Under the pieces are notes generated by a model. The model was given only the letters and a program-made list of their open reading frames with translations, ran no database searches and had not been told where the DNA came from. The position numbers and the translations under genes are program-made. From Chloroflexota bacterium (GTDB taxonomy: Bacteria > Chloroflexota > Dormibacteria > Dormibacterales > Dormibacteraceae): a stretch of 64,000 bases of DNA. The stretch covers positions 91,800 through 155,799 of the forward strand of contig VBIW01000036.1 of the NCBI GenBank assembly GCA_005880915.1, written 5' to 3'. Shown here piece after piece: positions 1 to 64,000 of this stretch (position 1 is its first letter; each line of letters starts with the position of its first letter).

Positions 1-1
1 C

Positions 2-955
2 AGCTTCACCTTCGAGCTCACGACGCCGGCCTGCCCGGTGCGTGACCGGTTCAAGTCGCAGGCCGAGGACGCGGTCGGCGAGATCGCCGGCGTGACGGGC
101 GTAGAGGTCCGCATGACCGCCAACGTGCGGCCGGCTTTTCTCCGTCCCAAGCCTTCCGAGATCCTGCCCGGGGTCAAGCAGACGATCGCCGTGGCGTCGG
201 GCAAAGGCGGAGTCGGCAAGTCGACGGTCGCCGTAAACCTCGCCGCCGCGTTGAGCAGGAGCGGAGCCGCGGTGGGATTGCTCGATGCAGACATCTACGG
301 CCCATCGGTGCCAGTGATGACTGGTTCGCGCAGGGTTCCGCAGCAGGCCAACGGCCGCCTCCTGCCCATCGAAGCCCACGGCATGAAGCTCATGTCGTTC
401 GGTCAGATCAATCCCAGCGACGAGCCGACGATCTATCGCGGGCCGATGGTCGGCAAGGCGATCGAGGCCATGATGGTCCAGGTCGACTGGGGCATCCTCG
501 ACTACCTCGTGATCGACCTTCCGCCCGGCACGGGTGACGCGTCGCTCACGCTGGCGCAGGCGGTCCCGCTGACGGGCGTCGCCATCGTCTGCACGCCGCA
601 GGACGTGGCGACCGACATCGCGATCAAAGCGTTGCAGATGTTCCGCAAGCTCAACGTCACACCTCTGGGTCTCATCGAGAACATGAGCTGGTACGTGTGC
701 CCCGAATGTGGGCACCGGCACGAGATCTTCAGTCACGGCGGAGCAGAGGCTGCGGCGAAGCGCCTCGGCGTTCCATTTCTCGGCGCGATTCCGCTAGAAG
801 AAGGCATCCGGGAGGATGCCGACAGCGGGACTCCGGTAGTCATTTCGCGCCCCGAGTCCGCGGGCGCGAAGGCGTTCGTGGCGATCGCGTCCCAGGTCGC
901 CGCACGTACCTCGATCCAGTCGTTCCGCCAGCTGCCCGTGATCAACGTCCACTAG
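2..955 (+). CDS. mrp: Mrp/NBP35-family Fe-S cluster carrier ATPase, 5'-truncated by window edge
   Basis: Frame is open from base 2 (SFTFELTTPACPVRDRFK...), so the ORF-track start at 38 is internal. DUF59-like N-terminus, deviant Walker A SGKGGVGKSTVAVNLA, C-terminal CPxC (YVCPECGHRHEIF). Confidence 0.93.
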   Translation, partial: SFTFELTTPACPVRDRFKSQAEDAVGEIAGVTGVEVRMTANVRPAFLRPKPSEILPGVKQTIAVASGKGGVGKSTVAVNLAAALSRSGAAVGLLDADIYGPSVPVMTGSRRVPQQANGRLLPIEAHGMKLMSFGQINPSDEPTIYRGPMVGKAIEAMMVQVDWGILDYLVIDLPPGTGDASLTLAQAVPLTGVAIVCTPQDVATDIAIKALQMFRKLNVTPLGLIENMSWYVCPECGHRHEIFSHGGAEAAAKRLGVPFLGAIPLEEGIREDADSGTPVVISRPESAGAKAFVAIASQVAARTSIQSFRQLPVINVH

Positions 956-1010
956 GCTGCAGGACCCCGATCCGTTTCCGACCAACGTCGACGTCGACCG
1001 CGCGCGCCAG

Positions 1011-1280
1011 GTGATGGAGATAGCGTGGGAAGACGGAGTTCAGTCCACTTACTCCGCCGAGCAGCTGCGATGGGCCTGCCCCTGTGCGGAATGTCGCGGT
1101 GAGGGTGGATCACCCGGAAGGTTGTCGCGTGTGAAAACGCTCAGCGACGCTGAGCTCCGCCTGAAAGACGTGACTCTTGTCGGTCAGTACGCACTGCAGA
1201 TCGCATTCGAGAGCGGTCACGCGACAGGTCTCTACACGTTCTCGATGCTGCGCCAACTGGGGACAGTCGACAGGGGTTAA
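1011..1280 (+). CDS. DUF971 domain-containing protein
   Basis: 89 aa, WEDGVQSTYSAEQLRWACPCAECRGE pattern typical of DUF971 next to mrp. Confidence 0.8.
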   Translation: MMEIAWEDGVQSTYSAEQLRWACPCAECRGEGGSPGRLSRVKTLSDAELRLKDVTLVGQYALQIAFESGHATGLYTFSMLRQLGTVDRG

Positions 1281-1301
1281 TGGCATAATGCCGCCGGCCC
1301 G

Positions 1302-2891
1302 TTGTCGATATCTACGTCGCTGCCCGAACTCGAGCCTGCGCCTCCAGCCGCCCCGCCCCTGAGGCGGCCGGTACGCCGCCGTAAGCGATTCGGCCGCCGT
1401 GGCTGGCTCGCCGCCGGAATGGTCGTGCTGGTCGTGCTCGTTGGCGTAGGAGCGTTTCTCGCCTACGAAAACACGCTGCCGACGACCGTTGCCGCGAGCG
1501 TGAAAGACGGGCAGAAGGACGTGCCGACCGATGGAAGCTTCGTCCTCAAGTTCTCGCGTGGCGTGTCGATCGCCACGATCAGGGCCGCATTCTCGGTCAC
1601 TCCCGCGACCGACGGCACGATCACGTCCGTGTCGGGGCAGACCGATTACGCGTGGACTCCGACCAAGCCGCTCCCCGAGCTCACCAAGTACACGGTGAGC
1701 CTGAAGCCGATCTACGACATCGGCCACCACCGCGTGGGCGCGGGTCAGTGGACGTTCACCACGATCATCATCCCGCGGGTCACCGCGATCACAGCCGGCG
1801 ACGGCAGCCCACTGAAGGATGGGATGGAGATCGATCCGGGTGCGACCATGAAGCTGGCTTTCAACGACGCGATGGAACCGGTCACTGTCAAGGTGACAGT
1901 CGGCAGCCAGATCGCCAACCTCAAGTGGGCGGCGGACTACAAGAGCGCGACTTTCACCACCGCGGGACTGGCGTCGGGGCCCCTCTCGGTCCAGATCGCT
2001 CCGGGTGGTCGCGACCAGACCGGCCACATCGTCGCCTCGGCTTTCGCCTTGAAGACCGGCATCTACTGGCACGACCGAGAGCACACGACGCCGCTGCCCT
2101 ATCCGGCGTTGATTCAGATCCCCAACGACGAGCTTGCGTGGGACCAGAACGGCTTGCAGGGCGCCGACATCATTTACGAGTACCTCGCTGAGGGCGGGAT
2201 CGACCGCCTCACGGCGATCTATCAGAACGTGCCCGACGTGGTAGGCCCGATGCGTTCGAGCCGCTTCATCTCTTTGAAGATCGCGCGCCACTATCGCGGC
2301 CTCCTGTTTCAATCTGGTGAATCGCAGGCCACGCGCGCTCGCGCAGCGTCGGATCCGACTCCCCAGTTCTTCGACACGATCGGTTATCAGTACCGCACGA
2401 ACGCGCGGTACGCGCCCGACAACCTGATGATCAACGGCGACCGCGTGCGGGCCGCCGAGGGCCTCTATGGAATCGGCGCCTACACGATCCCCAAGACGAG
2501 ACCGAACCTGACAGGCGGTTCGCCGGTGAACTCGGTCAACGTCGACGAGCACTACTCGACCTACACGTACGACGCGAACACCGGCACATACACGAAGAGC
2601 GAGCTGAGTCACCAGCTTTCCGACGCGAGCCTTCACCAGCCGCTGCACATCGAGATGCTGGTGGTGGTCCACACTCGCGAATGGCTGCTCGACGTCGGTG
2701 ACGGCCACGGCGCTCACATCCACGACTTTGACCTCGACACGAACGGCCGGATCGATGTCTTTTACAAGGGCCAGCAGTTTCAAGGTACGTGGGCGTCGAC
2801 CGACAGCCACGGTCCTCTGACCTTCACTCTCGACAATGGCCAGCAGGTCACGCTGCCTCAAGGGCTTGTCTGGATCGACGTAGTCCGCTAG
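1302..2891 (+). CDS. DUF3048 (YerB-like) protein with N-terminal TM helix and Ig-like domains
   Basis: 529 aa, TM segment near N-terminus, two Ig-like stretches, C-terminal PMRSSRFI / FQSGES / VQTG-type DUF3048 features. Confidence 0.82.
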   Translation: MSISTSLPELEPAPPAAPPLRRPVRRRKRFGRRGWLAAGMVVLVVLVGVGAFLAYENTLPTTVAASVKDGQKDVPTDGSFVLKFSRGVSIATIRAAFSVTPATDGTITSVSGQTDYAWTPTKPLPELTKYTVSLKPIYDIGHHRVGAGQWTFTTIIIPRVTAITAGDGSPLKDGMEIDPGATMKLAFNDAMEPVTVKVTVGSQIANLKWAADYKSATFTTAGLASGPLSVQIAPGGRDQTGHIVASAFALKTGIYWHDREHTTPLPYPALIQIPNDELAWDQNGLQGADIIYEYLAEGGIDRLTAIYQNVPDVVGPMRSSRFISLKIARHYRGLLFQSGESQATRARAASDPTPQFFDTIGYQYRTNARYAPDNLMINGDRVRAAEGLYGIGAYTIPKTRPNLTGGSPVNSVNVDEHYSTYTYDANTGTYTKSELSHQLSDASLHQPLHIEMLVVVHTREWLLDVGDGHGAHIHDFDLDTNGRIDVFYKGQQFQGTWASTDSHGPLTFTLDNGQQVTLPQGLVWIDVVR

Positions 2892-2901
2892 GAGGGGATA
2901 A

Positions 2902-2921
2902 GGCCGGTCTTGCGACCGGCC
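2902..2921. terminator. Hairpin between convergent DUF3048 and flp genes
   Basis: Perfect 8-bp stem GGCCGGTC-ttgc-GACCGGCC between the two stop codons. Confidence 0.65.
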
Positions 2922-2941
2922 CTCGTCTGGATCGGTGGCGA

Positions 2942-3103
2942 TTACGAACCCAGGCCGGCGACCACGTTGGAGAACACGTTTGCGATCTGCTGACCCATCG
3001 TCAGAAGAATCACGATGACGACGATCGAGACCAGAACGAGGATCAGGGCATATTCGACCATGCCCTGACCGCGCTCACCGACGTTTCTGCGACGACGCAT
3101 CAT
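2942..3103 (-). CDS. flp: Flp/Fap-type pilin
   Basis: Not in ORF track. Translates to MMRRRRNVGERGQGMVEYALILVLVSIVVIVILLTMGQQIANVFSNVVAGLGS*. Has the G/XXXXEY prepilin-processing motif (G/QGMVEY) followed by a hydrophobic helix. Confidence 0.92.
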   Translation of the reverse strand: MMRRRRNVGERGQGMVEYALILVLVSIVVIVILLTMGQQIANVFSNVVAGLGS

Positions 3104-3136
3104 TCACCACCTCCTACCTCGTTCTCCGTGCGCGCG

Positions 3137-3346
3137 TCACCCAAGCAGATGGCGGCGATCATTCAACGTGCGGCGAACCTCTGCCCGGCGCTCGACAAAC
3201 CGCCGTTGGCCCTCTCTACGCTCCACGTCGATCCAAACCGCGACCTCCGTCTGGCGCCGATCGTCGGTCGAACGTCGCACGGCTTGGCGCTGATCGACCT
3301 CGCTGCGTCGTGACGCCGACCTCTTCTCTTCCAGCGTCTGGCTCAT
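3137..3346 (-). CDS. Small Arg-rich protein inside the tad operon
   Basis: MSQTLEEKRSASRRSEVDQRQAVRRSTDDRRQTEVAVWIDVERREGQRRFVERRAEVRRTLNDRRHLLG; gggagag RBS-like sequence upstream; sits between tadA and flp. Confidence 0.5.
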   Translation of the reverse strand: MSQTLEEKRSASRRSEVDQRQAVRRSTDDRRQTEVAVWIDVERREGQRRFVERRAEVRRTLNDRRHLLG

Positions 3347-3371
3347 TTCATCTCTCCCTCGTTCCAATGTT

Positions 3372-4496
3372 TCACTGCACGTTGTGGACGAAATCCGGAA
3401 ACAACTGCTCGATCTCAGCCGGCGTCTGGTGCCCGAGCTCCTCGAGGCGTTCGAGGATCCGTGGGCGGATTCCCGTCGGCGCAAAGCGTCCGATCACTCG
3501 GCCTTCGCCGTCGACGCCAGTGCGTATGAATCGAAAAACGTCTTGCATGGTGATCACCTCTTCCTCCATGCCGCTCACCTCGCTGACCTGCACGACCTTG
3601 CGGCTTCCGTCGCGCAGCCTTTCCAGGTGCACGACGACATTGATGGCACTGGTGATCTGCGCACGGATTGCCCGCAGTGGCAGGTCGTAACCCGCCATCA
3701 TGACAAGCGTCTCGATCCTGGAAAGTGCGTCACGAGGCTTGTTGGCGTGCAGGGTCGTCATCGATCCATCGTGCCCGGTGTTCATCGCTTGCAGCATGTC
3801 CAGGGCCTCAGGACCGCGTACCTCTCCGACGACCAACCTGTCGGGCCGCATGCGTAGGGATGAGATGACGAGATCTCGGATCGTGATCTCTTTGCCATCA
3901 GGCCCGGCCGGCCTCGCCTCCAGGCGTGCAACGTGGTGCTGGCGCAGCTGCAGTTCCGCAGCGTCCTCGATGGTGACAACTCGCTCCTCGGCCGGGATGT
4001 AGCCCGAAAGCACGTTGAGGAGCGTCGTCTTCCCGCTACCCGTGCCGCCGCTGACGACGATGTTCGCCCTTGCCATGACGCAGGCCTTCAGGAATCCGAA
4101 AGCACTCTCGCTGCAGCTGCCCAGCCGAATCAGGTCAGCCATGTCAAGCGGGCCACGGACGAATCTGCGTATGTTGACCAGAGGGCCGTCGACGGCGACC
4201 GGCGGGATCGCCACATGCACGCGAGACCCATCGGCGAGGCGAGCGTCACATATGGGGTTGGCTGCATCGATTCGCCGGCCCACCGACTCGACGATGTAGC
4301 GGATCACCCCCATCAGCTCCTCATCGCTGGCGAAGCTGAGCGGAGTCAGGATGAGCTTCCCGCCTACTTCGGCGTAGATGTCCCGCGAGCCCATGACCAT
4401 GATCTCTGTGACCTGGACGTTGGCCAGCAGCTGGGCGAGCGGCCCAAGCCGTGAGAAGTCCGGAGCCGGCAGGACCTCGAGCGGCGTTGTGCTCAT
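3372..4496 (-). CDS. tadA: TadA/CpaF-family pilus assembly ATPase (copy 1)
   Basis: [18 protein letters not shown] Walker [39 protein letters not shown]. Start taken at [13 protein letters not shown] overlap with the upstream gene. Confidence 0.93.
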
Positions 4497-6604
4497 TGGA
4501 TCAACCTCACAGCAGATGGCCAGGCCCGCAGACTCGGGTCCGCGAGAATCGCCAGATTCCCGTTGCCGGTTATGGTTGCCGCCCACGCAATCACGCCGCC
4601 GGCAATGGTCGCCTGATACTGGCTGCCGCCGTTGATCGTGACGGTTGCCGCCGGCATGTAGAAGATGCCGACGAGACTTGTGAAGGCACCGCCATTGACC
4701 TTGTTGGTCGTGCATGTATTGGGTTGCGATGACTGCTCCGGACCCGGCAAGAACAGCACGACGCGCTGGAACTGATACCCGCTATAGATGTAAACGTCCC
4801 CGGTTGCGTGCAGGTCCAGGCACCCGCCGCTGGGAATGTAGAAGGTGACAGCACCGGGCACCCAGGCGCCAGGGCACGCGACATTGTTGCCAGTCGTCAG
4901 GTCAACGCAGTGGCCCTCATTGGCGCGGTCCCCGTAGGGTGGTGTGCCGGCGGGAGGATCCGCGTTGGGCAGGCCGGCCGCAAGGGGCAGCGCCTCCCAA
5001 TCCGGCGGAGAGGGCTGTCCGGTCGGGCAGCTGCTGATCGTCACGCTGGAGCTGCCATTCGTGTGATTGCAGTAGGTGAGGCCTGTACATGATCCGTTTT
5101 GAGCGAGGTAAACGTTGAAGTCGGTGGCTCCGGGGTCTGCGTTCACGTCCACCTTGACGTTGCCGCTGGCTCCCAACGTCACGGTCTTGCACATTGAGGG
5201 GGCGCTCTCGCGGAGGTAGCACGTCGGGGAGACCCCGCTGCAAGACGGAACGCCGTTCGTTTCCCACCGCACCGCAGTCACTTCAACCGAATACGTCCCG
5301 AGGCCAAAGCCGGTGGTCCCCGTCGGCCTCACCGTGAATGAGCCGCTGCACGTGCCACTCAGGTCCCAGAACTGCTTCAGCGCGCGGACCGTGAGGACCG
5401 ATCCGCTGGGGATGGTCCCGACCACATCCTGCTTGCTGATGCTGATCGTCGTGGCCCCCGCTACTGCGTTGGAGGCAGTGGTGAAGGTCTGCCCGCCGAC
5501 CGTGATGCTGGACGCCGGCGGGATCGCCCCGGGGAGGGCGTTGACAGCAATTGATTGGACCTTGGTCCCGCTCAGGCTGCCGTTGAGCGTCGTCATGTTC
5601 GGTTGTCCCGCGGCGGCCATGTTGGGCTCGTCCGGTGGCCTCAGCTCGTTGCTGACGAAGCCGCCGTTCTGGGTGAAACCTGCGCTGAAGTCGTAGACCC
5701 CACCGGCCAGGAAGTAGCAACCGGCGCCAGTAAGACTTGGATCCACGGCATAGGTGCCTGGCTGCTCCACGCTGCCGCTTGTGGCGTTCCACGTCCGGTT
5801 GCTGGAGTTGATGGGCGGCATCAAATAGCCCGGGTCAGGCATGTTCCACCCGCTAACCTGCGCGCCTGTCACAGTCCAGGGACTTGGTGTGTTCAGCGCC
5901 GGAGGCGTCCCGCAAACATCGACGACGTTGCCGTTGACGGTCCCTCCGGCGGCGGCGCTGTTGTCAAAAATGCTGCCGTTCGACCACACGTCGCCAGTCA
6001 GCGTCGTCGTCGAATTGCCCTGGAAGGTAAGCGACGGCCCTGTTCCGTTGCAGCTACCGGGACTCAGGGTCTGGATCGCAGCCGCATTGGTTCCGGTCCC
6101 ACGCGCGAGAGCCGTCGCAGTGGCGCCGATGGTCATCGTCGCCCCGTATCCCAAGACCTGCATCAACGCGATCCCGACCTGATGGCTCGCGGTCGCCCTA
6201 AACGTGACCCCGGCGATCGAATGGTTCACTGCGGCGACGGTCAGGACGTGATTGGTCGGATCGCCGAAGGTGCAGGACAGCGACATTCCAGCCTGAGTAC
6301 AGGGTGGAATGCTGTATAGGCGCTCATTGTTTGCGTACTCGGTGCTGGCAGCCGCCTCGGCATGGGCGACGTCCTTGCTTGTCATGTAGTCGTACGCTGC
6401 CGCAAGTGCTGCGGCGTCGACAGAGCTCTGAAGATATCGCCGGTCGAGATATCCGCGTCCACCGTCGATGGCCAGTCCGGCAAATCCGAACAACACCACG
6501 ATGATCAGGCCGATCAGTACGATCGCCTGGCCACGCTGCGCCCGCAATTGATTCGGGTTCAACTCAGTATTCCGTCTTGTAGGTCGCAGATGCGCTGAGC
6601 ACAA
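4493..6604 (-). CDS. TadG-like pilus assembly protein with long extracellular region
   Basis: RGQAIVLIGLIIVVLFGFAGLAIDGGRGYLDRRYLQSSVDAAALAAA is the Tad pseudopilin-like N-terminus. A TTG start at 6562 is possible. Confidence 0.82.
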   Translation of the reverse strand: MCSAHLRPTRRNTELNPNQLRAQRGQAIVLIGLIIVVLFGFAGLAIDGGRGYLDRRYLQSSVDAAALAAAYDYMTSKDVAHAEAAASTEYANNERLYSIPPCTQAGMSLSCTFGDPTNHVLTVAAVNHSIAGVTFRATASHQVGIALMQVLGYGATMTIGATATALARGTGTNAAAIQTLSPGSCNGTGPSLTFQGNSTTTLTGDVWSNGSIFDNSAAAGGTVNGNVVDVCGTPPALNTPSPWTVTGAQVSGWNMPDPGYLMPPINSSNRTWNATSGSVEQPGTYAVDPSLTGAGCYFLAGGVYDFSAGFTQNGGFVSNELRPPDEPNMAAAGQPNMTTLNGSLSGTKVQSIAVNALPGAIPPASSITVGGQTFTTASNAVAGATTISISKQDVVGTIPSGSVLTVRALKQFWDLSGTCSGSFTVRPTGTTGFGLGTYSVEVTAVRWETNGVPSCSGVSPTCYLRESAPSMCKTVTLGASGNVKVDVNADPGATDFNVYLAQNGSCTGLTYCNHTNGSSSVTISSCPTGQPSPPDWEALPLAAGLPNADPPAGTPPYGDRANEGHCVDLTTGNNVACPGAWVPGAVTFYIPSGGCLDLHATGDVYIYSGYQFQRVVLFLPGPEQSSQPNTCTTNKVNGGAFTSLVGIFYMPAATVTINGGSQYQATIAGGVIAWAATITGNGNLAILADPSLRAWPSAVRLIQ

Positions 6605-7130
6605 TATGGTTGGCGGTCACCTGCTGGATTAGAGGCGTGATCGGGACAAAGTTGTATCGGATCGTCACCTGGAGCGGCGCGTGGTCGTGAGCAGGGTTCG
6701 TGGCGCTACATGACCCGTTGGAGTTCGCCCATATCTGGCCTCCGGGCGCGTTTTCGAGCGCCGGGGATAAGGTTTCGAGCGACGCCGGGGCATCGGGCTC
6801 TGTGATGTAGATCCACCCTTGGTTCGAGCCAGGTATGAGCGTCGTGTCGATCGGGCCGTTGGGGCACGGGTTTGCCAGTGAGACATCGACTGCATGCTGC
6901 TTCACGGAACTCTCGACATCGCCGTTGGTCGGCAGAAGGGCCGAATCGCGAATCGCCGTGCGCGTGCCTTCATTCACCGCTTGGTTCAGAGTGGCGTAGA
7001 CGTAAATGAGACGCCCAAAGTCCACGACGCCGAAGAGCAGAAGCACCAAGACGGGGGCCACGATCGCGAACTCGACGATCGCTTGAGAACGCTGGCGGTC
7101 AAGACGCGCAGATCGCACGTCAGTAACCAC
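6564..7130 (-). CDS. TadE-like pseudopilin
   Basis: RQRSQAIVEFAIVAPVLVLLLFGVVDFGRLIYVYATLNQAVNEGTR. Confidence 0.87.
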   Translation of the reverse strand: MVTDVRSARLDRQRSQAIVEFAIVAPVLVLLLFGVVDFGRLIYVYATLNQAVNEGTRTAIRDSALLPTNGDVESSVKQHAVDVSLANPCPNGPIDTTLIPGSNQGWIYITEPDAPASLETLSPALENAPGGQIWANSNGSCSATNPAHDHAPLQVTIRYNFVPITPLIQQVTANHIVLSASATYKTEY

Positions 7131-7761
7131 CGATGACCATGTGTGTGTTCGCGACTATGTGCAGAGACGCGCCCACCACGCTCGGTAGAAATCCCGAAGC
7201 GAATCCGAAGTTCATCAGAAGGATCACGTTCACGTCCTTGCCCCCATAGCTGTTGTCAGCGGGTGCCGCGGCGAGGTCCAGCCCAGGCGTGTTCGCGTAG
7301 CAGATGTAGAGCCAAGGCTGGTTTGCGTTGGTCGGATATGCCGAGTCCGCGTAAGGCGGGTTATACAGCGAGTTTCCGTCCGAGGTTGCAGGGCAAGTCG
7401 TGGTCGGGTTCTGCAGGATCGAAGACGGCAAATGGAACTTGTTCAGGTTGCAGTCAACTGACTGTTTGATTCCTGGATTTGAATTTGGGTCGCCGGTTGG
7501 ATTGCCGCTCGACTCGTAAGCGCACGGGTCCTGTGACCAGCCATCCGTGTCATAGAGGCTCGGGTTCGTTCCAGGCAGTCCGCCGCCAGGAGTTGGAGGG
7601 TTGAACCAGCTCGCCTGCCGTGCCGCTTCTCGCGTCGCGCCGATAAGTCCGACATCGAAGTAAAAAACGCGACCCAGATCGATCAGACCGAACAGCAAGA
7701 GGACGAGAACGATGGCTGACGCTCCGAACTCGACCGATGATTGGCCTCGCTGGTCGGGCAT
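7120..7761 (-). CDS. TadE-like pseudopilin (second)
   Basis: RGQSSVEFGASAIVLVLLLFGLIDLGRVFYFDVGLIGATREAARQAS. Confidence 0.86.
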   Translation of the reverse strand: MPDQRGQSSVEFGASAIVLVLLLFGLIDLGRVFYFDVGLIGATREAARQASWFNPPTPGGGLPGTNPSLYDTDGWSQDPCAYESSGNPTGDPNSNPGIKQSVDCNLNKFHLPSSILQNPTTTCPATSDGNSLYNPPYADSAYPTNANQPWLYICYANTPGLDLAAAPADNSYGGKDVNVILLMNFGFASGFLPSVVGASLHIVANTHMVIGGY

Positions 7762-7764
7762 CGA

Positions 7765-8700
7765 CTAAGCACCCTTCAGAAAGTGGACTGCAAGCAGGGC
7801 CGCCGGACCGAGGAGGATGATCCAGAGGGTCGGAAAAATGCATCCGAGCATCGGAAGGAGCATCTTCAACGAGGCACGCGCGCCACGTTCTTGCGCCATC
7901 AGCATCCGTTTCTGTCGAATTTCGTCGGATTGGATGCGCAGGATTCGGCTCACGCCCGAGCCGAGCTGCTCGGACTGAATCACCGCCTGCACGAAGTTGT
8001 TGAGCTCGTCTACACCTGAGCGCTGTCCCATGTCGTTGAGCGCCTCAAGTCGGGGTCTGCCGAGCCGAACCTCCTGCAGGACTCGCCCGAACTCGTCCGC
8101 GAGAGCGTGGTCATACTTTTCGACAACCTGCTCGATGGCGGCTTCGAAGGTCAAGCCTGCCTCGACGCACACGACGAGGACGTCGATGACGTCCGGCAGA
8201 TCCAGCTGCATCTGGTTGCGCCGGGACTTGACTAGCCGCCGGAGCCAGAACGTCGGTCCGTACAGGCCGACCACCGCGCCAATCGCCGCGCCCAGGGCGA
8301 GCACGATGCGGTTTTCAACAAGGACGCCGATCAAGATCGCAAGGGCACAAAGAGCAGCGGTCAGCACATAGCGGACCGCGATGAAGTCACTCGCTGACAT
8401 GCCGCCAGGCCGGCCGGCGAGCTGCAGCGTCAGCTGGATCTGCTGGCGGGCCTTCTCGGGCACGGTCTGCTCGAGGAGGCGACCAACGCGCCTGATCAAG
8501 GGCTTCACGACGCGGTCGCCAAACGGCTGCTGCAGCTCGATCTCGGCGATCGTCACAGGCAGCCCCGTCTCGTAGACGCGCAGCCGGCCCTCCACAACGT
8601 CGGCGTTGCTTGGAGCTCTCGGCGTGAGGCTCCAGAACATGGCGAAGACCCCGATGGCGGCGACCACCCCAAGGAGCGATGCGACATAGAGGGCCGCCAT
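7765..8700 (-). CDS. tadC: TadC, type II secretion system F-domain membrane protein
   Basis: DLPDVIDVLVVCVEAGLTFEAAIEQV and membrane segments; position after TadB. Confidence 0.88.
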   Translation of the reverse strand: MAALYVASLLGVVAAIGVFAMFWSLTPRAPSNADVVEGRLRVYETGLPVTIAEIELQQPFGDRVVKPLIRRVGRLLEQTVPEKARQQIQLTLQLAGRPGGMSASDFIAVRYVLTAALCALAILIGVLVENRIVLALGAAIGAVVGLYGPTFWLRRLVKSRRNQMQLDLPDVIDVLVVCVEAGLTFEAAIEQVVEKYDHALADEFGRVLQEVRLGRPRLEALNDMGQRSGVDELNNFVQAVIQSEQLGSGVSRILRIQSDEIRQKRMLMAQERGARASLKMLLPMLGCIFPTLWIILLGPAALLAVHFLKGA

Positions 8701-8702
8701 CG

Positions 8703-9662
8703 TCAGACCTTGAAGTTGGTGATCCGGCGGACGAAGTAATTGCCGATGTAGATCGAGATGGCGGCCACGACCAGCAAGGCACGTCCGCCAGGATCCGTGA
8801 ACATGATCCGGAAGTAGCTCGGCGTGATGACGTCGAGGATCCCCGCCACGATGAAGGGCAGGAGCGTGATGATCCAGCCCGACGCTCGCATCTGCGCGGT
8901 CAGGGCGGAGATCTGAGATTTCATCTGGATTCGCTGGCGGATGGTGTGCGAGATGCCATCCAGGATCCGCGCCAGGTTGCCGCCGGCCGTCGACTGAATA
9001 GAAATCGCGGTGACGATCAGGTCGAGGTCTTCACTCCCGACGCGCCGCACCATGTTCGCGAGCGCCGCCGGCGTGGCGGTGCCAATCTTCATCTCGCGGA
9101 TTGAACGCGAGAGCTCGTCAGAGATCGGTGCAGAGGTGTTCTGCGCCACTGCTTCGATCGCTTGCGGCAGCGAGAGGCCTGCTTTCATCGCGTTCGAGAG
9201 GAGACTCAGCATGTCCGGCAACCGGGCGTTGAACGTCTTCAGCCGCCGGCCCTGCCGCCACTTCACATATCTCATCGGCAGCAGGTAAGCGATTACGCCC
9301 GCGGCGACAAAGTGCGGCTCGAAGCCGAAGCGCCACAAGGCAAGCAGGGCGCCCGCTGTCAGGAAACCGAGCTGGATCATGACAAACTCGGAAGTCCGCA
9401 GCTTGAGGTCGGCACGCGCCAGATGCTCGGCGAGGCTCAGCCCGCTGTTCAGCCGGCGGTGGCGGCGGGACCGATCCACGAGAGCCTCAAAAGGCCTGTT
9501 GATCCGGTCTCGCATCGTCGGGGGCTGGAGGCGGCCTGCTGGCCAGCCGGCCCACAACGGGCTGCCGGTTCGAGACGTCTCTGTGGCCGGGAGTGCGATC
9601 GCAAAGCCCGCCAGAAGCACGCCGGCAGCGGCAATCACGGCCAGCACCACGGTTGCGCTCAC
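8703..9662 (-). CDS. tadB: TadB, type II secretion system F-domain membrane protein
   Basis: LPDMLSLLSNAMKAGLSLPQAIEAVAQ; ...DLDLIVTAISIQSTAGGNLARILDGISHTIRQR. Confidence 0.88.
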   Translation of the reverse strand: MSATVVLAVIAAAGVLLAGFAIALPATETSRTGSPLWAGWPAGRLQPPTMRDRINRPFEALVDRSRRHRRLNSGLSLAEHLARADLKLRTSEFVMIQLGFLTAGALLALWRFGFEPHFVAAGVIAYLLPMRYVKWRQGRRLKTFNARLPDMLSLLSNAMKAGLSLPQAIEAVAQNTSAPISDELSRSIREMKIGTATPAALANMVRRVGSEDLDLIVTAISIQSTAGGNLARILDGISHTIRQRIQMKSQISALTAQMRASGWIITLLPFIVAGILDVITPSYFRIMFTDPGGRALLVVAAISIYIGNYFVRRITNFKV

Positions 9663-19737: not shown

Positions 19738-21417
19738 ATGAACGAGGCAGCGGAGGAATTTCACTTCTCGCCTCGGCCAAACCGAGCCGCGGAGATCAAC
19801 TGGCATACGTGGTCGCAAGGGGCCTTCGACGAGGCGCGAGAGACAAGCCGGCCCATCCTTCTCTCCATCTCCGCCGTGTGGTGCCACTGGTGCCACGTGA
19901 TGGACGAAACCACGTATTCGCATCCGGCCGTGATCGATCTCATCAACCGCGAGTACGTGCCAGTCCGCGTCGACAACGACGTCCGCCCTGACATCAACCA
20001 GCGCTACAACATGGGCGGCTGGCCCAGCACCGCCTTCCTGACCCCGTCGGGCGACATCCTCACCGGCGCCACGTACATGCCGCCCGACCAGATGGCAAGC
20101 GCACTTCTGCGAATCGCGGATTACTACCGTTCCAACCAGGCCGAGGTGGCGAGCCGCGTGCTGGAGGCGCGGAAGCGAGCCGCCTCCGGAGTCGCGCGAA
20201 GCGCGGGCCAGCTCGAACCCGGCCTGGTCGATCTCATCCTCGACGCGGTCAGGTCGGCCTACGACCAGGAGTACGGAGGCTTCGGCGGCGCGCCGAAGTT
20301 TCCCCAGACCGACGCGATCCTGCTGCTGCTCGAGCAGTCCGTTCTGCGGTCGGACCCCGAGCTGCGCCGCATGGCCGAGCACACGCTGGAGCGCATGACA
20401 GGCGGCGGGACGTACGACCAGGTCGCGGGTGGTTTCTTCCGCTACTCGACGACGCAGGACTGGAGCGTCCCGCATTTCGAGAAGATGCTCGAAGACCATG
20501 CGGCTTTGGTCGAAGCGCTTGCCGCGGCCGGCAAAACGGACGCGCTGGACAGGACGACCGCGTATCTCGACCGCGTGCTGCGCGACCCCAAGACCGGGCT
20601 TTATGCTGGCAGCCAGGACGCCGACGAGCACTACTACTCGATGGATGCGGAGGAGCGCCGCGCCGCCGCCGCGCCATACATCGACCGCCGCGTCTACACC
20701 GCGTGGAACGCTGCGCTCGCGATCGCTTACCTCGACGCGGCGCTGCGCCTCGACCGCCCGATTTTGCGCGAGAACGCGGGCAAGCTTCTGGATTCGCTCT
20801 TCAGGCGTGCGTACCGCCGCGGCGAGGGCATGTCACATGCCGAGGGGGTCAGTGGCCAGCTGGGCGACCAGGTGTGGGCGCTGTGGGCCGCGCTGCGCGC
20901 CCACCAGCATGGCCTGGGCGGCGACTGGATGGCGATCGCGGAGGACCTGGCGACCCACATCGAAGCCACTTACGCAGACCAGGAGCTGGGAGGTTACCTC
21001 GACCACGCCGGTGACGAAGAGCTCGGGCGCCTCGGCGAGCGGATCAAGCCGCTGGCGGAAAACTCGGTCGCGGCGATGGCCCTGATCGAGCTCGACATCG
21101 TGTTGGGCGACCCGTCGTCGCCGTACCGCGACCGGGCGCGCCGCGCCCTTGAGTCGGTGGCCGCGCTGCCGCGCCAGTACGGGCTGATGGCCGCGGTATT
21201 CGCGCGAGCGCTCGACCGCATGGGCCACGCGATCAAGATCACCACCAGAAACTCTGACCTCGCGCGCGCCGGAGTGGTCGCGCATCCCTACGCCGTCCTC
21301 GACCCGGCGGGCGATCAACGCGCAGTCGTCTGCGCGGGGACAATATGCTTGGCGCCGGTGTCCACACCCGACGCCGTCAAGGAAGCGATCCAACAAGCAT
21401 CGACCTCGCGTGCCTGA
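19738..21417 (+). CDS. DUF255 / thioredoxin domain-containing protein (YyaL/SPATA20-like)
   Basis: HTWSQGAFDEARETSRPILLSISAVWCHWCHVMDETTYSHPAVIDLINREYVPVRVDNDVRPDINQRY...GGWPSTAFLTP. Confidence 0.9.
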   Translation: MNEAAEEFHFSPRPNRAAEINWHTWSQGAFDEARETSRPILLSISAVWCHWCHVMDETTYSHPAVIDLINREYVPVRVDNDVRPDINQRYNMGGWPSTAFLTPSGDILTGATYMPPDQMASALLRIADYYRSNQAEVASRVLEARKRAASGVARSAGQLEPGLVDLILDAVRSAYDQEYGGFGGAPKFPQTDAILLLLEQSVLRSDPELRRMAEHTLERMTGGGTYDQVAGGFFRYSTTQDWSVPHFEKMLEDHAALVEALAAAGKTDALDRTTAYLDRVLRDPKTGLYAGSQDADEHYYSMDAEERRAAAAPYIDRRVYTAWNAALAIAYLDAALRLDRPILRENAGKLLDSLFRRAYRRGEGMSHAEGVSGQLGDQVWALWAALRAHQHGLGGDWMAIAEDLATHIEATYADQELGGYLDHAGDEELGRLGERIKPLAENSVAAMALIELDIVLGDPSSPYRDRARRALESVAALPRQYGLMAAVFARALDRMGHAIKITTRNSDLARAGVVAHPYAVLDPAGDQRAVVCAGTICLAPVSTPDAVKEAIQQASTSRA

Positions 21418-23479
21418 GAGTCGTCGTCACTTCGCGCATCGGGTCGACTCGGCACTAGACGACCCAAGCCTCCAGAAGGCTTTGGTCGGCGCCATGACCG
21501 GTCTGCGCGGCCGCCGCAACGCCGCTTTCGAGAGCTTCGACTTCGCCAAGGGTCGTGCGGACTTGAAGCGCCGGCGTCAGGCCAACCTCGATCGACTCCC
21601 CGAGCTGCTCGAGCAGTTCACAGAGCGCCTTGCCGCTGTCGGAGGCGCGGTGCATCTCGCGAAGGACGCGACGGAGGCTCGCGACATCATCGGCCAGCTG
21701 TGCTGGAACGCGGGGAGCAGTTTGCCCGCCGGAGCTCGCATGGTCGTGACGAAGGTCAAGTCGATGGCAAGCGAGGAGATCGAGCTGAACCCGTATCTCG
21801 AGGGACTCGGCATCGAAGTCGTCGAGACCGACCTCGGCGAGCGGATGGTGCAGCTCACGCACACACATCCGTCGCACCTCATCGCGCCGGCGATCCACCT
21901 GACCAAAGAAGACGCGGCCGAGGTGTTCGGCACTGAGCCGACGGTCGAAGCGATACAGCAACACGCGCGCGATTCGTTACGCAAGAAGTTCATCGACGCG
22001 ATGGTGGGAATCTCCGGCGCTAACATGGCCATCGCCGAGACAGGCACCATCGTGCTGGTCACCAACGAAGGCAACGCAGACCTCACGACGACCCTACCCC
22101 CCGTCCACATCGCGCTGTTCGGCATCGACAAGTTGGTGGCATCGCTGGACGACGCAGTTGCAGTGCTGCGCATGTTGCCGCGCAGCGGCACCGGCCAGAT
22201 CATCTCCAGCTACGTCAACTGGATCACAGGTCCGTCGCGCTCGGCCGACATCGAGCAGTCCCTGACCATCGGGGTGCACGGGCCGCGCGAGCTGCACTGC
22301 GTGATCCTCGACAACGGCCGCGAGAAGATGCTCGATGACCCGATCTTTCGCGACGCCCTCACATGCATCCGGTGCGGCGCATGTTCCAACGCCTGCCCAC
22401 CGTTCATGGCGGTCAGCGGCCATCAGTTCGGCCATATCTATAACGGGCCGATCGGTCTTGTCCTGACTCCCTTCCACCATGGGCTTAACACGGCTGACCT
22501 GCCCAACACGCTCTGCGTTCAATGCAACGCGTGCCAGGAGATCTGCCCTGTCGATATCCCGCTGCCGCGGCAGATCCTCGAGCATCGCCGCGCAGGCCGC
22601 AAGTCGCTCCGCAAGCAAGCGCTGGTTGGCGTCTGGAAGAAACCCAAGGTTGCGGATCGTTTGCTGCGGACGGCGGCCCCGTTCACGAGCCTTGTGCCCG
22701 GCACGCCGCGCCTCGCCCAGACGCCTTATCGCGACAGGGTGCATTCCAGCCGGGTGGACGGGGAGCCGCTGACGATCTTCGCCTCCTGCCTGGCCGACCG
22801 GGTGTGGCCGGAGTCGGCGGTGGCGCTCGAGCGGATAGCGACAGCGGCGGGCTTCCGGGTTGGATTTCCCAAGGAGCAGTGGTGTTGCGGCCTGATCGCC
22901 GCCAATGCGGGCGACTTCGCGGCGGGCGCTGACCTGTCGGGTGACCTTGCGGCTTCCCTTCGAGATTCCAAGGGTTTGATCGTGACGCCCTCGGCTTCCT
23001 GCTTCGGCGCCTTCACGATAGACGCGCCGGACTGGGGCGCCAAGTCCGACCAAGGCGTGCGCGACCGGATGCGCGACTCGACCCGGTTCGTGCTCCAGCT
23101 CCTGGAGTCGAACGAGAAGCTGGTCGAGGCGAAGCGCATGAGCCTGAAGATCGCTTACCACGATTCCTGCCAGAGCCTCCGGCAACTCGGTCTGAGGAGC
23201 GAGCCGCGGCGGGTCCTCGAGCTCGCAGGCTACGAGGTCGTCGACCTGCCCGACATCGCCAACTGCTGTGGCTTCGGCGGCACCTTCAGCCTCGAGTGGC
23301 CGCGAGTCGCGGACCGCCTGGCGGAGTGGAAGCTCGATGCCATCGCGAAGACGGGCTGTGAGGTGATCGCATCAGACAACCCGGGCTGCCTGATGCACAT
23401 CGACGCCGCGGCCCGGAAGCGTCACATGAAGCTGCGTGTGGCCCACGTGCTGGAGCTGGTCGCCGAACACCTGGCCTGA
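21410..23479 (+). CDS. LutB-LutA-like fusion: LUD domain, two 4Fe-4S motifs, two CCG domains
   Basis: LUD-like N-half; CIRCGACSNACP and CVQCNACQEICP; C-terminal QWCCGLIAAN and NCCGFGGTFSLEWP. Confidence 0.85.
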   Translation: MPESRRHFAHRVDSALDDPSLQKALVGAMTGLRGRRNAAFESFDFAKGRADLKRRRQANLDRLPELLEQFTERLAAVGGAVHLAKDATEARDIIGQLCWNAGSSLPAGARMVVTKVKSMASEEIELNPYLEGLGIEVVETDLGERMVQLTHTHPSHLIAPAIHLTKEDAAEVFGTEPTVEAIQQHARDSLRKKFIDAMVGISGANMAIAETGTIVLVTNEGNADLTTTLPPVHIALFGIDKLVASLDDAVAVLRMLPRSGTGQIISSYVNWITGPSRSADIEQSLTIGVHGPRELHCVILDNGREKMLDDPIFRDALTCIRCGACSNACPPFMAVSGHQFGHIYNGPIGLVLTPFHHGLNTADLPNTLCVQCNACQEICPVDIPLPRQILEHRRAGRKSLRKQALVGVWKKPKVADRLLRTAAPFTSLVPGTPRLAQTPYRDRVHSSRVDGEPLTIFASCLADRVWPESAVALERIATAAGFRVGFPKEQWCCGLIAANAGDFAAGADLSGDLAASLRDSKGLIVTPSASCFGAFTIDAPDWGAKSDQGVRDRMRDSTRFVLQLLESNEKLVEAKRMSLKIAYHDSCQSLRQLGLRSEPRRVLELAGYEVVDLPDIANCCGFGGTFSLEWPRVADRLAEWKLDAIAKTGCEVIASDNPGCLMHIDAAARKRHMKLRVAHVLELVAEHLA

Positions 23480-23508
23480 CAGCCCCGCGCTTTACGCTTA
23501 ACGCTGCC

Positions 23509-25029
23509 GTGAAGATCACCCTGGTCTCGGCGGGGCCCGCCGAGCTGAACGTCGACGCCCTCGCGGTACCCGTCGTCACCGGTCAGCGCCTGGCCGGTGC
23601 GGCACTCGAGCTCGACCGGGTGATGGGTGGCGTGCTCTCCGAGATGGTCGTCAACGCGGAGTTCAGGGGCCGGATCCACGAGGTCCTTCCGATCCCGGCC
23701 CAGGGCAAGATCAAGCCCCGCCGCGTGATCCTCTACGGTCTCGGCGCGCTCCACGACCTCGACGGCCAGCGCCTTCGCTCCGCCCACCACGAGCTCGTCC
23801 GGGCTTCGCGCACCTGGGGCTACAAGCGCATGGCGATCCTGAGGACCGACCCGTTAGGCATGGACAGCCTGAAGGCCGTGGTCGAAGGCTCGGTCATGGG
23901 TACGTTCGAGCGTCGCTCGCGACAGACCGGCGCAGCGCCTGAGCGGCGCGAGATCGACGAGATCGTCCTCGCCGGCTTCGGCACTGGGCGCGAGCGGGAA
24001 GTCGTGGCCGCGCAGGAGAACGGGGAGGCCACCAACCGCGCCCGTGAGTGGCAGAACGCCCCACCGAACGAGCTGACCCCCGACGCGCTGGCGCAAGAGG
24101 CGATGCGTATCGCGCAGCGGCACAACATGGAGATCGAGATCCTCGGACCGGCCGAGCTGAAGAGCGGAGGCTATAACCTGCTGCTCGGAGTCGGCGCCGG
24201 GTCGGCCAAGCCTCCACGGCTCATCCGGGTCCGCCACCACGGCAACCACCAGGAAGGCACTGCCAACGGCAAGACTCTCGCAATCATCGGTAAGGGCATC
24301 ACCTTCGACGCCGGTGGCATCTCGCTCAAAGACCCTGACCACATGAGCCAGATGAAGGACGACATGTCGGGTGCAGCCGCCGTGCTTTCGGCGATTGACG
24401 TGATCGCCTCACGCAAGCTCCCGCTCGACGTGATGGCGGTCATCGCGGCGGCCGAGAACATGCCGGGGCCGACAGCCCAGCGGCCGGGTGACGTGATGGT
24501 CAGCGCCGATGGAAAGACAGTCGAGGTCGTCAACACCGACGCCGAGGGCAGGCTGGTCCTCGCCGACGCACTGACGCACGCGCTGCGCAACGGCGCCACC
24601 CACCTCATCGACCTGGCCACGCTCACGGGCGCCGCGACGGTAGCGATCGGCCACGCAGCCAGCGCAGCTGTGAGCAACGACGACGAGTTCTGGTCTGTTG
24701 TCGACCAGGCCTCGCGCGAGGCGGGCGACCGCGTCTGGCGCCTGCCGATCTATGCCGACTACCGCATCCTGCTGCGCAGCCAGATCGCCGACCTGCGCAA
24801 CGCCGAGTATGGAGAGGCCGGGACCATCATGGGCGGTATGTTCATCGCCGAGTTCGCCGGCGGCAAGCCATGGGCCCACATCGACATCGCCGCCTCGGCC
24901 TGGAACACGAACCTCGAGCTGACCACAGTGCTGCGGGGCCCGAGCGGGGCCGGCACACGGCTGTGCATCGAGCTGGCGGAGCTCATGGCGGCCCGTGTCG
25001 CGGAACTCAAAACAGTGGCTGAGCGTTAA
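23509..25029 (+). CDS. pepA: Leucyl aminopeptidase (M17)
   Basis: KGITFDAGGISLKDPDHMSQMKDDMSGAAAVL, NTDAEGRLVLADAL. Confidence 0.94.
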   Translation: MKITLVSAGPAELNVDALAVPVVTGQRLAGAALELDRVMGGVLSEMVVNAEFRGRIHEVLPIPAQGKIKPRRVILYGLGALHDLDGQRLRSAHHELVRASRTWGYKRMAILRTDPLGMDSLKAVVEGSVMGTFERRSRQTGAAPERREIDEIVLAGFGTGREREVVAAQENGEATNRAREWQNAPPNELTPDALAQEAMRIAQRHNMEIEILGPAELKSGGYNLLLGVGAGSAKPPRLIRVRHHGNHQEGTANGKTLAIIGKGITFDAGGISLKDPDHMSQMKDDMSGAAAVLSAIDVIASRKLPLDVMAVIAAAENMPGPTAQRPGDVMVSADGKTVEVVNTDAEGRLVLADALTHALRNGATHLIDLATLTGAATVAIGHAASAAVSNDDEFWSVVDQASREAGDRVWRLPIYADYRILLRSQIADLRNAEYGEAGTIMGGMFIAEFAGGKPWAHIDIAASAWNTNLELTTVLRGPSGAGTRLCIELAELMAARVAELKTVAER

Positions 25030-25036
25030 CACAAAG

Positions 25037-26917
25037 GTGGCCATCCTCGAGACGATCCGTTCGCCCGCCGATCTCAAAGCACTCGACCAGCCCAGGCTGA
25101 CCCAGCTAGCTTCCGAGGTGCGGGCTTTCCTGGTCGAGCAGACCTCGAAAACGGGCGGGCACCTATCGCCGAATCTGGGCGTGGTCGAGCTCACATTCGC
25201 CCTGCACCGAGTCTTCGACAGCCCGACCGACGCGATCGTGTGGGACACGGGTCACCAGGCCTATGTGCACAAGCTGATCACCGGCCGGGCGGCTCAGTTC
25301 GGAGGTCTGCGCCAGGCGGGTGGGCTGTCGGGCTACCCGTCGCGCCAGGAGTCCGACCATGACCTAGTGGAGAACAGCCATGCCTCGACCTCTTTGAGCT
25401 ACGCGCTCGGCATCGCCGAGGCGCGGCTGCGCAAGCGCCACCCTGGGTTCGTGGTGGCGGTCATCGGCGACGGCGCCCTCACAGGCGGGATGGCTTATGA
25501 GGCGCTCAATCAGATCGCCCACCTGCAGCCGCCGAACCTGATCATCGTGATCAACGACAACGGCCGCTCCTACGCTCCGACCGTGGGCGGCCTTGCCCGC
25601 CATCTGTCGCAGCTGCGCGTCGACCCTCGATACGAGCGGATCAAGGACGACATCTCGCGCTTGCTGCGAGACCTTCCGCTGGTCGGCGCGACCGCTGACC
25701 AGGCTGCGTACCGGGTCAAGGAAGGTTTGAAGCAGCTGCTCCAGCCGTCGACGATGTTCGAAAGCCTCGGCATCAAGTACGCCGGGTTGGTGGACGGGCA
25801 TGACGAGCCGGCCCTGGAAGAAGTCCTCACACGTGCGAAGAAATTGCGGGAGCCGGTGGTCGTGCACGTGGTGACGGAAAAGGGACACGGCTACGGCCCA
25901 GCGGTCGAGGATGAGGTGGACAAGCTCCACGGCGTGAGCGCGTTCGACCCACTAACAGGGCGGCCGCGTTCGACCGAGGTCACGTACACGGACGTCTTCG
26001 GCGAGGCTTTGATGAGCGCTGCAGCGCGAAGACCCGAGGTCTGTGCGATCACTGCCGCGATGGCGTCGTCGACCGGTCTCTTGAACTTCGCGAAGGAGTT
26101 TCCCGACCGTTTCTTCGACGTTGGCATCTGCGAGCAGCATGCCGTCACCTTCTCAGCCGGCCTCGCGCTGGCCGGCATGCACCCGGTGGTCTGCATCTAC
26201 TCGACGTTCCTCGCCCGCGCTTTCGACCAGACGATCATGGACGTCGCGCTGCACAAGCTTCCCGTGGTCTTCGTTATCGATCGGGCGGGTGTCACCGGCC
26301 CAGACGGCGCGTCGCACCACGGGATCTTCGACCTCTCCTACCTGCGCCTCATCCCAAACCTCAAGATCGCCGCCCCAAAGGACGCGACTGAGCTGTGCGC
26401 GTTGCTCGAGACGGCGCTGGCCACGGATGGACCAATCGCGATCCGATATCCGAAAGGACCGGTTCCATCAACCCCGGACCTGCCGGTGGAGCCGCTGCCG
26501 GTCGGCCGGTGGGAGGAGCTGAGGAAGGGCGGCGATGCTGTGATCTTCGCCGTAGGCCGGATGGTCGAGGTCGCGGGCGAGGCCGCGGAGCGCCTCGAGA
26601 TGCAGGGCGTCTCGTGCGCGGTCGTCAATGCGCGTTGGGTCAAGCCGGTCGACCCGCGCATCGCAGACTGGGCGCGCACGCATCCGCTGGTCATCACGGT
26701 CGAGGACAACGTGGGGACCGGCGGCTTTGGAGGCGCCGTCCTCGAGGCTCTCGCGCCGCACGGCCTGGCTGGCCGCGTTCGCAACCTCGCGCTGCCCGAC
26801 GAGTTCCTGCCCCACGGCAAGGCGGCAGACATCCTCCGCGAGCATGGCCTCGACGCAGCTGGGATCGCGAAGTCGGTCTACGAGGCCGTCCGGGGCCGCG
26901 TCCCCGAAAAGACCTAG
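25037..26917 (+). CDS. dxs: 1-deoxy-D-xylulose-5-phosphate synthase
   Basis: GHQAYVHKLITGR, VIGDGALTGGMAYEALNQIAH...INDNGRSYAPTVGG, C-terminal transketolase domain. GTG start at 25037. Confidence 0.95.
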   Translation: MAILETIRSPADLKALDQPRLTQLASEVRAFLVEQTSKTGGHLSPNLGVVELTFALHRVFDSPTDAIVWDTGHQAYVHKLITGRAAQFGGLRQAGGLSGYPSRQESDHDLVENSHASTSLSYALGIAEARLRKRHPGFVVAVIGDGALTGGMAYEALNQIAHLQPPNLIIVINDNGRSYAPTVGGLARHLSQLRVDPRYERIKDDISRLLRDLPLVGATADQAAYRVKEGLKQLLQPSTMFESLGIKYAGLVDGHDEPALEEVLTRAKKLREPVVVHVVTEKGHGYGPAVEDEVDKLHGVSAFDPLTGRPRSTEVTYTDVFGEALMSAAARRPEVCAITAAMASSTGLLNFAKEFPDRFFDVGICEQHAVTFSAGLALAGMHPVVCIYSTFLARAFDQTIMDVALHKLPVVFVIDRAGVTGPDGASHHGIFDLSYLRLIPNLKIAAPKDATELCALLETALATDGPIAIRYPKGPVPSTPDLPVEPLPVGRWEELRKGGDAVIFAVGRMVEVAGEAAERLEMQGVSCAVVNARWVKPVDPRIADWARTHPLVITVEDNVGTGGFGGAVLEALAPHGLAGRVRNLALPDEFLPHGKAADILREHGLDAAGIAKSVYEAVRGRVPEKT

Positions 26918-27318
26918 AGCTTCCTTCTCCCGGAAAAGCCTTCGCCGATCCGATGCCAGTGCTCGACGCGCTCCTCGCCGAGCTTCCAGCACAGCTCAAC
27001 CAGCTCACCTTCGCGATACGACGGAAAATCGATGAGTCCTTCGAGCGGTCCTTTGAGCTGGATGCCCATGCTGTTGAGGCTGAGTACCGCCTTGAGCAGC
27101 TCCTCTTCGGCCCCGTGCACGGCGTCTTGAGCTTGCTGCTGCCGCTCGCGGTCTGAGCCGTTGGCGCCAGGTCGCTGCATCGCGTAGTCGGCCATCCGGA
27201 GCTGCTCTTCCAGGTCGGGCCGCAGCGCTGAGAGCTCCGCGATCTGCGCCACGATGGGGCGAACGCGAGGCAGCTCGCGATTTGCCTCCTCAACCGTGTA
27301 CGTGCGGAGCCTCTGCAC
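26914..27318 (-). CDS. DUF2203 family protein
   Basis: TYTVEEANRELPRVRPIVAQIAELSA...GIQLKGPLEGLIDFPSYREGELVELCWKLGEERVEHWHRIGEGFSGRR. Confidence 0.82.
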   Translation of the reverse strand: MQRLRTYTVEEANRELPRVRPIVAQIAELSALRPDLEEQLRMADYAMQRPGANGSDRERQQQAQDAVHGAEEELLKAVLSLNSMGIQLKGPLEGLIDFPSYREGELVELCWKLGEERVEHWHRIGEGFSGRRKL

Positions 27319-27339
27319 CGCTCAACGATACTTCGTTCG

Positions 27340-27750
27340 ATGGACGCCACGGCCATGAAACGTCGCCTCGCTGAGGCGCCCGTCGCGCGCCTCGCGACAG
27401 CTGACGTCGAGGGCCGGCCGCACATCGTGCCGATCTCTTTCGCACTGGACGGCGACACGATCTACTTTGCCGTCGACGCCAAGCCCAAGCGCACGCGCGA
27501 CCTCAAGCGCCTGCGCAACATCGCGGCCAACCCCGCCGTGTCGGTGCTGGTCGACCACTACGAAGACGACTGGACAAGGCTGTGGTGGGTGCGGGCGGAT
27601 GGCACTGCGCGGGTTGTCGACGACCGCGCCGAGGCCGCTCGCGCCACGGACGCCCTCGCCGGCCGTTATCCGCAGTACCGTCGAGCCCGCCCAGCGGGTC
27701 CCGTCGTCGCCATCTCGAACATTCGACTCTCAGGTTGGTCTGCGAGGTGA
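27340..27750 (+). CDS. PPOX-class (pyridoxamine 5'-phosphate oxidase fold) protein, likely F420-dependent
   Basis: RLATADVEGRPHIVPISFALDGDTIYFAVDAKPKRTRDLKRLRNIAANPAVSVLVDHYEDDWTRLWWVRADGTA. Confidence 0.8.
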   Translation: MDATAMKRRLAEAPVARLATADVEGRPHIVPISFALDGDTIYFAVDAKPKRTRDLKRLRNIAANPAVSVLVDHYEDDWTRLWWVRADGTARVVDDRAEAARATDALAGRYPQYRRARPAGPVVAISNIRLSGWSAR

Positions 27751-27782
27751 GCCCGTGCAACCCAGGCGGTCAATTTTGATCC

Positions 27783-27811
27783 TTGACAAGACGCGACGTC
27801 TTGTCTAGTCT
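27783..27811 (+). promoter_or_regulatory. Promoter with 21-bp operator-like palindrome in the spacer
   Basis: TTGACA at 27783-27788; perfect inverted repeat GACAAGACG-cga-CGTCTTGTC at 27785-27805; weak -10 TAGTCT at 27806-27811 with 17-bp spacing. Lies directly upstream of the TetR-like gene. Confidence 0.72.
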
Positions 27812-27865
27812 CGTCGCATCGAACCCGGGGGAGCACGCGAGCGGATCCTGACTCGGGCCAGGGTC

Positions 27866-28597
27866 GTGCTGGCCATGGGAGGCCGGCCGACCGTGGAGGA
27901 CTTTGCGACAGCCGCCGGAGTGTCCCGGGCCAGCTTCTACCGCGCGTTCAAGTCACGCGATGCCCTGATCGAGGCCCTCAACCGGGTCCCTGAGCCCGAT
28001 GCACGGGAGCGAATTCTCGCCGCGACGTTCCGCATGGTCGGCGAGCGTGGTCTCAGCTCGCTCTCGATGGACGAGCTAGCGGGCAAGGCCGGCGTGTCGC
28101 GCGCTTCCGTCTACCGACTCTTCCCCGGCAAGAGCGCCCTCTTCACAGCCCTGGTGCGCGCCTACTCCCCCCTCGAGCCGGTCACCAAGGTGCTCGCCGC
28201 GATGGGGGACGAGCCACCGGGGGTCGTCATGCCAGAGGTCGCGCGCGCCGTCTATCGCACGGTCTATGCCAACGGCGAGAACCGAACCGGGCTTCTCCGC
28301 GCGATCTTCTTCGAGGTCAGCAGCCTCTCCCCCGACACCGAGGCTGCGGCTCGCGACGTGATCACCAATCTCGTCGGAATGCTCGCGAGGTACCTCACCA
28401 CCCAGATGTCAGCAGGGCGCTTACGACAGATGCATCCGCTGCTGGCGCTGCAGTCGTTCGCCGGGCCCATCTTCTTTCACCTCATCACTCGTCCCGCTGC
28501 CGAACGAGTGCTGGGCATCGAAATCGGCGGCGAAGACGCAGTGACCGAGCTGGCCGAGGCTTGGCTGCGCGGCATGTCGCCGGAGGAGAAGCGATGA
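27866..28597 (+). CDS. TetR-family regulator with two tandem HTH-like segments
   Basis: AGVSRASFYRAFKSRDALIEALN and RERILAATFRMVGERGLSSLSMDELAGKAGVSRASVYRLFPGKSALFTALV. True start uncertain; the frame is open from about 27809. Confidence 0.83.
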   Translation: MLAMGGRPTVEDFATAAGVSRASFYRAFKSRDALIEALNRVPEPDARERILAATFRMVGERGLSSLSMDELAGKAGVSRASVYRLFPGKSALFTALVRAYSPLEPVTKVLAAMGDEPPGVVMPEVARAVYRTVYANGENRTGLLRAIFFEVSSLSPDTEAAARDVITNLVGMLARYLTTQMSAGRLRQMHPLLALQSFAGPIFFHLITRPAAERVLGIEIGGEDAVTELAEAWLRGMSPEEKR

Positions 28598-29310
28598 GCG
28601 AGCAATACGCGGTAAGCGTGGAGGACGTGTCCAAATCGTTTGGCGGGTTCAAGGCGCTGAACGGTGTGACCCTGCGCGTACGCCAGGGCGAGATATACGG
28701 CTTGCTCGGCCCGAACGGCGCCGGCAAGACGACGTTGATCCGCCTCATCTGTGGGCTCCTCGAAGCGCACGCCGGCAACGTGACGGTGCTGGGGCAGCGC
28801 ATGCCCAATGTCGGGGTGCTGCGGCATATCGGCTACATGACGCAGCAGGCCGCGCTCTATCCGGCATTGTCCGTGGAAGAGAACGTACGGTTCTTCGCCG
28901 CCATCAACGGGGCCGAGGCGGGCGTGAAGGAGGCGCTCGAGCTGGTGCAGCTCTTCGACCGGAGAAGGTCGGTCGTGGCGACTCTGAGCGGCGGCATGCG
29001 GCAGCGGTGTTCGCTGGCGTGCGCGCTCGTACACCGTCCTGAGCTGTTGCTGCTCGATGAACCGACGGTCGGCATCGATCCCCAGCTTCGGGTCCAGTTC
29101 TGGGAGTACTTCCGCAATATGGCGGCCGCCGGGACGACGATGGTCGTTTCCAGCCATGTCATGGACGAGGCCGATCGCTGCCAGCGCCTCGGCCTGATCC
29201 AGTACGGCAGGCTCCTCGCCGAAGGCACGCCCGCAGAAATACGAGTGCAGGGCGGCAGTCAAAACCTCGAGGAGGCGTTCCTCGCGCTCGCGGGAAGGAA
29301 AGAGTCATGA
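28594..29310 (+). CDS. ABC transporter ATP-binding protein
   Basis: LLGPNGAGKTTLIRLICGL, LSGGMRQRCSLACALVHRPELLLLDEPTVGIDP. Confidence 0.93.
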   Translation: MSEQYAVSVEDVSKSFGGFKALNGVTLRVRQGEIYGLLGPNGAGKTTLIRLICGLLEAHAGNVTVLGQRMPNVGVLRHIGYMTQQAALYPALSVEENVRFFAAINGAEAGVKEALELVQLFDRRRSVVATLSGGMRQRCSLACALVHRPELLLLDEPTVGIDPQLRVQFWEYFRNMAAAGTTMVVSSHVMDEADRCQRLGLIQYGRLLAEGTPAEIRVQGGSQNLEEAFLALAGRKES

Positions 29311-30407
29311 GCGGCCATCGCATTGCGGCGATCACGCGGCGGCTGCTCCAGGGATTTCGGCGCGACCGGCGGACCCTGGCCTTGCTCTTCGTCGCGCCGA
29401 TCGTCATCCTCGGCCTCCTCGGCTACCTCATGCGAGGCTCCTCGAGCGCCCCCCAGGTCGGCATCGCGAACCAGGATCCCGGCGCCCTCGGCACTGTGGT
29501 CGCCAGCGCTCTGCGCCATTCGAGCCACATCAAGACCACCGACATCAACGCATCGGACGGCGACGCAAAGCTCAAAGACGGGTCGCTTGTCGCCTACATC
29601 GTTCTGCCGGCCGATTTCACGCAGCAAGCACAGGCCGGCAACGTGGTGCCGGAGGTGCACCTCGAGGGATCACAGCCGGGCGAGGACACTCCCGTGATCC
29701 AGGCGCTCCAGCAGGCGATGATCTCGCTCGCCTCAGGCGTGGCCGGCCGTAGCGTGAGCTTCCAACCGCACATCACATATCTCTACGGCGGGTCAAACTA
29801 CGACACGCTCGACTATTTCGGCGCCGCCTTCGTGGGCCTCGTCGTGTTCTTCCTCGTGTTCGTGATCACGATCGTCTCGTTCCTCAACGAGCGCTCGCAG
29901 GGCACGCTCGAGCGCCTGATGGCGAGCCCGTTGCGGCGAGGCGAGATCGTGGTCGGTTACATGCTTGGTTTCACGGTGCTTGCCCTCGTCCAGGCCGCAG
30001 AGGTTCTGATCTTCGCTCTCGCGATCCTGAGGATCCACAACGAGGGCAGCGTGCTGCTGATCTTCGGCATGGAGGCGCTGATGGCGATCGCCGCGGTCAA
30101 CCTCGGCATCTTCCTCAGCATGTTCGCCCGCTCTGAATTCCAGGCGGTCCAGTTCATACCGCTGGTGGTCGTGCCCCAGGTCCTGCTCTCGGGCATCATC
30201 TTCCCCGTCTCCAGCGAGCCGACCCTGCTGCAGTGGGTTTCGAACGTGCTGCCGCTTACCTACGCCGTCAACGGGATGCGCGACATCATGGTCAAGGGCG
30301 CCGACCTGACCTGGGCGTCGCTCGAGCTGGACGCCGGGGTGGTCTTGGGATTCTGCGTGCTGCTGATCGTGGCCGGCACCGCCACCCTTCGCCGGAGGCT
30401 GGGCTGA
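29307..30407 (+). CDS. ABC-2 type transporter permease
   Basis: N-terminal TM, large extracellular loop, then SFLNERSQGTLERLMASPLRRGEIVVGYMLGF and further TM helices. Confidence 0.9.
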   Translation: MSGHRIAAITRRLLQGFRRDRRTLALLFVAPIVILGLLGYLMRGSSSAPQVGIANQDPGALGTVVASALRHSSHIKTTDINASDGDAKLKDGSLVAYIVLPADFTQQAQAGNVVPEVHLEGSQPGEDTPVIQALQQAMISLASGVAGRSVSFQPHITYLYGGSNYDTLDYFGAAFVGLVVFFLVFVITIVSFLNERSQGTLERLMASPLRRGEIVVGYMLGFTVLALVQAAEVLIFALAILRIHNEGSVLLIFGMEALMAIAAVNLGIFLSMFARSEFQAVQFIPLVVVPQVLLSGIIFPVSSEPTLLQWVSNVLPLTYAVNGMRDIMVKGADLTWASLELDAGVVLGFCVLLIVAGTATLRRRLG

Positions 30408-30431
30408 GAACGCCGGTACTCTGAACCCGGA

Positions 30432-30737
30432 ATGTTTCTGGTCTGCTCGAGCCGGTGCGGTAGCAAGCTGTTTCGCGCGCTGTTCGCCGAGGTGGAGATC
30501 GACGCGTCCGGCGAATACGTTGATCACCGCATCACACAGCCTGGCTACGTTTGCCTCAACTGCGGCGCACCCGCCCTCGACCTAGGCGAGGTTCCCGCCG
30601 AGCTCGAAGCCGAGGCACGCGAGGACGATGTGGCCTACGCGGCGGCCGACGTCCTCTGCCCAGTCTGCGAAACCATGGTCCAGCTGGGCGCGGATATGGA
30701 GTGCCCGAACTGCGGTTCGCCTCTGGAAGTCAGGTAA
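30432..30737 (+). CDS. Zinc-ribbon protein
   Basis: Paired CxxC motifs: CLNCGAP, CPVCETM, CPNCGSP. Confidence 0.62.
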   Translation: MFLVCSSRCGSKLFRALFAEVEIDASGEYVDHRITQPGYVCLNCGAPALDLGEVPAELEAEAREDDVAYAAADVLCPVCETMVQLGADMECPNCGSPLEVR

Positions 30738-31968
30738 GCGAGGCGGTGCCGAGCAGCACCGCTTGCATCGCGCGTACCGCCGCCGCGTCGCGCTGACGCA
30801 CCGCAGCCCGCAGCGCGCGCACAGCGCGCACCGTGTCCAGGTCGTCGGCCAGCGCCGCGTTGAACTCCGCCATCAGGGCGCGCCCGGGCGGGGCGGTTCG
30901 CCTCGCAGATCGGTCTTCGTCGGCGAGAAATTTCCGCATTCCCTCGATGAACCTCGCCGCCCGGGCGAGGCCGTCCCAGTTGAACTCCCAGTCGCGCCGG
31001 TAGTGGTGCGAGACGAGGTAGAGCCTCACCGCGGCTGCCGGCGCGCGCTGCAGCGTCTGGCTGACCTTGACGAGGTTCCCCCGCGATTTGCTCATCTTGT
31101 AGCCGTCGTAGCGCACCAGGCCGGTATGCATCCAGGCGCGCGCGAACGGCTTCTTTCCCGTGAGCGACTCCGACTGCGCTCGTTCTGACTCGTGATGGCT
31201 GAACTGCAAGTCGCGGCCACCGCCGTGGATGTCGATCTGCTTGCCGAGAAAGTGCATCGACATCGCAGTGCATTCGATGTGCCATCCGGGGCGACCGTCA
31301 CCGAATCTTGACGGCCATGCGGGCTCGTCGGGCGCGGACGGGCGCCACAGCGCAAAGTCGAGCGGATCACGCTTGGCGTTGGGACCGACCGTGCCGAGCA
31401 GGTCTTCGTGGCGCAGCTTGCGCAGCATCGAGAGGTGCGACAGGTGGGAGAGACGCCCGTAGCCGCGGTATTTGTTCACATCGAAGTACAGCGCATCAGT
31501 GCGATACGCATACCCCAGCGTGTGCAGCTTCGTCGAGGCCGCGAGGATGTGGCCGATCTCGTCCGAGACCCGCGGCATCACATCGGGCGGTCGCCAACCG
31601 AGCGCGGTCATGTCGCGGATCTGGACTTGGGTCTCGCGGTCGGCCAGGTCGCGCCAGTCGACGCCGTCGCGCCGCGCGCGCTCGAAAAGTGGATCGTCGA
31701 CGTCGGTCACGTTCTGTACGTACTTCACACGCGCCCCGCCTGCCTCGATGAATCTCACGAGCACGTCGAAGATCGAGAACGTAAAGGCGTGACCCATGTG
31801 GCCCGAGTCGTAGGGCGTTACGCCGCACACATAGAGCGTCACCGCCTTTCGCGGCGGCGGAGAAAACGAGACCTTCCGCTCCGAGAGCGTGTCTCGAACC
31901 CGAAAGCGAATCGGTGTTTTCGTCCTAGCCCGGACGGGCGGCGACCGCTGCGTCCGCGCGCAGCGCAT
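30730..31968 (-). CDS. mshC: MshC-like cysteine ligase (cysteinyl-tRNA-synthetase paralogue)
   Basis: [90 protein letters not shown]. Short C-terminus lacking a full anticodon-binding domain. Start approximate. Confidence 0.72.
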
Positions 31969-33151
31969 CGACTCGGTTCGTCGCCTCCCAGGGCACGCCA
32001 AGGTCGTCGCGGCCGAAGTGACCGTACGCAGCCGTCTGCTTGTAGATCGGGCGCAGGAGATCCATGCTCGCGATGATCGCGCCCGGCCGCAGGTCGAAGT
32101 GCCGCTGAACGAGCTGCAGCAATTCGGCTTCCGACTTGGTGCCGGTGCCGAACGTCTCCACGGCGATCGAGGTCGGATGCGCGCGGCCGATTGCGTAGGA
32201 GACCTGCACCTCGCAGCGATCCGCCAGCCCTGCCGCGACCAGGTTCTTGGCCACGTGCCTGGCTGCGTAGGCGGCCGACCGGTCGACCTTGCTGGGGTCC
32301 TTGCCGCTGAAGGCGCCGCCGCCGTGCCGCGCCACGCCGCCGTACGTGTCGACGATGATCTTGCGCCCGGTGAGTCCTGCGTCCGCCGCGGGGCCGCCCA
32401 GCACGAAGTGGCCGCTGGGGTTGACCATGATCTTGGTCGCGGCGTCGATGACCTGTCCCTTGAGCACAGGATTGATCACCAGCTCACGCACCCCTTCTGC
32501 GATCTCTTTCTGGGTCGCGCTGGCGGCGTGGTGCGTCGAGACCACGATTGCCTCGATCCGCTTGGGCTTGCCGTACTCGTACTCGACGGTGACCTGCGTT
32601 TTGCCATCGGGCCGCAGGAAGGGCAGCGCACCGTTATTGCGTATCTCTGCGAGCTTTTTCGCCAGCTTGTTGGCAAGCGAGATGGTGAGCGGCATCAGCT
32701 CGGGAGTCTCGCGGCAGGCGAAGCCGATCATCATGCCCTGATCCCCCGCGCCCTGAAGCTCGAATGGATCGTCATTCACCGAGCCCTCGCGCGACTCGAG
32801 CGAGTTGCTGACGCCAGCCGCGATGTCGGGCGACTGTTCCTTGAGGTAAACCTGGATCAGCGCGTGGTCGGCGTCGAATCCGATCTGCTCGTCGTTGTAG
32901 CCGATCGCTCGGATCGTGTCGCGGATAGTGCGCTGGATGTCGAGCTCTGCGTGCGTGGTCACCTCACCGATCACGACGCACAGTCCTTTCGTGATCGCGG
33001 TCTCGCACGCGACCCGAGCGTGAGGGTCCTGCCCGAGCATGCCGTCGAGCACCGCATCGGAAACCTGGTCGCAGACCTTGTCAGGGTGCCCTTCCGTGAC
33101 GGATTCCGAGGTCAGGAGGTACGAGGTGGACGTGCTGAATGAGGTAGCCAC
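31925..33151 (-). CDS. metK: S-adenosylmethionine synthase
   Basis: [63 protein letters not shown]. Confidence 0.97.
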
Positions 33152-33222
33152 AACGACGGCAAATCATATCGAGATGGGGACCGGGATCCTATTACCCGCC
33201 CCGCGCTGGCATCGTTAGCGCT

Positions 33223-33747
33223 GTGATGAGAGGTGCCGCTCTCGGGCTGGCGATGTTGGTCGCGATGGCGTGCAATGGCCCGGGATCCGGCCCGAGCCTG
33301 CCCTCAGGCGCCCACTGGATCCACTACGCGCTCGTGAGCTCCGCAGGACCCGTGTCTCGAACGCAGGGTGTGCTGGCGGCCACATCTCTGTCGACGATCC
33401 GCGCTCAGGCGATCAGCGCCACGAGCACCACCTCGGCCGTCACGCCCTGGCCGGACGCCGGCCAGAAATCAGGAGTCCTTTACGTCGCGGTCGTCACACA
33501 TTACGAATGCACGAGGCCCACCGAGGACAAGATGGCCGCGAACGGCCCGGCGCTCTTCTACGTCCACTGGATCGGGCATTCGTCCGGAGTCTGCAACGCC
33601 GCGATGGCTGTGCCGTCATACCGGCTGTATGAGGTGCAGGTCGACCAGCTGCCGCGGTCGGGCAATGTCGACCTCAAGCTGCTGGTCGAGGATGCAGCCG
33701 ACGGCACGAAGATGGTGATCGCGGAGGCAGCCGTCCAGCTCAGCTAG
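33223..33747 (+). CDS. Putative lipoprotein/secreted protein, unknown function
   Basis: Signal-like MMRGAALGLAMLVAMACNGPGSG (possible lipobox), no recognised domain. Confidence 0.5.
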   Translation: MMRGAALGLAMLVAMACNGPGSGPSLPSGAHWIHYALVSSAGPVSRTQGVLAATSLSTIRAQAISATSTTSAVTPWPDAGQKSGVLYVAVVTHYECTRPTEDKMAANGPALFYVHWIGHSSGVCNAAMAVPSYRLYEVQVDQLPRSGNVDLKLLVEDAADGTKMVIAEAAVQLS

Positions 33748-34007
33748 TAGCCGTTGTGGTGTCGCGAGTCCTCGGGCTCCTGGCCAAGCAGCTGTGCCTG
33801 CAGCGCAAAGATGTCGTCGAGCACGCGGTCGATCCGCCGCCCCTCGAGCCTATGCTCGGCGAGGACGCCCGCGCGTTCGAGATGGCGCCGCAGCGCGGCA
33901 CCCAGCGGGCCGTCGATCCGGCTCTGGCCTCGGACCTGAGCCTCCTCCAGCAGCTGAAGGCATCTGTCGAGGGCGAGCTGCCTCGTCCTGTGCGCCCGGA
34001 CGCTCAT
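33744..34007 (-). CDS. Small conserved-operon protein downstream of Rieske gene
   Basis: 87 aa MSVRAHRTRQLALDRCLQLLEEAQVRGQSRIDGPLGAAL...; ATGA overlap with the Rieske stop. Confidence 0.55.
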   Translation of the reverse strand: MSVRAHRTRQLALDRCLQLLEEAQVRGQSRIDGPLGAALRRHLERAGVLAEHRLEGRRIDRVLDDIFALQAQLLGQEPEDSRHHNGY

Positions 34008-34654
34008 TCCGTGCCGAGCACCTCGACGCGGCCCGCATCTGTGACGCGCACGCGGACGGTGTTGAGCGCCGGCAGCGCGTAGGCGTCTGCGGGCCGGCCA
34101 TCGGGGGCAAAGGCAGCCGGGTGACAGGGGCATGCCAGATGTCCTTCCTTGCGGCTCCACCAGAGCTCACAAGGGAGGTGGGAGCAGATCGATGAGACCG
34201 CGCTCACGCTATCGCCGCGCCGGAAGAGGAAGGCGCCGACGCTGCCCGCCGCCACCTGGTGGCCCTGGCCCTCCGGCAGCTCGGTCAGTGCGGCCACGTC
34301 GACCCAGCGCCCGTTGACAGGGTCGATCGGCTCGCCGCCGGCCCGTCGGGGGTGCGGTTCCATCTCCCTGCTCAGAAAGCCGCCGCCGGCCGCGCCCGCC
34401 GCCAGACCGAGCCCAGCGACCAACGCACCGCGGCGGGTCATCCACCCGCCGGACGGCGTCTGCCCCAGGGCGCCGGCCAGGCGATTGCGGAACGCCGGGT
34501 GCATTCGCTGCGGGGCCTGCCGCGCGCCCGCCAGCCGTGCCGCGGCGGTGATGGCGGCCTTTTCCTCCGCGTCCCCCCCGCGCAACTTCAGCCTCCTGCC
34601 GCGGAGCAGGTCGGAGACGATCTTGTCGAGCCGGTCCTCGGGTTTCCGGTTCAT
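34004..34654 (-). CDS. Membrane-anchored Rieske [2Fe-2S] protein with N-terminal cytoplasmic segment
   Basis: CSHLPCELWWSRKEGHLACPCHPAAF; TAT/TM-like TRRGALVAGLGLAAGAAGGGFL preceded by ~70 charged residues. Confidence 0.83.
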   Translation of the reverse strand: MNRKPEDRLDKIVSDLLRGRRLKLRGGDAEEKAAITAAARLAGARQAPQRMHPAFRNRLAGALGQTPSGGWMTRRGALVAGLGLAAGAAGGGFLSREMEPHPRRAGGEPIDPVNGRWVDVAALTELPEGQGHQVAAGSVGAFLFRRGDSVSAVSSICSHLPCELWWSRKEGHLACPCHPAAFAPDGRPADAYALPALNTVRVRVTDAGRVEVLGTE

Positions 34655-35181
34655 TCAGAAACCCGCACCTTGGCCGCCGCACGCAGAGCGCGCAGCTGCA
34701 TGACCTTGATCGCACCGACTGTCGAATGCATCTCTGCTGCCACTTCCTTCAGGGAATACCCGTGCAGGAAACGGAGCTCGAGCACGCGTCGGTAGTTGTC
34801 GGAGAGCTGCGTGAGGATTTGCTGCACGGTCTCGGTGCCCGCCTCCGGCGACGGGCCGCGGGGGATGACGAGTGCGAGGTCTTCGCGCAGCTCAGCTTCG
34901 GACAGGCCGAGGCGGGTGCTCCAGAACGCTCCGAGCACGGAGCGCGCGGTGGCGAAGAGGTAGCCCCGAATTGCACTGGCGGGCGCGGTCTGGCGCAGAC
35001 GCGGGATCGCCTTCATGGCGACCTGCTGCGTCAGGTCCTCGGCGTCTGCCCGGTTGCCGACCCGGGCGTAGATGAAGGCGTAGACCAGCTCCAGCTCGTC
35101 GAGCGCGATGTCGGTCGCACGCGAGACGATGGGCAGCTCGAGCACATCAGCCGGCTGGCCGGGCTGCTCTTCAGTCGTCAT
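34651..35181 (-). CDS. ECF-type RNA polymerase sigma factor
   Basis: YARVGNRADAEDLTQQVAMKAIPRL (region 2) and LSDNYRRVLELRFLHGYSLKEVAAEMHSTVGAIKVMQLRALRAA (region 4). Confidence 0.87.
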   Translation of the reverse strand: MTTEEQPGQPADVLELPIVSRATDIALDELELVYAFIYARVGNRADAEDLTQQVAMKAIPRLRQTAPASAIRGYLFATARSVLGAFWSTRLGLSEAELREDLALVIPRGPSPEAGTETVQQILTQLSDNYRRVLELRFLHGYSLKEVAAEMHSTVGAIKVMQLRALRAAAKVRVSE

Positions 35182-35293
35182 AAGATCCAGCGCTGGCAAC
35201 CGCGCACCTGGCAATCACCGCGAACCACGCTCTGGCGGTCGTCAATCCGGCTCAGCACCGTGTTCGAGCATTACCGCAGCAGGTTACTGCTGC

Positions 35294-35315
35294 GGCTGGG
35301 GATTCAGCCCCAGCC
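35294..35315 (-). terminator. Hairpin downstream of DUF4349 gene
   Basis: GGCTGGGG-attcag-CCCCAGCC; a second hairpin CCGCAGCA-ggttac-TGCTGCGG abuts it at 35274-35295. Both immediately 3' of the minus-strand stop at 35328. Confidence 0.5.
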
Positions 35316-35327
35316 CGCTCGATTTCG

Positions 35328-36236
35328 TTATGCGTGCTTTGGCTGTGGGGCGCGACGCCGGCGCCACACCAGCAAGCCGAGCAGGAACAGGACTATGAAC
35401 GGTCCGACGGCCCCGAGGGCGGTGACCGCGTAGTCGATGGTGGTGACGAAGTTGTGCGCCGCGTCGTTCAGCGCGGTGGCAAAGCCCCAGCTGTCTGAGC
35501 GCTGTGCGGTCTGCGTAGGCGCGCCGGACTCGGTCAGGGTGACGGCGATCGAGCTGTAAGAGGTGTTGTCGTCGAGGTATTTGATCTGGCCCTTGAGCTG
35601 TTCGATCTGGGCCGTGATCTGGCCGATCTGGTTCTGCACCGCGATGATGTCGTTGATGTTCTGCGCCCTGGTGAGGAGCGCGAGCATGGCCTGGTGCTGC
35701 GCCTCGGCATTGGCGAGGCGGGCTTTGAGGTCGACGTACTGGGCGCTGACGTCGGTACCGGTGATGTGCTCGCTCTGGACCTTGCCGACGCCAGTCAGCT
35801 GGTCGATGGTCGCGTCGAAGTGCGCCGCCGGGACCATGAAGTTGATCACGCCGGTGCGGATGGTGCTGTCCTGCGGGTTGGTGCTCGGACCGGCCTGCGC
35901 GTCGGTGCCTGCGATGTAGCCGCCCTCGCTCTCGACGAGGTTGCGGACCTGCGCCAGCTTGGAGTCGAACGCGCCTGAGCCGACGGTGAGGCTTAGCTGG
36001 GCCTGGCGGATCACGGGCGGACCAGAAAGCGCAGGAACCGTGTCGTTCGGCAGGGTCGTGCCGCCGCCGGCGGTCGTGCCGTTGGGCTGACCGACGCTCT
36101 TCGACGGCTGGCCGGCGCCGGTTTGCGGGTTGGGACCGCCGTACTGGCTTGTGGTGCTCCCGGCACCACCCCCAGTGCCTGCTCCGCAGGCGGCCGCGGC
36201 AACGAGGATGGCAACCACGACAAGAACCTTCTTCAT
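35328..36236 (-). CDS. DUF4349 lipoprotein
   Basis: MKKVLVVVAILVAAAACG lipobox, QAQLSLTVGSGAFDSKLAQVRNLVESEGGYI, coiled-coil, C-terminal TM and WRRRR. Confidence 0.83.
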   Translation of the reverse strand: MKKVLVVVAILVAAAACGAGTGGGAGSTTSQYGGPNPQTGAGQPSKSVGQPNGTTAGGGTTLPNDTVPALSGPPVIRQAQLSLTVGSGAFDSKLAQVRNLVESEGGYIAGTDAQAGPSTNPQDSTIRTGVINFMVPAAHFDATIDQLTGVGKVQSEHITGTDVSAQYVDLKARLANAEAQHQAMLALLTRAQNINDIIAVQNQIGQITAQIEQLKGQIKYLDDNTSYSSIAVTLTESGAPTQTAQRSDSWGFATALNDAAHNFVTTIDYAVTALGAVGPFIVLFLLGLLVWRRRRAPQPKHA

Positions 36237-36309
36237 TTGAGACGGCCTCCTGGGCGCAAAGATTTGACTGACCAAACGACCGGTCGCCTCGGACGTAACA
36301 TCTGGCGAC

Positions 36310-37896
36310 GTGTTGCAGGTCCGAGGTCTCGCCATCGACGTCGTTGCGCGCCGCGTTCTGTCCGACGCGAGCTTCACCGTGGCCGCAGGCGACAAGGTCG
36401 GCCTTGTAGGCCGCAACGGTGTTGGCAAGACGAGCTTGCTGAAGGTCCTCGCCGGTGAGAACGACGCGGCCGGCGGGGTCGTGCTTCGCCGCGGAACGCT
36501 CGGCTACGTGCCCCAGAATCCGCGGCCGCGTGCCGAGGCGGCCCAAACGGCCCTCTCTCACATCCTTTCGGGTCGCGGGCTCGATCGGGCTGCGGCCCGC
36601 CTGGCCGAGCTGCATCGCCAGCTCGAGCACGACCACTCCCCAGCCACCATCGAGAGCTATTCCGAGGCCGAGGAGCGCTACCGGCTGGACGGTGGCTATT
36701 CGAGCGAGTCGGACGCGCGCCGGATCGCCGGCGGTCTCGGCTTGCGCCTGGACCGCGTCGACCTGCCGCTTAGCGTGCTCTCGGGCGGCGAGCGCCGGCG
36801 GGTCGAGCTCGCGCGCGTGCTGTTCGCCGACCCCGAAGTGCTGCTGCTCGATGAGCCGACCAACCACCTCGACAGCGACGCGAAGTCGTGGCTGATGGAC
36901 TTCCTGCGCGACTACAGGGGCTCGGTGATCGTGGTCAGCCACGACCTTGGCCTGCTCGACTCGTCGATCACGCGGGTCTTGCACATCGACGCCGGCCGGC
37001 TGATCGAGTATCGCGGCACCTATTCCCAGTACCAGGCGGCGCGTCGCCTCGAGGAGAAGCGCCTCACCTCGCTCGCTCAGCGCCAGGAGTCGGAGATCAA
37101 GCGCTTGAGCCTGCTCGCCGAGGTGATGCGCCGCCAGACCGCCAAGCGCGCCAAGCAAGCGCACTCGATCTTCACCCGTGTCGACCGCCTGAAGGCGCAG
37201 CGCGTGATTGCGCCGCGCCGCGAGCGAAAGGTCAAGATCACCTTTCCCGAACCGCCCCACAGCGGCCGCATCGTGCTGCACGCCAACGGGCTAGCCAAGG
37301 GATACGGCGGGCCGGTCGTGTTTCGCGACGTCACCTTCGAGGTGGAGCGGCATGAGCGTCTGCTCGTGATGGGGTTGAACGGAGCGGGCAAAACCAGCCT
37401 TCTCCGCATCCTCGCCGGCCAGAGCGAGCCGAACTCCGGGTTGTTCCGCCTCGGCCACGGTGTCTCGCTTGGCTACTACGCGCAGGAGCACGAGGGCATC
37501 CGGCCCGGTATTCCGGTGCTTCAGCACATGAGGGAGCAGTCAGACGCCGAAGAGCGCGTTCTGCGAGCCCTGCTCGGCATGTTCAACCTCACGGGCGACA
37601 TCGCGCGCCAGGACGCGGGAACGCTGTCCGGCGGCGAGAAGACCAAGCTGGCGCTGGCCCAGCTCGTCGCGGGCAGGCACAACCTGCTGCTCCTCGACGA
37701 GCCGACCAACAACCTCGACCCTCCTTCCCGCACCGGCGTCGCTCGGGCGCTCGCCGAGTGGCCCGGGACCATGGTGATCGTCAGCCACGACCCCGAGTTC
37801 GTCGAAGCGCTGCACCCGGGCCGGGTGCTCTTCATGCCCGAGGGACGTCTTGACTACTGGGAGGAAGACCTGCTCGACGTGGTGTCGATGGCCTGA
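36310..37896 (+). CDS. ABC-F family ATPase
   Basis: Two ABC domains (GRNGVGKTSLLKVL, GLNGAGKTSLLRIL), two LSGGE signatures, no TM. Confidence 0.92.
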   Translation: MLQVRGLAIDVVARRVLSDASFTVAAGDKVGLVGRNGVGKTSLLKVLAGENDAAGGVVLRRGTLGYVPQNPRPRAEAAQTALSHILSGRGLDRAAARLAELHRQLEHDHSPATIESYSEAEERYRLDGGYSSESDARRIAGGLGLRLDRVDLPLSVLSGGERRRVELARVLFADPEVLLLDEPTNHLDSDAKSWLMDFLRDYRGSVIVVSHDLGLLDSSITRVLHIDAGRLIEYRGTYSQYQAARRLEEKRLTSLAQRQESEIKRLSLLAEVMRRQTAKRAKQAHSIFTRVDRLKAQRVIAPRRERKVKITFPEPPHSGRIVLHANGLAKGYGGPVVFRDVTFEVERHERLLVMGLNGAGKTSLLRILAGQSEPNSGLFRLGHGVSLGYYAQEHEGIRPGIPVLQHMREQSDAEERVLRALLGMFNLTGDIARQDAGTLSGGEKTKLALAQLVAGRHNLLLLDEPTNNLDPPSRTGVARALAEWPGTMVIVSHDPEFVEALHPGRVLFMPEGRLDYWEEDLLDVVSMA

Positions 37897-38026
37897 GAGT
37901 CCACGGAGCAATTTCGCCTCGTTGTATCCAGCGGGCCTTCTCGAACCTAGTAATTGCGCTCCGTTGGCGTCACCGGTACTTAATTTCGAGATGCGCCGGT
38001 TGGGCTGAGCGGCCGACAATAGCTTC

Positions 38027-38272
38027 GTGAGCGTCGAGATCCAGGAAATCGTGATGCCCGAGATGCAGGGTGCGGAGGAGATCACCGTCGGCGCATGGAG
38101 CAAGCAGCGAGGCGAGCATGTCGCTGAGGGCGAGACTTTGATGGAGGCGCACACCGACAAGGTGAACGCCGAGATCCCGTCTCCCGTCGCGGGCGTGGTC
38201 GAAGCTCTTCTGCTTGACGTAGGCGACCTGGTCGTGCCCGGACAGCCCATCGCTCGCATAGCTCCGGACTGA
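38027..38272 (+). CDS. Stand-alone lipoyl/biotinyl-domain protein
   Basis: 81 aa EIVMPEMQGAEEITVGAWSKQRGEHVAEGETLMEAHTDKVNAEIPSPVAGVVEALLLDVGDLVVPGQPIARI with the TDKVNAE lipoyl-lysine motif. Confidence 0.85.
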   Translation: MSVEIQEIVMPEMQGAEEITVGAWSKQRGEHVAEGETLMEAHTDKVNAEIPSPVAGVVEALLLDVGDLVVPGQPIARIAPD

Positions 38273-38275
38273 CCC

Positions 38276-39385
38276 ATGCGGGTTGCGGTGATCGGCGGCG
38301 GCGCGATGGGCGCCGCGACTTCGTGGCGGCTCGCCAAGCGCGGCGTCGATGTCGTCTGCTACGACCGGTACTCGCCGCCACACGCATTCGGGTCGTCGCA
38401 CGGTGAGTCCCGCATCATCCGAACTGCGTACTTCGAAGGCGACTGGTATGTCCCCCTCCTCCGGGAGGCATTCGCGTTGTGGCGCGAGCTCGAGGCAACG
38501 AGCGCCAGGAGTCTCCTGACCATGACCGGCGCCCTGATGATCGGCGACGCGTCATCCGATGTGGTGATGGGCGCACAGGCCTCCGCGAGGAAGCACGGCC
38601 TGGATGCTGAGTTCCTCGATTCCACCCAGTTTCGCCGCCGCTATCGCGGCCACGTCGTGCACGACGGCGACGTCGCCGTGCTAGACCGCGAGGCCGGGGT
38701 TCTCAACCCCGATGCAGGAGTGGCGGCGATGCTGGCGCAGGCACCTCAGGTCGTTCGCGACACCGAGGTGAAGTCCATCGCGGAGCTGCGCTCGCGCTTC
38801 GACGCTGTGGTCGTCGCGGCCGGGCCGTGGACGCCACAGCTGGTCGAATGGATTCCACTATCCGTTGAGCGTCAGGTGCACGGATGGTTTTCCATCGCCC
38901 GCGATGCCGACTGGTTTGGCCCCGACCGGTTTCCGGCATTTGTCCGGCAATCCCAGGACTCCGGCTTCATGTACGGCATCCCCAGCCTGGACGGCAAGAC
39001 GCTCAAGATCGGGCGCCATCACGACGGTGAGACGACGACCCCGCAAACGATCCGCCGCCGCGTCGACGATTCCGACATCGACCCTCTCCGCTTGCTGGCG
39101 TCGACCTACCTACGAGGGGTCAGCGGTCACGTGACCAGGACGCTGACCTGCATGTACACGAATACGCCGGACGGCCATTTCGTCATCGACTTCGCGCCCG
39201 ATGACAGGCGTGTGATCGTGATCAGCGCGTGCTCAGGTCACGGGTTCAAGTTCGCGCCCGTCATCGGCGACATCGCCGCCGACCTGGTGGTCGATGGCGA
39301 GACCAGGCGCGACATCTCACGTTTCTCGGGCGCGCGGTTCGCGGCCCCGGATGTACCAGACGACCACGACAGCCAAAACAAGTAG
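38276..39385 (+). CDS. Monomeric sarcosine oxidase / N-methyltryptophan oxidase-like flavoprotein
   Basis: VAVIGGGAMGAATSWRLAKRG, SSHGESRIIRTAYFEGDWYVPLL, covalent-flavin motif ACSGHGFKFAPVIGD. Confidence 0.87.
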   Translation: MRVAVIGGGAMGAATSWRLAKRGVDVVCYDRYSPPHAFGSSHGESRIIRTAYFEGDWYVPLLREAFALWRELEATSARSLLTMTGALMIGDASSDVVMGAQASARKHGLDAEFLDSTQFRRRYRGHVVHDGDVAVLDREAGVLNPDAGVAAMLAQAPQVVRDTEVKSIAELRSRFDAVVVAAGPWTPQLVEWIPLSVERQVHGWFSIARDADWFGPDRFPAFVRQSQDSGFMYGIPSLDGKTLKIGRHHDGETTTPQTIRRRVDDSDIDPLRLLASTYLRGVSGHVTRTLTCMYTNTPDGHFVIDFAPDDRRVIVISACSGHGFKFAPVIGDIAADLVVDGETRRDISRFSGARFAAPDVPDDHDSQNK

Positions 39386-39916
39386 CGCGATGACGATCGC
39401 GCCCTTCTCGACTGGACCGCTGATCCGGTCGTAGTTCCGGCCTAGCGCGAAGCCGACAATCGCAAGGGCGGCACACCAGGGGAGGGCGCCGACGAAGGTG
39501 AGCAGGGAGAACTTCGCAAGGTCGATCCGCGCCAGGCCGGCAGGGAACGAGATGTAGGTTCGGATCACCGGCAGGACGCGGCCGAGCAGCACCGCGAGCA
39601 AGCCCCAGCGCCGAAACCACCCGTCCGCGATCTCCAGGTGATGGCGCCGGATGCCGATGTAGCGACCAGGTCCGAGCAGCAAAGGCTCGCCCCAGCGCGC
39701 GGCGACGCCGTAGGCGATCAAAGAACCGACGAGGTTCGCCGCCGCGCCGGCGAAGATCGCGGCCACCAGGTTCATGTGGCCGCTCGCGGCCAGAAGTCCG
39801 CTGGTCGGCATGATCACCTCGCTGGGGAAAGGAAAGCCGCAGCTCTCGCCGACCATGAGGACGAATACCGCGACAAGACCGTAGCTCGCGATGAAGTTGC
39901 TGACGGCGGCTGTCAA
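39317..39916 (-). CDS. DedA-family membrane protein
   Basis: ESCGFPFPSEVIMPTSGLLAASG, RWGLLAVLLGRVLPVIRTYISFPAGLARIDLAKFSLLTFVGALPWC. Confidence 0.88.
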   Translation of the reverse strand: MTAAVSNFIASYGLVAVFVLMVGESCGFPFPSEVIMPTSGLLAASGHMNLVAAIFAGAAANLVGSLIAYGVAARWGEPLLLGPGRYIGIRRHHLEIADGWFRRWGLLAVLLGRVLPVIRTYISFPAGLARIDLAKFSLLTFVGALPWCAALAIVGFALGRNYDRISGPVEKGAIVIALLVLAVVVVWYIRGREPRARET

Positions 39917-40341
39917 ACCGTCTGGACCGCCGCTGCTTTCACCGCCCTGAACGGCAGGGTGCGCACCTGCTGGTCGTCGATCATGATCTCGAAGTTGTAG
40001 AAGCCCGGCCGGTCGATGGGCACTGTGGCGAGGTTGATGACGATGCTCGCGGCTAGATCCCAGCCGTGTGGATATTCGGCCGGCACCTGACGCGCCGGCA
40101 GGTTCAGAACGATCGGCTTGGCCAGCACCGGCCGCCCGTCCTCATCTGAGCCGTGCACTTCGACCTTGTGCGGACGCTCGGTTTCGAGCCTTGTGGTCTG
40201 CAGCCGAAGCACAATCACCCCACCGAACGGAGTCGGGAACTGGTCGCGGATGAGCGTGTCGAAACCCGCGCCGAGGATATAGACGAGACCGTTGGCCGGC
40301 GCTTCGGCGGCGTTGGCGAGCAGCGCCCAGTCGAGTCTCAT
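39913..40341 (-). CDS. DUF6941-like protein
   Basis: MRLDWALLANAAEAPANGLVYILGAGFDTL...LPARQVPAEYPHGWDLAASIVINLATVPIDRPGFYNFEIMIDDQ. Confidence 0.6.
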   Translation of the reverse strand: MRLDWALLANAAEAPANGLVYILGAGFDTLIRDQFPTPFGGVIVLRLQTTRLETERPHKVEVHGSDEDGRPVLAKPIVLNLPARQVPAEYPHGWDLAASIVINLATVPIDRPGFYNFEIMIDDQQVRTLPFRAVKAAAVQTV

Positions 40342-40378
40342 CTTGTGGCCATTATCGGGCGCTGTCGAATTCGGTCGC

Positions 40379-41611
40379 TCAGCGCGCCCGTTGCTTGACG
40401 ACCTCGCCACCTTTGAGAACCAGGTGAACGCTTTCGGGTTTTGCCAGCAGCTCCAGGTCGGCGACCGGGTCGCCCGGCACGCCGATGAGGTCGCCCCATG
40501 CTCCTGGCTGCAAAGACCCGACCCCTTTCATGCCGATAGTTTCGGCGGCCACCGTGGTCGCGGCCCGGATGCAGTCGATCGGCTCCATGCCAAGCTCGCG
40601 CATCAGCAAGAACTCCTCACCGTTGGAACCGTGCGGCCCGACGCCGGTGTCGGTGCCGAACGCGATCTTCACGCCTGATTCGATCGCCAGGCGCACGCTC
40701 GACTTGTGGTCGTCGATCACCGCGCGCGCCTTCTCGATCGCATAGGCGGGCATCTTCCCCGCCTCCGCATGGCGGATCACCCAGTGAGGCGCGACCAGGG
40801 TCGGCACGAGGGCATTACGGCCATCGAGCATCATCTCGATCGCGTCGCCATCGAGCCAGATCCCGTGCTCGATTGTGGCAACGCCGGCCTTCAACGCATT
40901 CTTGATCCCGGCGTTCGCCTGCGCGTGAGCCATCACCTTCCGACCCTGAGCGCGCGCCTCCTCCACCGCGGTCCTGATCTCTTCGAGGGTCAGCGCGGAG
41001 TGGTGCGGCTGGTCACCCGGCGAGAGGACGCCGCCGGAGGTGCAGAGCTTGATCCAGTCGGCGCCGGCGCGGATGACCTCGCGGACGCGAAGACGCATCG
41101 CCTCGACGCCATCGACCACCTGATGCGGCCGGTCAGGCAGCGGGATGTCTAGGTCGGCGCCGCACATGAAGTGAGCGTCGGTGTGGCCGCCGGTCTGGCT
41201 GAGCGCGCTGACCGTGACGAACATGCGCGGACCGGGGAAGTAACCGGCGTCGATGGCCATGCGGACGCCTGCGGGAGAACCGGATGCATCGCGCACCGAT
41301 GTGAACCCCGCTTCGAGCGTGCGCTTGGCGGCGCGCACCGCGCGCATGAGCTCGAATGTCGGAGGCGTGACTAGCTCGCGCGTGAAGTCGAGGCCCTCAC
41401 CCAGTGATGTGAGGTGGACGTGGCAGTCGATGAGTCCGGGCAGGAGGGTGAGTTCCGCCGCATCAATCGTTTCCGCGTCGCGCGGGACCTGCGTACCGTT
41501 GCGCGGTCCGGCCCTGGTGACGCGCCCGTCTTCGATAAGTACGACCGGCTGACGCGTTACCTCACCGGTGGCGGGATCGAGGAGAGAGTCGCCGAAAACG
41601 GCGCGGATCAC
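40379..41611 (-). CDS. Amidohydrolase family protein
   Basis: LTLLPGLIDCHVHL, VMAHAQANAGIKNALKAGVATIEHGIWLD, IAFGTDTGVGPHG. Confidence 0.9.
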   Translation of the reverse strand: MIRAVFGDSLLDPATGEVTRQPVVLIEDGRVTRAGPRNGTQVPRDAETIDAAELTLLPGLIDCHVHLTSLGEGLDFTRELVTPPTFELMRAVRAAKRTLEAGFTSVRDASGSPAGVRMAIDAGYFPGPRMFVTVSALSQTGGHTDAHFMCGADLDIPLPDRPHQVVDGVEAMRLRVREVIRAGADWIKLCTSGGVLSPGDQPHHSALTLEEIRTAVEEARAQGRKVMAHAQANAGIKNALKAGVATIEHGIWLDGDAIEMMLDGRNALVPTLVAPHWVIRHAEAGKMPAYAIEKARAVIDDHKSSVRLAIESGVKIAFGTDTGVGPHGSNGEEFLLMRELGMEPIDCIRAATTVAAETIGMKGVGSLQPGAWGDLIGVPGDPVADLELLAKPESVHLVLKGGEVVKQRAR

Positions 41612-41847
41612 CAGCCGATGTTAAGGCGCAGCCCCGCCTCGGATCGGCTGCTCGCCGTGGTCAGCGTCGGGTTGTCGATCGCGGCGTGCGCCGCCCTGGC
41701 CCAGGCATTCTTTCTGCCCTTCGTCGGGCTGATGTTGCCCACGATCAACACGCGCTGACCCGGAACGATATAACGTCCGTCTTGCGCAAGACGCACCATT
41801 GAAAACGCCAGGTAACGCGCGGTTTGCGTAAAGCGCGCGTAAAAGGG

Positions 41848-41921
41848 TGGGCCCGGGTGGCCTCGATCCACCGACCAGCCGATTATGAGTCGGCCGCTCT
41901 GACCGTCTGAGCTACGGGCCC
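41848..41921 (-). tRNA. tRNA with CAT anticodon, probably tRNA-Ile2 (tilS-modified)
   Basis: GGGCCCGTAGCTCAGACGGTCAGAGCGGCCGACTCATAATCGGCTGGTCGGTGGATCGAGGCCACCCGGGCCCA; cloverleaf with 7-bp acceptor, anticodon loop CTCATAA. No encoded CCA. Confidence 0.9.
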
Positions 41922-41974
41922 TGAGGGCTGAGTCTATCTAGACCGTTAGGGCCTCCGACCGCGGCACGTTTAGC

Positions 41975-42009
41975 CCATGCAGGCGCATGGAATTTCCTTG
42001 CATATGCAA
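41975..42009. promoter_or_regulatory. Two inverted repeats upstream of doxX-like gene
   Basis: CCATGC-aggc-GCATGG at 41975-41990 and perfect palindrome TTGCATATGCAA at 41998-42009. Confidence 0.4.
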
Positions 42010-42038
42010 ATGTTTTCCGTTGGGAGGTGAGTCAGTAA

Positions 42039-42557
42039 ATGCTTGCTTTGGGATTGTTGATTCTTCGTCTCGTGATCGGTTTGACCCTGGCCGCGCATGG
42101 CGCCCAGAAGCTGTTTGGCTGGTTTGGCGGTCCGGGCATGAGCGGCTGGACGGGCGCCATGAACCGGATGCGCATTCGCCCGGCTACGCCGTGGGCCTGG
42201 ATGTCCGCCCTCGCCGAGTTCCTGGGCGGGATCGGACTCGCGCTCGGGCTCCTCTTCCCCCTTCCAAACGCCGCCATCGCCGGGTCGATGCTCGTGGCCA
42301 TCGCCCTGGTCCACCTGCCGAAGGGTTTCTTCGTCTCGAAGGGCGGCTACGAGTTCAACCTGGCCATCATCGCGGCGGTCGCGGCACTCGCCCTGACGGG
42401 GCCTGGGTCGGTCTCGCTCGACTCAGCGCTCGGCATCCATCTCCCCGAGCCCATCTCGGTGATCGTGGTCACGATCCTGGTCCTGGTTGGAGTCGGGGTG
42501 GCGCTGGTTACGCGCACACCTGTCGCAGCGACGGAGACCAAGCCCCAGACCACCTAG
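42039..42557 (+). CDS. DoxX family membrane protein
   Basis: RLVIGLTLAAHGAQKLFGWFGGPGMSGWTGAM and TM pattern. Confidence 0.87.
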   Translation: MLALGLLILRLVIGLTLAAHGAQKLFGWFGGPGMSGWTGAMNRMRIRPATPWAWMSALAEFLGGIGLALGLLFPLPNAAIAGSMLVAIALVHLPKGFFVSKGGYEFNLAIIAAVAALALTGPGSVSLDSALGIHLPEPISVIVVTILVLVGVGVALVTRTPVAATETKPQTT

Positions 42558-44260
42558 GCCAGGGCGCGACGGCCGCCCTCCGATCGCTCCGGCCTCAGAA
42601 GCGAGCGGACCCAGGCGGCCGTCGCAGACATCGGCGGTATGTGTGCCCTGACCAGGGCAACCGTGACCTCGGGCAGCGTCGACGTGCTCGGGACGACCAG
42701 GTACCGGTCTTCCCAGCGCGGGCCGAACTTGTCCTTGAAGCGGTGCAGCGTCCGGCTGCGCTGGAACCGGTCGAGTCCCCAGTACATCGCCCGCCACGCG
42801 CCCTCGAGGCCGTGCGCCCCGTTCGATGAGGTGATGATCCGCGGTGTCATGCCGAGGCTGACCTCGACGACGCCCCGGCTGCGTGCCTCTTCGATCGATC
42901 TGACGATCAGGGCTTCGACCACGCCATACGCGCTGTCGGGTCGGCGGCGCATCAGGTCGAGCGTCCATGCCTTGCGTGCGGGGACGGGCAGCCAGCTCAC
43001 GAATGCCTCAAGGCGCCCGTCGGCATCGAATGCCAGACCCACAACGATGTCCGGATCCGAAAACGTCGCCAGCGTGCCGAGGCTGTAACCCAGCTCCGGC
43101 GAGTGGCGACTCTGGAGCCACCTGCTCGACACGCCCTGCAGCTGCTCGGCGTGCTCAGCGGCGACTGCCGGACCGGGTCCGAACACGAACCGCATCCCTG
43201 CCTTCTCGCAACGGTGCAGCGCGTACCGCAGATCGGCGCGCTTCTTGCCTGACAACCCAAAGGTCGATGGCAGGAGGATCGCTTCGGAACCGATCGCCAC
43301 GAGGGTCAGGCCGAGCTCCCGATATGGCACGGGATCGTCGACCTGGTAAAAGGCGGGGATCCAATCCTGCCGGTCACAGTAGGACACGAAGTCGCGCGCC
43401 GCGTCCGCGACCAGCGCGGGGGGCGCGATCGGGTCGCCAAGCGCGAGCGCGGTGCGACCGCGGAGCATGAACGCAACGCACCCGTTGCCATCGAGCCAGT
43501 GATAGTTGCTCGCTCCATGCACCGCGAGGTGCGAGATGTAGTTGCGACCGAGGTCCTGCAGGAGACGGTGCAGCCGCTCGCGCTCAGAAGCCGCCGCGCG
43601 GGGCGCAAGCACCGGTCGCAAAAGCTGAGTCAGGGCGACGATGATCAGCGCGTAGCTGACCACCGGGAGCGTCTCGAGGAACCAGCCGGCGCGCTCGGTC
43701 ATCGCGTGATATCTGCTCGGGCTTCCCGCCACCTCGGCGAGCAGCGTCTCGAGAGTCCTGATCACCCCAAACTCGGGCTGCAGCTGGTTCTGCAGGATGG
43801 CCGCACCGGCCAGTGCGTAAACCACTGCGGTGAACAGGCCCATGACCAGCACCAGCAGTCCCCAGCGCATCCGCGACGGGTCGGAGTCGGCGTCGAAGTG
43901 ATGGCGGAACCACCACAGGCCGGCCAGGATCCAGGCGAAGAGCGCCGCGGCTTCGAAATCGAGGTCTTTGACGAGCTCGAATGCAATCGTCGCCCCGAGG
44001 ACCAACACCGTGAGCCGGAACGCGACGCGTTTGCCGCGTCCGATGCCCCCCGCCAGCAGCAGCAGCGCCAGGCCCGAGAGAACCGCGCCCGTGCGCCCGC
44101 CCAGCGTGACGCTCGCGGGCAAGAGAGCTTCCAGGACCTGGCTCCGGGTTTGATGCTGGACGAGCAGTGCTCCCACGATGTCGAGCACACCGCTGACCAC
44201 CAGCAGGCCGGCGAAGAACCAGCGCACCCTGCGCCGCTCGAGCCGGAATTCGTGCCCCAT
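42554..44260 (-). CDS. MprF-like / DUF2156 phosphatidylglycerol lysyltransferase-domain membrane protein
   Basis: N-terminal TM region; C-terminal half GNGCVAFMLRGRTALALGDPIAPP...FYQVDDPVPYRELGLTLVAIGSEAILLPSTFGLSGKKRADLRYALHR. Confidence 0.83.
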   Translation of the reverse strand: MGHEFRLERRRVRWFFAGLLVVSGVLDIVGALLVQHQTRSQVLEALLPASVTLGGRTGAVLSGLALLLLAGGIGRGKRVAFRLTVLVLGATIAFELVKDLDFEAAALFAWILAGLWWFRHHFDADSDPSRMRWGLLVLVMGLFTAVVYALAGAAILQNQLQPEFGVIRTLETLLAEVAGSPSRYHAMTERAGWFLETLPVVSYALIIVALTQLLRPVLAPRAAASERERLHRLLQDLGRNYISHLAVHGASNYHWLDGNGCVAFMLRGRTALALGDPIAPPALVADAARDFVSYCDRQDWIPAFYQVDDPVPYRELGLTLVAIGSEAILLPSTFGLSGKKRADLRYALHRCEKAGMRFVFGPGPAVAAEHAEQLQGVSSRWLQSRHSPELGYSLGTLATFSDPDIVVGLAFDADGRLEAFVSWLPVPARKAWTLDLMRRRPDSAYGVVEALIVRSIEEARSRGVVEVSLGMTPRIITSSNGAHGLEGAWRAMYWGLDRFQRSRTLHRFKDKFGPRWEDRYLVVPSTSTLPEVTVALVRAHIPPMSATAAWVRSLLRPERSEGGRRALA

Positions 44261-44293
44261 ATGACTTACAACGCCAAGGCAACCCCGGAGGGG

Positions 44294-44692
44294 TCAGGCG
44301 GGGCCGATCACCTCGACCTCGTTGCCGTCCGGATCGTCGATGTAGAACGTGCGCACGCCCTTCAGGACGGGGTGGACGCCGTGGCGGATCTCGACCCCGG
44401 CCTCGATGAAGCGGTTCTCCAGCTCGTCATAGGAACGGTGGTCGACCCGGAACGCGAGGTGGTGCAGCACACGCTTTTCTTTGTGCCGCGGGAAATAGTC
44501 ATTCGGGTGAGGATGCGGGACGAGCACGATCATCTCGGGGATGCCGCCGGGCTTCGCGACCATCAAGAACTTGTTCGGCATTTCAGGCGGCGACATGATC
44601 TCGAGCCCGAACTGGTCGCGATAGAACTGCAGCGCCGCCTCCATGTCGGCGACCCACAGCACGATCTCGGCGAGGCCTTCCACGCGGCTCAC
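44294..44692 (-). CDS. VOC/glyoxalase-fold protein
   Basis: EIVLWVADMEAALQFYRDQFGLEI...RVLHHLAFRVDHRSYDELENRFIEAG...TFYIDDPDGNEVEVIGP. Confidence 0.87.
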   Translation of the reverse strand: MSRVEGLAEIVLWVADMEAALQFYRDQFGLEIMSPPEMPNKFLMVAKPGGIPEMIVLVPHPHPNDYFPRHKEKRVLHHLAFRVDHRSYDELENRFIEAGVEIRHGVHPVLKGVRTFYIDDPDGNEVEVIGPA

Positions 44693-45675
44693 GCCGCGAC
44701 CGCCGTGACCATCGCGGCGAGATTCGTGTCGCGCACGCGCGGAGGCACCGAACAGCCCGGCGCGATCAATAGCCCGCGCCCGCCCGTCTCTTCGATCGCG
44801 CGGCGCGCCTCAGCTTCGATCTTCGGCGGCGGGCCGTAGACCAGTGTCGCGCGCTGGCTCAGGCCGCCCATCACCGCCCGGCCGGCGATCTCGCGCCCTT
44901 CAGCGAGAGACGGGTTGCCCTGGTTGTGGATCGACCAGCTGACCGCGTGCGCGGGCAAGTCGCCCGCCAGCCCGAAGTTGAGATTCGAGCCGCACAGATG
45001 CAGGACGTTGAACCATGCATCGCGTGGCAGCCCCTGAAGCACGACAAGGTCATAAGGCAGAACGAGGTCGCGGTACAGGTCCTCTTTCATTACGCTGCGG
45101 CCGGCGTACCCCGATATGGCGTAGAAGATCCCCGCCGCCCCTGCTTCGACGGAGCGCTTGCTGAAGTCGAGCAGTGCCTCGGCGATCCTCTCCAGGGCTG
45201 GACCCACGATTTCGGGATGCTTGCGCAGCTCGCGCACGACACGCGATTGCGATTTGCCCACGAGGTACCCCCCGACGGTGATCGGACTGAACACCGTCTG
45301 GATCACCGGCACCTCTGGGCCCAGCTCAAGCGCAACCATTCCGATCGAGGCGACCTGGTCGTCGAGCGCCTTGGGCTCGACCAACTGGACGGATGTCCAC
45401 GCGTCGAGGTCCGGCACCGCAGCCTTGATCAGGATCGGGCCGCGCAGGCGGTGGCCCGACGGGTGGTAGACCGAACCGAATGCTTCCGCGAAACAGCTCG
45501 CGCGGGGCTGGAACTTGACGAAGTCCCAGCCATACTGGCGCGCCCGCTCCACGGTCACCGCGGCCAGGGCCTCCGGCGACCACTCCTCACGATAGGTGTG
45601 GCCCCAGGCTCCGACGGGCGGATGGTCCGCCACGGCCATCGTCAGCGCCGCCGCGACGCGTTCCCTTCCGGTCAC
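44689..45675 (-). CDS. Uroporphyrinogen decarboxylase-family protein
   Basis: VTGRERVAAALTMAVADHPPVGAWGHTY..., FYAISGYAGRSVMKEDLYRDLVLPYD, GLSQRATLVYG. GTG start at 45675. Confidence 0.78.
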   Translation of the reverse strand: MTGRERVAAALTMAVADHPPVGAWGHTYREEWSPEALAAVTVERARQYGWDFVKFQPRASCFAEAFGSVYHPSGHRLRGPILIKAAVPDLDAWTSVQLVEPKALDDQVASIGMVALELGPEVPVIQTVFSPITVGGYLVGKSQSRVVRELRKHPEIVGPALERIAEALLDFSKRSVEAGAAGIFYAISGYAGRSVMKEDLYRDLVLPYDLVVLQGLPRDAWFNVLHLCGSNLNFGLAGDLPAHAVSWSIHNQGNPSLAEGREIAGRAVMGGLSQRATLVYGPPPKIEAEARRAIEETGGRGLLIAPGCSVPPRVRDTNLAAMVTAVAA

Positions 45676-45699
45676 TGATTCGAGTTTAAGCTGGACTCG

Positions 45700-46038
45700 G
45701 TGATCGACATGGAACGCGAGGCGGCACGGCTGCGAGCCGCGGCCGAGGCGAAGCCACTGCGCCTTCCCATCAACCGCCGCGTCGATGAGACGCACCATCT
45801 CGTCACGCCGGACGGCCTTTCCGTCTGGTACACGATCCAGGTCTCTCCGCACAGCCGCATCCAGGAGGCCATCTTTGAACGCGGGGACGGCATGCCGACA
45901 GACGACGAGTGCCGGCGCTGGCTCGACCTGCTGATCGTCGGTGCGCAGGCCAGCGAGGCGCCTGGCCTTCCCGGCGCGATGACGCGGCGGTTCGAAGCGT
46001 TCGAGCATAGCCCCGAACGCGAGGCGCCGATCGCCTGA
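45700..46038 (+). CDS. Hypothetical protein, 112 aa
   Basis: Intact ORF ending at the glcD start; no recognised domain. Confidence 0.5.
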   Translation: MIDMEREAARLRAAAEAKPLRLPINRRVDETHHLVTPDGLSVWYTIQVSPHSRIQEAIFERGDGMPTDDECRRWLDLLIVGAQASEAPGLPGAMTRRFEAFEHSPEREAPIA

Positions 46039-47480
46039 TGCCGCTTCCAACCGGCGTCGCCGAAGAGCTGCGCCGCATCGTCGGACATGAGTCCGTGATC
46101 GATGCGCCGAACGACCTGCGCATCTTCGAGCGGGACGGTTCGATCGAAGGCGCCCTTCCGGACGCAGTCGTGCTCGCCTCAACTACTGAACACGTCGCGG
46201 CCGTGATGAGGATCGCAGCCAGACACCGTGTCCCGGTCGTCCCTCGCGGCGCGGGCACGGGCCTGTCCGGCGGAGCCGTGACGATCCGCGGCGGCATCGC
46301 GCTTCAGGTGACCCGCATGCGCCATATCCTCGAGATCGACACGGTTGCACAGACAGCGCTTGTCGAACCGGGTGTAGTCAACCAGGAGCTTTCCCTCGTG
46401 GCGGCCCAACACGGGCTCTTCTATGCGCCCGACCCCTCCAGTCAGAAAGCCTGCACGATCGGTGGCAACGCGGCAGAAAACTCAGGCGGCCCGCACTGTC
46501 TCTACTACGGCGTCACGACCAACCACGTGCTCGGCATGGAGGTCGTGCTCGCCGACGGAAGCGTGCACTGGGTCAGCGGCGATTCTCCAGACCGTGTGGG
46601 GCTCGACCTGTGCGGCGTGCTGGTCGGGTCGGAAGGCACCCTGTGTGCGATCACGAAGATCAAGGTCAGGCTTCTGCGCATACCACCGAGCGTCGCCACC
46701 CTGCTTGCAGCATTCCCAAGCATCGAGACTGCAAGCCAGGCTGTCTCGGCTGTCATCGGACACGGCATCGTGCCCGCGGCGCTCGAGATGATGGACCAGG
46801 TGACAGTCGGCGCGGTCGAGGCGCACTACCGCGCGGGCTATCCGACCGACGCGGGCGCCGTCCTGCTGGTCGAGGTCGATGGCGTCCCGGAATCAACGCG
46901 CGAGCTTGCGGCCGCCATCAGCGAGATCCTCACTGCGAATCATGGCTATGCGCTGCGTGAAGCGCAGACCCCGGCCGAGCGGGAGCTGCTGTGGGCCGGG
47001 CGCAAGGGCGCCATCGGCGCGCTGGGCCGGATCAAGCCCAACTACTACCTGCACGACGGAGTCGTGCCGCGCTCACGCCTGCCGCAGGTCCTTTCGGCCG
47101 TCGGCGAGATCGGCGAGCACTACAAGCTGCCCGTCGCCAACGTCTTTCACGCCGGCGACGGAAACCTGCATCCAAACATCCTCTTCGACATGCGCGACAA
47201 CCAGGTCATCCACCAGGTCGAAGCGGCCGGCGAGGAGATGCTTCGAGCGGTGGTCGAGCTCGGCGGGGCGCTTTCGGGCGAACACGGCATCGGGCTCGAA
47301 AAAAGCGCATTCATGCCGTGGATCTACAGCGAGGACGACCTCGATGCGATGCACCGCGTGAAGGACGTCTTCGACGCCGACGGCATTCTCAACCCGGGCA
47401 AGATTTTCCCGGACCCCTCACGCAAGGCTGTTCACCTCGCCGGCCGCACAGGGCTGGCCATTGAAGCGAAATGGTGGTGA
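46038..47480 (+). CDS. glcD: Glycolate oxidase subunit GlcD / FAD-linked oxidase
   Basis: PVVPRGAGTGLSGGAV, PDPSSQKACTIGGNAAENSGGPHCLYYGVTTNHVLGMEVVLADG, FHAGDGNLHPNIL, SGEHGIGLEK. Confidence 0.92.
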   Translation: MPLPTGVAEELRRIVGHESVIDAPNDLRIFERDGSIEGALPDAVVLASTTEHVAAVMRIAARHRVPVVPRGAGTGLSGGAVTIRGGIALQVTRMRHILEIDTVAQTALVEPGVVNQELSLVAAQHGLFYAPDPSSQKACTIGGNAAENSGGPHCLYYGVTTNHVLGMEVVLADGSVHWVSGDSPDRVGLDLCGVLVGSEGTLCAITKIKVRLLRIPPSVATLLAAFPSIETASQAVSAVIGHGIVPAALEMMDQVTVGAVEAHYRAGYPTDAGAVLLVEVDGVPESTRELAAAISEILTANHGYALREAQTPAERELLWAGRKGAIGALGRIKPNYYLHDGVVPRSRLPQVLSAVGEIGEHYKLPVANVFHAGDGNLHPNILFDMRDNQVIHQVEAAGEEMLRAVVELGGALSGEHGIGLEKSAFMPWIYSEDDLDAMHRVKDVFDADGILNPGKIFPDPSRKAVHLAGRTGLAIEAKWW

Positions 47481-48550
47481 CAGAGCCGGCAGTTGAAAAA
47501 CCGGCCAGCGCCGAGGAGCTGGCCCAGCGCCTGCACGACGCAGCCGTGTCGAATCTGGCAGTCGCACCGGCCGGAGGCGGACGCGCTCGTGGCATGGGCG
47601 ACCCGCTGGAGCGATGCGACGTTCTGCTGCAGACGACGCGCCTCGACCGCGTGATCGAGCACTCGCAGGCAGACATGGTGGTGAGCGTCGAGGCGGGCAT
47701 CACCCTTGAGGCTCTGCAGGCCGAACTGGGCAAGGCAGGCCAGTTCCTACCGGTGGATCCCTTCAACTCGCCGGGCCACACCATCGGCGGGCTGCTCGCC
47801 ACCGGTTGGACCGGTCCGCTGCGACTGCGCTACGGGTCGCCGCGCGATTTCCTGATCGGCATTCGCGTGGCGCTGCCTGACGGTAAGCTGGCCACCGGCG
47901 GCGGGCGCGTGGTGAAGAACGTCAGCGGCTACGACATGATGAAGCTGCACTACGGCGCGCTGGGATCGCTCGGTGTGATCGTCGCCGCATCTTTCAAAGT
48001 TTTCCCGAAGCCGCTGCAAGACGAGACGCTTTCCGAGTCAGGCGGCTGGGCCGCAGCCGAACGCGCATTGTCGACGCCGCTCGCTCCCTCGGCGCTCGAG
48101 GTCTTCTCGGACGGCCGCGTGCTCGTCCGTTACGCGGGCAGCCCCGCCGCAGTCAAGCGCGTAACGGACGAGCTCGGCTGGCAGCGCGCCGACCCCGCCG
48201 CGTGGGACGACCACGCGCGCCGCGCGCCAGAGCGCTGGGCGCGAATCGCAGCGCCGCGCTCTGAGCTGCACAAGATTGTCGACGCACTGCCTGACGGCGC
48301 AGAGTGGTGGGCGTCGCCGGGCAATGGCGTCGCGCATTGGGCGATCTCCACCGACGCGCAATCCGTCCGCGACCTGCGCTCCAGGGCCGAGAAGGCCGGC
48401 GGAACGCTCGTCATTCTGGCGGCGCCCGACGATTTCATCCGCGAGGTCGGGGCCTGGGGCGCCGCGCCGGCGACGCTGGACATCATGCGGCGCCTCAAGA
48501 AGGCCTTCGACCCGGACGGCGTCCTCAATCCCGGGAGGTTCGTCGTTTGA
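47471..48550 (+). CDS. glcE: Glycolate oxidase subunit GlcE (FAD-binding)
   Basis: FAD_binding_4-like PVDPFNSPGHTIGGLLATGWTGPLRLRYGSPRDFLIGIRVALPDG...VVKNVSGYDMMKL. Confidence 0.88.
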   Translation: MVVTEPAVEKPASAEELAQRLHDAAVSNLAVAPAGGGRARGMGDPLERCDVLLQTTRLDRVIEHSQADMVVSVEAGITLEALQAELGKAGQFLPVDPFNSPGHTIGGLLATGWTGPLRLRYGSPRDFLIGIRVALPDGKLATGGGRVVKNVSGYDMMKLHYGALGSLGVIVAASFKVFPKPLQDETLSESGGWAAAERALSTPLAPSALEVFSDGRVLVRYAGSPAAVKRVTDELGWQRADPAAWDDHARRAPERWARIAAPRSELHKIVDALPDGAEWWASPGNGVAHWAISTDAQSVRDLRSRAEKAGGTLVILAAPDDFIREVGAWGAAPATLDIMRRLKKAFDPDGVLNPGRFVV

Positions 48551-49734
48551 CAGCTCCCTTCGCGCGCCTGTCCGACGACGACCTCGCCACGTGCGTCCAC
48601 TGCGGGCTGTGTCTCGACGCTTGTCCAACGTTTCGAGTTACAGGGCTCGAGACCGAGTCGCCTCGCGGGCGAATCTACCTCATGACCCAGTGGAAGCGCG
48701 GGACCATTGCCTTCGACGAGGAGCAGGTGAAGCACATCGACCTCTGCCTCGGCTGCAGAACGTGCGAGGCAGTTTGTCCGTCAGGCGTTCCATACGGCCG
48801 CATCATCGAGACCGGGCGCGCGGACGTGGAAGACATTCGCCGGCCATCGTTCAAGCGCGCGATGAGCCGCGCCTCGCTGCGCCAGCTGGTCGGCCACCCG
48901 AGGCGTTTGAAGGCCGCCGGCGCCGCCATGCGGCTGGCCCAGAAGCTGCGCCTCACCTCGGTCGCCCGCTCGGGCCGCATGTTGCCGCCGCTATCGCCTC
49001 AATACGGCGCGCCCGCCGCCGGCATCGTGCCGGCCATCGGCGAGCGCAAGCACCGTGTCGCGTTTCTCGTCGGATGCGTGATGCCGATCCTCTATCCGCA
49101 ATCGCATGAGGCGGCCGTGAAATTGCTGCAGCTCGCGGGGTGCGAGGTCTGGTTTCCTCCAGGCGAGCGATGCTGTGGCGCGCTGTTCGCGCACAACGGC
49201 GACCTCGAGGGCGCTGAGCGGCTGCGCGAAGCGAACATGCGGACCTACGACGCCGGCACGTTCGACGCGCTGATCGTCGACTCTGCAGGGTGCGGCGCGC
49301 ACCTCAAGGACTTCTACCCAGGTCTGAACGGACGGGTGAAGGACCTTACCGAGTGGCTTGGCGAGGTCGGGCTGCCCGCACCAAAACGTGAGGTCCAGAT
49401 GCGCGTGACCTATCAAGACGCTTGTCACCTCGCGCACGCGCAGAGGATCAAGAAGCAGCCACGTGATCTGATGCGGGCCTTACCCGGCGTCGATTGGATC
49501 GAGATGCGCCACCCTGACATCTGCTGTGGCGCGGCCGGTCTTTACAGCACGCTGGAGCCCGCGATGTCGAATCGCATCCTGCAAGAGAAGCTCGAGGACC
49601 TCACCGCCACGCGCGCCGACGTCGTCACGGTGGCGAATCCGGGCTGCCAGATGCAGCTCGCCGCCGGCTTGCGCCAAAGAGGCTCGACGATGAAGGTCGA
49701 GCATGTGTCGGAGTTCCTGATGCGCGCCTTCTAG
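48547..49734 (+). CDS. glcF: Glycolate oxidase iron-sulfur subunit GlcF
   Basis: CVHCGLCLDACPTFRVTGLETESPRGRIYLM, CLGCRTCEAVCPSGVPYG, CCGALFAHNGD, DICCGAAG. TTG start at 48547. Confidence 0.9.
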   Translation: MTAPFARLSDDDLATCVHCGLCLDACPTFRVTGLETESPRGRIYLMTQWKRGTIAFDEEQVKHIDLCLGCRTCEAVCPSGVPYGRIIETGRADVEDIRRPSFKRAMSRASLRQLVGHPRRLKAAGAAMRLAQKLRLTSVARSGRMLPPLSPQYGAPAAGIVPAIGERKHRVAFLVGCVMPILYPQSHEAAVKLLQLAGCEVWFPPGERCCGALFAHNGDLEGAERLREANMRTYDAGTFDALIVDSAGCGAHLKDFYPGLNGRVKDLTEWLGEVGLPAPKREVQMRVTYQDACHLAHAQRIKKQPRDLMRALPGVDWIEMRHPDICCGAAGLYSTLEPAMSNRILQEKLEDLTATRADVVTVANPGCQMQLAAGLRQRGSTMKVEHVSEFLMRAF

Positions 49735-50507
49735 ATCTTTAGCTTCGGCAGCACCGCGGTCTTGGTCACGTCCACCTCGACTCGTGCTACTGCAAGCGTC
49801 ACGTTGTCGGGAGCGCCCAGCTCGCGGCATCGCTCGATGACCCTCTCCGCGCCGCGGTCGAGGTTGCCGTCGGCGAGGAGCAGCCGCCCCATCTCCTCCA
49901 CGCTCACGCCGGCCGTCTCGACGCCGTCGCTGCAGAGGACGATCGCGTCGCCTTCATCGAGCTTGATCTTGTCGGTGAATGCCTGGATCTGCTCCCAGAC
50001 GCCGACCGCACGTGTCAGGCGGTGCTTGAGTGGATGGTTGGCCGCCTCCTCCGGTTTGATCAAACCGAGACGGACCTGCTCGGCAGGCCACGAATGGTCC
50101 TGCGAGATGAGCTTGGCCAGACCGTTGCGAAACAGGTAGGCCGGGCTGTCGCCTACGTTGAGCAGGCCGATCTCGCCGGAGCGAATCGCCGCGATCGTCA
50201 TCGTGCTTCCCATGCCGGCCCATTCCGGGTTGTCGCGCGCGGCGGCGAACACGGCTGTGTTCGCCTCTTTGCACGCACGCTTGAGGCGCTCGACGTCAGG
50301 CCCTTCCTGGCCGTCCTCGGCCAGCACCTTGGTCACTGTCTTGACAGCGATCTCGCTCGCGTGCTGACCGGCCGCGTGGCCGCCCATCCCGTCACAGACC
50401 ACGATGAGCGTGTCGAGGCCGGCTTTGTTGCGCCAGACCGCGACGGAATCCTCGTTTTCCTCTCTCTCGAGACCTGGGTCTGTGGCCCACGCGATACGTA
50501 GACGCAT
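49731..50507 (-). CDS. PP2C-family serine/threonine phosphatase
   Basis: NEDSVAVWRNKAGLDTLIVVCDGMGGHAAGQHASEIAVKTV, LLNVGDSPAYLF, DAIVLCSDGVE. Confidence 0.92.
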   Translation of the reverse strand: MRLRIAWATDPGLEREENEDSVAVWRNKAGLDTLIVVCDGMGGHAAGQHASEIAVKTVTKVLAEDGQEGPDVERLKRACKEANTAVFAAARDNPEWAGMGSTMTIAAIRSGEIGLLNVGDSPAYLFRNGLAKLISQDHSWPAEQVRLGLIKPEEAANHPLKHRLTRAVGVWEQIQAFTDKIKLDEGDAIVLCSDGVETAGVSVEEMGRLLLADGNLDRGAERVIERCRELGAPDNVTLAVARVEVDVTKTAVLPKLKI

Positions 50508-50534
50508 CGTGCTAACTAACGAGCCGGAACGGCA

Positions 50535-52169
50535 CTACGCCTCGAGTACCGAGAAATGGACTGAGTTCTGGCCGACCGTCACCCGGTCGCCGTGGTTCAG
50601 CTGCTTCTCCTGGACGGACTCGCCGTTCACGAACGTGCCGTTCGTGCTGCCGAGATCGACGAGCCAGAACTGATCGCCGCGACGTTCCAGCCGCGCGTGG
50701 TGTCCGCTTGTCGCCGGGTCACGGAGGATCACGTCGTTGTCGGGCGAGCGGCCCAAGCGCAGGGCGTGGTCGCCGGCGCGATGCTTGTGGCCGGCGTCGG
50801 GTCCGGTCTCGATCGTCAGCTCGCCCTGGGGGCCTGCGCCCACAGCAGCCGCGCCCGCCTGGGCGCTCCTGGCAGGCATCGCCACCGTCTCGGGCAGGGC
50901 CGGCGGTGCCGGCGGGGGTGGCTGCCACGCCGGCATCAGCGTGGTCGGTTCACGCTCCGCACCACCAGTGTCGATCGGCGGACGCGCGACCATCGTCTCA
51001 GCTACATCCATATCCGCCGCGACACGCGGCGCCTGCCAGGGCGCGCCGGGCGGTTCGGCGGATGCCGGTTCGACAGGTGATGCCTGGGCCGCATCTGCGC
51101 CAGCGGCAAGCTCAGCGTCGGTGGAAGCCGGAGCTGCGGACTCAGCCGCCGCAGCGGCCGACCAGGCCGGCGCGGGCGAATTCCAGGGTGGCGGCGCGGG
51201 AGTGGCAGGCGGGGCCTCGGGTGCGGCGGAGGCCGCTGGCGCTCCCCACGACGGAGCGGGAGGTGCAGCGGGCTCTTCGGTCCGCGGAGGTTCCCAAACC
51301 GGCGCGGCGGAAGGCGCGCCCCAGGACGGAGCTGCCGGCGCGGATTCGCCCGCCGGTGGCTCCCATGCGGGGGCGACCGTTGGAGGAGGCGCCGGAGCCG
51401 CAGCAGGCGGAGCGCCCCAGGACGCGGCCGAGGCGGGAGCGCCCCAATCGCTGCCCGACGGCGCTGGCGCCGCTTGCGCCGGAGAAGCAGGCTGAGGGGG
51501 AGCGGCCGGCGAGGCGTTCCAGCCCGGCGCGGCGGGCGGATTCCACGACGGCGCCGAAGGGACGGCTGGCCCACCGGGCTCCGCAGCCGGCGGCGTGCCC
51601 CAGGATGGGGCTGGAGCCGGGGGTGCTCCCCACGACGGAGCCGGCTCAGCGGCGGGGGGGGACGCAGGCGGCGGACCGGCGGGCGCGCCCCACGAAGGTG
51701 CAGGAGCCGAGCCAGGCGGTGGCGCAGACGGCGAGGAGCCCCATGTTGGAGCCCCGCCGGCAGGTGGCGCCGGCGGCGGCGCACCCCAGGTCGGAGATGC
51801 TGCCGGCGCAGCGGGCGCGGCAGCCGCGGGCGGCGCGCCCCACGACGGCGAGGTAGACGCTGCCGGCGGAGAGGCGACCGCAGGCGAGGCAGGCGACCCC
51901 CAACCGCCCGTTGCCGGCCTGGCTGGAGCCGGAGCTGCCCATCCAGAGTTGGGTGCGGTGACGATCGTGGGCGCCACCGGGGTCGCAGCGGGACGTGCGG
52001 GCGTTGGCGGCGCCCACGTCGCGGCCACGCCGGCCGTCTGGTTGGTCGGGGCGGCAGGGCGAACCGGCGGAGCGGATTTCTTCTTGCGACGGCGTCTGGT
52101 CCTCAGGTACAGCGCGGCGGCGATCAGCGCTGCGACCGCGAGGATGATGTCTGCGTATTCAACGGGCAT
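50535..52169 (-). CDS. FHA-domain protein with N-terminal TM and long Trp/Pro/Ala repeat region
   Basis: N-terminal TM then RTRRRRKKK; ~20 Trp-centred WGAPP-like units; C-terminal FHA LRLGRSPDNDVILRDPATSGHHARLERRGDQFWLVDLGSTNGTFVNGE. Confidence 0.88.
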   Translation of the reverse strand: MPVEYADIILAVAALIAAALYLRTRRRRKKKSAPPVRPAAPTNQTAGVAATWAPPTPARPAATPVAPTIVTAPNSGWAAPAPARPATGGWGSPASPAVASPPAASTSPSWGAPPAAAAPAAPAASPTWGAPPPAPPAGGAPTWGSSPSAPPPGSAPAPSWGAPAGPPPASPPAAEPAPSWGAPPAPAPSWGTPPAAEPGGPAVPSAPSWNPPAAPGWNASPAAPPQPASPAQAAPAPSGSDWGAPASAASWGAPPAAAPAPPPTVAPAWEPPAGESAPAAPSWGAPSAAPVWEPPRTEEPAAPPAPSWGAPAASAAPEAPPATPAPPPWNSPAPAWSAAAAAESAAPASTDAELAAGADAAQASPVEPASAEPPGAPWQAPRVAADMDVAETMVARPPIDTGGAEREPTTLMPAWQPPPPAPPALPETVAMPARSAQAGAAAVGAGPQGELTIETGPDAGHKHRAGDHALRLGRSPDNDVILRDPATSGHHARLERRGDQFWLVDLGSTNGTFVNGESVQEKQLNHGDRVTVGQNSVHFSVLEA

Positions 52170-52258
52170 GCGGTGGGGAGCCTCCCTTCTCGCCTACTGC
52201 GGCAGTGGATCCTTGGTGTTAAGCGACAAATGCGTAGTGCAGAAGTATGCCACCGAGG

Positions 52259-54886
52259 TCAGCCACCGCCACGCGACATAGCACCGTTTTCGATCACCAG
52301 CCTTCCCGACGCCACTCCGGGCACGGTGATGTCCGCCTCGAGCGAATGGGCGCCCGGGCCGATAGGCTCACCAGTCACGACGTGAAGCACCAGGCGCCGG
52401 CCTAGCGGCATGTCGAGACGCTTGGGCAAAGGCGCAAGGCCGGCATTCGTCTCCATATGCAGCTGATGCCCCGTGACGAGAACACCGTCGAGGCGCAATC
52501 CCGTGAGGCCTACCAACACCGCGGGCCGGGTGCGATTTTCGAGCGCAAAGCTCAAGCCCTGAGTCTCGGGACGCAGGCTTTTCAGGTCGGCGAGCCGCTC
52601 CGCGAGGTAACGAGGAATCTCGGGGCGGGGTCGATCCGCCGACTGCGCCGACGACACGATGAAGGTGAGCTCAGCGTGATCCACCTCACGCCCAGACGCG
52701 ATGAGTGTCGCCTCGAGCCGGTACTCGCCCTCCGCCGCGAGCGGAAGGCTGAGCGTCGTAGCGCTCACCGCTGGCTCGAACGCGGTCGGCACCTCTACCT
52801 CGACCGAGCCGGAGTACGACTTTTTCTGCACCGCGTCGCGCATGCGGTCGAGGCCACGAGCGCCCGCCGCCTTCTCCCTCGCGAGCGACCACCGAATGAC
52901 ACCACGCCCCATCACGCTTGGGTCGTCGTTGACGACCACAAGTCGCGCGGCGAACGGAACGTGCGGGTTCTGCAGAACACCGAATGGTCGCGCCCCCTCA
53001 AAGACCAACGGTTCGATGATCACGCGCGTTGACTTGAAGGCGATTGCCAGGGCTTCGAGCGCGAGCTTGGGCCGTCGTGAACCGTCGAGCAGCCCGAACC
53101 CGATGCCGGGAAACGGATCCACGAGGTGGTAGGCGAAAGCACCCCAGCAGGACTCGAACTTTCGCGTGCGCAAATGCTCCGCCGCGTAACGGACCAGGCC
53201 GGCCTGATACTCCTGCGACGCCTCTATGTAGTCGTCGAGGCTTTGATATGACGAGGGCAGGCCGACCCCTCGCTCGGCCCAGTTGACCGGCTGAAATCCG
53301 GCATGTCGCCAGGCAGGCTCGTCATCAGGGACGGGCCATCGCTTGCCGATCTTCTGCCACGCGGGCGAGTCGACGTCTGGCAGAGACTGCGCCCCGAATG
53401 CCGTGACCATCAACGGCTCGACGTGACCGATGTCACGCCACGAACCGTCCGACCAGCCGAGCATCAGATGAAGGTCCACGTCGCCTGACGCCGCAATCGA
53501 TGGCCGGCTGGGATCGAGGCGGTCGAATCCGGCTTTCAGATCTTGATCGACAGAATGGTTCTGGCGCACGGCGTGCACGTCGCCGAGATCGAAGTTGGTG
53601 GCGAGCCAGGGCGGCTCATCGTGGCCGATCCACAGCGCGACCGACGGATGGTTGCGCAGCATCGCGACCATCTCGGCCTGCTGCTCCCGCGCGGCGGTCT
53701 CGAAGAAGCGGGCCTCGTCATTGCGGCCGTGATATACGTACGTGCCGATCAGCGGCAGGTCCTGGAAGATGAGCATGCCGGCCTCATCCGCCTGCCGGTA
53801 GAAATCCGCAGGCAGCACGTTGGCGACGACTCGCAGCGCGTCGATGTTCACCTGCTTGGCGACCGCGATGTCTGCCGCAAACACGTCGGCCGTGAGCTCA
53901 TCGAGCCTGTAGGAAGGCGCGTAGCAAGCCCCTCGCAAGAACATCGGGCGGCCGTTGACGGAAAAGCTCCACCGCCGCGGCCCGATGTCCCAGCTCAACT
54001 CGCGAAAGGCGAAGACGTCGTCGACGCGCGAAGACTCGACTCCGTCCGCGGTACGCGTGACCAGCTCGGCCCGATACAGCGGCTGTTCGCCGAGCCGCCA
54101 CGGTTCCCATCGCTTGACCCCGGGGAACGCGAGGCGCATCGTCACCGTCTCTTCGGTCCCGCCGGCGAGGCGCACGTCGCGGCGCAGCCGGAGTGAATCC
54201 CTGCCTGGCGACGGCAGGATGAGCTCGACCTCGCCCTCCATCTGGCGGCCGTCGAGGTTGCGGAGCCGCGCCTCGACCTCGAGCCGGCCGTCACCCGCTT
54301 CGAAGCTCGGCTTGAGGCGCAGCCAGTCAACCGCGATCGGTCCGACGTATTCGAGCTGCACCGGCTGCCATAGGCCGAGCGGCACCTCGACGCCGTAGGG
54401 CTCGGGCAGACTCGAGTACGCGGACGCGGGATAGGGTTTCAGGTCGCCGTCGTTGAACAGGCCCATGATGTGGCGCTTTTTCTCTGGCTGCGTCTCGACC
54501 GCGGATTCGCAGCAGATCACGAGCAGGTTCTCCGGCTTGAGGTACGGCGTCAGGTCGAAGCCGAACGGCGCGAAGTAGCCGTAATGCGAACCAAGCAGGC
54601 GCCCGTTCAGCCAGACGTTGGTCGCGAGGAACGCACCGCCGACGCGGAGCACAACCCGCCCCGAGTGGTCAGGCCGCGGAAACTCCGTCCGGTACCACAC
54701 CGACTGGCGCCCCTCACGCGCGGCGAGCTGGCTCGGCACCTCGATTGGCTTCCAGCCCGTGCCGCGCCCGACCGTAAGGCCCTCGGCCTCGCCTTCGCCA
54801 AGCGGCACCCACACCGCCTCCCAGCCGCTGAGCTCGCGCCGTCCCGCGGCCCTCTGCGCGAGCGGCATGAACAGCGAGTCGCTCAT
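52259..54886 (-). CDS. GH2-fold protein (beta-mannosidase-like), catalytic status doubtful
   Basis: GH2 sugar-binding RVVLRVGGAFLATNVWLNGRLLGSHYGYFAPFGFDLTPYL; NGRPMFLRGACYAPSY; ALWIGHDEPPW; VTAFGAQSLPD. Confidence 0.85.
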   Translation of the reverse strand: MSDSLFMPLAQRAAGRRELSGWEAVWVPLGEGEAEGLTVGRGTGWKPIEVPSQLAAREGRQSVWYRTEFPRPDHSGRVVLRVGGAFLATNVWLNGRLLGSHYGYFAPFGFDLTPYLKPENLLVICCESAVETQPEKKRHIMGLFNDGDLKPYPASAYSSLPEPYGVEVPLGLWQPVQLEYVGPIAVDWLRLKPSFEAGDGRLEVEARLRNLDGRQMEGEVELILPSPGRDSLRLRRDVRLAGGTEETVTMRLAFPGVKRWEPWRLGEQPLYRAELVTRTADGVESSRVDDVFAFRELSWDIGPRRWSFSVNGRPMFLRGACYAPSYRLDELTADVFAADIAVAKQVNIDALRVVANVLPADFYRQADEAGMLIFQDLPLIGTYVYHGRNDEARFFETAAREQQAEMVAMLRNHPSVALWIGHDEPPWLATNFDLGDVHAVRQNHSVDQDLKAGFDRLDPSRPSIAASGDVDLHLMLGWSDGSWRDIGHVEPLMVTAFGAQSLPDVDSPAWQKIGKRWPVPDDEPAWRHAGFQPVNWAERGVGLPSSYQSLDDYIEASQEYQAGLVRYAAEHLRTRKFESCWGAFAYHLVDPFPGIGFGLLDGSRRPKLALEALAIAFKSTRVIIEPLVFEGARPFGVLQNPHVPFAARLVVVNDDPSVMGRGVIRWSLAREKAAGARGLDRMRDAVQKKSYSGSVEVEVPTAFEPAVSATTLSLPLAAEGEYRLEATLIASGREVDHAELTFIVSSAQSADRPRPEIPRYLAERLADLKSLRPETQGLSFALENRTRPAVLVGLTGLRLDGVLVTGHQLHMETNAGLAPLPKRLDMPLGRRLVLHVVTGEPIGPGAHSLEADITVPGVASGRLVIENGAMSRGGG

Positions 54887-55791
54887 GCCTCCCTCACGAA
54901 AGCGCCGTCGGCCGTGGAGCAGATCTGCACCGCCCTGCCGACGACCGCGACGAGATTCTGCGTCCTGGTGCGGTCGAGCAGCGCCAGGACACTGCCCCCG
55001 AAGCCCGCACCCATGATGCGCGCGCCATAGCAGCCACCGATGGAGCTCACCTGCTCCACGAGGGCGTCGACGTTTGGCGTCGAGACCTCGAAGTCGTCGC
55101 GCAGGCTGGCGTGCGACTCCTTCAGAAGCTCGCCCAAGCGATTGAAGTCCCGCTTGCGTAGGGCGGCGACGAAGGCCCGCACGCGCGCAATCTCCGAGTG
55201 GACGTGCCGCATGCGCTTGGGATCGCCTGCCTCCGCCTCACGCCGCCGCTGGTTGTAGGGCGTCGCGGCGAGGGCGCGGTGCTCACCGGAATCGATCACC
55301 GCGATCGCAACCTCGTCTGGAAAAGGCACCAACTCGTACTCCAGGGTCGCGCAGTCGAGCAGCAGCGCGTCGCCCCGGCGTCCGAGCGCCGATGCGAACT
55401 GGTCCATCACGCCGACCTGGACTCCAGTCGCTTTCTGCTCCGCGCGCTGGCACGCGAGCGCGGCCTTCCTTCCATCCATGCCCGGCCTCAGGCCGGCAGC
55501 GACGGCGACCAGCAGCGCCGCCGAAGAGCTGAGGCCGGCGTTCGGTGGCACCTGCGACGCGACCTGCACGGCCTGCGGTCCGACTTCAAGCTCCTCGCAC
55601 ACGGCGCGCACGTACGCCAACCCGCCCTCGACGTCGCTCGCGATAGACCAGTTCGCCGAACCGTGACCCGTGACCTCGATGAAACGATCCACTGCTGCGG
55701 GCAAGACGATGCCACCGAGGTAGTCGACATGCTCGCCGATGAGGTTCACCCGGCCGGGAGCCTTCCCGTGCCATGTCGACTCAGAGCGCAC
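54883..55791 (-). CDS. galK: Galactokinase
   Basis: APGRVNLIGEHVDYLGGIVLPAAVDR, NAGLSSSAALLVAVA, MGAGFGGSVLALL. Confidence 0.92.
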   Translation of the reverse strand: MRSESTWHGKAPGRVNLIGEHVDYLGGIVLPAAVDRFIEVTGHGSANWSIASDVEGGLAYVRAVCEELEVGPQAVQVASQVPPNAGLSSSAALLVAVAAGLRPGMDGRKAALACQRAEQKATGVQVGVMDQFASALGRRGDALLLDCATLEYELVPFPDEVAIAVIDSGEHRALAATPYNQRRREAEAGDPKRMRHVHSEIARVRAFVAALRKRDFNRLGELLKESHASLRDDFEVSTPNVDALVEQVSSIGGCYGARIMGAGFGGSVLALLDRTRTQNLVAVVGRAVQICSTADGAFVREA

Positions 55792-56689
55792 GCAGCTCCG
55801 CTGCCGTGTCCTCGGCCCGTGCGTCGAGGATGAACGCGCCTGCTCCGAGTTCTGAGCCCGCGAGGTACTTCAGCTTCTCGCGCGTGCGGTTGGGTGGATA
55901 GAACTCGATGTGGAGGTGGTGGTGGCGCCCGCCGCGTCCGGGGGGCTTCTGATGCATCGCCATCACATAAGGAAGAGGTTTCTCGAACAGCCGGTCGTAC
56001 TTTTGCAGCAGCCCTTTCAGGGTCGACGCGAACGAAACGTCGTCTTCCTCATCCAGGTCGGTCAAAGCACCCCGATGCCTGGTTGGCGCGAGGTGCACCT
56101 CGTAAGGCCACCGTGCGAATGGCGGGACGAAGGCGATCCAGCGCTCGTCGCGCAGCACCGTACGGGCGGCGTCCTTCTCACCATCGATGACGTCGCAGTA
56201 CAGACACCGTCCGGTCTTGCGCATGTGTCGCGATTCCGCGGCGAGCTCGCGCTGCAACACCGGCGGCAAGAACGGATACGCGTAGATCTGCCCGTGCGGA
56301 TGGCTCAGCGTGACGCCGATCTCCTCACCGCGGTTCTCGAATACATACACATATTTCACGTTGGGCAGGCGGCCGAGCTCGTTAGTGCGGTCACGCCACA
56401 CCTCGATGAGGTCGCGGATGTGGTCGACGCTTTGCTCGCCAAGAGACGAGTCGTGGTCGGGGGTGTAGCACACGACCTCGCAGCGTCCCTGCTCGCCCGT
56501 GTAGGACGGAAAGCGATTTTCGAAAACCGCGATATGGTAATCGGGTTCCGGGATCTCCGTCTCCGGCTGGCCTGGTCGGGTCGGGCACAACGGACAGTGC
56601 TCGGCGGCTGGGTGGTACGTCCTGTCCTGGCGCCACGGCGCGACTGTGACCCACTCCTCGAGCAGCGGATGCCAGCGCAGTTCCGACAT
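55781..56689 (-). CDS. galT: Galactose-1-phosphate uridylyltransferase
   Basis: CPLCPTRPGQPETEIPEPDYHIAVFENRFPSY, VTLSHPHGQIYAYPFLPP, GRHHHLHIEFYPP. Confidence 0.94.
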   Translation of the reverse strand: MSELRWHPLLEEWVTVAPWRQDRTYHPAAEHCPLCPTRPGQPETEIPEPDYHIAVFENRFPSYTGEQGRCEVVCYTPDHDSSLGEQSVDHIRDLIEVWRDRTNELGRLPNVKYVYVFENRGEEIGVTLSHPHGQIYAYPFLPPVLQRELAAESRHMRKTGRCLYCDVIDGEKDAARTVLRDERWIAFVPPFARWPYEVHLAPTRHRGALTDLDEEDDVSFASTLKGLLQKYDRLFEKPLPYVMAMHQKPPGRGGRHHHLHIEFYPPNRTREKLKYLAGSELGAGAFILDARAEDTAAELRAL

Positions 56690-56691
56690 GC

Positions 56692-56907
56692 CTAAAAAGT
56701 CGCCCTGCGCGCGGCCGGCGGTTTGTCGAAGTAGATCAAGTAGCGGCCATCGGCCTTCTCCACGACCCGCTTGGTCAACGTTCCCTTCCCCGCTACCGGA
56801 GGAAGGTGGTCCCGTCTTCCCTTCCCCGCTTGCCGGGGAAGGTGGTCCCGTCGCGAAGCGACCGGACCGGATGGGGACGGTGGCATTTGCTCAGCCTCCG
56901 ATGGCAC
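56692..56907 (-). CDS. Small hypothetical protein containing an in-frame repeat insertion
   Basis: C-terminal TLTKRVVEKADGRYLIYFDKPPAARRATF looks protein-like; N-terminal part is encoded by a DNA repeat. Start uncertain. Confidence 0.4.
   Translation of the reverse strand: MPSEAEQMPPSPSGPVASRRDHLPRQAGKGRRDHLPPVAGKGTLTKRVVEKADGRYLIYFDKPPAARRATF
56781..56852. repeat. Two tandem 36-bp palindromic repeat units
   Basis: TTCCCTTCCCCGCTACCGGAGGAAGGTGGTCCCGTC and TTCCCTTCCCCGCTTGCCGGGGAAGGTGGTCCCGTC, 32/36 identical by eye. Unit 2 folds as CCTTCCCC-gcttgcc-GGGGAAGG. Confidence 0.82.
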
Positions 56908-57337
56908 GTTTCACCGCCTCAGCCGGCGTATCCACGACCTCGAGCCCCTCGACATCCCACGAATCGAGCGCAAACACAGCGCGGCCGAGCCTGCGCGCGT
57001 GCGCGATCTCGCTCAGGGTCCCCCATCCCCGACCGATCGCGATCACGCTCTCGGCCGCCGTGACGATGAGAAGGTTGCGGCCCTGTCCCAGTCCGGTAGG
57101 CAGGGAGACGGTCAGGTGTGGGTTCGCGCCGTCCCGATCGCTTTCGGAGAGAAGACCGACCACGGTGCCGCCTTCACTCGCCGCGCCTTCGCTAGCCGCG
57201 CCAGAAACGCCGCCATACCCCCCGTTGATTACGATCGCGCCCGACCGCGCCAGGAGCTTTCCCACCTGACGCGCCGCGTCGAGCTGAGACGGCGTGGCTT
57301 CGGTCGCGCCGCACACGGCGACATATCGGGTGGGCAT
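56891..57337 (-). CDS. SLOG/LOG-fold protein (TIGR00725-like)
   Basis: YVAVCGATEATPSQLDAARQVGKLLARSGAIVINGGYGGVSGAASEG...GRNLLIVTAAESVIAIGRGWGTLSEIAHARRLG. Confidence 0.8.
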   Translation of the reverse strand: MPTRYVAVCGATEATPSQLDAARQVGKLLARSGAIVINGGYGGVSGAASEGAASEGGTVVGLLSESDRDGANPHLTVSLPTGLGQGRNLLIVTAAESVIAIGRGWGTLSEIAHARRLGRAVFALDSWDVEGLEVVDTPAEAVKRAIGG

Positions 57338-57386
57338 CTGGGGAAGTTTATTCGGTACACTTTCGGACGAAGTTCAACGCCCGTGG

Positions 57387-57580
57387 GGCAAGGAGGTGAG
57401 GCGAAGCTTGGATAAACCGAGTCGTGGTGCCAGCCGCCTCGTTTGCCAGCCGGGAGCTCGGGAGGAAGGCAGCTTCTAACCTCTAGGGCTTCCTAGATCC
57501 GAATCCGGCTCCTGGAGTCGGAGGCGGTAGCACTGCGAACGTAGACGCATGAGGGCCCGGCTTAGCCGGGCCCTCAGCAT
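57387..57580 (+). ncRNA. Candidate structured RNA (unclassified)
   Basis: Nested stems in non-coding DNA: GGCAA/TTGCC, GAGGCG/CGCCTC, CTTGG/CCGAG; second domain AGCCGG/CCGGCT, TCGG/CCGA, AGGAAG/CTTCCT; followed by a 12-bp hairpin. Strand uncertain. Confidence 0.4.
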
Positions 57581-57667
57581 TTAGTTAGGTCGGCCCGGCT
57601 CAGCCGGGCCCTCAGCATTTAGTCAGGTCGGCCCGGCTCAGCCGGGCCCTCAGCATTTAGTTAGCCA
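57554..57667. repeat. Three tandem 38-bp terminator-like hairpin repeats
   Basis: Unit GGCCCGGCTCAGCCGGGCCCTCAGCATTTAGTYAGGTC starting at 57554, 57592 and 57630; each contains a GGCCCGGC/GCCGGGCC stem. Confidence 0.88.
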
Positions 57668-57720
57668 GGTCGGTAGGCTCTCCAGACCCTCACCTTTTTC
57701 TTGTCCCTACGATTGGCTTC

Positions 57721-58182
57721 GTGGCCGACGACTTCGCGACCCAGATGAACGCAAGACGCGAGGGCTGGCCCGAGGCGATGGGAATGACAATCACCTCGGC
57801 CACGAAAGACGAGGTCCGGGCCGAGATGACCATCGGACCCCAACACCTGCAGGCTTACGGCATCGTGCATGGCGGCGTGCACTGCGGAGTCATCGAGACG
57901 CTGGCCTCGATAGGCGCGTACCTCGTCGCGCGCGAGCGCGGCCAGCACGTGGTCGGTCTCGAGAACAACACGAGCTTCGTGCGCGCTGTGCGCGCGGGGA
58001 CCAGGCTGCGAGCGGTTGCGACGCCCGTCACGCGCGGCAGGCAGACCCAGGTCTGGGCGGCCAACATCATCGACGAAGAAGACCGCCTGGTGGCTACAGG
58101 ACGCGTGCGGCTACTTTGCCTCGCAGCAGATCAGTCCCTGGCGGGCGAACAGGTCAAGGGAGCTCTTCACTCCGGCGGCTAG
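57721..58182 (+). CDS. PaaI-like hotdog-fold thioesterase
   Basis: GIVHGGVHCGVIETLASIGAYLVARERGQHVVGLENNTSFVRAVRAGTRLRAVATPVTRGRQTQVW. Confidence 0.87.
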   Translation: MADDFATQMNARREGWPEAMGMTITSATKDEVRAEMTIGPQHLQAYGIVHGGVHCGVIETLASIGAYLVARERGQHVVGLENNTSFVRAVRAGTRLRAVATPVTRGRQTQVWAANIIDEEDRLVATGRVRLLCLAADQSLAGEQVKGALHSGG

Positions 58183-59741
58183 CGCCCGGTCGCGTAGCTG
58201 AAAATGATCTCGTCGATCAATCGCTCGACTGGCGCGAGATCGTCGGTGAAGACCTGGTCGTGGTACGGCGAGACGCGCAGATTGCCGTCGTTCAGGACGC
58301 TCTGCGCCACCGACTGCGCCAGAGGCTCGTTGACCAGCCCCAGGTTGTGCTCGACGTCGGCGACAGTGGTGGGCTCCGTCGATCCGTACACGAGCGTGTT
58401 GCTGAACTGCGGGACGTCGACGAGAAAGACGCTTGGGTACACCGCGGCCATGGTGCTTGCGATCGCGTCGACGAGCCGGTAGTCGGTCGCGGTGCGGCCA
58501 GCATTGACGACGGCGACTCCGCCCGGCCTCAGGTGGCCGCGCACCTCGCTGAAGAACTCTCGCGTCGTCAGGTGAAATGGGATGTACGGCTGCCGGTACG
58601 CGTCCATGACGATCACGTCGTACTTGCCGGCTTGTGTGTCGAGCCAGTAGCGGGCGTCGGCGGCCACAGGATGCACGTTGGGCTCGTCGAGGTGAAAGAA
58701 GCGATGGGCGACGTTAAGGATCTCGGGATCGATCTCGACGCCGGTGATCTGCACATCCGTGCCGTACGCCGCGGTGTACTGCCTCGCCGCTGTGCCGCCC
58801 GCAAGGCCGAGGATCGCAACGTCCTTCGGGCGCACCTCGCCGTCCTGGGCGGCCCGGAATGAGTCGGCGACGAGCATGTAGTCCCACGGCCCGCCGGTCG
58901 AAAGACTGCTCGGGTCATAGATGGAGTGGATGGCCTCGCCTTCGTTGAGGATCAGCTCAGTCCTGGTTCCGTCCTGGACGACCTGAATGTATCCATACGC
59001 CGACTCCTTCTCGTACAGGAGCGTGCCGACCTGTGGCGGCTTGATGCCGGACGGAAGAAAGATCCACGCGAGGATGACGGCGGCCGCGAACGCCGCGTAG
59101 AACCTGCGGCGCGGCCACGGCCACAAACCGGCGACGGAGACCGCAACCAGGACGAGCCCGAATCCCTCGAGCGTCGGGCGCGTGCCGAATGTCGGGATGA
59201 ACCAGAACACCGGGAGGAACGTGCCGAGGATGCTGCCCGCAGTCGAGAGCGCGTAGACGCGACCCGCGGTGTTGCCGCCGGTCTCGATGTCGCGAAGCAG
59301 CAGCCGGATCGCGAACGGGCTCACGCAGCCAAGCAGGATCACCGGCGCTGCGAACAGCAGCACAACCGCAAGCAGCGTGCCCAGGACCAGGCCCACGCTC
59401 ACTTCCTTGAACCCCTGTTGCGAGATGAGCAGGATCGGGTAGCTCACGAGCGGGATGATGCCGATCCACAAACCTGCCCACGCGGTGATCTGGTACAGCA
59501 CCTCTTCGCGCGGATATCGGTCGGCCAGCCGGCCGCCGATGACGTAGCCGGCTGAGAGATAGATGAGGATCAGGCCGATCAGCACACCCCAGACGTACAG
59601 GCTCGTCCCAAAGTACGGCGCAAGCAGACGCGAGGCGCCGAACTCCACGCCCAGCGACGCCATACCGGATATGAAGACGAGCGGAAGCAGAAGGCGTCGC
59701 GACACGACGGCAGTGCTCAGATCGGTTGCTCTGCCGCCCAC
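58179..59741 (-). CDS. Membrane-fused spermidine synthase-like protein
   Basis: N-terminal multi-TM region; C-terminal VAILGLAGGTAARQYTAAYGTDVQITGVEIDPEILNVAHRFF...YDVIVMDAYRQPYIPFHLTTREFF. Confidence 0.85.
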   Translation of the reverse strand: MGGRATDLSTAVVSRRLLLPLVFISGMASLGVEFGASRLLAPYFGTSLYVWGVLIGLILIYLSAGYVIGGRLADRYPREEVLYQITAWAGLWIGIIPLVSYPILLISQQGFKEVSVGLVLGTLLAVVLLFAAPVILLGCVSPFAIRLLLRDIETGGNTAGRVYALSTAGSILGTFLPVFWFIPTFGTRPTLEGFGLVLVAVSVAGLWPWPRRRFYAAFAAAVILAWIFLPSGIKPPQVGTLLYEKESAYGYIQVVQDGTRTELILNEGEAIHSIYDPSSLSTGGPWDYMLVADSFRAAQDGEVRPKDVAILGLAGGTAARQYTAAYGTDVQITGVEIDPEILNVAHRFFHLDEPNVHPVAADARYWLDTQAGKYDVIVMDAYRQPYIPFHLTTREFFSEVRGHLRPGGVAVVNAGRTATDYRLVDAIASTMAAVYPSVFLVDVPQFSNTLVYGSTEPTTVADVEHNLGLVNEPLAQSVAQSVLNDGNLRVSPYHDQVFTDDLAPVERLIDEIIFSYATGR

Positions 59742-60592
59742 TTCCGAGTTGCCTCGTCCATCGGGACGGGCAGCTGCACCCGAATCTCCGCGTACATATC
59801 GCCGGGCGGCCCGCCCTTGGGATCGGGAAGACCGAGGCCCTTCAGACGGATCTTGGTGCCGTTTTGCGTCTCAGGCGGGATGTTGAACTTGACCTGTCCC
59901 CCCTTCAGGGTCGGGGCTGAGACCTCGCCACCGCTAAGCGCGATGTGCAGCGGCACGGGCACGGCGACGCGTACGTCCTTTCCCTCGCGCGTGAAGATCG
60001 GGTCGGGGGCCACCTGTACCGTCGCACGCAGTCCAGGCACGCGGAGCACCGTACCTTCCTTCACCCCGGCCGGCACCTTGACCTCGACGCGGCGGCCGCC
60101 CGGAAGCTCGACGGTGCGGCTGGTGCCGCGATAGATCTCCGCGAGGCTCACCGTGATCGGCGCCTCCACGTCAATCGGCTGTGGTCGTGCACGGCCGCGC
60201 GCGTTGCCGAAGATCGAGCCGAAGATGTCGCCGAAGCCGCCCCCTTCGCCGAAGAGGTCTTCCATGTCCTCAGGGGTGACGGTGCGGTACTCGACGCGGC
60301 TCCCCGGGTCGGGGCGGAAGCCGCCGCCACGGCCCGCGCCTGGCTGCGCGCCGGCTGCCTCGGCCGCGGCCCAGTTGGGGCCGAACTCGTCGTAGAGCTT
60401 TCGCTTCTTGGCGTCGGAGAGAACGCCATGCGCCTCGGAGAGCTCCTTGAAGCGAGCTTCCGCCTGTTTGTCGCCCGAGTTGAGGTCAGGGTGGTACTTA
60501 CGGGCGAGCTTGCGGAAGGCAGAGGAAATCTCCTTTTGCGTGGCGGTTCGCGGCACGCCGAGGGCTTCGTAATAGTCCTTGGTCTTTGGCAC
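59717..60592 (-). CDS. DnaJ/CbpA-like co-chaperone without zinc finger
   Basis: DYYEALGVPRTATQKEISSAFRKLARKYHPDLN (HPD), C-terminal VSLAEIYRGTSRTVELPGGRRVEVKVPAGVKEGTVLRV. Confidence 0.9.
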   Translation of the reverse strand: MPKTKDYYEALGVPRTATQKEISSAFRKLARKYHPDLNSGDKQAEARFKELSEAHGVLSDAKKRKLYDEFGPNWAAAEAAGAQPGAGRGGGFRPDPGSRVEYRTVTPEDMEDLFGEGGGFGDIFGSIFGNARGRARPQPIDVEAPITVSLAEIYRGTSRTVELPGGRRVEVKVPAGVKEGTVLRVPGLRATVQVAPDPIFTREGKDVRVAVPVPLHIALSGGEVSAPTLKGGQVKFNIPPETQNGTKIRLKGLGLPDPKGGPPGDMYAEIRVQLPVPMDEATRKWAAEQPI

Positions 60593-60621
60593 CGTTATTT
60601 GTTACCCGGTAGGGAAAGACT

Positions 60622-61245
60622 CTAAAGCTCGATCACTCTGGGCATGATTCCGTCCTCGTCGACCTCCAGCACGCCGACGGTCGGCGGTTCCCACCGCCTC
60701 AAGTGGCGCGCGACCTGCAGCCAGCACCATTCGAACCAACCTGGGTTCTGTTGCAGTCGCCGTTTCGCGGTGACGGGGTTCCACTGGTGGACGCCCCCGG
60801 GATTGAACAGAAGCACGCCGTCGATCCTGCGCATGTGCGATCGGTGCGTGTGCCCGAAGACGATGACATCGGCGTCAGGAAATCTTCGCCGCAGGCTGCG
60901 TGGCAGCCCATTGTGGGGCCGGAAGTAGCCCAGGCTCAGCGTCCACACCAGCGTCTGCCACTCTTCCAACCAGCGGGAGCGGTTGCCGTGGACGATCACG
61001 ATTCGCTTGCCCTCGACAGTCAGCTCGTAGGTCTGAGGCAACGTTTGGAGAGCGCCGTCGTGGTCGCCACGCACCGCCTGCACGGGGGCGATGAGCGCCA
61101 GCGAGTCAAGGGTCGAGCTCTGGTTGATATCGCCGGCGTGGAGGATCAGGTCCACGCCGCGGAATGCGATCGGGAGCCGATCAGGCAGGCGCTCCAGGAA
61201 CTCAGGGCAATGCGTGTCCGCCACGACGCCGACGCGCCTCGTCAC
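60622..61245 (-). CDS. Metallophosphoesterase (YfcE/MJ0936-like)
   Basis: VGVVADTHCPEF, LILHAGDINQ, VRGDHD, IVIVHGN, VIVFGHTHRSHMRR. Confidence 0.9.
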   Translation of the reverse strand: MTRRVGVVADTHCPEFLERLPDRLPIAFRGVDLILHAGDINQSSTLDSLALIAPVQAVRGDHDGALQTLPQTYELTVEGKRIVIVHGNRSRWLEEWQTLVWTLSLGYFRPHNGLPRSLRRRFPDADVIVFGHTHRSHMRRIDGVLLFNPGGVHQWNPVTAKRRLQQNPGWFEWCWLQVARHLRRWEPPTVGVLEVDEDGIMPRVIEL

Positions 61246-61313
61246 CCCGGCGCCACCTGATTCACTGCTCAGCTAGCTTATCCGGAGCTCCCGGCTGATA
61301 TTTTGGTGCCTGA

Positions 61314-61344
61314 CTTGACAATTTGGCAAGGTCTGGTTTCTAAT
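61314..61344 (+). promoter_or_regulatory. Promoter with overlapping inverted repeat, apparently leaderless
   Basis: TTGACA (61315-61320), 18 bp, TCTAAT (61339-61344), then GTG start at 61352. Imperfect inverted repeat CTTGACAA-t-TTGGCAAG at 61314-61330. Confidence 0.65.
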
Positions 61345-61351
61345 TTGAGTC

Positions 61352-62089
61352 GTGAAAGACCTACAGCGCGAAATTTTGAGCCAGGTGGCGTCGGGGACGA
61401 TTACCGCCGAAGAGGGCGCGGCGCGCCTGGAAGCTCTCGAGTCAGGCCCGCCAGCCGCCACCGCTCCCACACCGCCGGGCGGTCCTAGGCAGGTCAAGCT
61501 CGTCTCGCGCTTCGGCAACACCGAGGTGATCGGAGACCCGGCCGTGAGCTTCGCCGTGGCGGATGGCCCTCACCGGGTCCGGCAGGACGGCGACACGATG
61601 CTTATCGAGCAGTCGATCTTCTCGGAGGGCACCTTCGAGTTCACCCGTCGCATGGGTCGAAACGGACTCGACTCCTTCGGCCGGAACCTGACCATCCGGA
61701 TGAACCCGACCCTCCCCCTGTTTGCGAAGGTGCAGGCGGGGAATGTGAAGATCGACGGAATCCACGGCCGGATCAGCGGAGAGATCCAGGCGGGGAATTG
61801 CGTGGTGAACGACTTCCGTGCGCCGATCAACCTCTCGGTCGTGGCCGGCAACGTCGAAGCCTCCGGAAAGCTCGACTCGGGTGCGAGCTCGATCAACTGC
61901 CGGGTCGGCGAGGTCAAGGTGACGCTTGGCCGCACCTCCAGCGTCCGGATCAAAGCACGCAACACGATGGGTGAGATCGCCTTCGGCGATGGCGTCAGCG
62001 CAGACGGGAACGATGCGAAGGTCGGCTCCGGGACAGGCACGCTCGAAATCGAATGCACGATGGGCAGCGTCCGCGTGGAGGTCGAATAG
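61352..62089 (+). CDS. YvlB-like protein: short N-terminal SHOCT-like helix, DUF4097-like beta-repeat region
   Basis: MKDLQREILSQVASGTITAEEGAARLEALE then repetitive beta-strand sequence (KVQAGNVKIDGIHGRISGEIQAGNCVVNDF...). Confidence 0.78.
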   Translation: MKDLQREILSQVASGTITAEEGAARLEALESGPPAATAPTPPGGPRQVKLVSRFGNTEVIGDPAVSFAVADGPHRVRQDGDTMLIEQSIFSEGTFEFTRRMGRNGLDSFGRNLTIRMNPTLPLFAKVQAGNVKIDGIHGRISGEIQAGNCVVNDFRAPINLSVVAGNVEASGKLDSGASSINCRVGEVKVTLGRTSSVRIKARNTMGEIAFGDGVSADGNDAKVGSGTGTLEIECTMGSVRVEVE

Positions 62090-62090
62090 C

Positions 62091-62471
62091 TTGGCCCGCA
62101 ACCCGACCCGCCGCCCGCCAAACAATTGCCCCGTCTGCAGCTCGCGGCTTGCGGTCACAAGGCTCACTTGCCCCTCATGTGATACGGAGCTGTCGGGCTC
62201 CTTCGCGTCGTGCGAGTTCTGCGTCCTCACCGACGAAGACCGCGAGGTGCTGCGCGTCTTCCTCGCCTCGCGCGGAAACATGAAGGAGCTCGAGAGGCAC
62301 CTTGCCGTGAGCTATCCGACGGCCCGTGCGCGCTTCGACGTGCTGCTCACAAAGCTCGGCATCGAGCGAGGACCCGCCGCGCCGTCATCGAATCGTGTCG
62401 AGCTGATGGAGCAGGTGGCGCGGGGCGAGATCGACATCGACGAGGCGCTCAAGCGCCTCGAAAACGGCTAG
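62091..62471 (+). CDS. DUF2089-type zinc-ribbon/HTH protein
   Basis: CPVCSSRLAVTRLTCPSCDTELSGSFASCEFCVLTDEDREVLRVFLASRGNMKELERHLAVSYPTARARFDVLLTKLG; C-terminal ARGEIDIDEALKRLENG. TTG start at 62091. Confidence 0.85.
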   Translation: MARNPTRRPPNNCPVCSSRLAVTRLTCPSCDTELSGSFASCEFCVLTDEDREVLRVFLASRGNMKELERHLAVSYPTARARFDVLLTKLGIERGPAAPSSNRVELMEQVARGEIDIDEALKRLENG

Positions 62472-62483
62472 GGAGGTTTCGAG

Positions 62484-62669
62484 ATGGTGCCCATGGAACC
62501 CGGTCCGGAAGACTTCGCCCGCCAGCTGGCCGAACGACGCGCCCGCATGGACGAAGCGCGCAAACTCGCCTACTACGCTCACTCGCGAACCGGAATACTG
62601 ACGCGTTTCCTGCGCCGGATTGCCGACCGCATCGACCCCACCGGCGACGGCCGCAAGAGGGTGCGCTAG
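62484..62669 (+). CDS. Small hypothetical protein, 61 aa
   Basis: Intact ORF between DUF2089 and MFS genes with GGGAGG RBS-like sequence upstream. Confidence 0.5.
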   Translation: MVPMEPGPEDFARQLAERRARMDEARKLAYYAHSRTGILTRFLRRIADRIDPTGDGRKRVR

Positions 62670-63935
62670 ATGGCTTCGCCTGTCGACGAGCTGGTTGATG
62701 CGCCTGTAGCTGTTCCGCCGCGGCCGCGACCGTGGACGGTGTTCGCGTCAGGTCCGTTTCGCAAGCTGTGGCTGGCGACGGCCCTCTCCCTCTTCGGAGA
62801 CTTCTTCAACTACGTCGCGATGGCGTGGCTCGTCTTGCAGCTGACGGGCTCGAGCCTTGCCCTGGGAACCGTCCTTCTCGTGCAGGCACTGCCTAGAGCC
62901 GTCCTCATGCTGGTCGGGGGCGCGCTGGCGGACCGCCTTTCATCGCGCCTGACGATGCTTGGGTCGATGGGCTTGCGCGCCGCCCTGGTCGCCGCCCTTG
63001 CAGTGTTCGCTCTCACGGGCAGGATTGACATCTGGGAGGTCTACGGGTTCGCGGCGATGTTTGGCATAGTCGACGCGTTCTTCATGCCGGCGCGCCAATC
63101 GATCCTGCCGGCGGTCGTCGCCGACCACGAGCTCGAGCCAGGCAACTCCGTCTTGAATGTGACTTCGCAAGCCACAGTCGTCGTCGGTCCGGTGCTCGGT
63201 GGTCTGGTCGTCGCCGCCTTCGGCACAGGATGGGCATTCGCCGGCGACGCCGCGTTCTTCGCCATCGGCTTTGTATTGATCCTGATGTTGCCGGCGTTCA
63301 AGGCAACGGCGAGCGCGAAGCCGCGCTCCGGAGACGGCCTGGGCGGCCAGATCGTCGCGGGGTTCCGCTACGCATGGGCTGACGTCGGCATTCGCGTGTT
63401 GCTCATCGTCATCGCGGTCGTCGACTTCGGCGCCAACGCCGCGCTGGGCGTCGGGCTGCCGACCCTGGCCCACGGGCGATTCGCCGGCGGTGCGGCGGGT
63501 CTGGGTGTCCTCCTCGGAGCATGGGGGGTCGGGGCCACCGCTGGGGCGCTCGGTGCAGGATTCGTGTCCCCGCCAAAACGGTTTGGGCGGCTGATCGTGT
63601 TCCTCTGCCTGTGGCTCGGCCTCGGCATCGGCGCTGTTGGCCTGGTGCCATCGCTCGTTCCGGCAGCCTTGGCGATGGGTCTGTCCGGCGTGGGTACGGG
63701 CGTCGTCAACACCTACGGCATCAGCTGGCTGCAGCGACGCACCGCCCCCGCAATGCAAGGCCGCGTGATGTCGCTTGTGATGCTCGCCTCGATGGGGATG
63801 ACTCCGGTGGCTTACGCAGTGTCGGGCCCGATCGCGAACGTCAACCCGACGGCGTTGTTCGTGATTGCCGGTGGTCTGATGGTCCTTTGCGGCCTGGGAG
63901 CGGCGGCCAGCCGGTCGGTGCGGTCGCTCCGCTAG
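62670..63935 (+). CDS. MFS transporter
   Basis: FRKLWLATALSLFGDFFNYVAMAWLVLQLTGSSLALGTVLLVQALPRAVLMLVGGALADRLSSR; ~12 TM helices. Confidence 0.92.
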   Translation: MASPVDELVDAPVAVPPRPRPWTVFASGPFRKLWLATALSLFGDFFNYVAMAWLVLQLTGSSLALGTVLLVQALPRAVLMLVGGALADRLSSRLTMLGSMGLRAALVAALAVFALTGRIDIWEVYGFAAMFGIVDAFFMPARQSILPAVVADHELEPGNSVLNVTSQATVVVGPVLGGLVVAAFGTGWAFAGDAAFFAIGFVLILMLPAFKATASAKPRSGDGLGGQIVAGFRYAWADVGIRVLLIVIAVVDFGANAALGVGLPTLAHGRFAGGAAGLGVLLGAWGVGATAGALGAGFVSPPKRFGRLIVFLCLWLGLGIGAVGLVPSLVPAALAMGLSGVGTGVVNTYGISWLQRRTAPAMQGRVMSLVMLASMGMTPVAYAVSGPIANVNPTALFVIAGGLMVLCGLGAAASRSVRSLR

Positions 63936-64000
63936 CTGCTACCTGATTCCCGCGGCGACAAGTCCCGCCGCGTGTGCGGCTGACGCATCCTGTCCCGCGT

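Follow-up and report, generated by a model that had tools for sequence, protein, structure and literature searches.

An ECF sigma factor of the Chloroflexota and a putative membrane anti-sigma factor carrying a Rieske domain

Main finding

The window—the whole stretch of 64,000 nucleotides of DNA analysed here, from an uncultured bacterium of the Chloroflexota—contains an operon in which the gene of an ECF sigma factor is followed by those of a Rieske protein and of a small protein of 87 residues. The Rieske protein consists of three modules, i.e. a helical N-terminal domain (NTD) of ~65 residues, a twin-arginine transmembrane segment and a bc-type Rieske domain. Overall, the pair is best, and probably correctly, explained as an ECF sigma factor with its cognate membrane anti-sigma factor equipped with a Rieske sensor. 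This explanation starts from features that were observed directly: the gene order, the strict linkage of the NTD to the sigma factor, natural fusions of the two, the conserved cluster ligands, and an upstream DNA element with its targets.

Organisation of the operon

The sigma reading frame extends from the ATG at 35181 to the TGA at 34653-34651, this start being favoured over an upstream TTG at 35214, with the starts of the orthologues aligning at 35181. The Rieske frame begins with the ATG at 34654 and has its stop at 34004, while the open reading frame of the 87-residue protein runs from the ATG at 34007 to a stop at 33744 (Table 1). The coordinates derived anew agree with the earlier note, according to which ATGA overlaps join the sigma and Rieske genes (34654-34651) as well as the Rieske gene and the third one (34007-34004); its description of the Rieske protein—residues 1-70, a hydrophobic segment containing RR, and CSHLPC...CPCH—matches, too. 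All three proteins have been kept, in conserved order, throughout the family to which the window belongs, so that the arrangement is not a matter of chance. Across about 100 distinct relatives, a 4-nt NTGA overlap is found in 51 sigma/Rieske pairs, most of the others overlapping by 8-17 nt; in the pairs of the Ktedonobacteria type there is a gap of up to about 130 nt.

Table 1 Features of the operon and its surroundings in the window
Feature	Position	Strand	Basis
ECF sigma factor, sigma2 + sigma4, 176 aa	34651..35181	(-)	Pfam, TIGR02937, orthologue starts
Putative membrane anti-sigma factor with extracytoplasmic Rieske domain, 216 aa	34004..34654	(-)	Pfam, linkage to sigma, AlphaFold
87-aa protein, third gene of the operon, family-restricted	33744..34007	(-)	Conservation, codon-position changes
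N-terminal domain (NTD), residues ~6-66, three predicted helices, candidate anti-sigma domain	34457..34639	(-)	Profile A1, association with sigma, fusions L022/L026, AlphaFold of a relative
Twin-arginine (TRR) signal-anchor/transmembrane helix, residues 72-94	34373..34441	(-)	Sequence; RR census of relatives
Rieske [2Fe-2S] domain, residues 117-212	34019..34306	(-)	PF00355 E 3e-11; model of relative L115
Rieske box 1 CSHLPC: ligands C157 and H159, disulfide-type C162	34169..34186	(-)	Sequence, ligand census
Rieske box 2 CPCH: ligands C175 and H178, disulfide-type C177	34121..34132	(-)	Sequence, ligand census
Conserved bipartite promoter-like element GTAACC-N6-GGTA, upstream of the operon	35272..35287	(-)	Comparison of upstream regions
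Decayed remnant of a CHRD-domain lipoprotein gene	35182..35274	(-)	Comparison with relatives
DUF4349 lipoprotein-like gene, syntenic upstream neighbour in the family	35328..36236	(-)	Pfam, synteny

Identities of the 87-residue protein amount to 80-99% across the 20 nearest loci, i.e. it is more conserved than the Rieske protein, and its gene exhibits about 30-42 changes at third codon positions vs 3-9 at second positions, both of which identify it as a real gene. It has no match in Pfam and was found essentially only in the family of the window. Away from the sigma gene, there exist a second copy (L134) and a homologue interrupted by an internal stop (L133).

Concerning the upstream side, the DUF4349 gene is probably a unit separate from the operon, with a hairpin between that gene and the upstream element. 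In several relatives, an intact gene for a CHRD lipoprotein lies between the DUF4349 and sigma genes (e.g. L009, 478-969); in the genome of the window and in one further genome (G012) this CHRD/SodC-like lipoprotein gene has decayed.

The sigma factor

The sigma factor of the window contains the Pfam domains Sigma70_r2 and Sigma70_r4_2 and meets the criteria of an ECF sigma factor (sigma2 and sigma4 only, about 170-190 residues), scoring above the cut-off of TIGR02937 (62 bits, cut-off 43). Its best-scoring NCBIfam family is the BldN equivalog TIGR02952, whose cut-off is nevertheless missed (67 vs 206 bits), and BldN (6dxo_A) is also its only sequence match in the PDB at 1e-5. It should be pointed out that this sigma lineage is not exclusively linked to the Rieske protein, since the close paralogues L129-L131 have no Rieske neighbour; at least L129 and L131 possess, directly upstream, a MarR-type gene on the opposite strand.

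Association of the N-terminal domain with the sigma factor

The charged NTD (residues 1-70) has no database match, neither in Pfam nor, as a profile, among the PDB sequences. Its genomic position, by contrast with that of Rieske proteins lacking it, is strictly defined: the full-length NTD-Rieske proteins (61 relatives; loci L001-L052) are all encoded directly behind a sigma gene, whereas the NTD-less Rieske matches are not. The NTD profile A1 found matches in 77 of 400 genomes of the phylum, and among the 38 distant loci then fetched, a sigma gene is immediately upstream in 37, the remaining one (L095) having the NTD without sigma. In nearly all 38, the NTD, the membrane segment and the Rieske domain belong to one protein, three loci (L112, L126 and L127) being cut by contig ends. 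In a scan of named genomes covering 80 loci, sigma precedes 21/21 genes of NTD-Rieske proteins vs 1/59 genes of Rieske proteins without a detected NTD (Fisher p=2e-18), the sole exception among the latter being L150 from Candidatus Dormiibacterota. Co-occurrence of the pair across genomes, a check named in the earlier note, is thus borne out: among the NTD-Rieske proteins examined, which come from many families of the phylum, almost all are encoded directly behind sigma.

Rearrangements of the kinds expected of a sigma-binding domain were also observed. In two loci, the NTD is fused to the C-terminus of a sigma-like protein in a single chain (L022, 4228-5355, minus strand; L026, 1695-2450, plus strand); these fusions represent a divergent second sigma-like protein, of undetermined sigma activity, adjoining a canonical sigma-Rieske pair. 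In a third one (L037), a stand-alone NTD reading frame is positioned between the sigma and Rieske genes. The pairwise identities of 60 thinned pairs are correlated at r=0.745 for sigma and NTD, compared with 0.631 for sigma and Rieske domain and 0.639 for NTD and Rieske domain, and the bootstrap 95% intervals of both differences exclude 0; the divergence of the NTD tracks the sigma factor more closely than the Rieske domain to which it is attached.

The upstream element and a putative regulon

The regions upstream of the operon have in common, across the phylum, the element GTAACC-N5/6-SGTA. The spacing between GTAAC and SGTA is 7 nt in 52 and 6 nt in 12 of 94 distinct upstream regions (64 in all), while at any one distance of 15-18 nt SGTA is found in no more than two of the 94. 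The element alone is not enriched in the genome of the window (13 matches vs 16 for the reversed pattern), and its credibility therefore comes only from its position, the families of its targets, an added TC and its distribution among genomes.

Concerning position and targets, one of the eight N6 sites in the genome of the window belongs to the sigma-Rieske operon. Another five are followed, after 16-45 nt, by genes for proteins predicted to be secreted, namely a cupredoxin, one member each of the CHRD and Lipoprotein_15 families, and two unknown proteins; in the reversed control, this holds for 1/12 sites (p 0.01). The same target families recur downstream of the element in relatives, and a ferritin-like protein is also among the predicted extracytoplasmic targets. 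In at least 13 genomes, the element precedes a cytosolic family of ~263-303 residues without any Pfam match (L225, L249, L251, L255, L291, L292, L295, L304, L309, L315, L318, L321, L325 and L328), the start codon coming, with little variation, about 7 nt after SGTATC; the family is apparently a leaderless member of the putative regulon.

The T and C after SGTA, which lie outside the search pattern, are conserved in 67% and 72%, respectively. The element extended by TC has 84 matches in 96 genomes of the class vs 5 for the reversed control; 83 of the 84 are in the 67 NTD-positive genomes and one is in the 29 without the NTD (p=2e-11; within family f2 alone, p=0.03). Phylogeny contributes to this association, since family f4 mostly lacks both the system and the element.

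As judged from the sequence, SGTATC would suit as an ECF -10 box where starts are leaderless, and GTAACC resembles a -35 box, which would, however, lie near -24. The two boxes are one helical turn too close, separated by a gap of about 7 bp vs 16-17 in ECF promoters. Such a short spacer, for which there is no explanation at present, is not what an ECF sigma factor should read and counts against the sigma factor as the reader. It has to be considered, accordingly with the gap of about 7 bp, whether GTAACC-N6-SGTATC is the operator of another transcription factor instead of the promoter of this sigma factor, all the more as the element is partly dyad-symmetric (ACC-N6-GGT) when S = G. This possibility remains a serious one, falling only somewhat short of even chances: the sites of the operon itself are mostly asymmetric (CGTA), conservation with the operon across the phylum was not observed for any further DNA-binding protein, leaderless start codons lie at a constant distance that suits a -10 box, and the element tracks the presence of the system. 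Returning to the sigma factor as the reader, the fuller proposal—a phylum-wide class of envelope Rieske-sensing anti-sigma factors together with a sigma factor using -35-like and -10-like boxes about 7 bp apart, a geometry not yet described—is tentative, and we would hesitate to rely on it. Another candidate promoter in the window's family, TGAATC-N15-GTAACC, was rejected; TGAATC forms the loop of the hairpin behind DUF4349, and outside this family it is not conserved.

The Rieske domain and its ligands

The Rieske domain was recognised by Pfam (PF00355, E 3e-11), and the relative L115 yields a model that matches known Rieske structures, the bc-type 8hn2 being the best, so both features of a Rieske [2Fe-2S] protein, the ligand pattern C-x-H...C-x-x-H and the fold, are present. 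The set of C/H/C/H ligands together with both disulfide-type cysteines is kept in 89/94 distinct relatives. A twin-arginine motif precedes the hydrophobic segment, as required of a Tat-type signal-anchor, in 92/94. By inference from how Tat-exported Rieske proteins are known to be handled, the NTD would be inside and the Rieske domain outside.

Redox sensing by the cluster is inferred and plausible, with moderately favourable prospects. A less likely but not negligible alternative is that the NTD is an anti-sigma domain while the Rieske domain senses an input other than redox (iron-sulfur supply, metal, pH) or is only structural. In the remaining 5/94 relatives, the first His ligand is replaced by Asp (CSDLPC, CTDQGC), and this has occurred in two separate lineages (L048-L050 and L039/L051); the cluster may hence be altered or not essential. 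Moreover, Ser and Tyr after box 2 raise the potential in bc1 Rieske proteins, and the residues following CPCH in the distinct relatives are mostly not these two. Redox sensing is favoured, on the other hand, by the retention of the ligands and cysteines in the great majority and by redox or copper proteins among the neighbours and targets.

The predicted complex and the role of the N-terminal domain

In some relatives, the sigma and Rieske genes are in the same frame, which made it possible to model the sigma factor, the linker and the NTD of the relative L115 as one chain by reading through the sigma stop codon. In the AlphaFold model (pTM 0.79, mean pLDDT 83.5), the NTD helices reach 89-96 and the linker is of low confidence; for the full chain including the Rieske domain, pTM is 0.62. 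The contact between the NTD and sigma, whose prediction the earlier note had named as a check, is accordingly supported by a confident pairing, albeit in a linked chain of a relative and without a mismatched control. It should be noted that linking the two in one chain by read-through may bias their predicted proximity, there being no negative control or PAE. The three helices of the NTD (230-247, 260-274 and 284-303 of the relative's model) satisfy the three-helix criterion of class III anti-sigma factors.

A fold search with the sigma-NTD model returned, for its sigma part, 6dxo_A (BldN with RsbN) at the top, followed by SigW/RsiW and other structures of ECF sigma factors; the arrangement of sigma2 and sigma4 in the model does not superpose on 6dxo_A (TM 0.40). 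With the NTD profile A1, no match to the 6dxo chains was obtained at E<=10, nor was there a sequence match to any solved anti-sigma factor. The profile PF18915 (DUF5667), which we take to be RsbN-like, matched nothing, controls included, and is thus uninformative on likeness to RsbN.

All the evidence of contact would be equally compatible with an NTD that binds sigma as an activator, chaperone or membrane tether instead of an inhibitor, and the natural sigma::NTD fusions could be active proteins. Such a role is nonetheless held to be rather improbable, given that the gene order, membrane topology and overlap resemble those of known sigma/anti-sigma pairs and that BldN, the nearest solved sigma factor, is controlled by an adjacently encoded anti-sigma factor (PMC4255298). 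Least probable of all is that the Rieske protein is a co-transcribed electron-transfer target of sigma and not its regulator: Rieske domains are known electron carriers, the fold and ligands are typical of them and further Rieske genes as well as DoxX-like and cupredoxin genes occur in the vicinity in some cases, but this would leave unexplained the cytoplasmic NTD found only with sigma, the sigma fusions, the closer co-divergence with sigma and the confident sigma-NTD model, and the NCBIfam cut-offs for bc1/b6f Rieske subunits are far from met (TIGR01416, 20 vs 97 bits; NF050121, 21 vs 275; NF045928, 33 vs 250).

Neighbourhood and distribution

Elsewhere, the neighbours of the operon include genes for Lipoprotein_15, cupredoxin and PAP2-type proteins, a second Rieske protein, DoxX-like proteins and thioredoxin reductase. 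Together with the predicted targets, these neighbours favour, as an inference, an envelope redox or copper signal. The thioredoxin reductase gene is near the operon in one clade (L021, L030, L146 and 16 other loci), divergent where inspected and with conserved intergenic blocks; in a clade of the Ktedonobacterales type (L094, L096, L099, L107, L115, L119 and L139), a sigma-54 gene (rpoN) is nearby, on the opposite strand where inspected.

The system is present in the cultured bacteria Thermogemmatispora tikiterensis and Ktedonosporobacter rubrisoli, which makes it testable. Beyond the Chloroflexota, what is known of its distribution comes only from a pattern-limited scan and from a scan of plasmids, the latter without any full-length match.

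Proposed mechanism

That the Rieske protein is an anti-sigma factor, as the earlier note had suggested, is supported by the NTD-sigma linkage, the natural fusions, the co-divergence, the AlphaFold model and the restriction of the element to genomes with the system. We regard it as probable, the inhibition itself being inferred without biochemical data. According to the proposal, the three helices of the NTD would bind sigma2 and sigma4 and hold the sigma factor at the membrane, the twin-arginine signal-anchor would cross it, and the folded Rieske [2Fe-2S] domain outside would monitor the envelope for its redox or cluster state, with the quinone pool, copper or oxidants as possible inputs. A change at this domain would free the sigma factor by conformational change or proteolysis—a release step that is likewise inferred. 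Free sigma, the inferred reader of the GTAACC-N6-SGTATC element, might then transcribe the operon to which it belongs and a limited set of genes for extracytoplasmic proteins, i.e. Lipoprotein_15, CHRD, cupredoxin, ferritin-like and others.

If true, a Rieske sensor on an anti-sigma factor would directly couple transcription to respiration or to copper/redox chemistry outside the cell. Predicted targets and a DNA element come with the finding, which also raises the question of how an ECF sigma factor could read boxes 7 bp apart.

Comparison with known systems

No paper on an anti-sigma factor with a Rieske domain was found, although an earlier mention in the main ECF reclassification or in the RsbN structure papers is not excluded. 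While iron-sulfur anti-sigma factors are already known (RsmA, RshA), the architecture with a Rieske sensor is new, and newly described is also the GTAACC-N6-SGTA(TC) element upstream of the operon phylum-wide and of genes for secreted proteins.

The subunits QcrA and PetC of the bc1/b6f complexes share with the window protein the fold, the four ligands, the disulfide-type cysteines and the twin-arginine membrane anchor; the window protein differs from them in its sigma-linked NTD, in scoring below the family cut-offs and in having sigma in its flanks. The class I (ASDI/ZAS) and class II anti-sigma factors, such as RseA, RsiW, RsrA and CnrY, also possess a cytoplasmic domain holding the ECF sigma factor, often a membrane anchor and an outer sensor. 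The criteria of class I/ZAS are, however, not met, since the NTD contains no cysteine and hence no HX3CX2C motif, nor does it match a class I Pfam family, and the sensor domain of the Rieske protein is a different one.

RsmA from S. coelicolor and RshA from M. tuberculosis are [2Fe-2S] anti-sigma factors whose binding of sigma depends on redox or on the cluster (PMC3427169). They resemble the present protein in carrying the iron-sulfur cluster on the anti-sigma factor, but their cluster is within the sigma-binding protein, in a motif of the HX3CX2C/S type, whereas here it would belong to a separate Rieske domain beyond the membrane helix. The neighbourhood of ECF58 includes a protein with DUF3470 and an iron-sulfur binding domain, a suspected regulator (PMC8999054); this is likewise an ECF group with an iron-sulfur protein, yet the domain is another one and was not described as a Rieske protein (PMC8999054).

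The RsbN/BldN pair from Streptomyces (class III; PDB 6dxo), which ranks with RsmA and RshA as the nearest precedent, shares the adjacent anti-sigma gene, the membrane anchor and the three-helix cytoplasmic domain, and BldN is the nearest solved sigma factor by sequence as well as the top fold match. The NTD differs in having no detectable sequence similarity to the RsbN chain, and no iron-sulfur domain is known from RsbN. Of the three RsbN helices in the complex, two hold sigma4 and one holds sigma2 of another molecule, this being the third helix (PMC7406223). By analogy, the NTD may work like a class III anti-sigma factor, its membership in that class not being shown.
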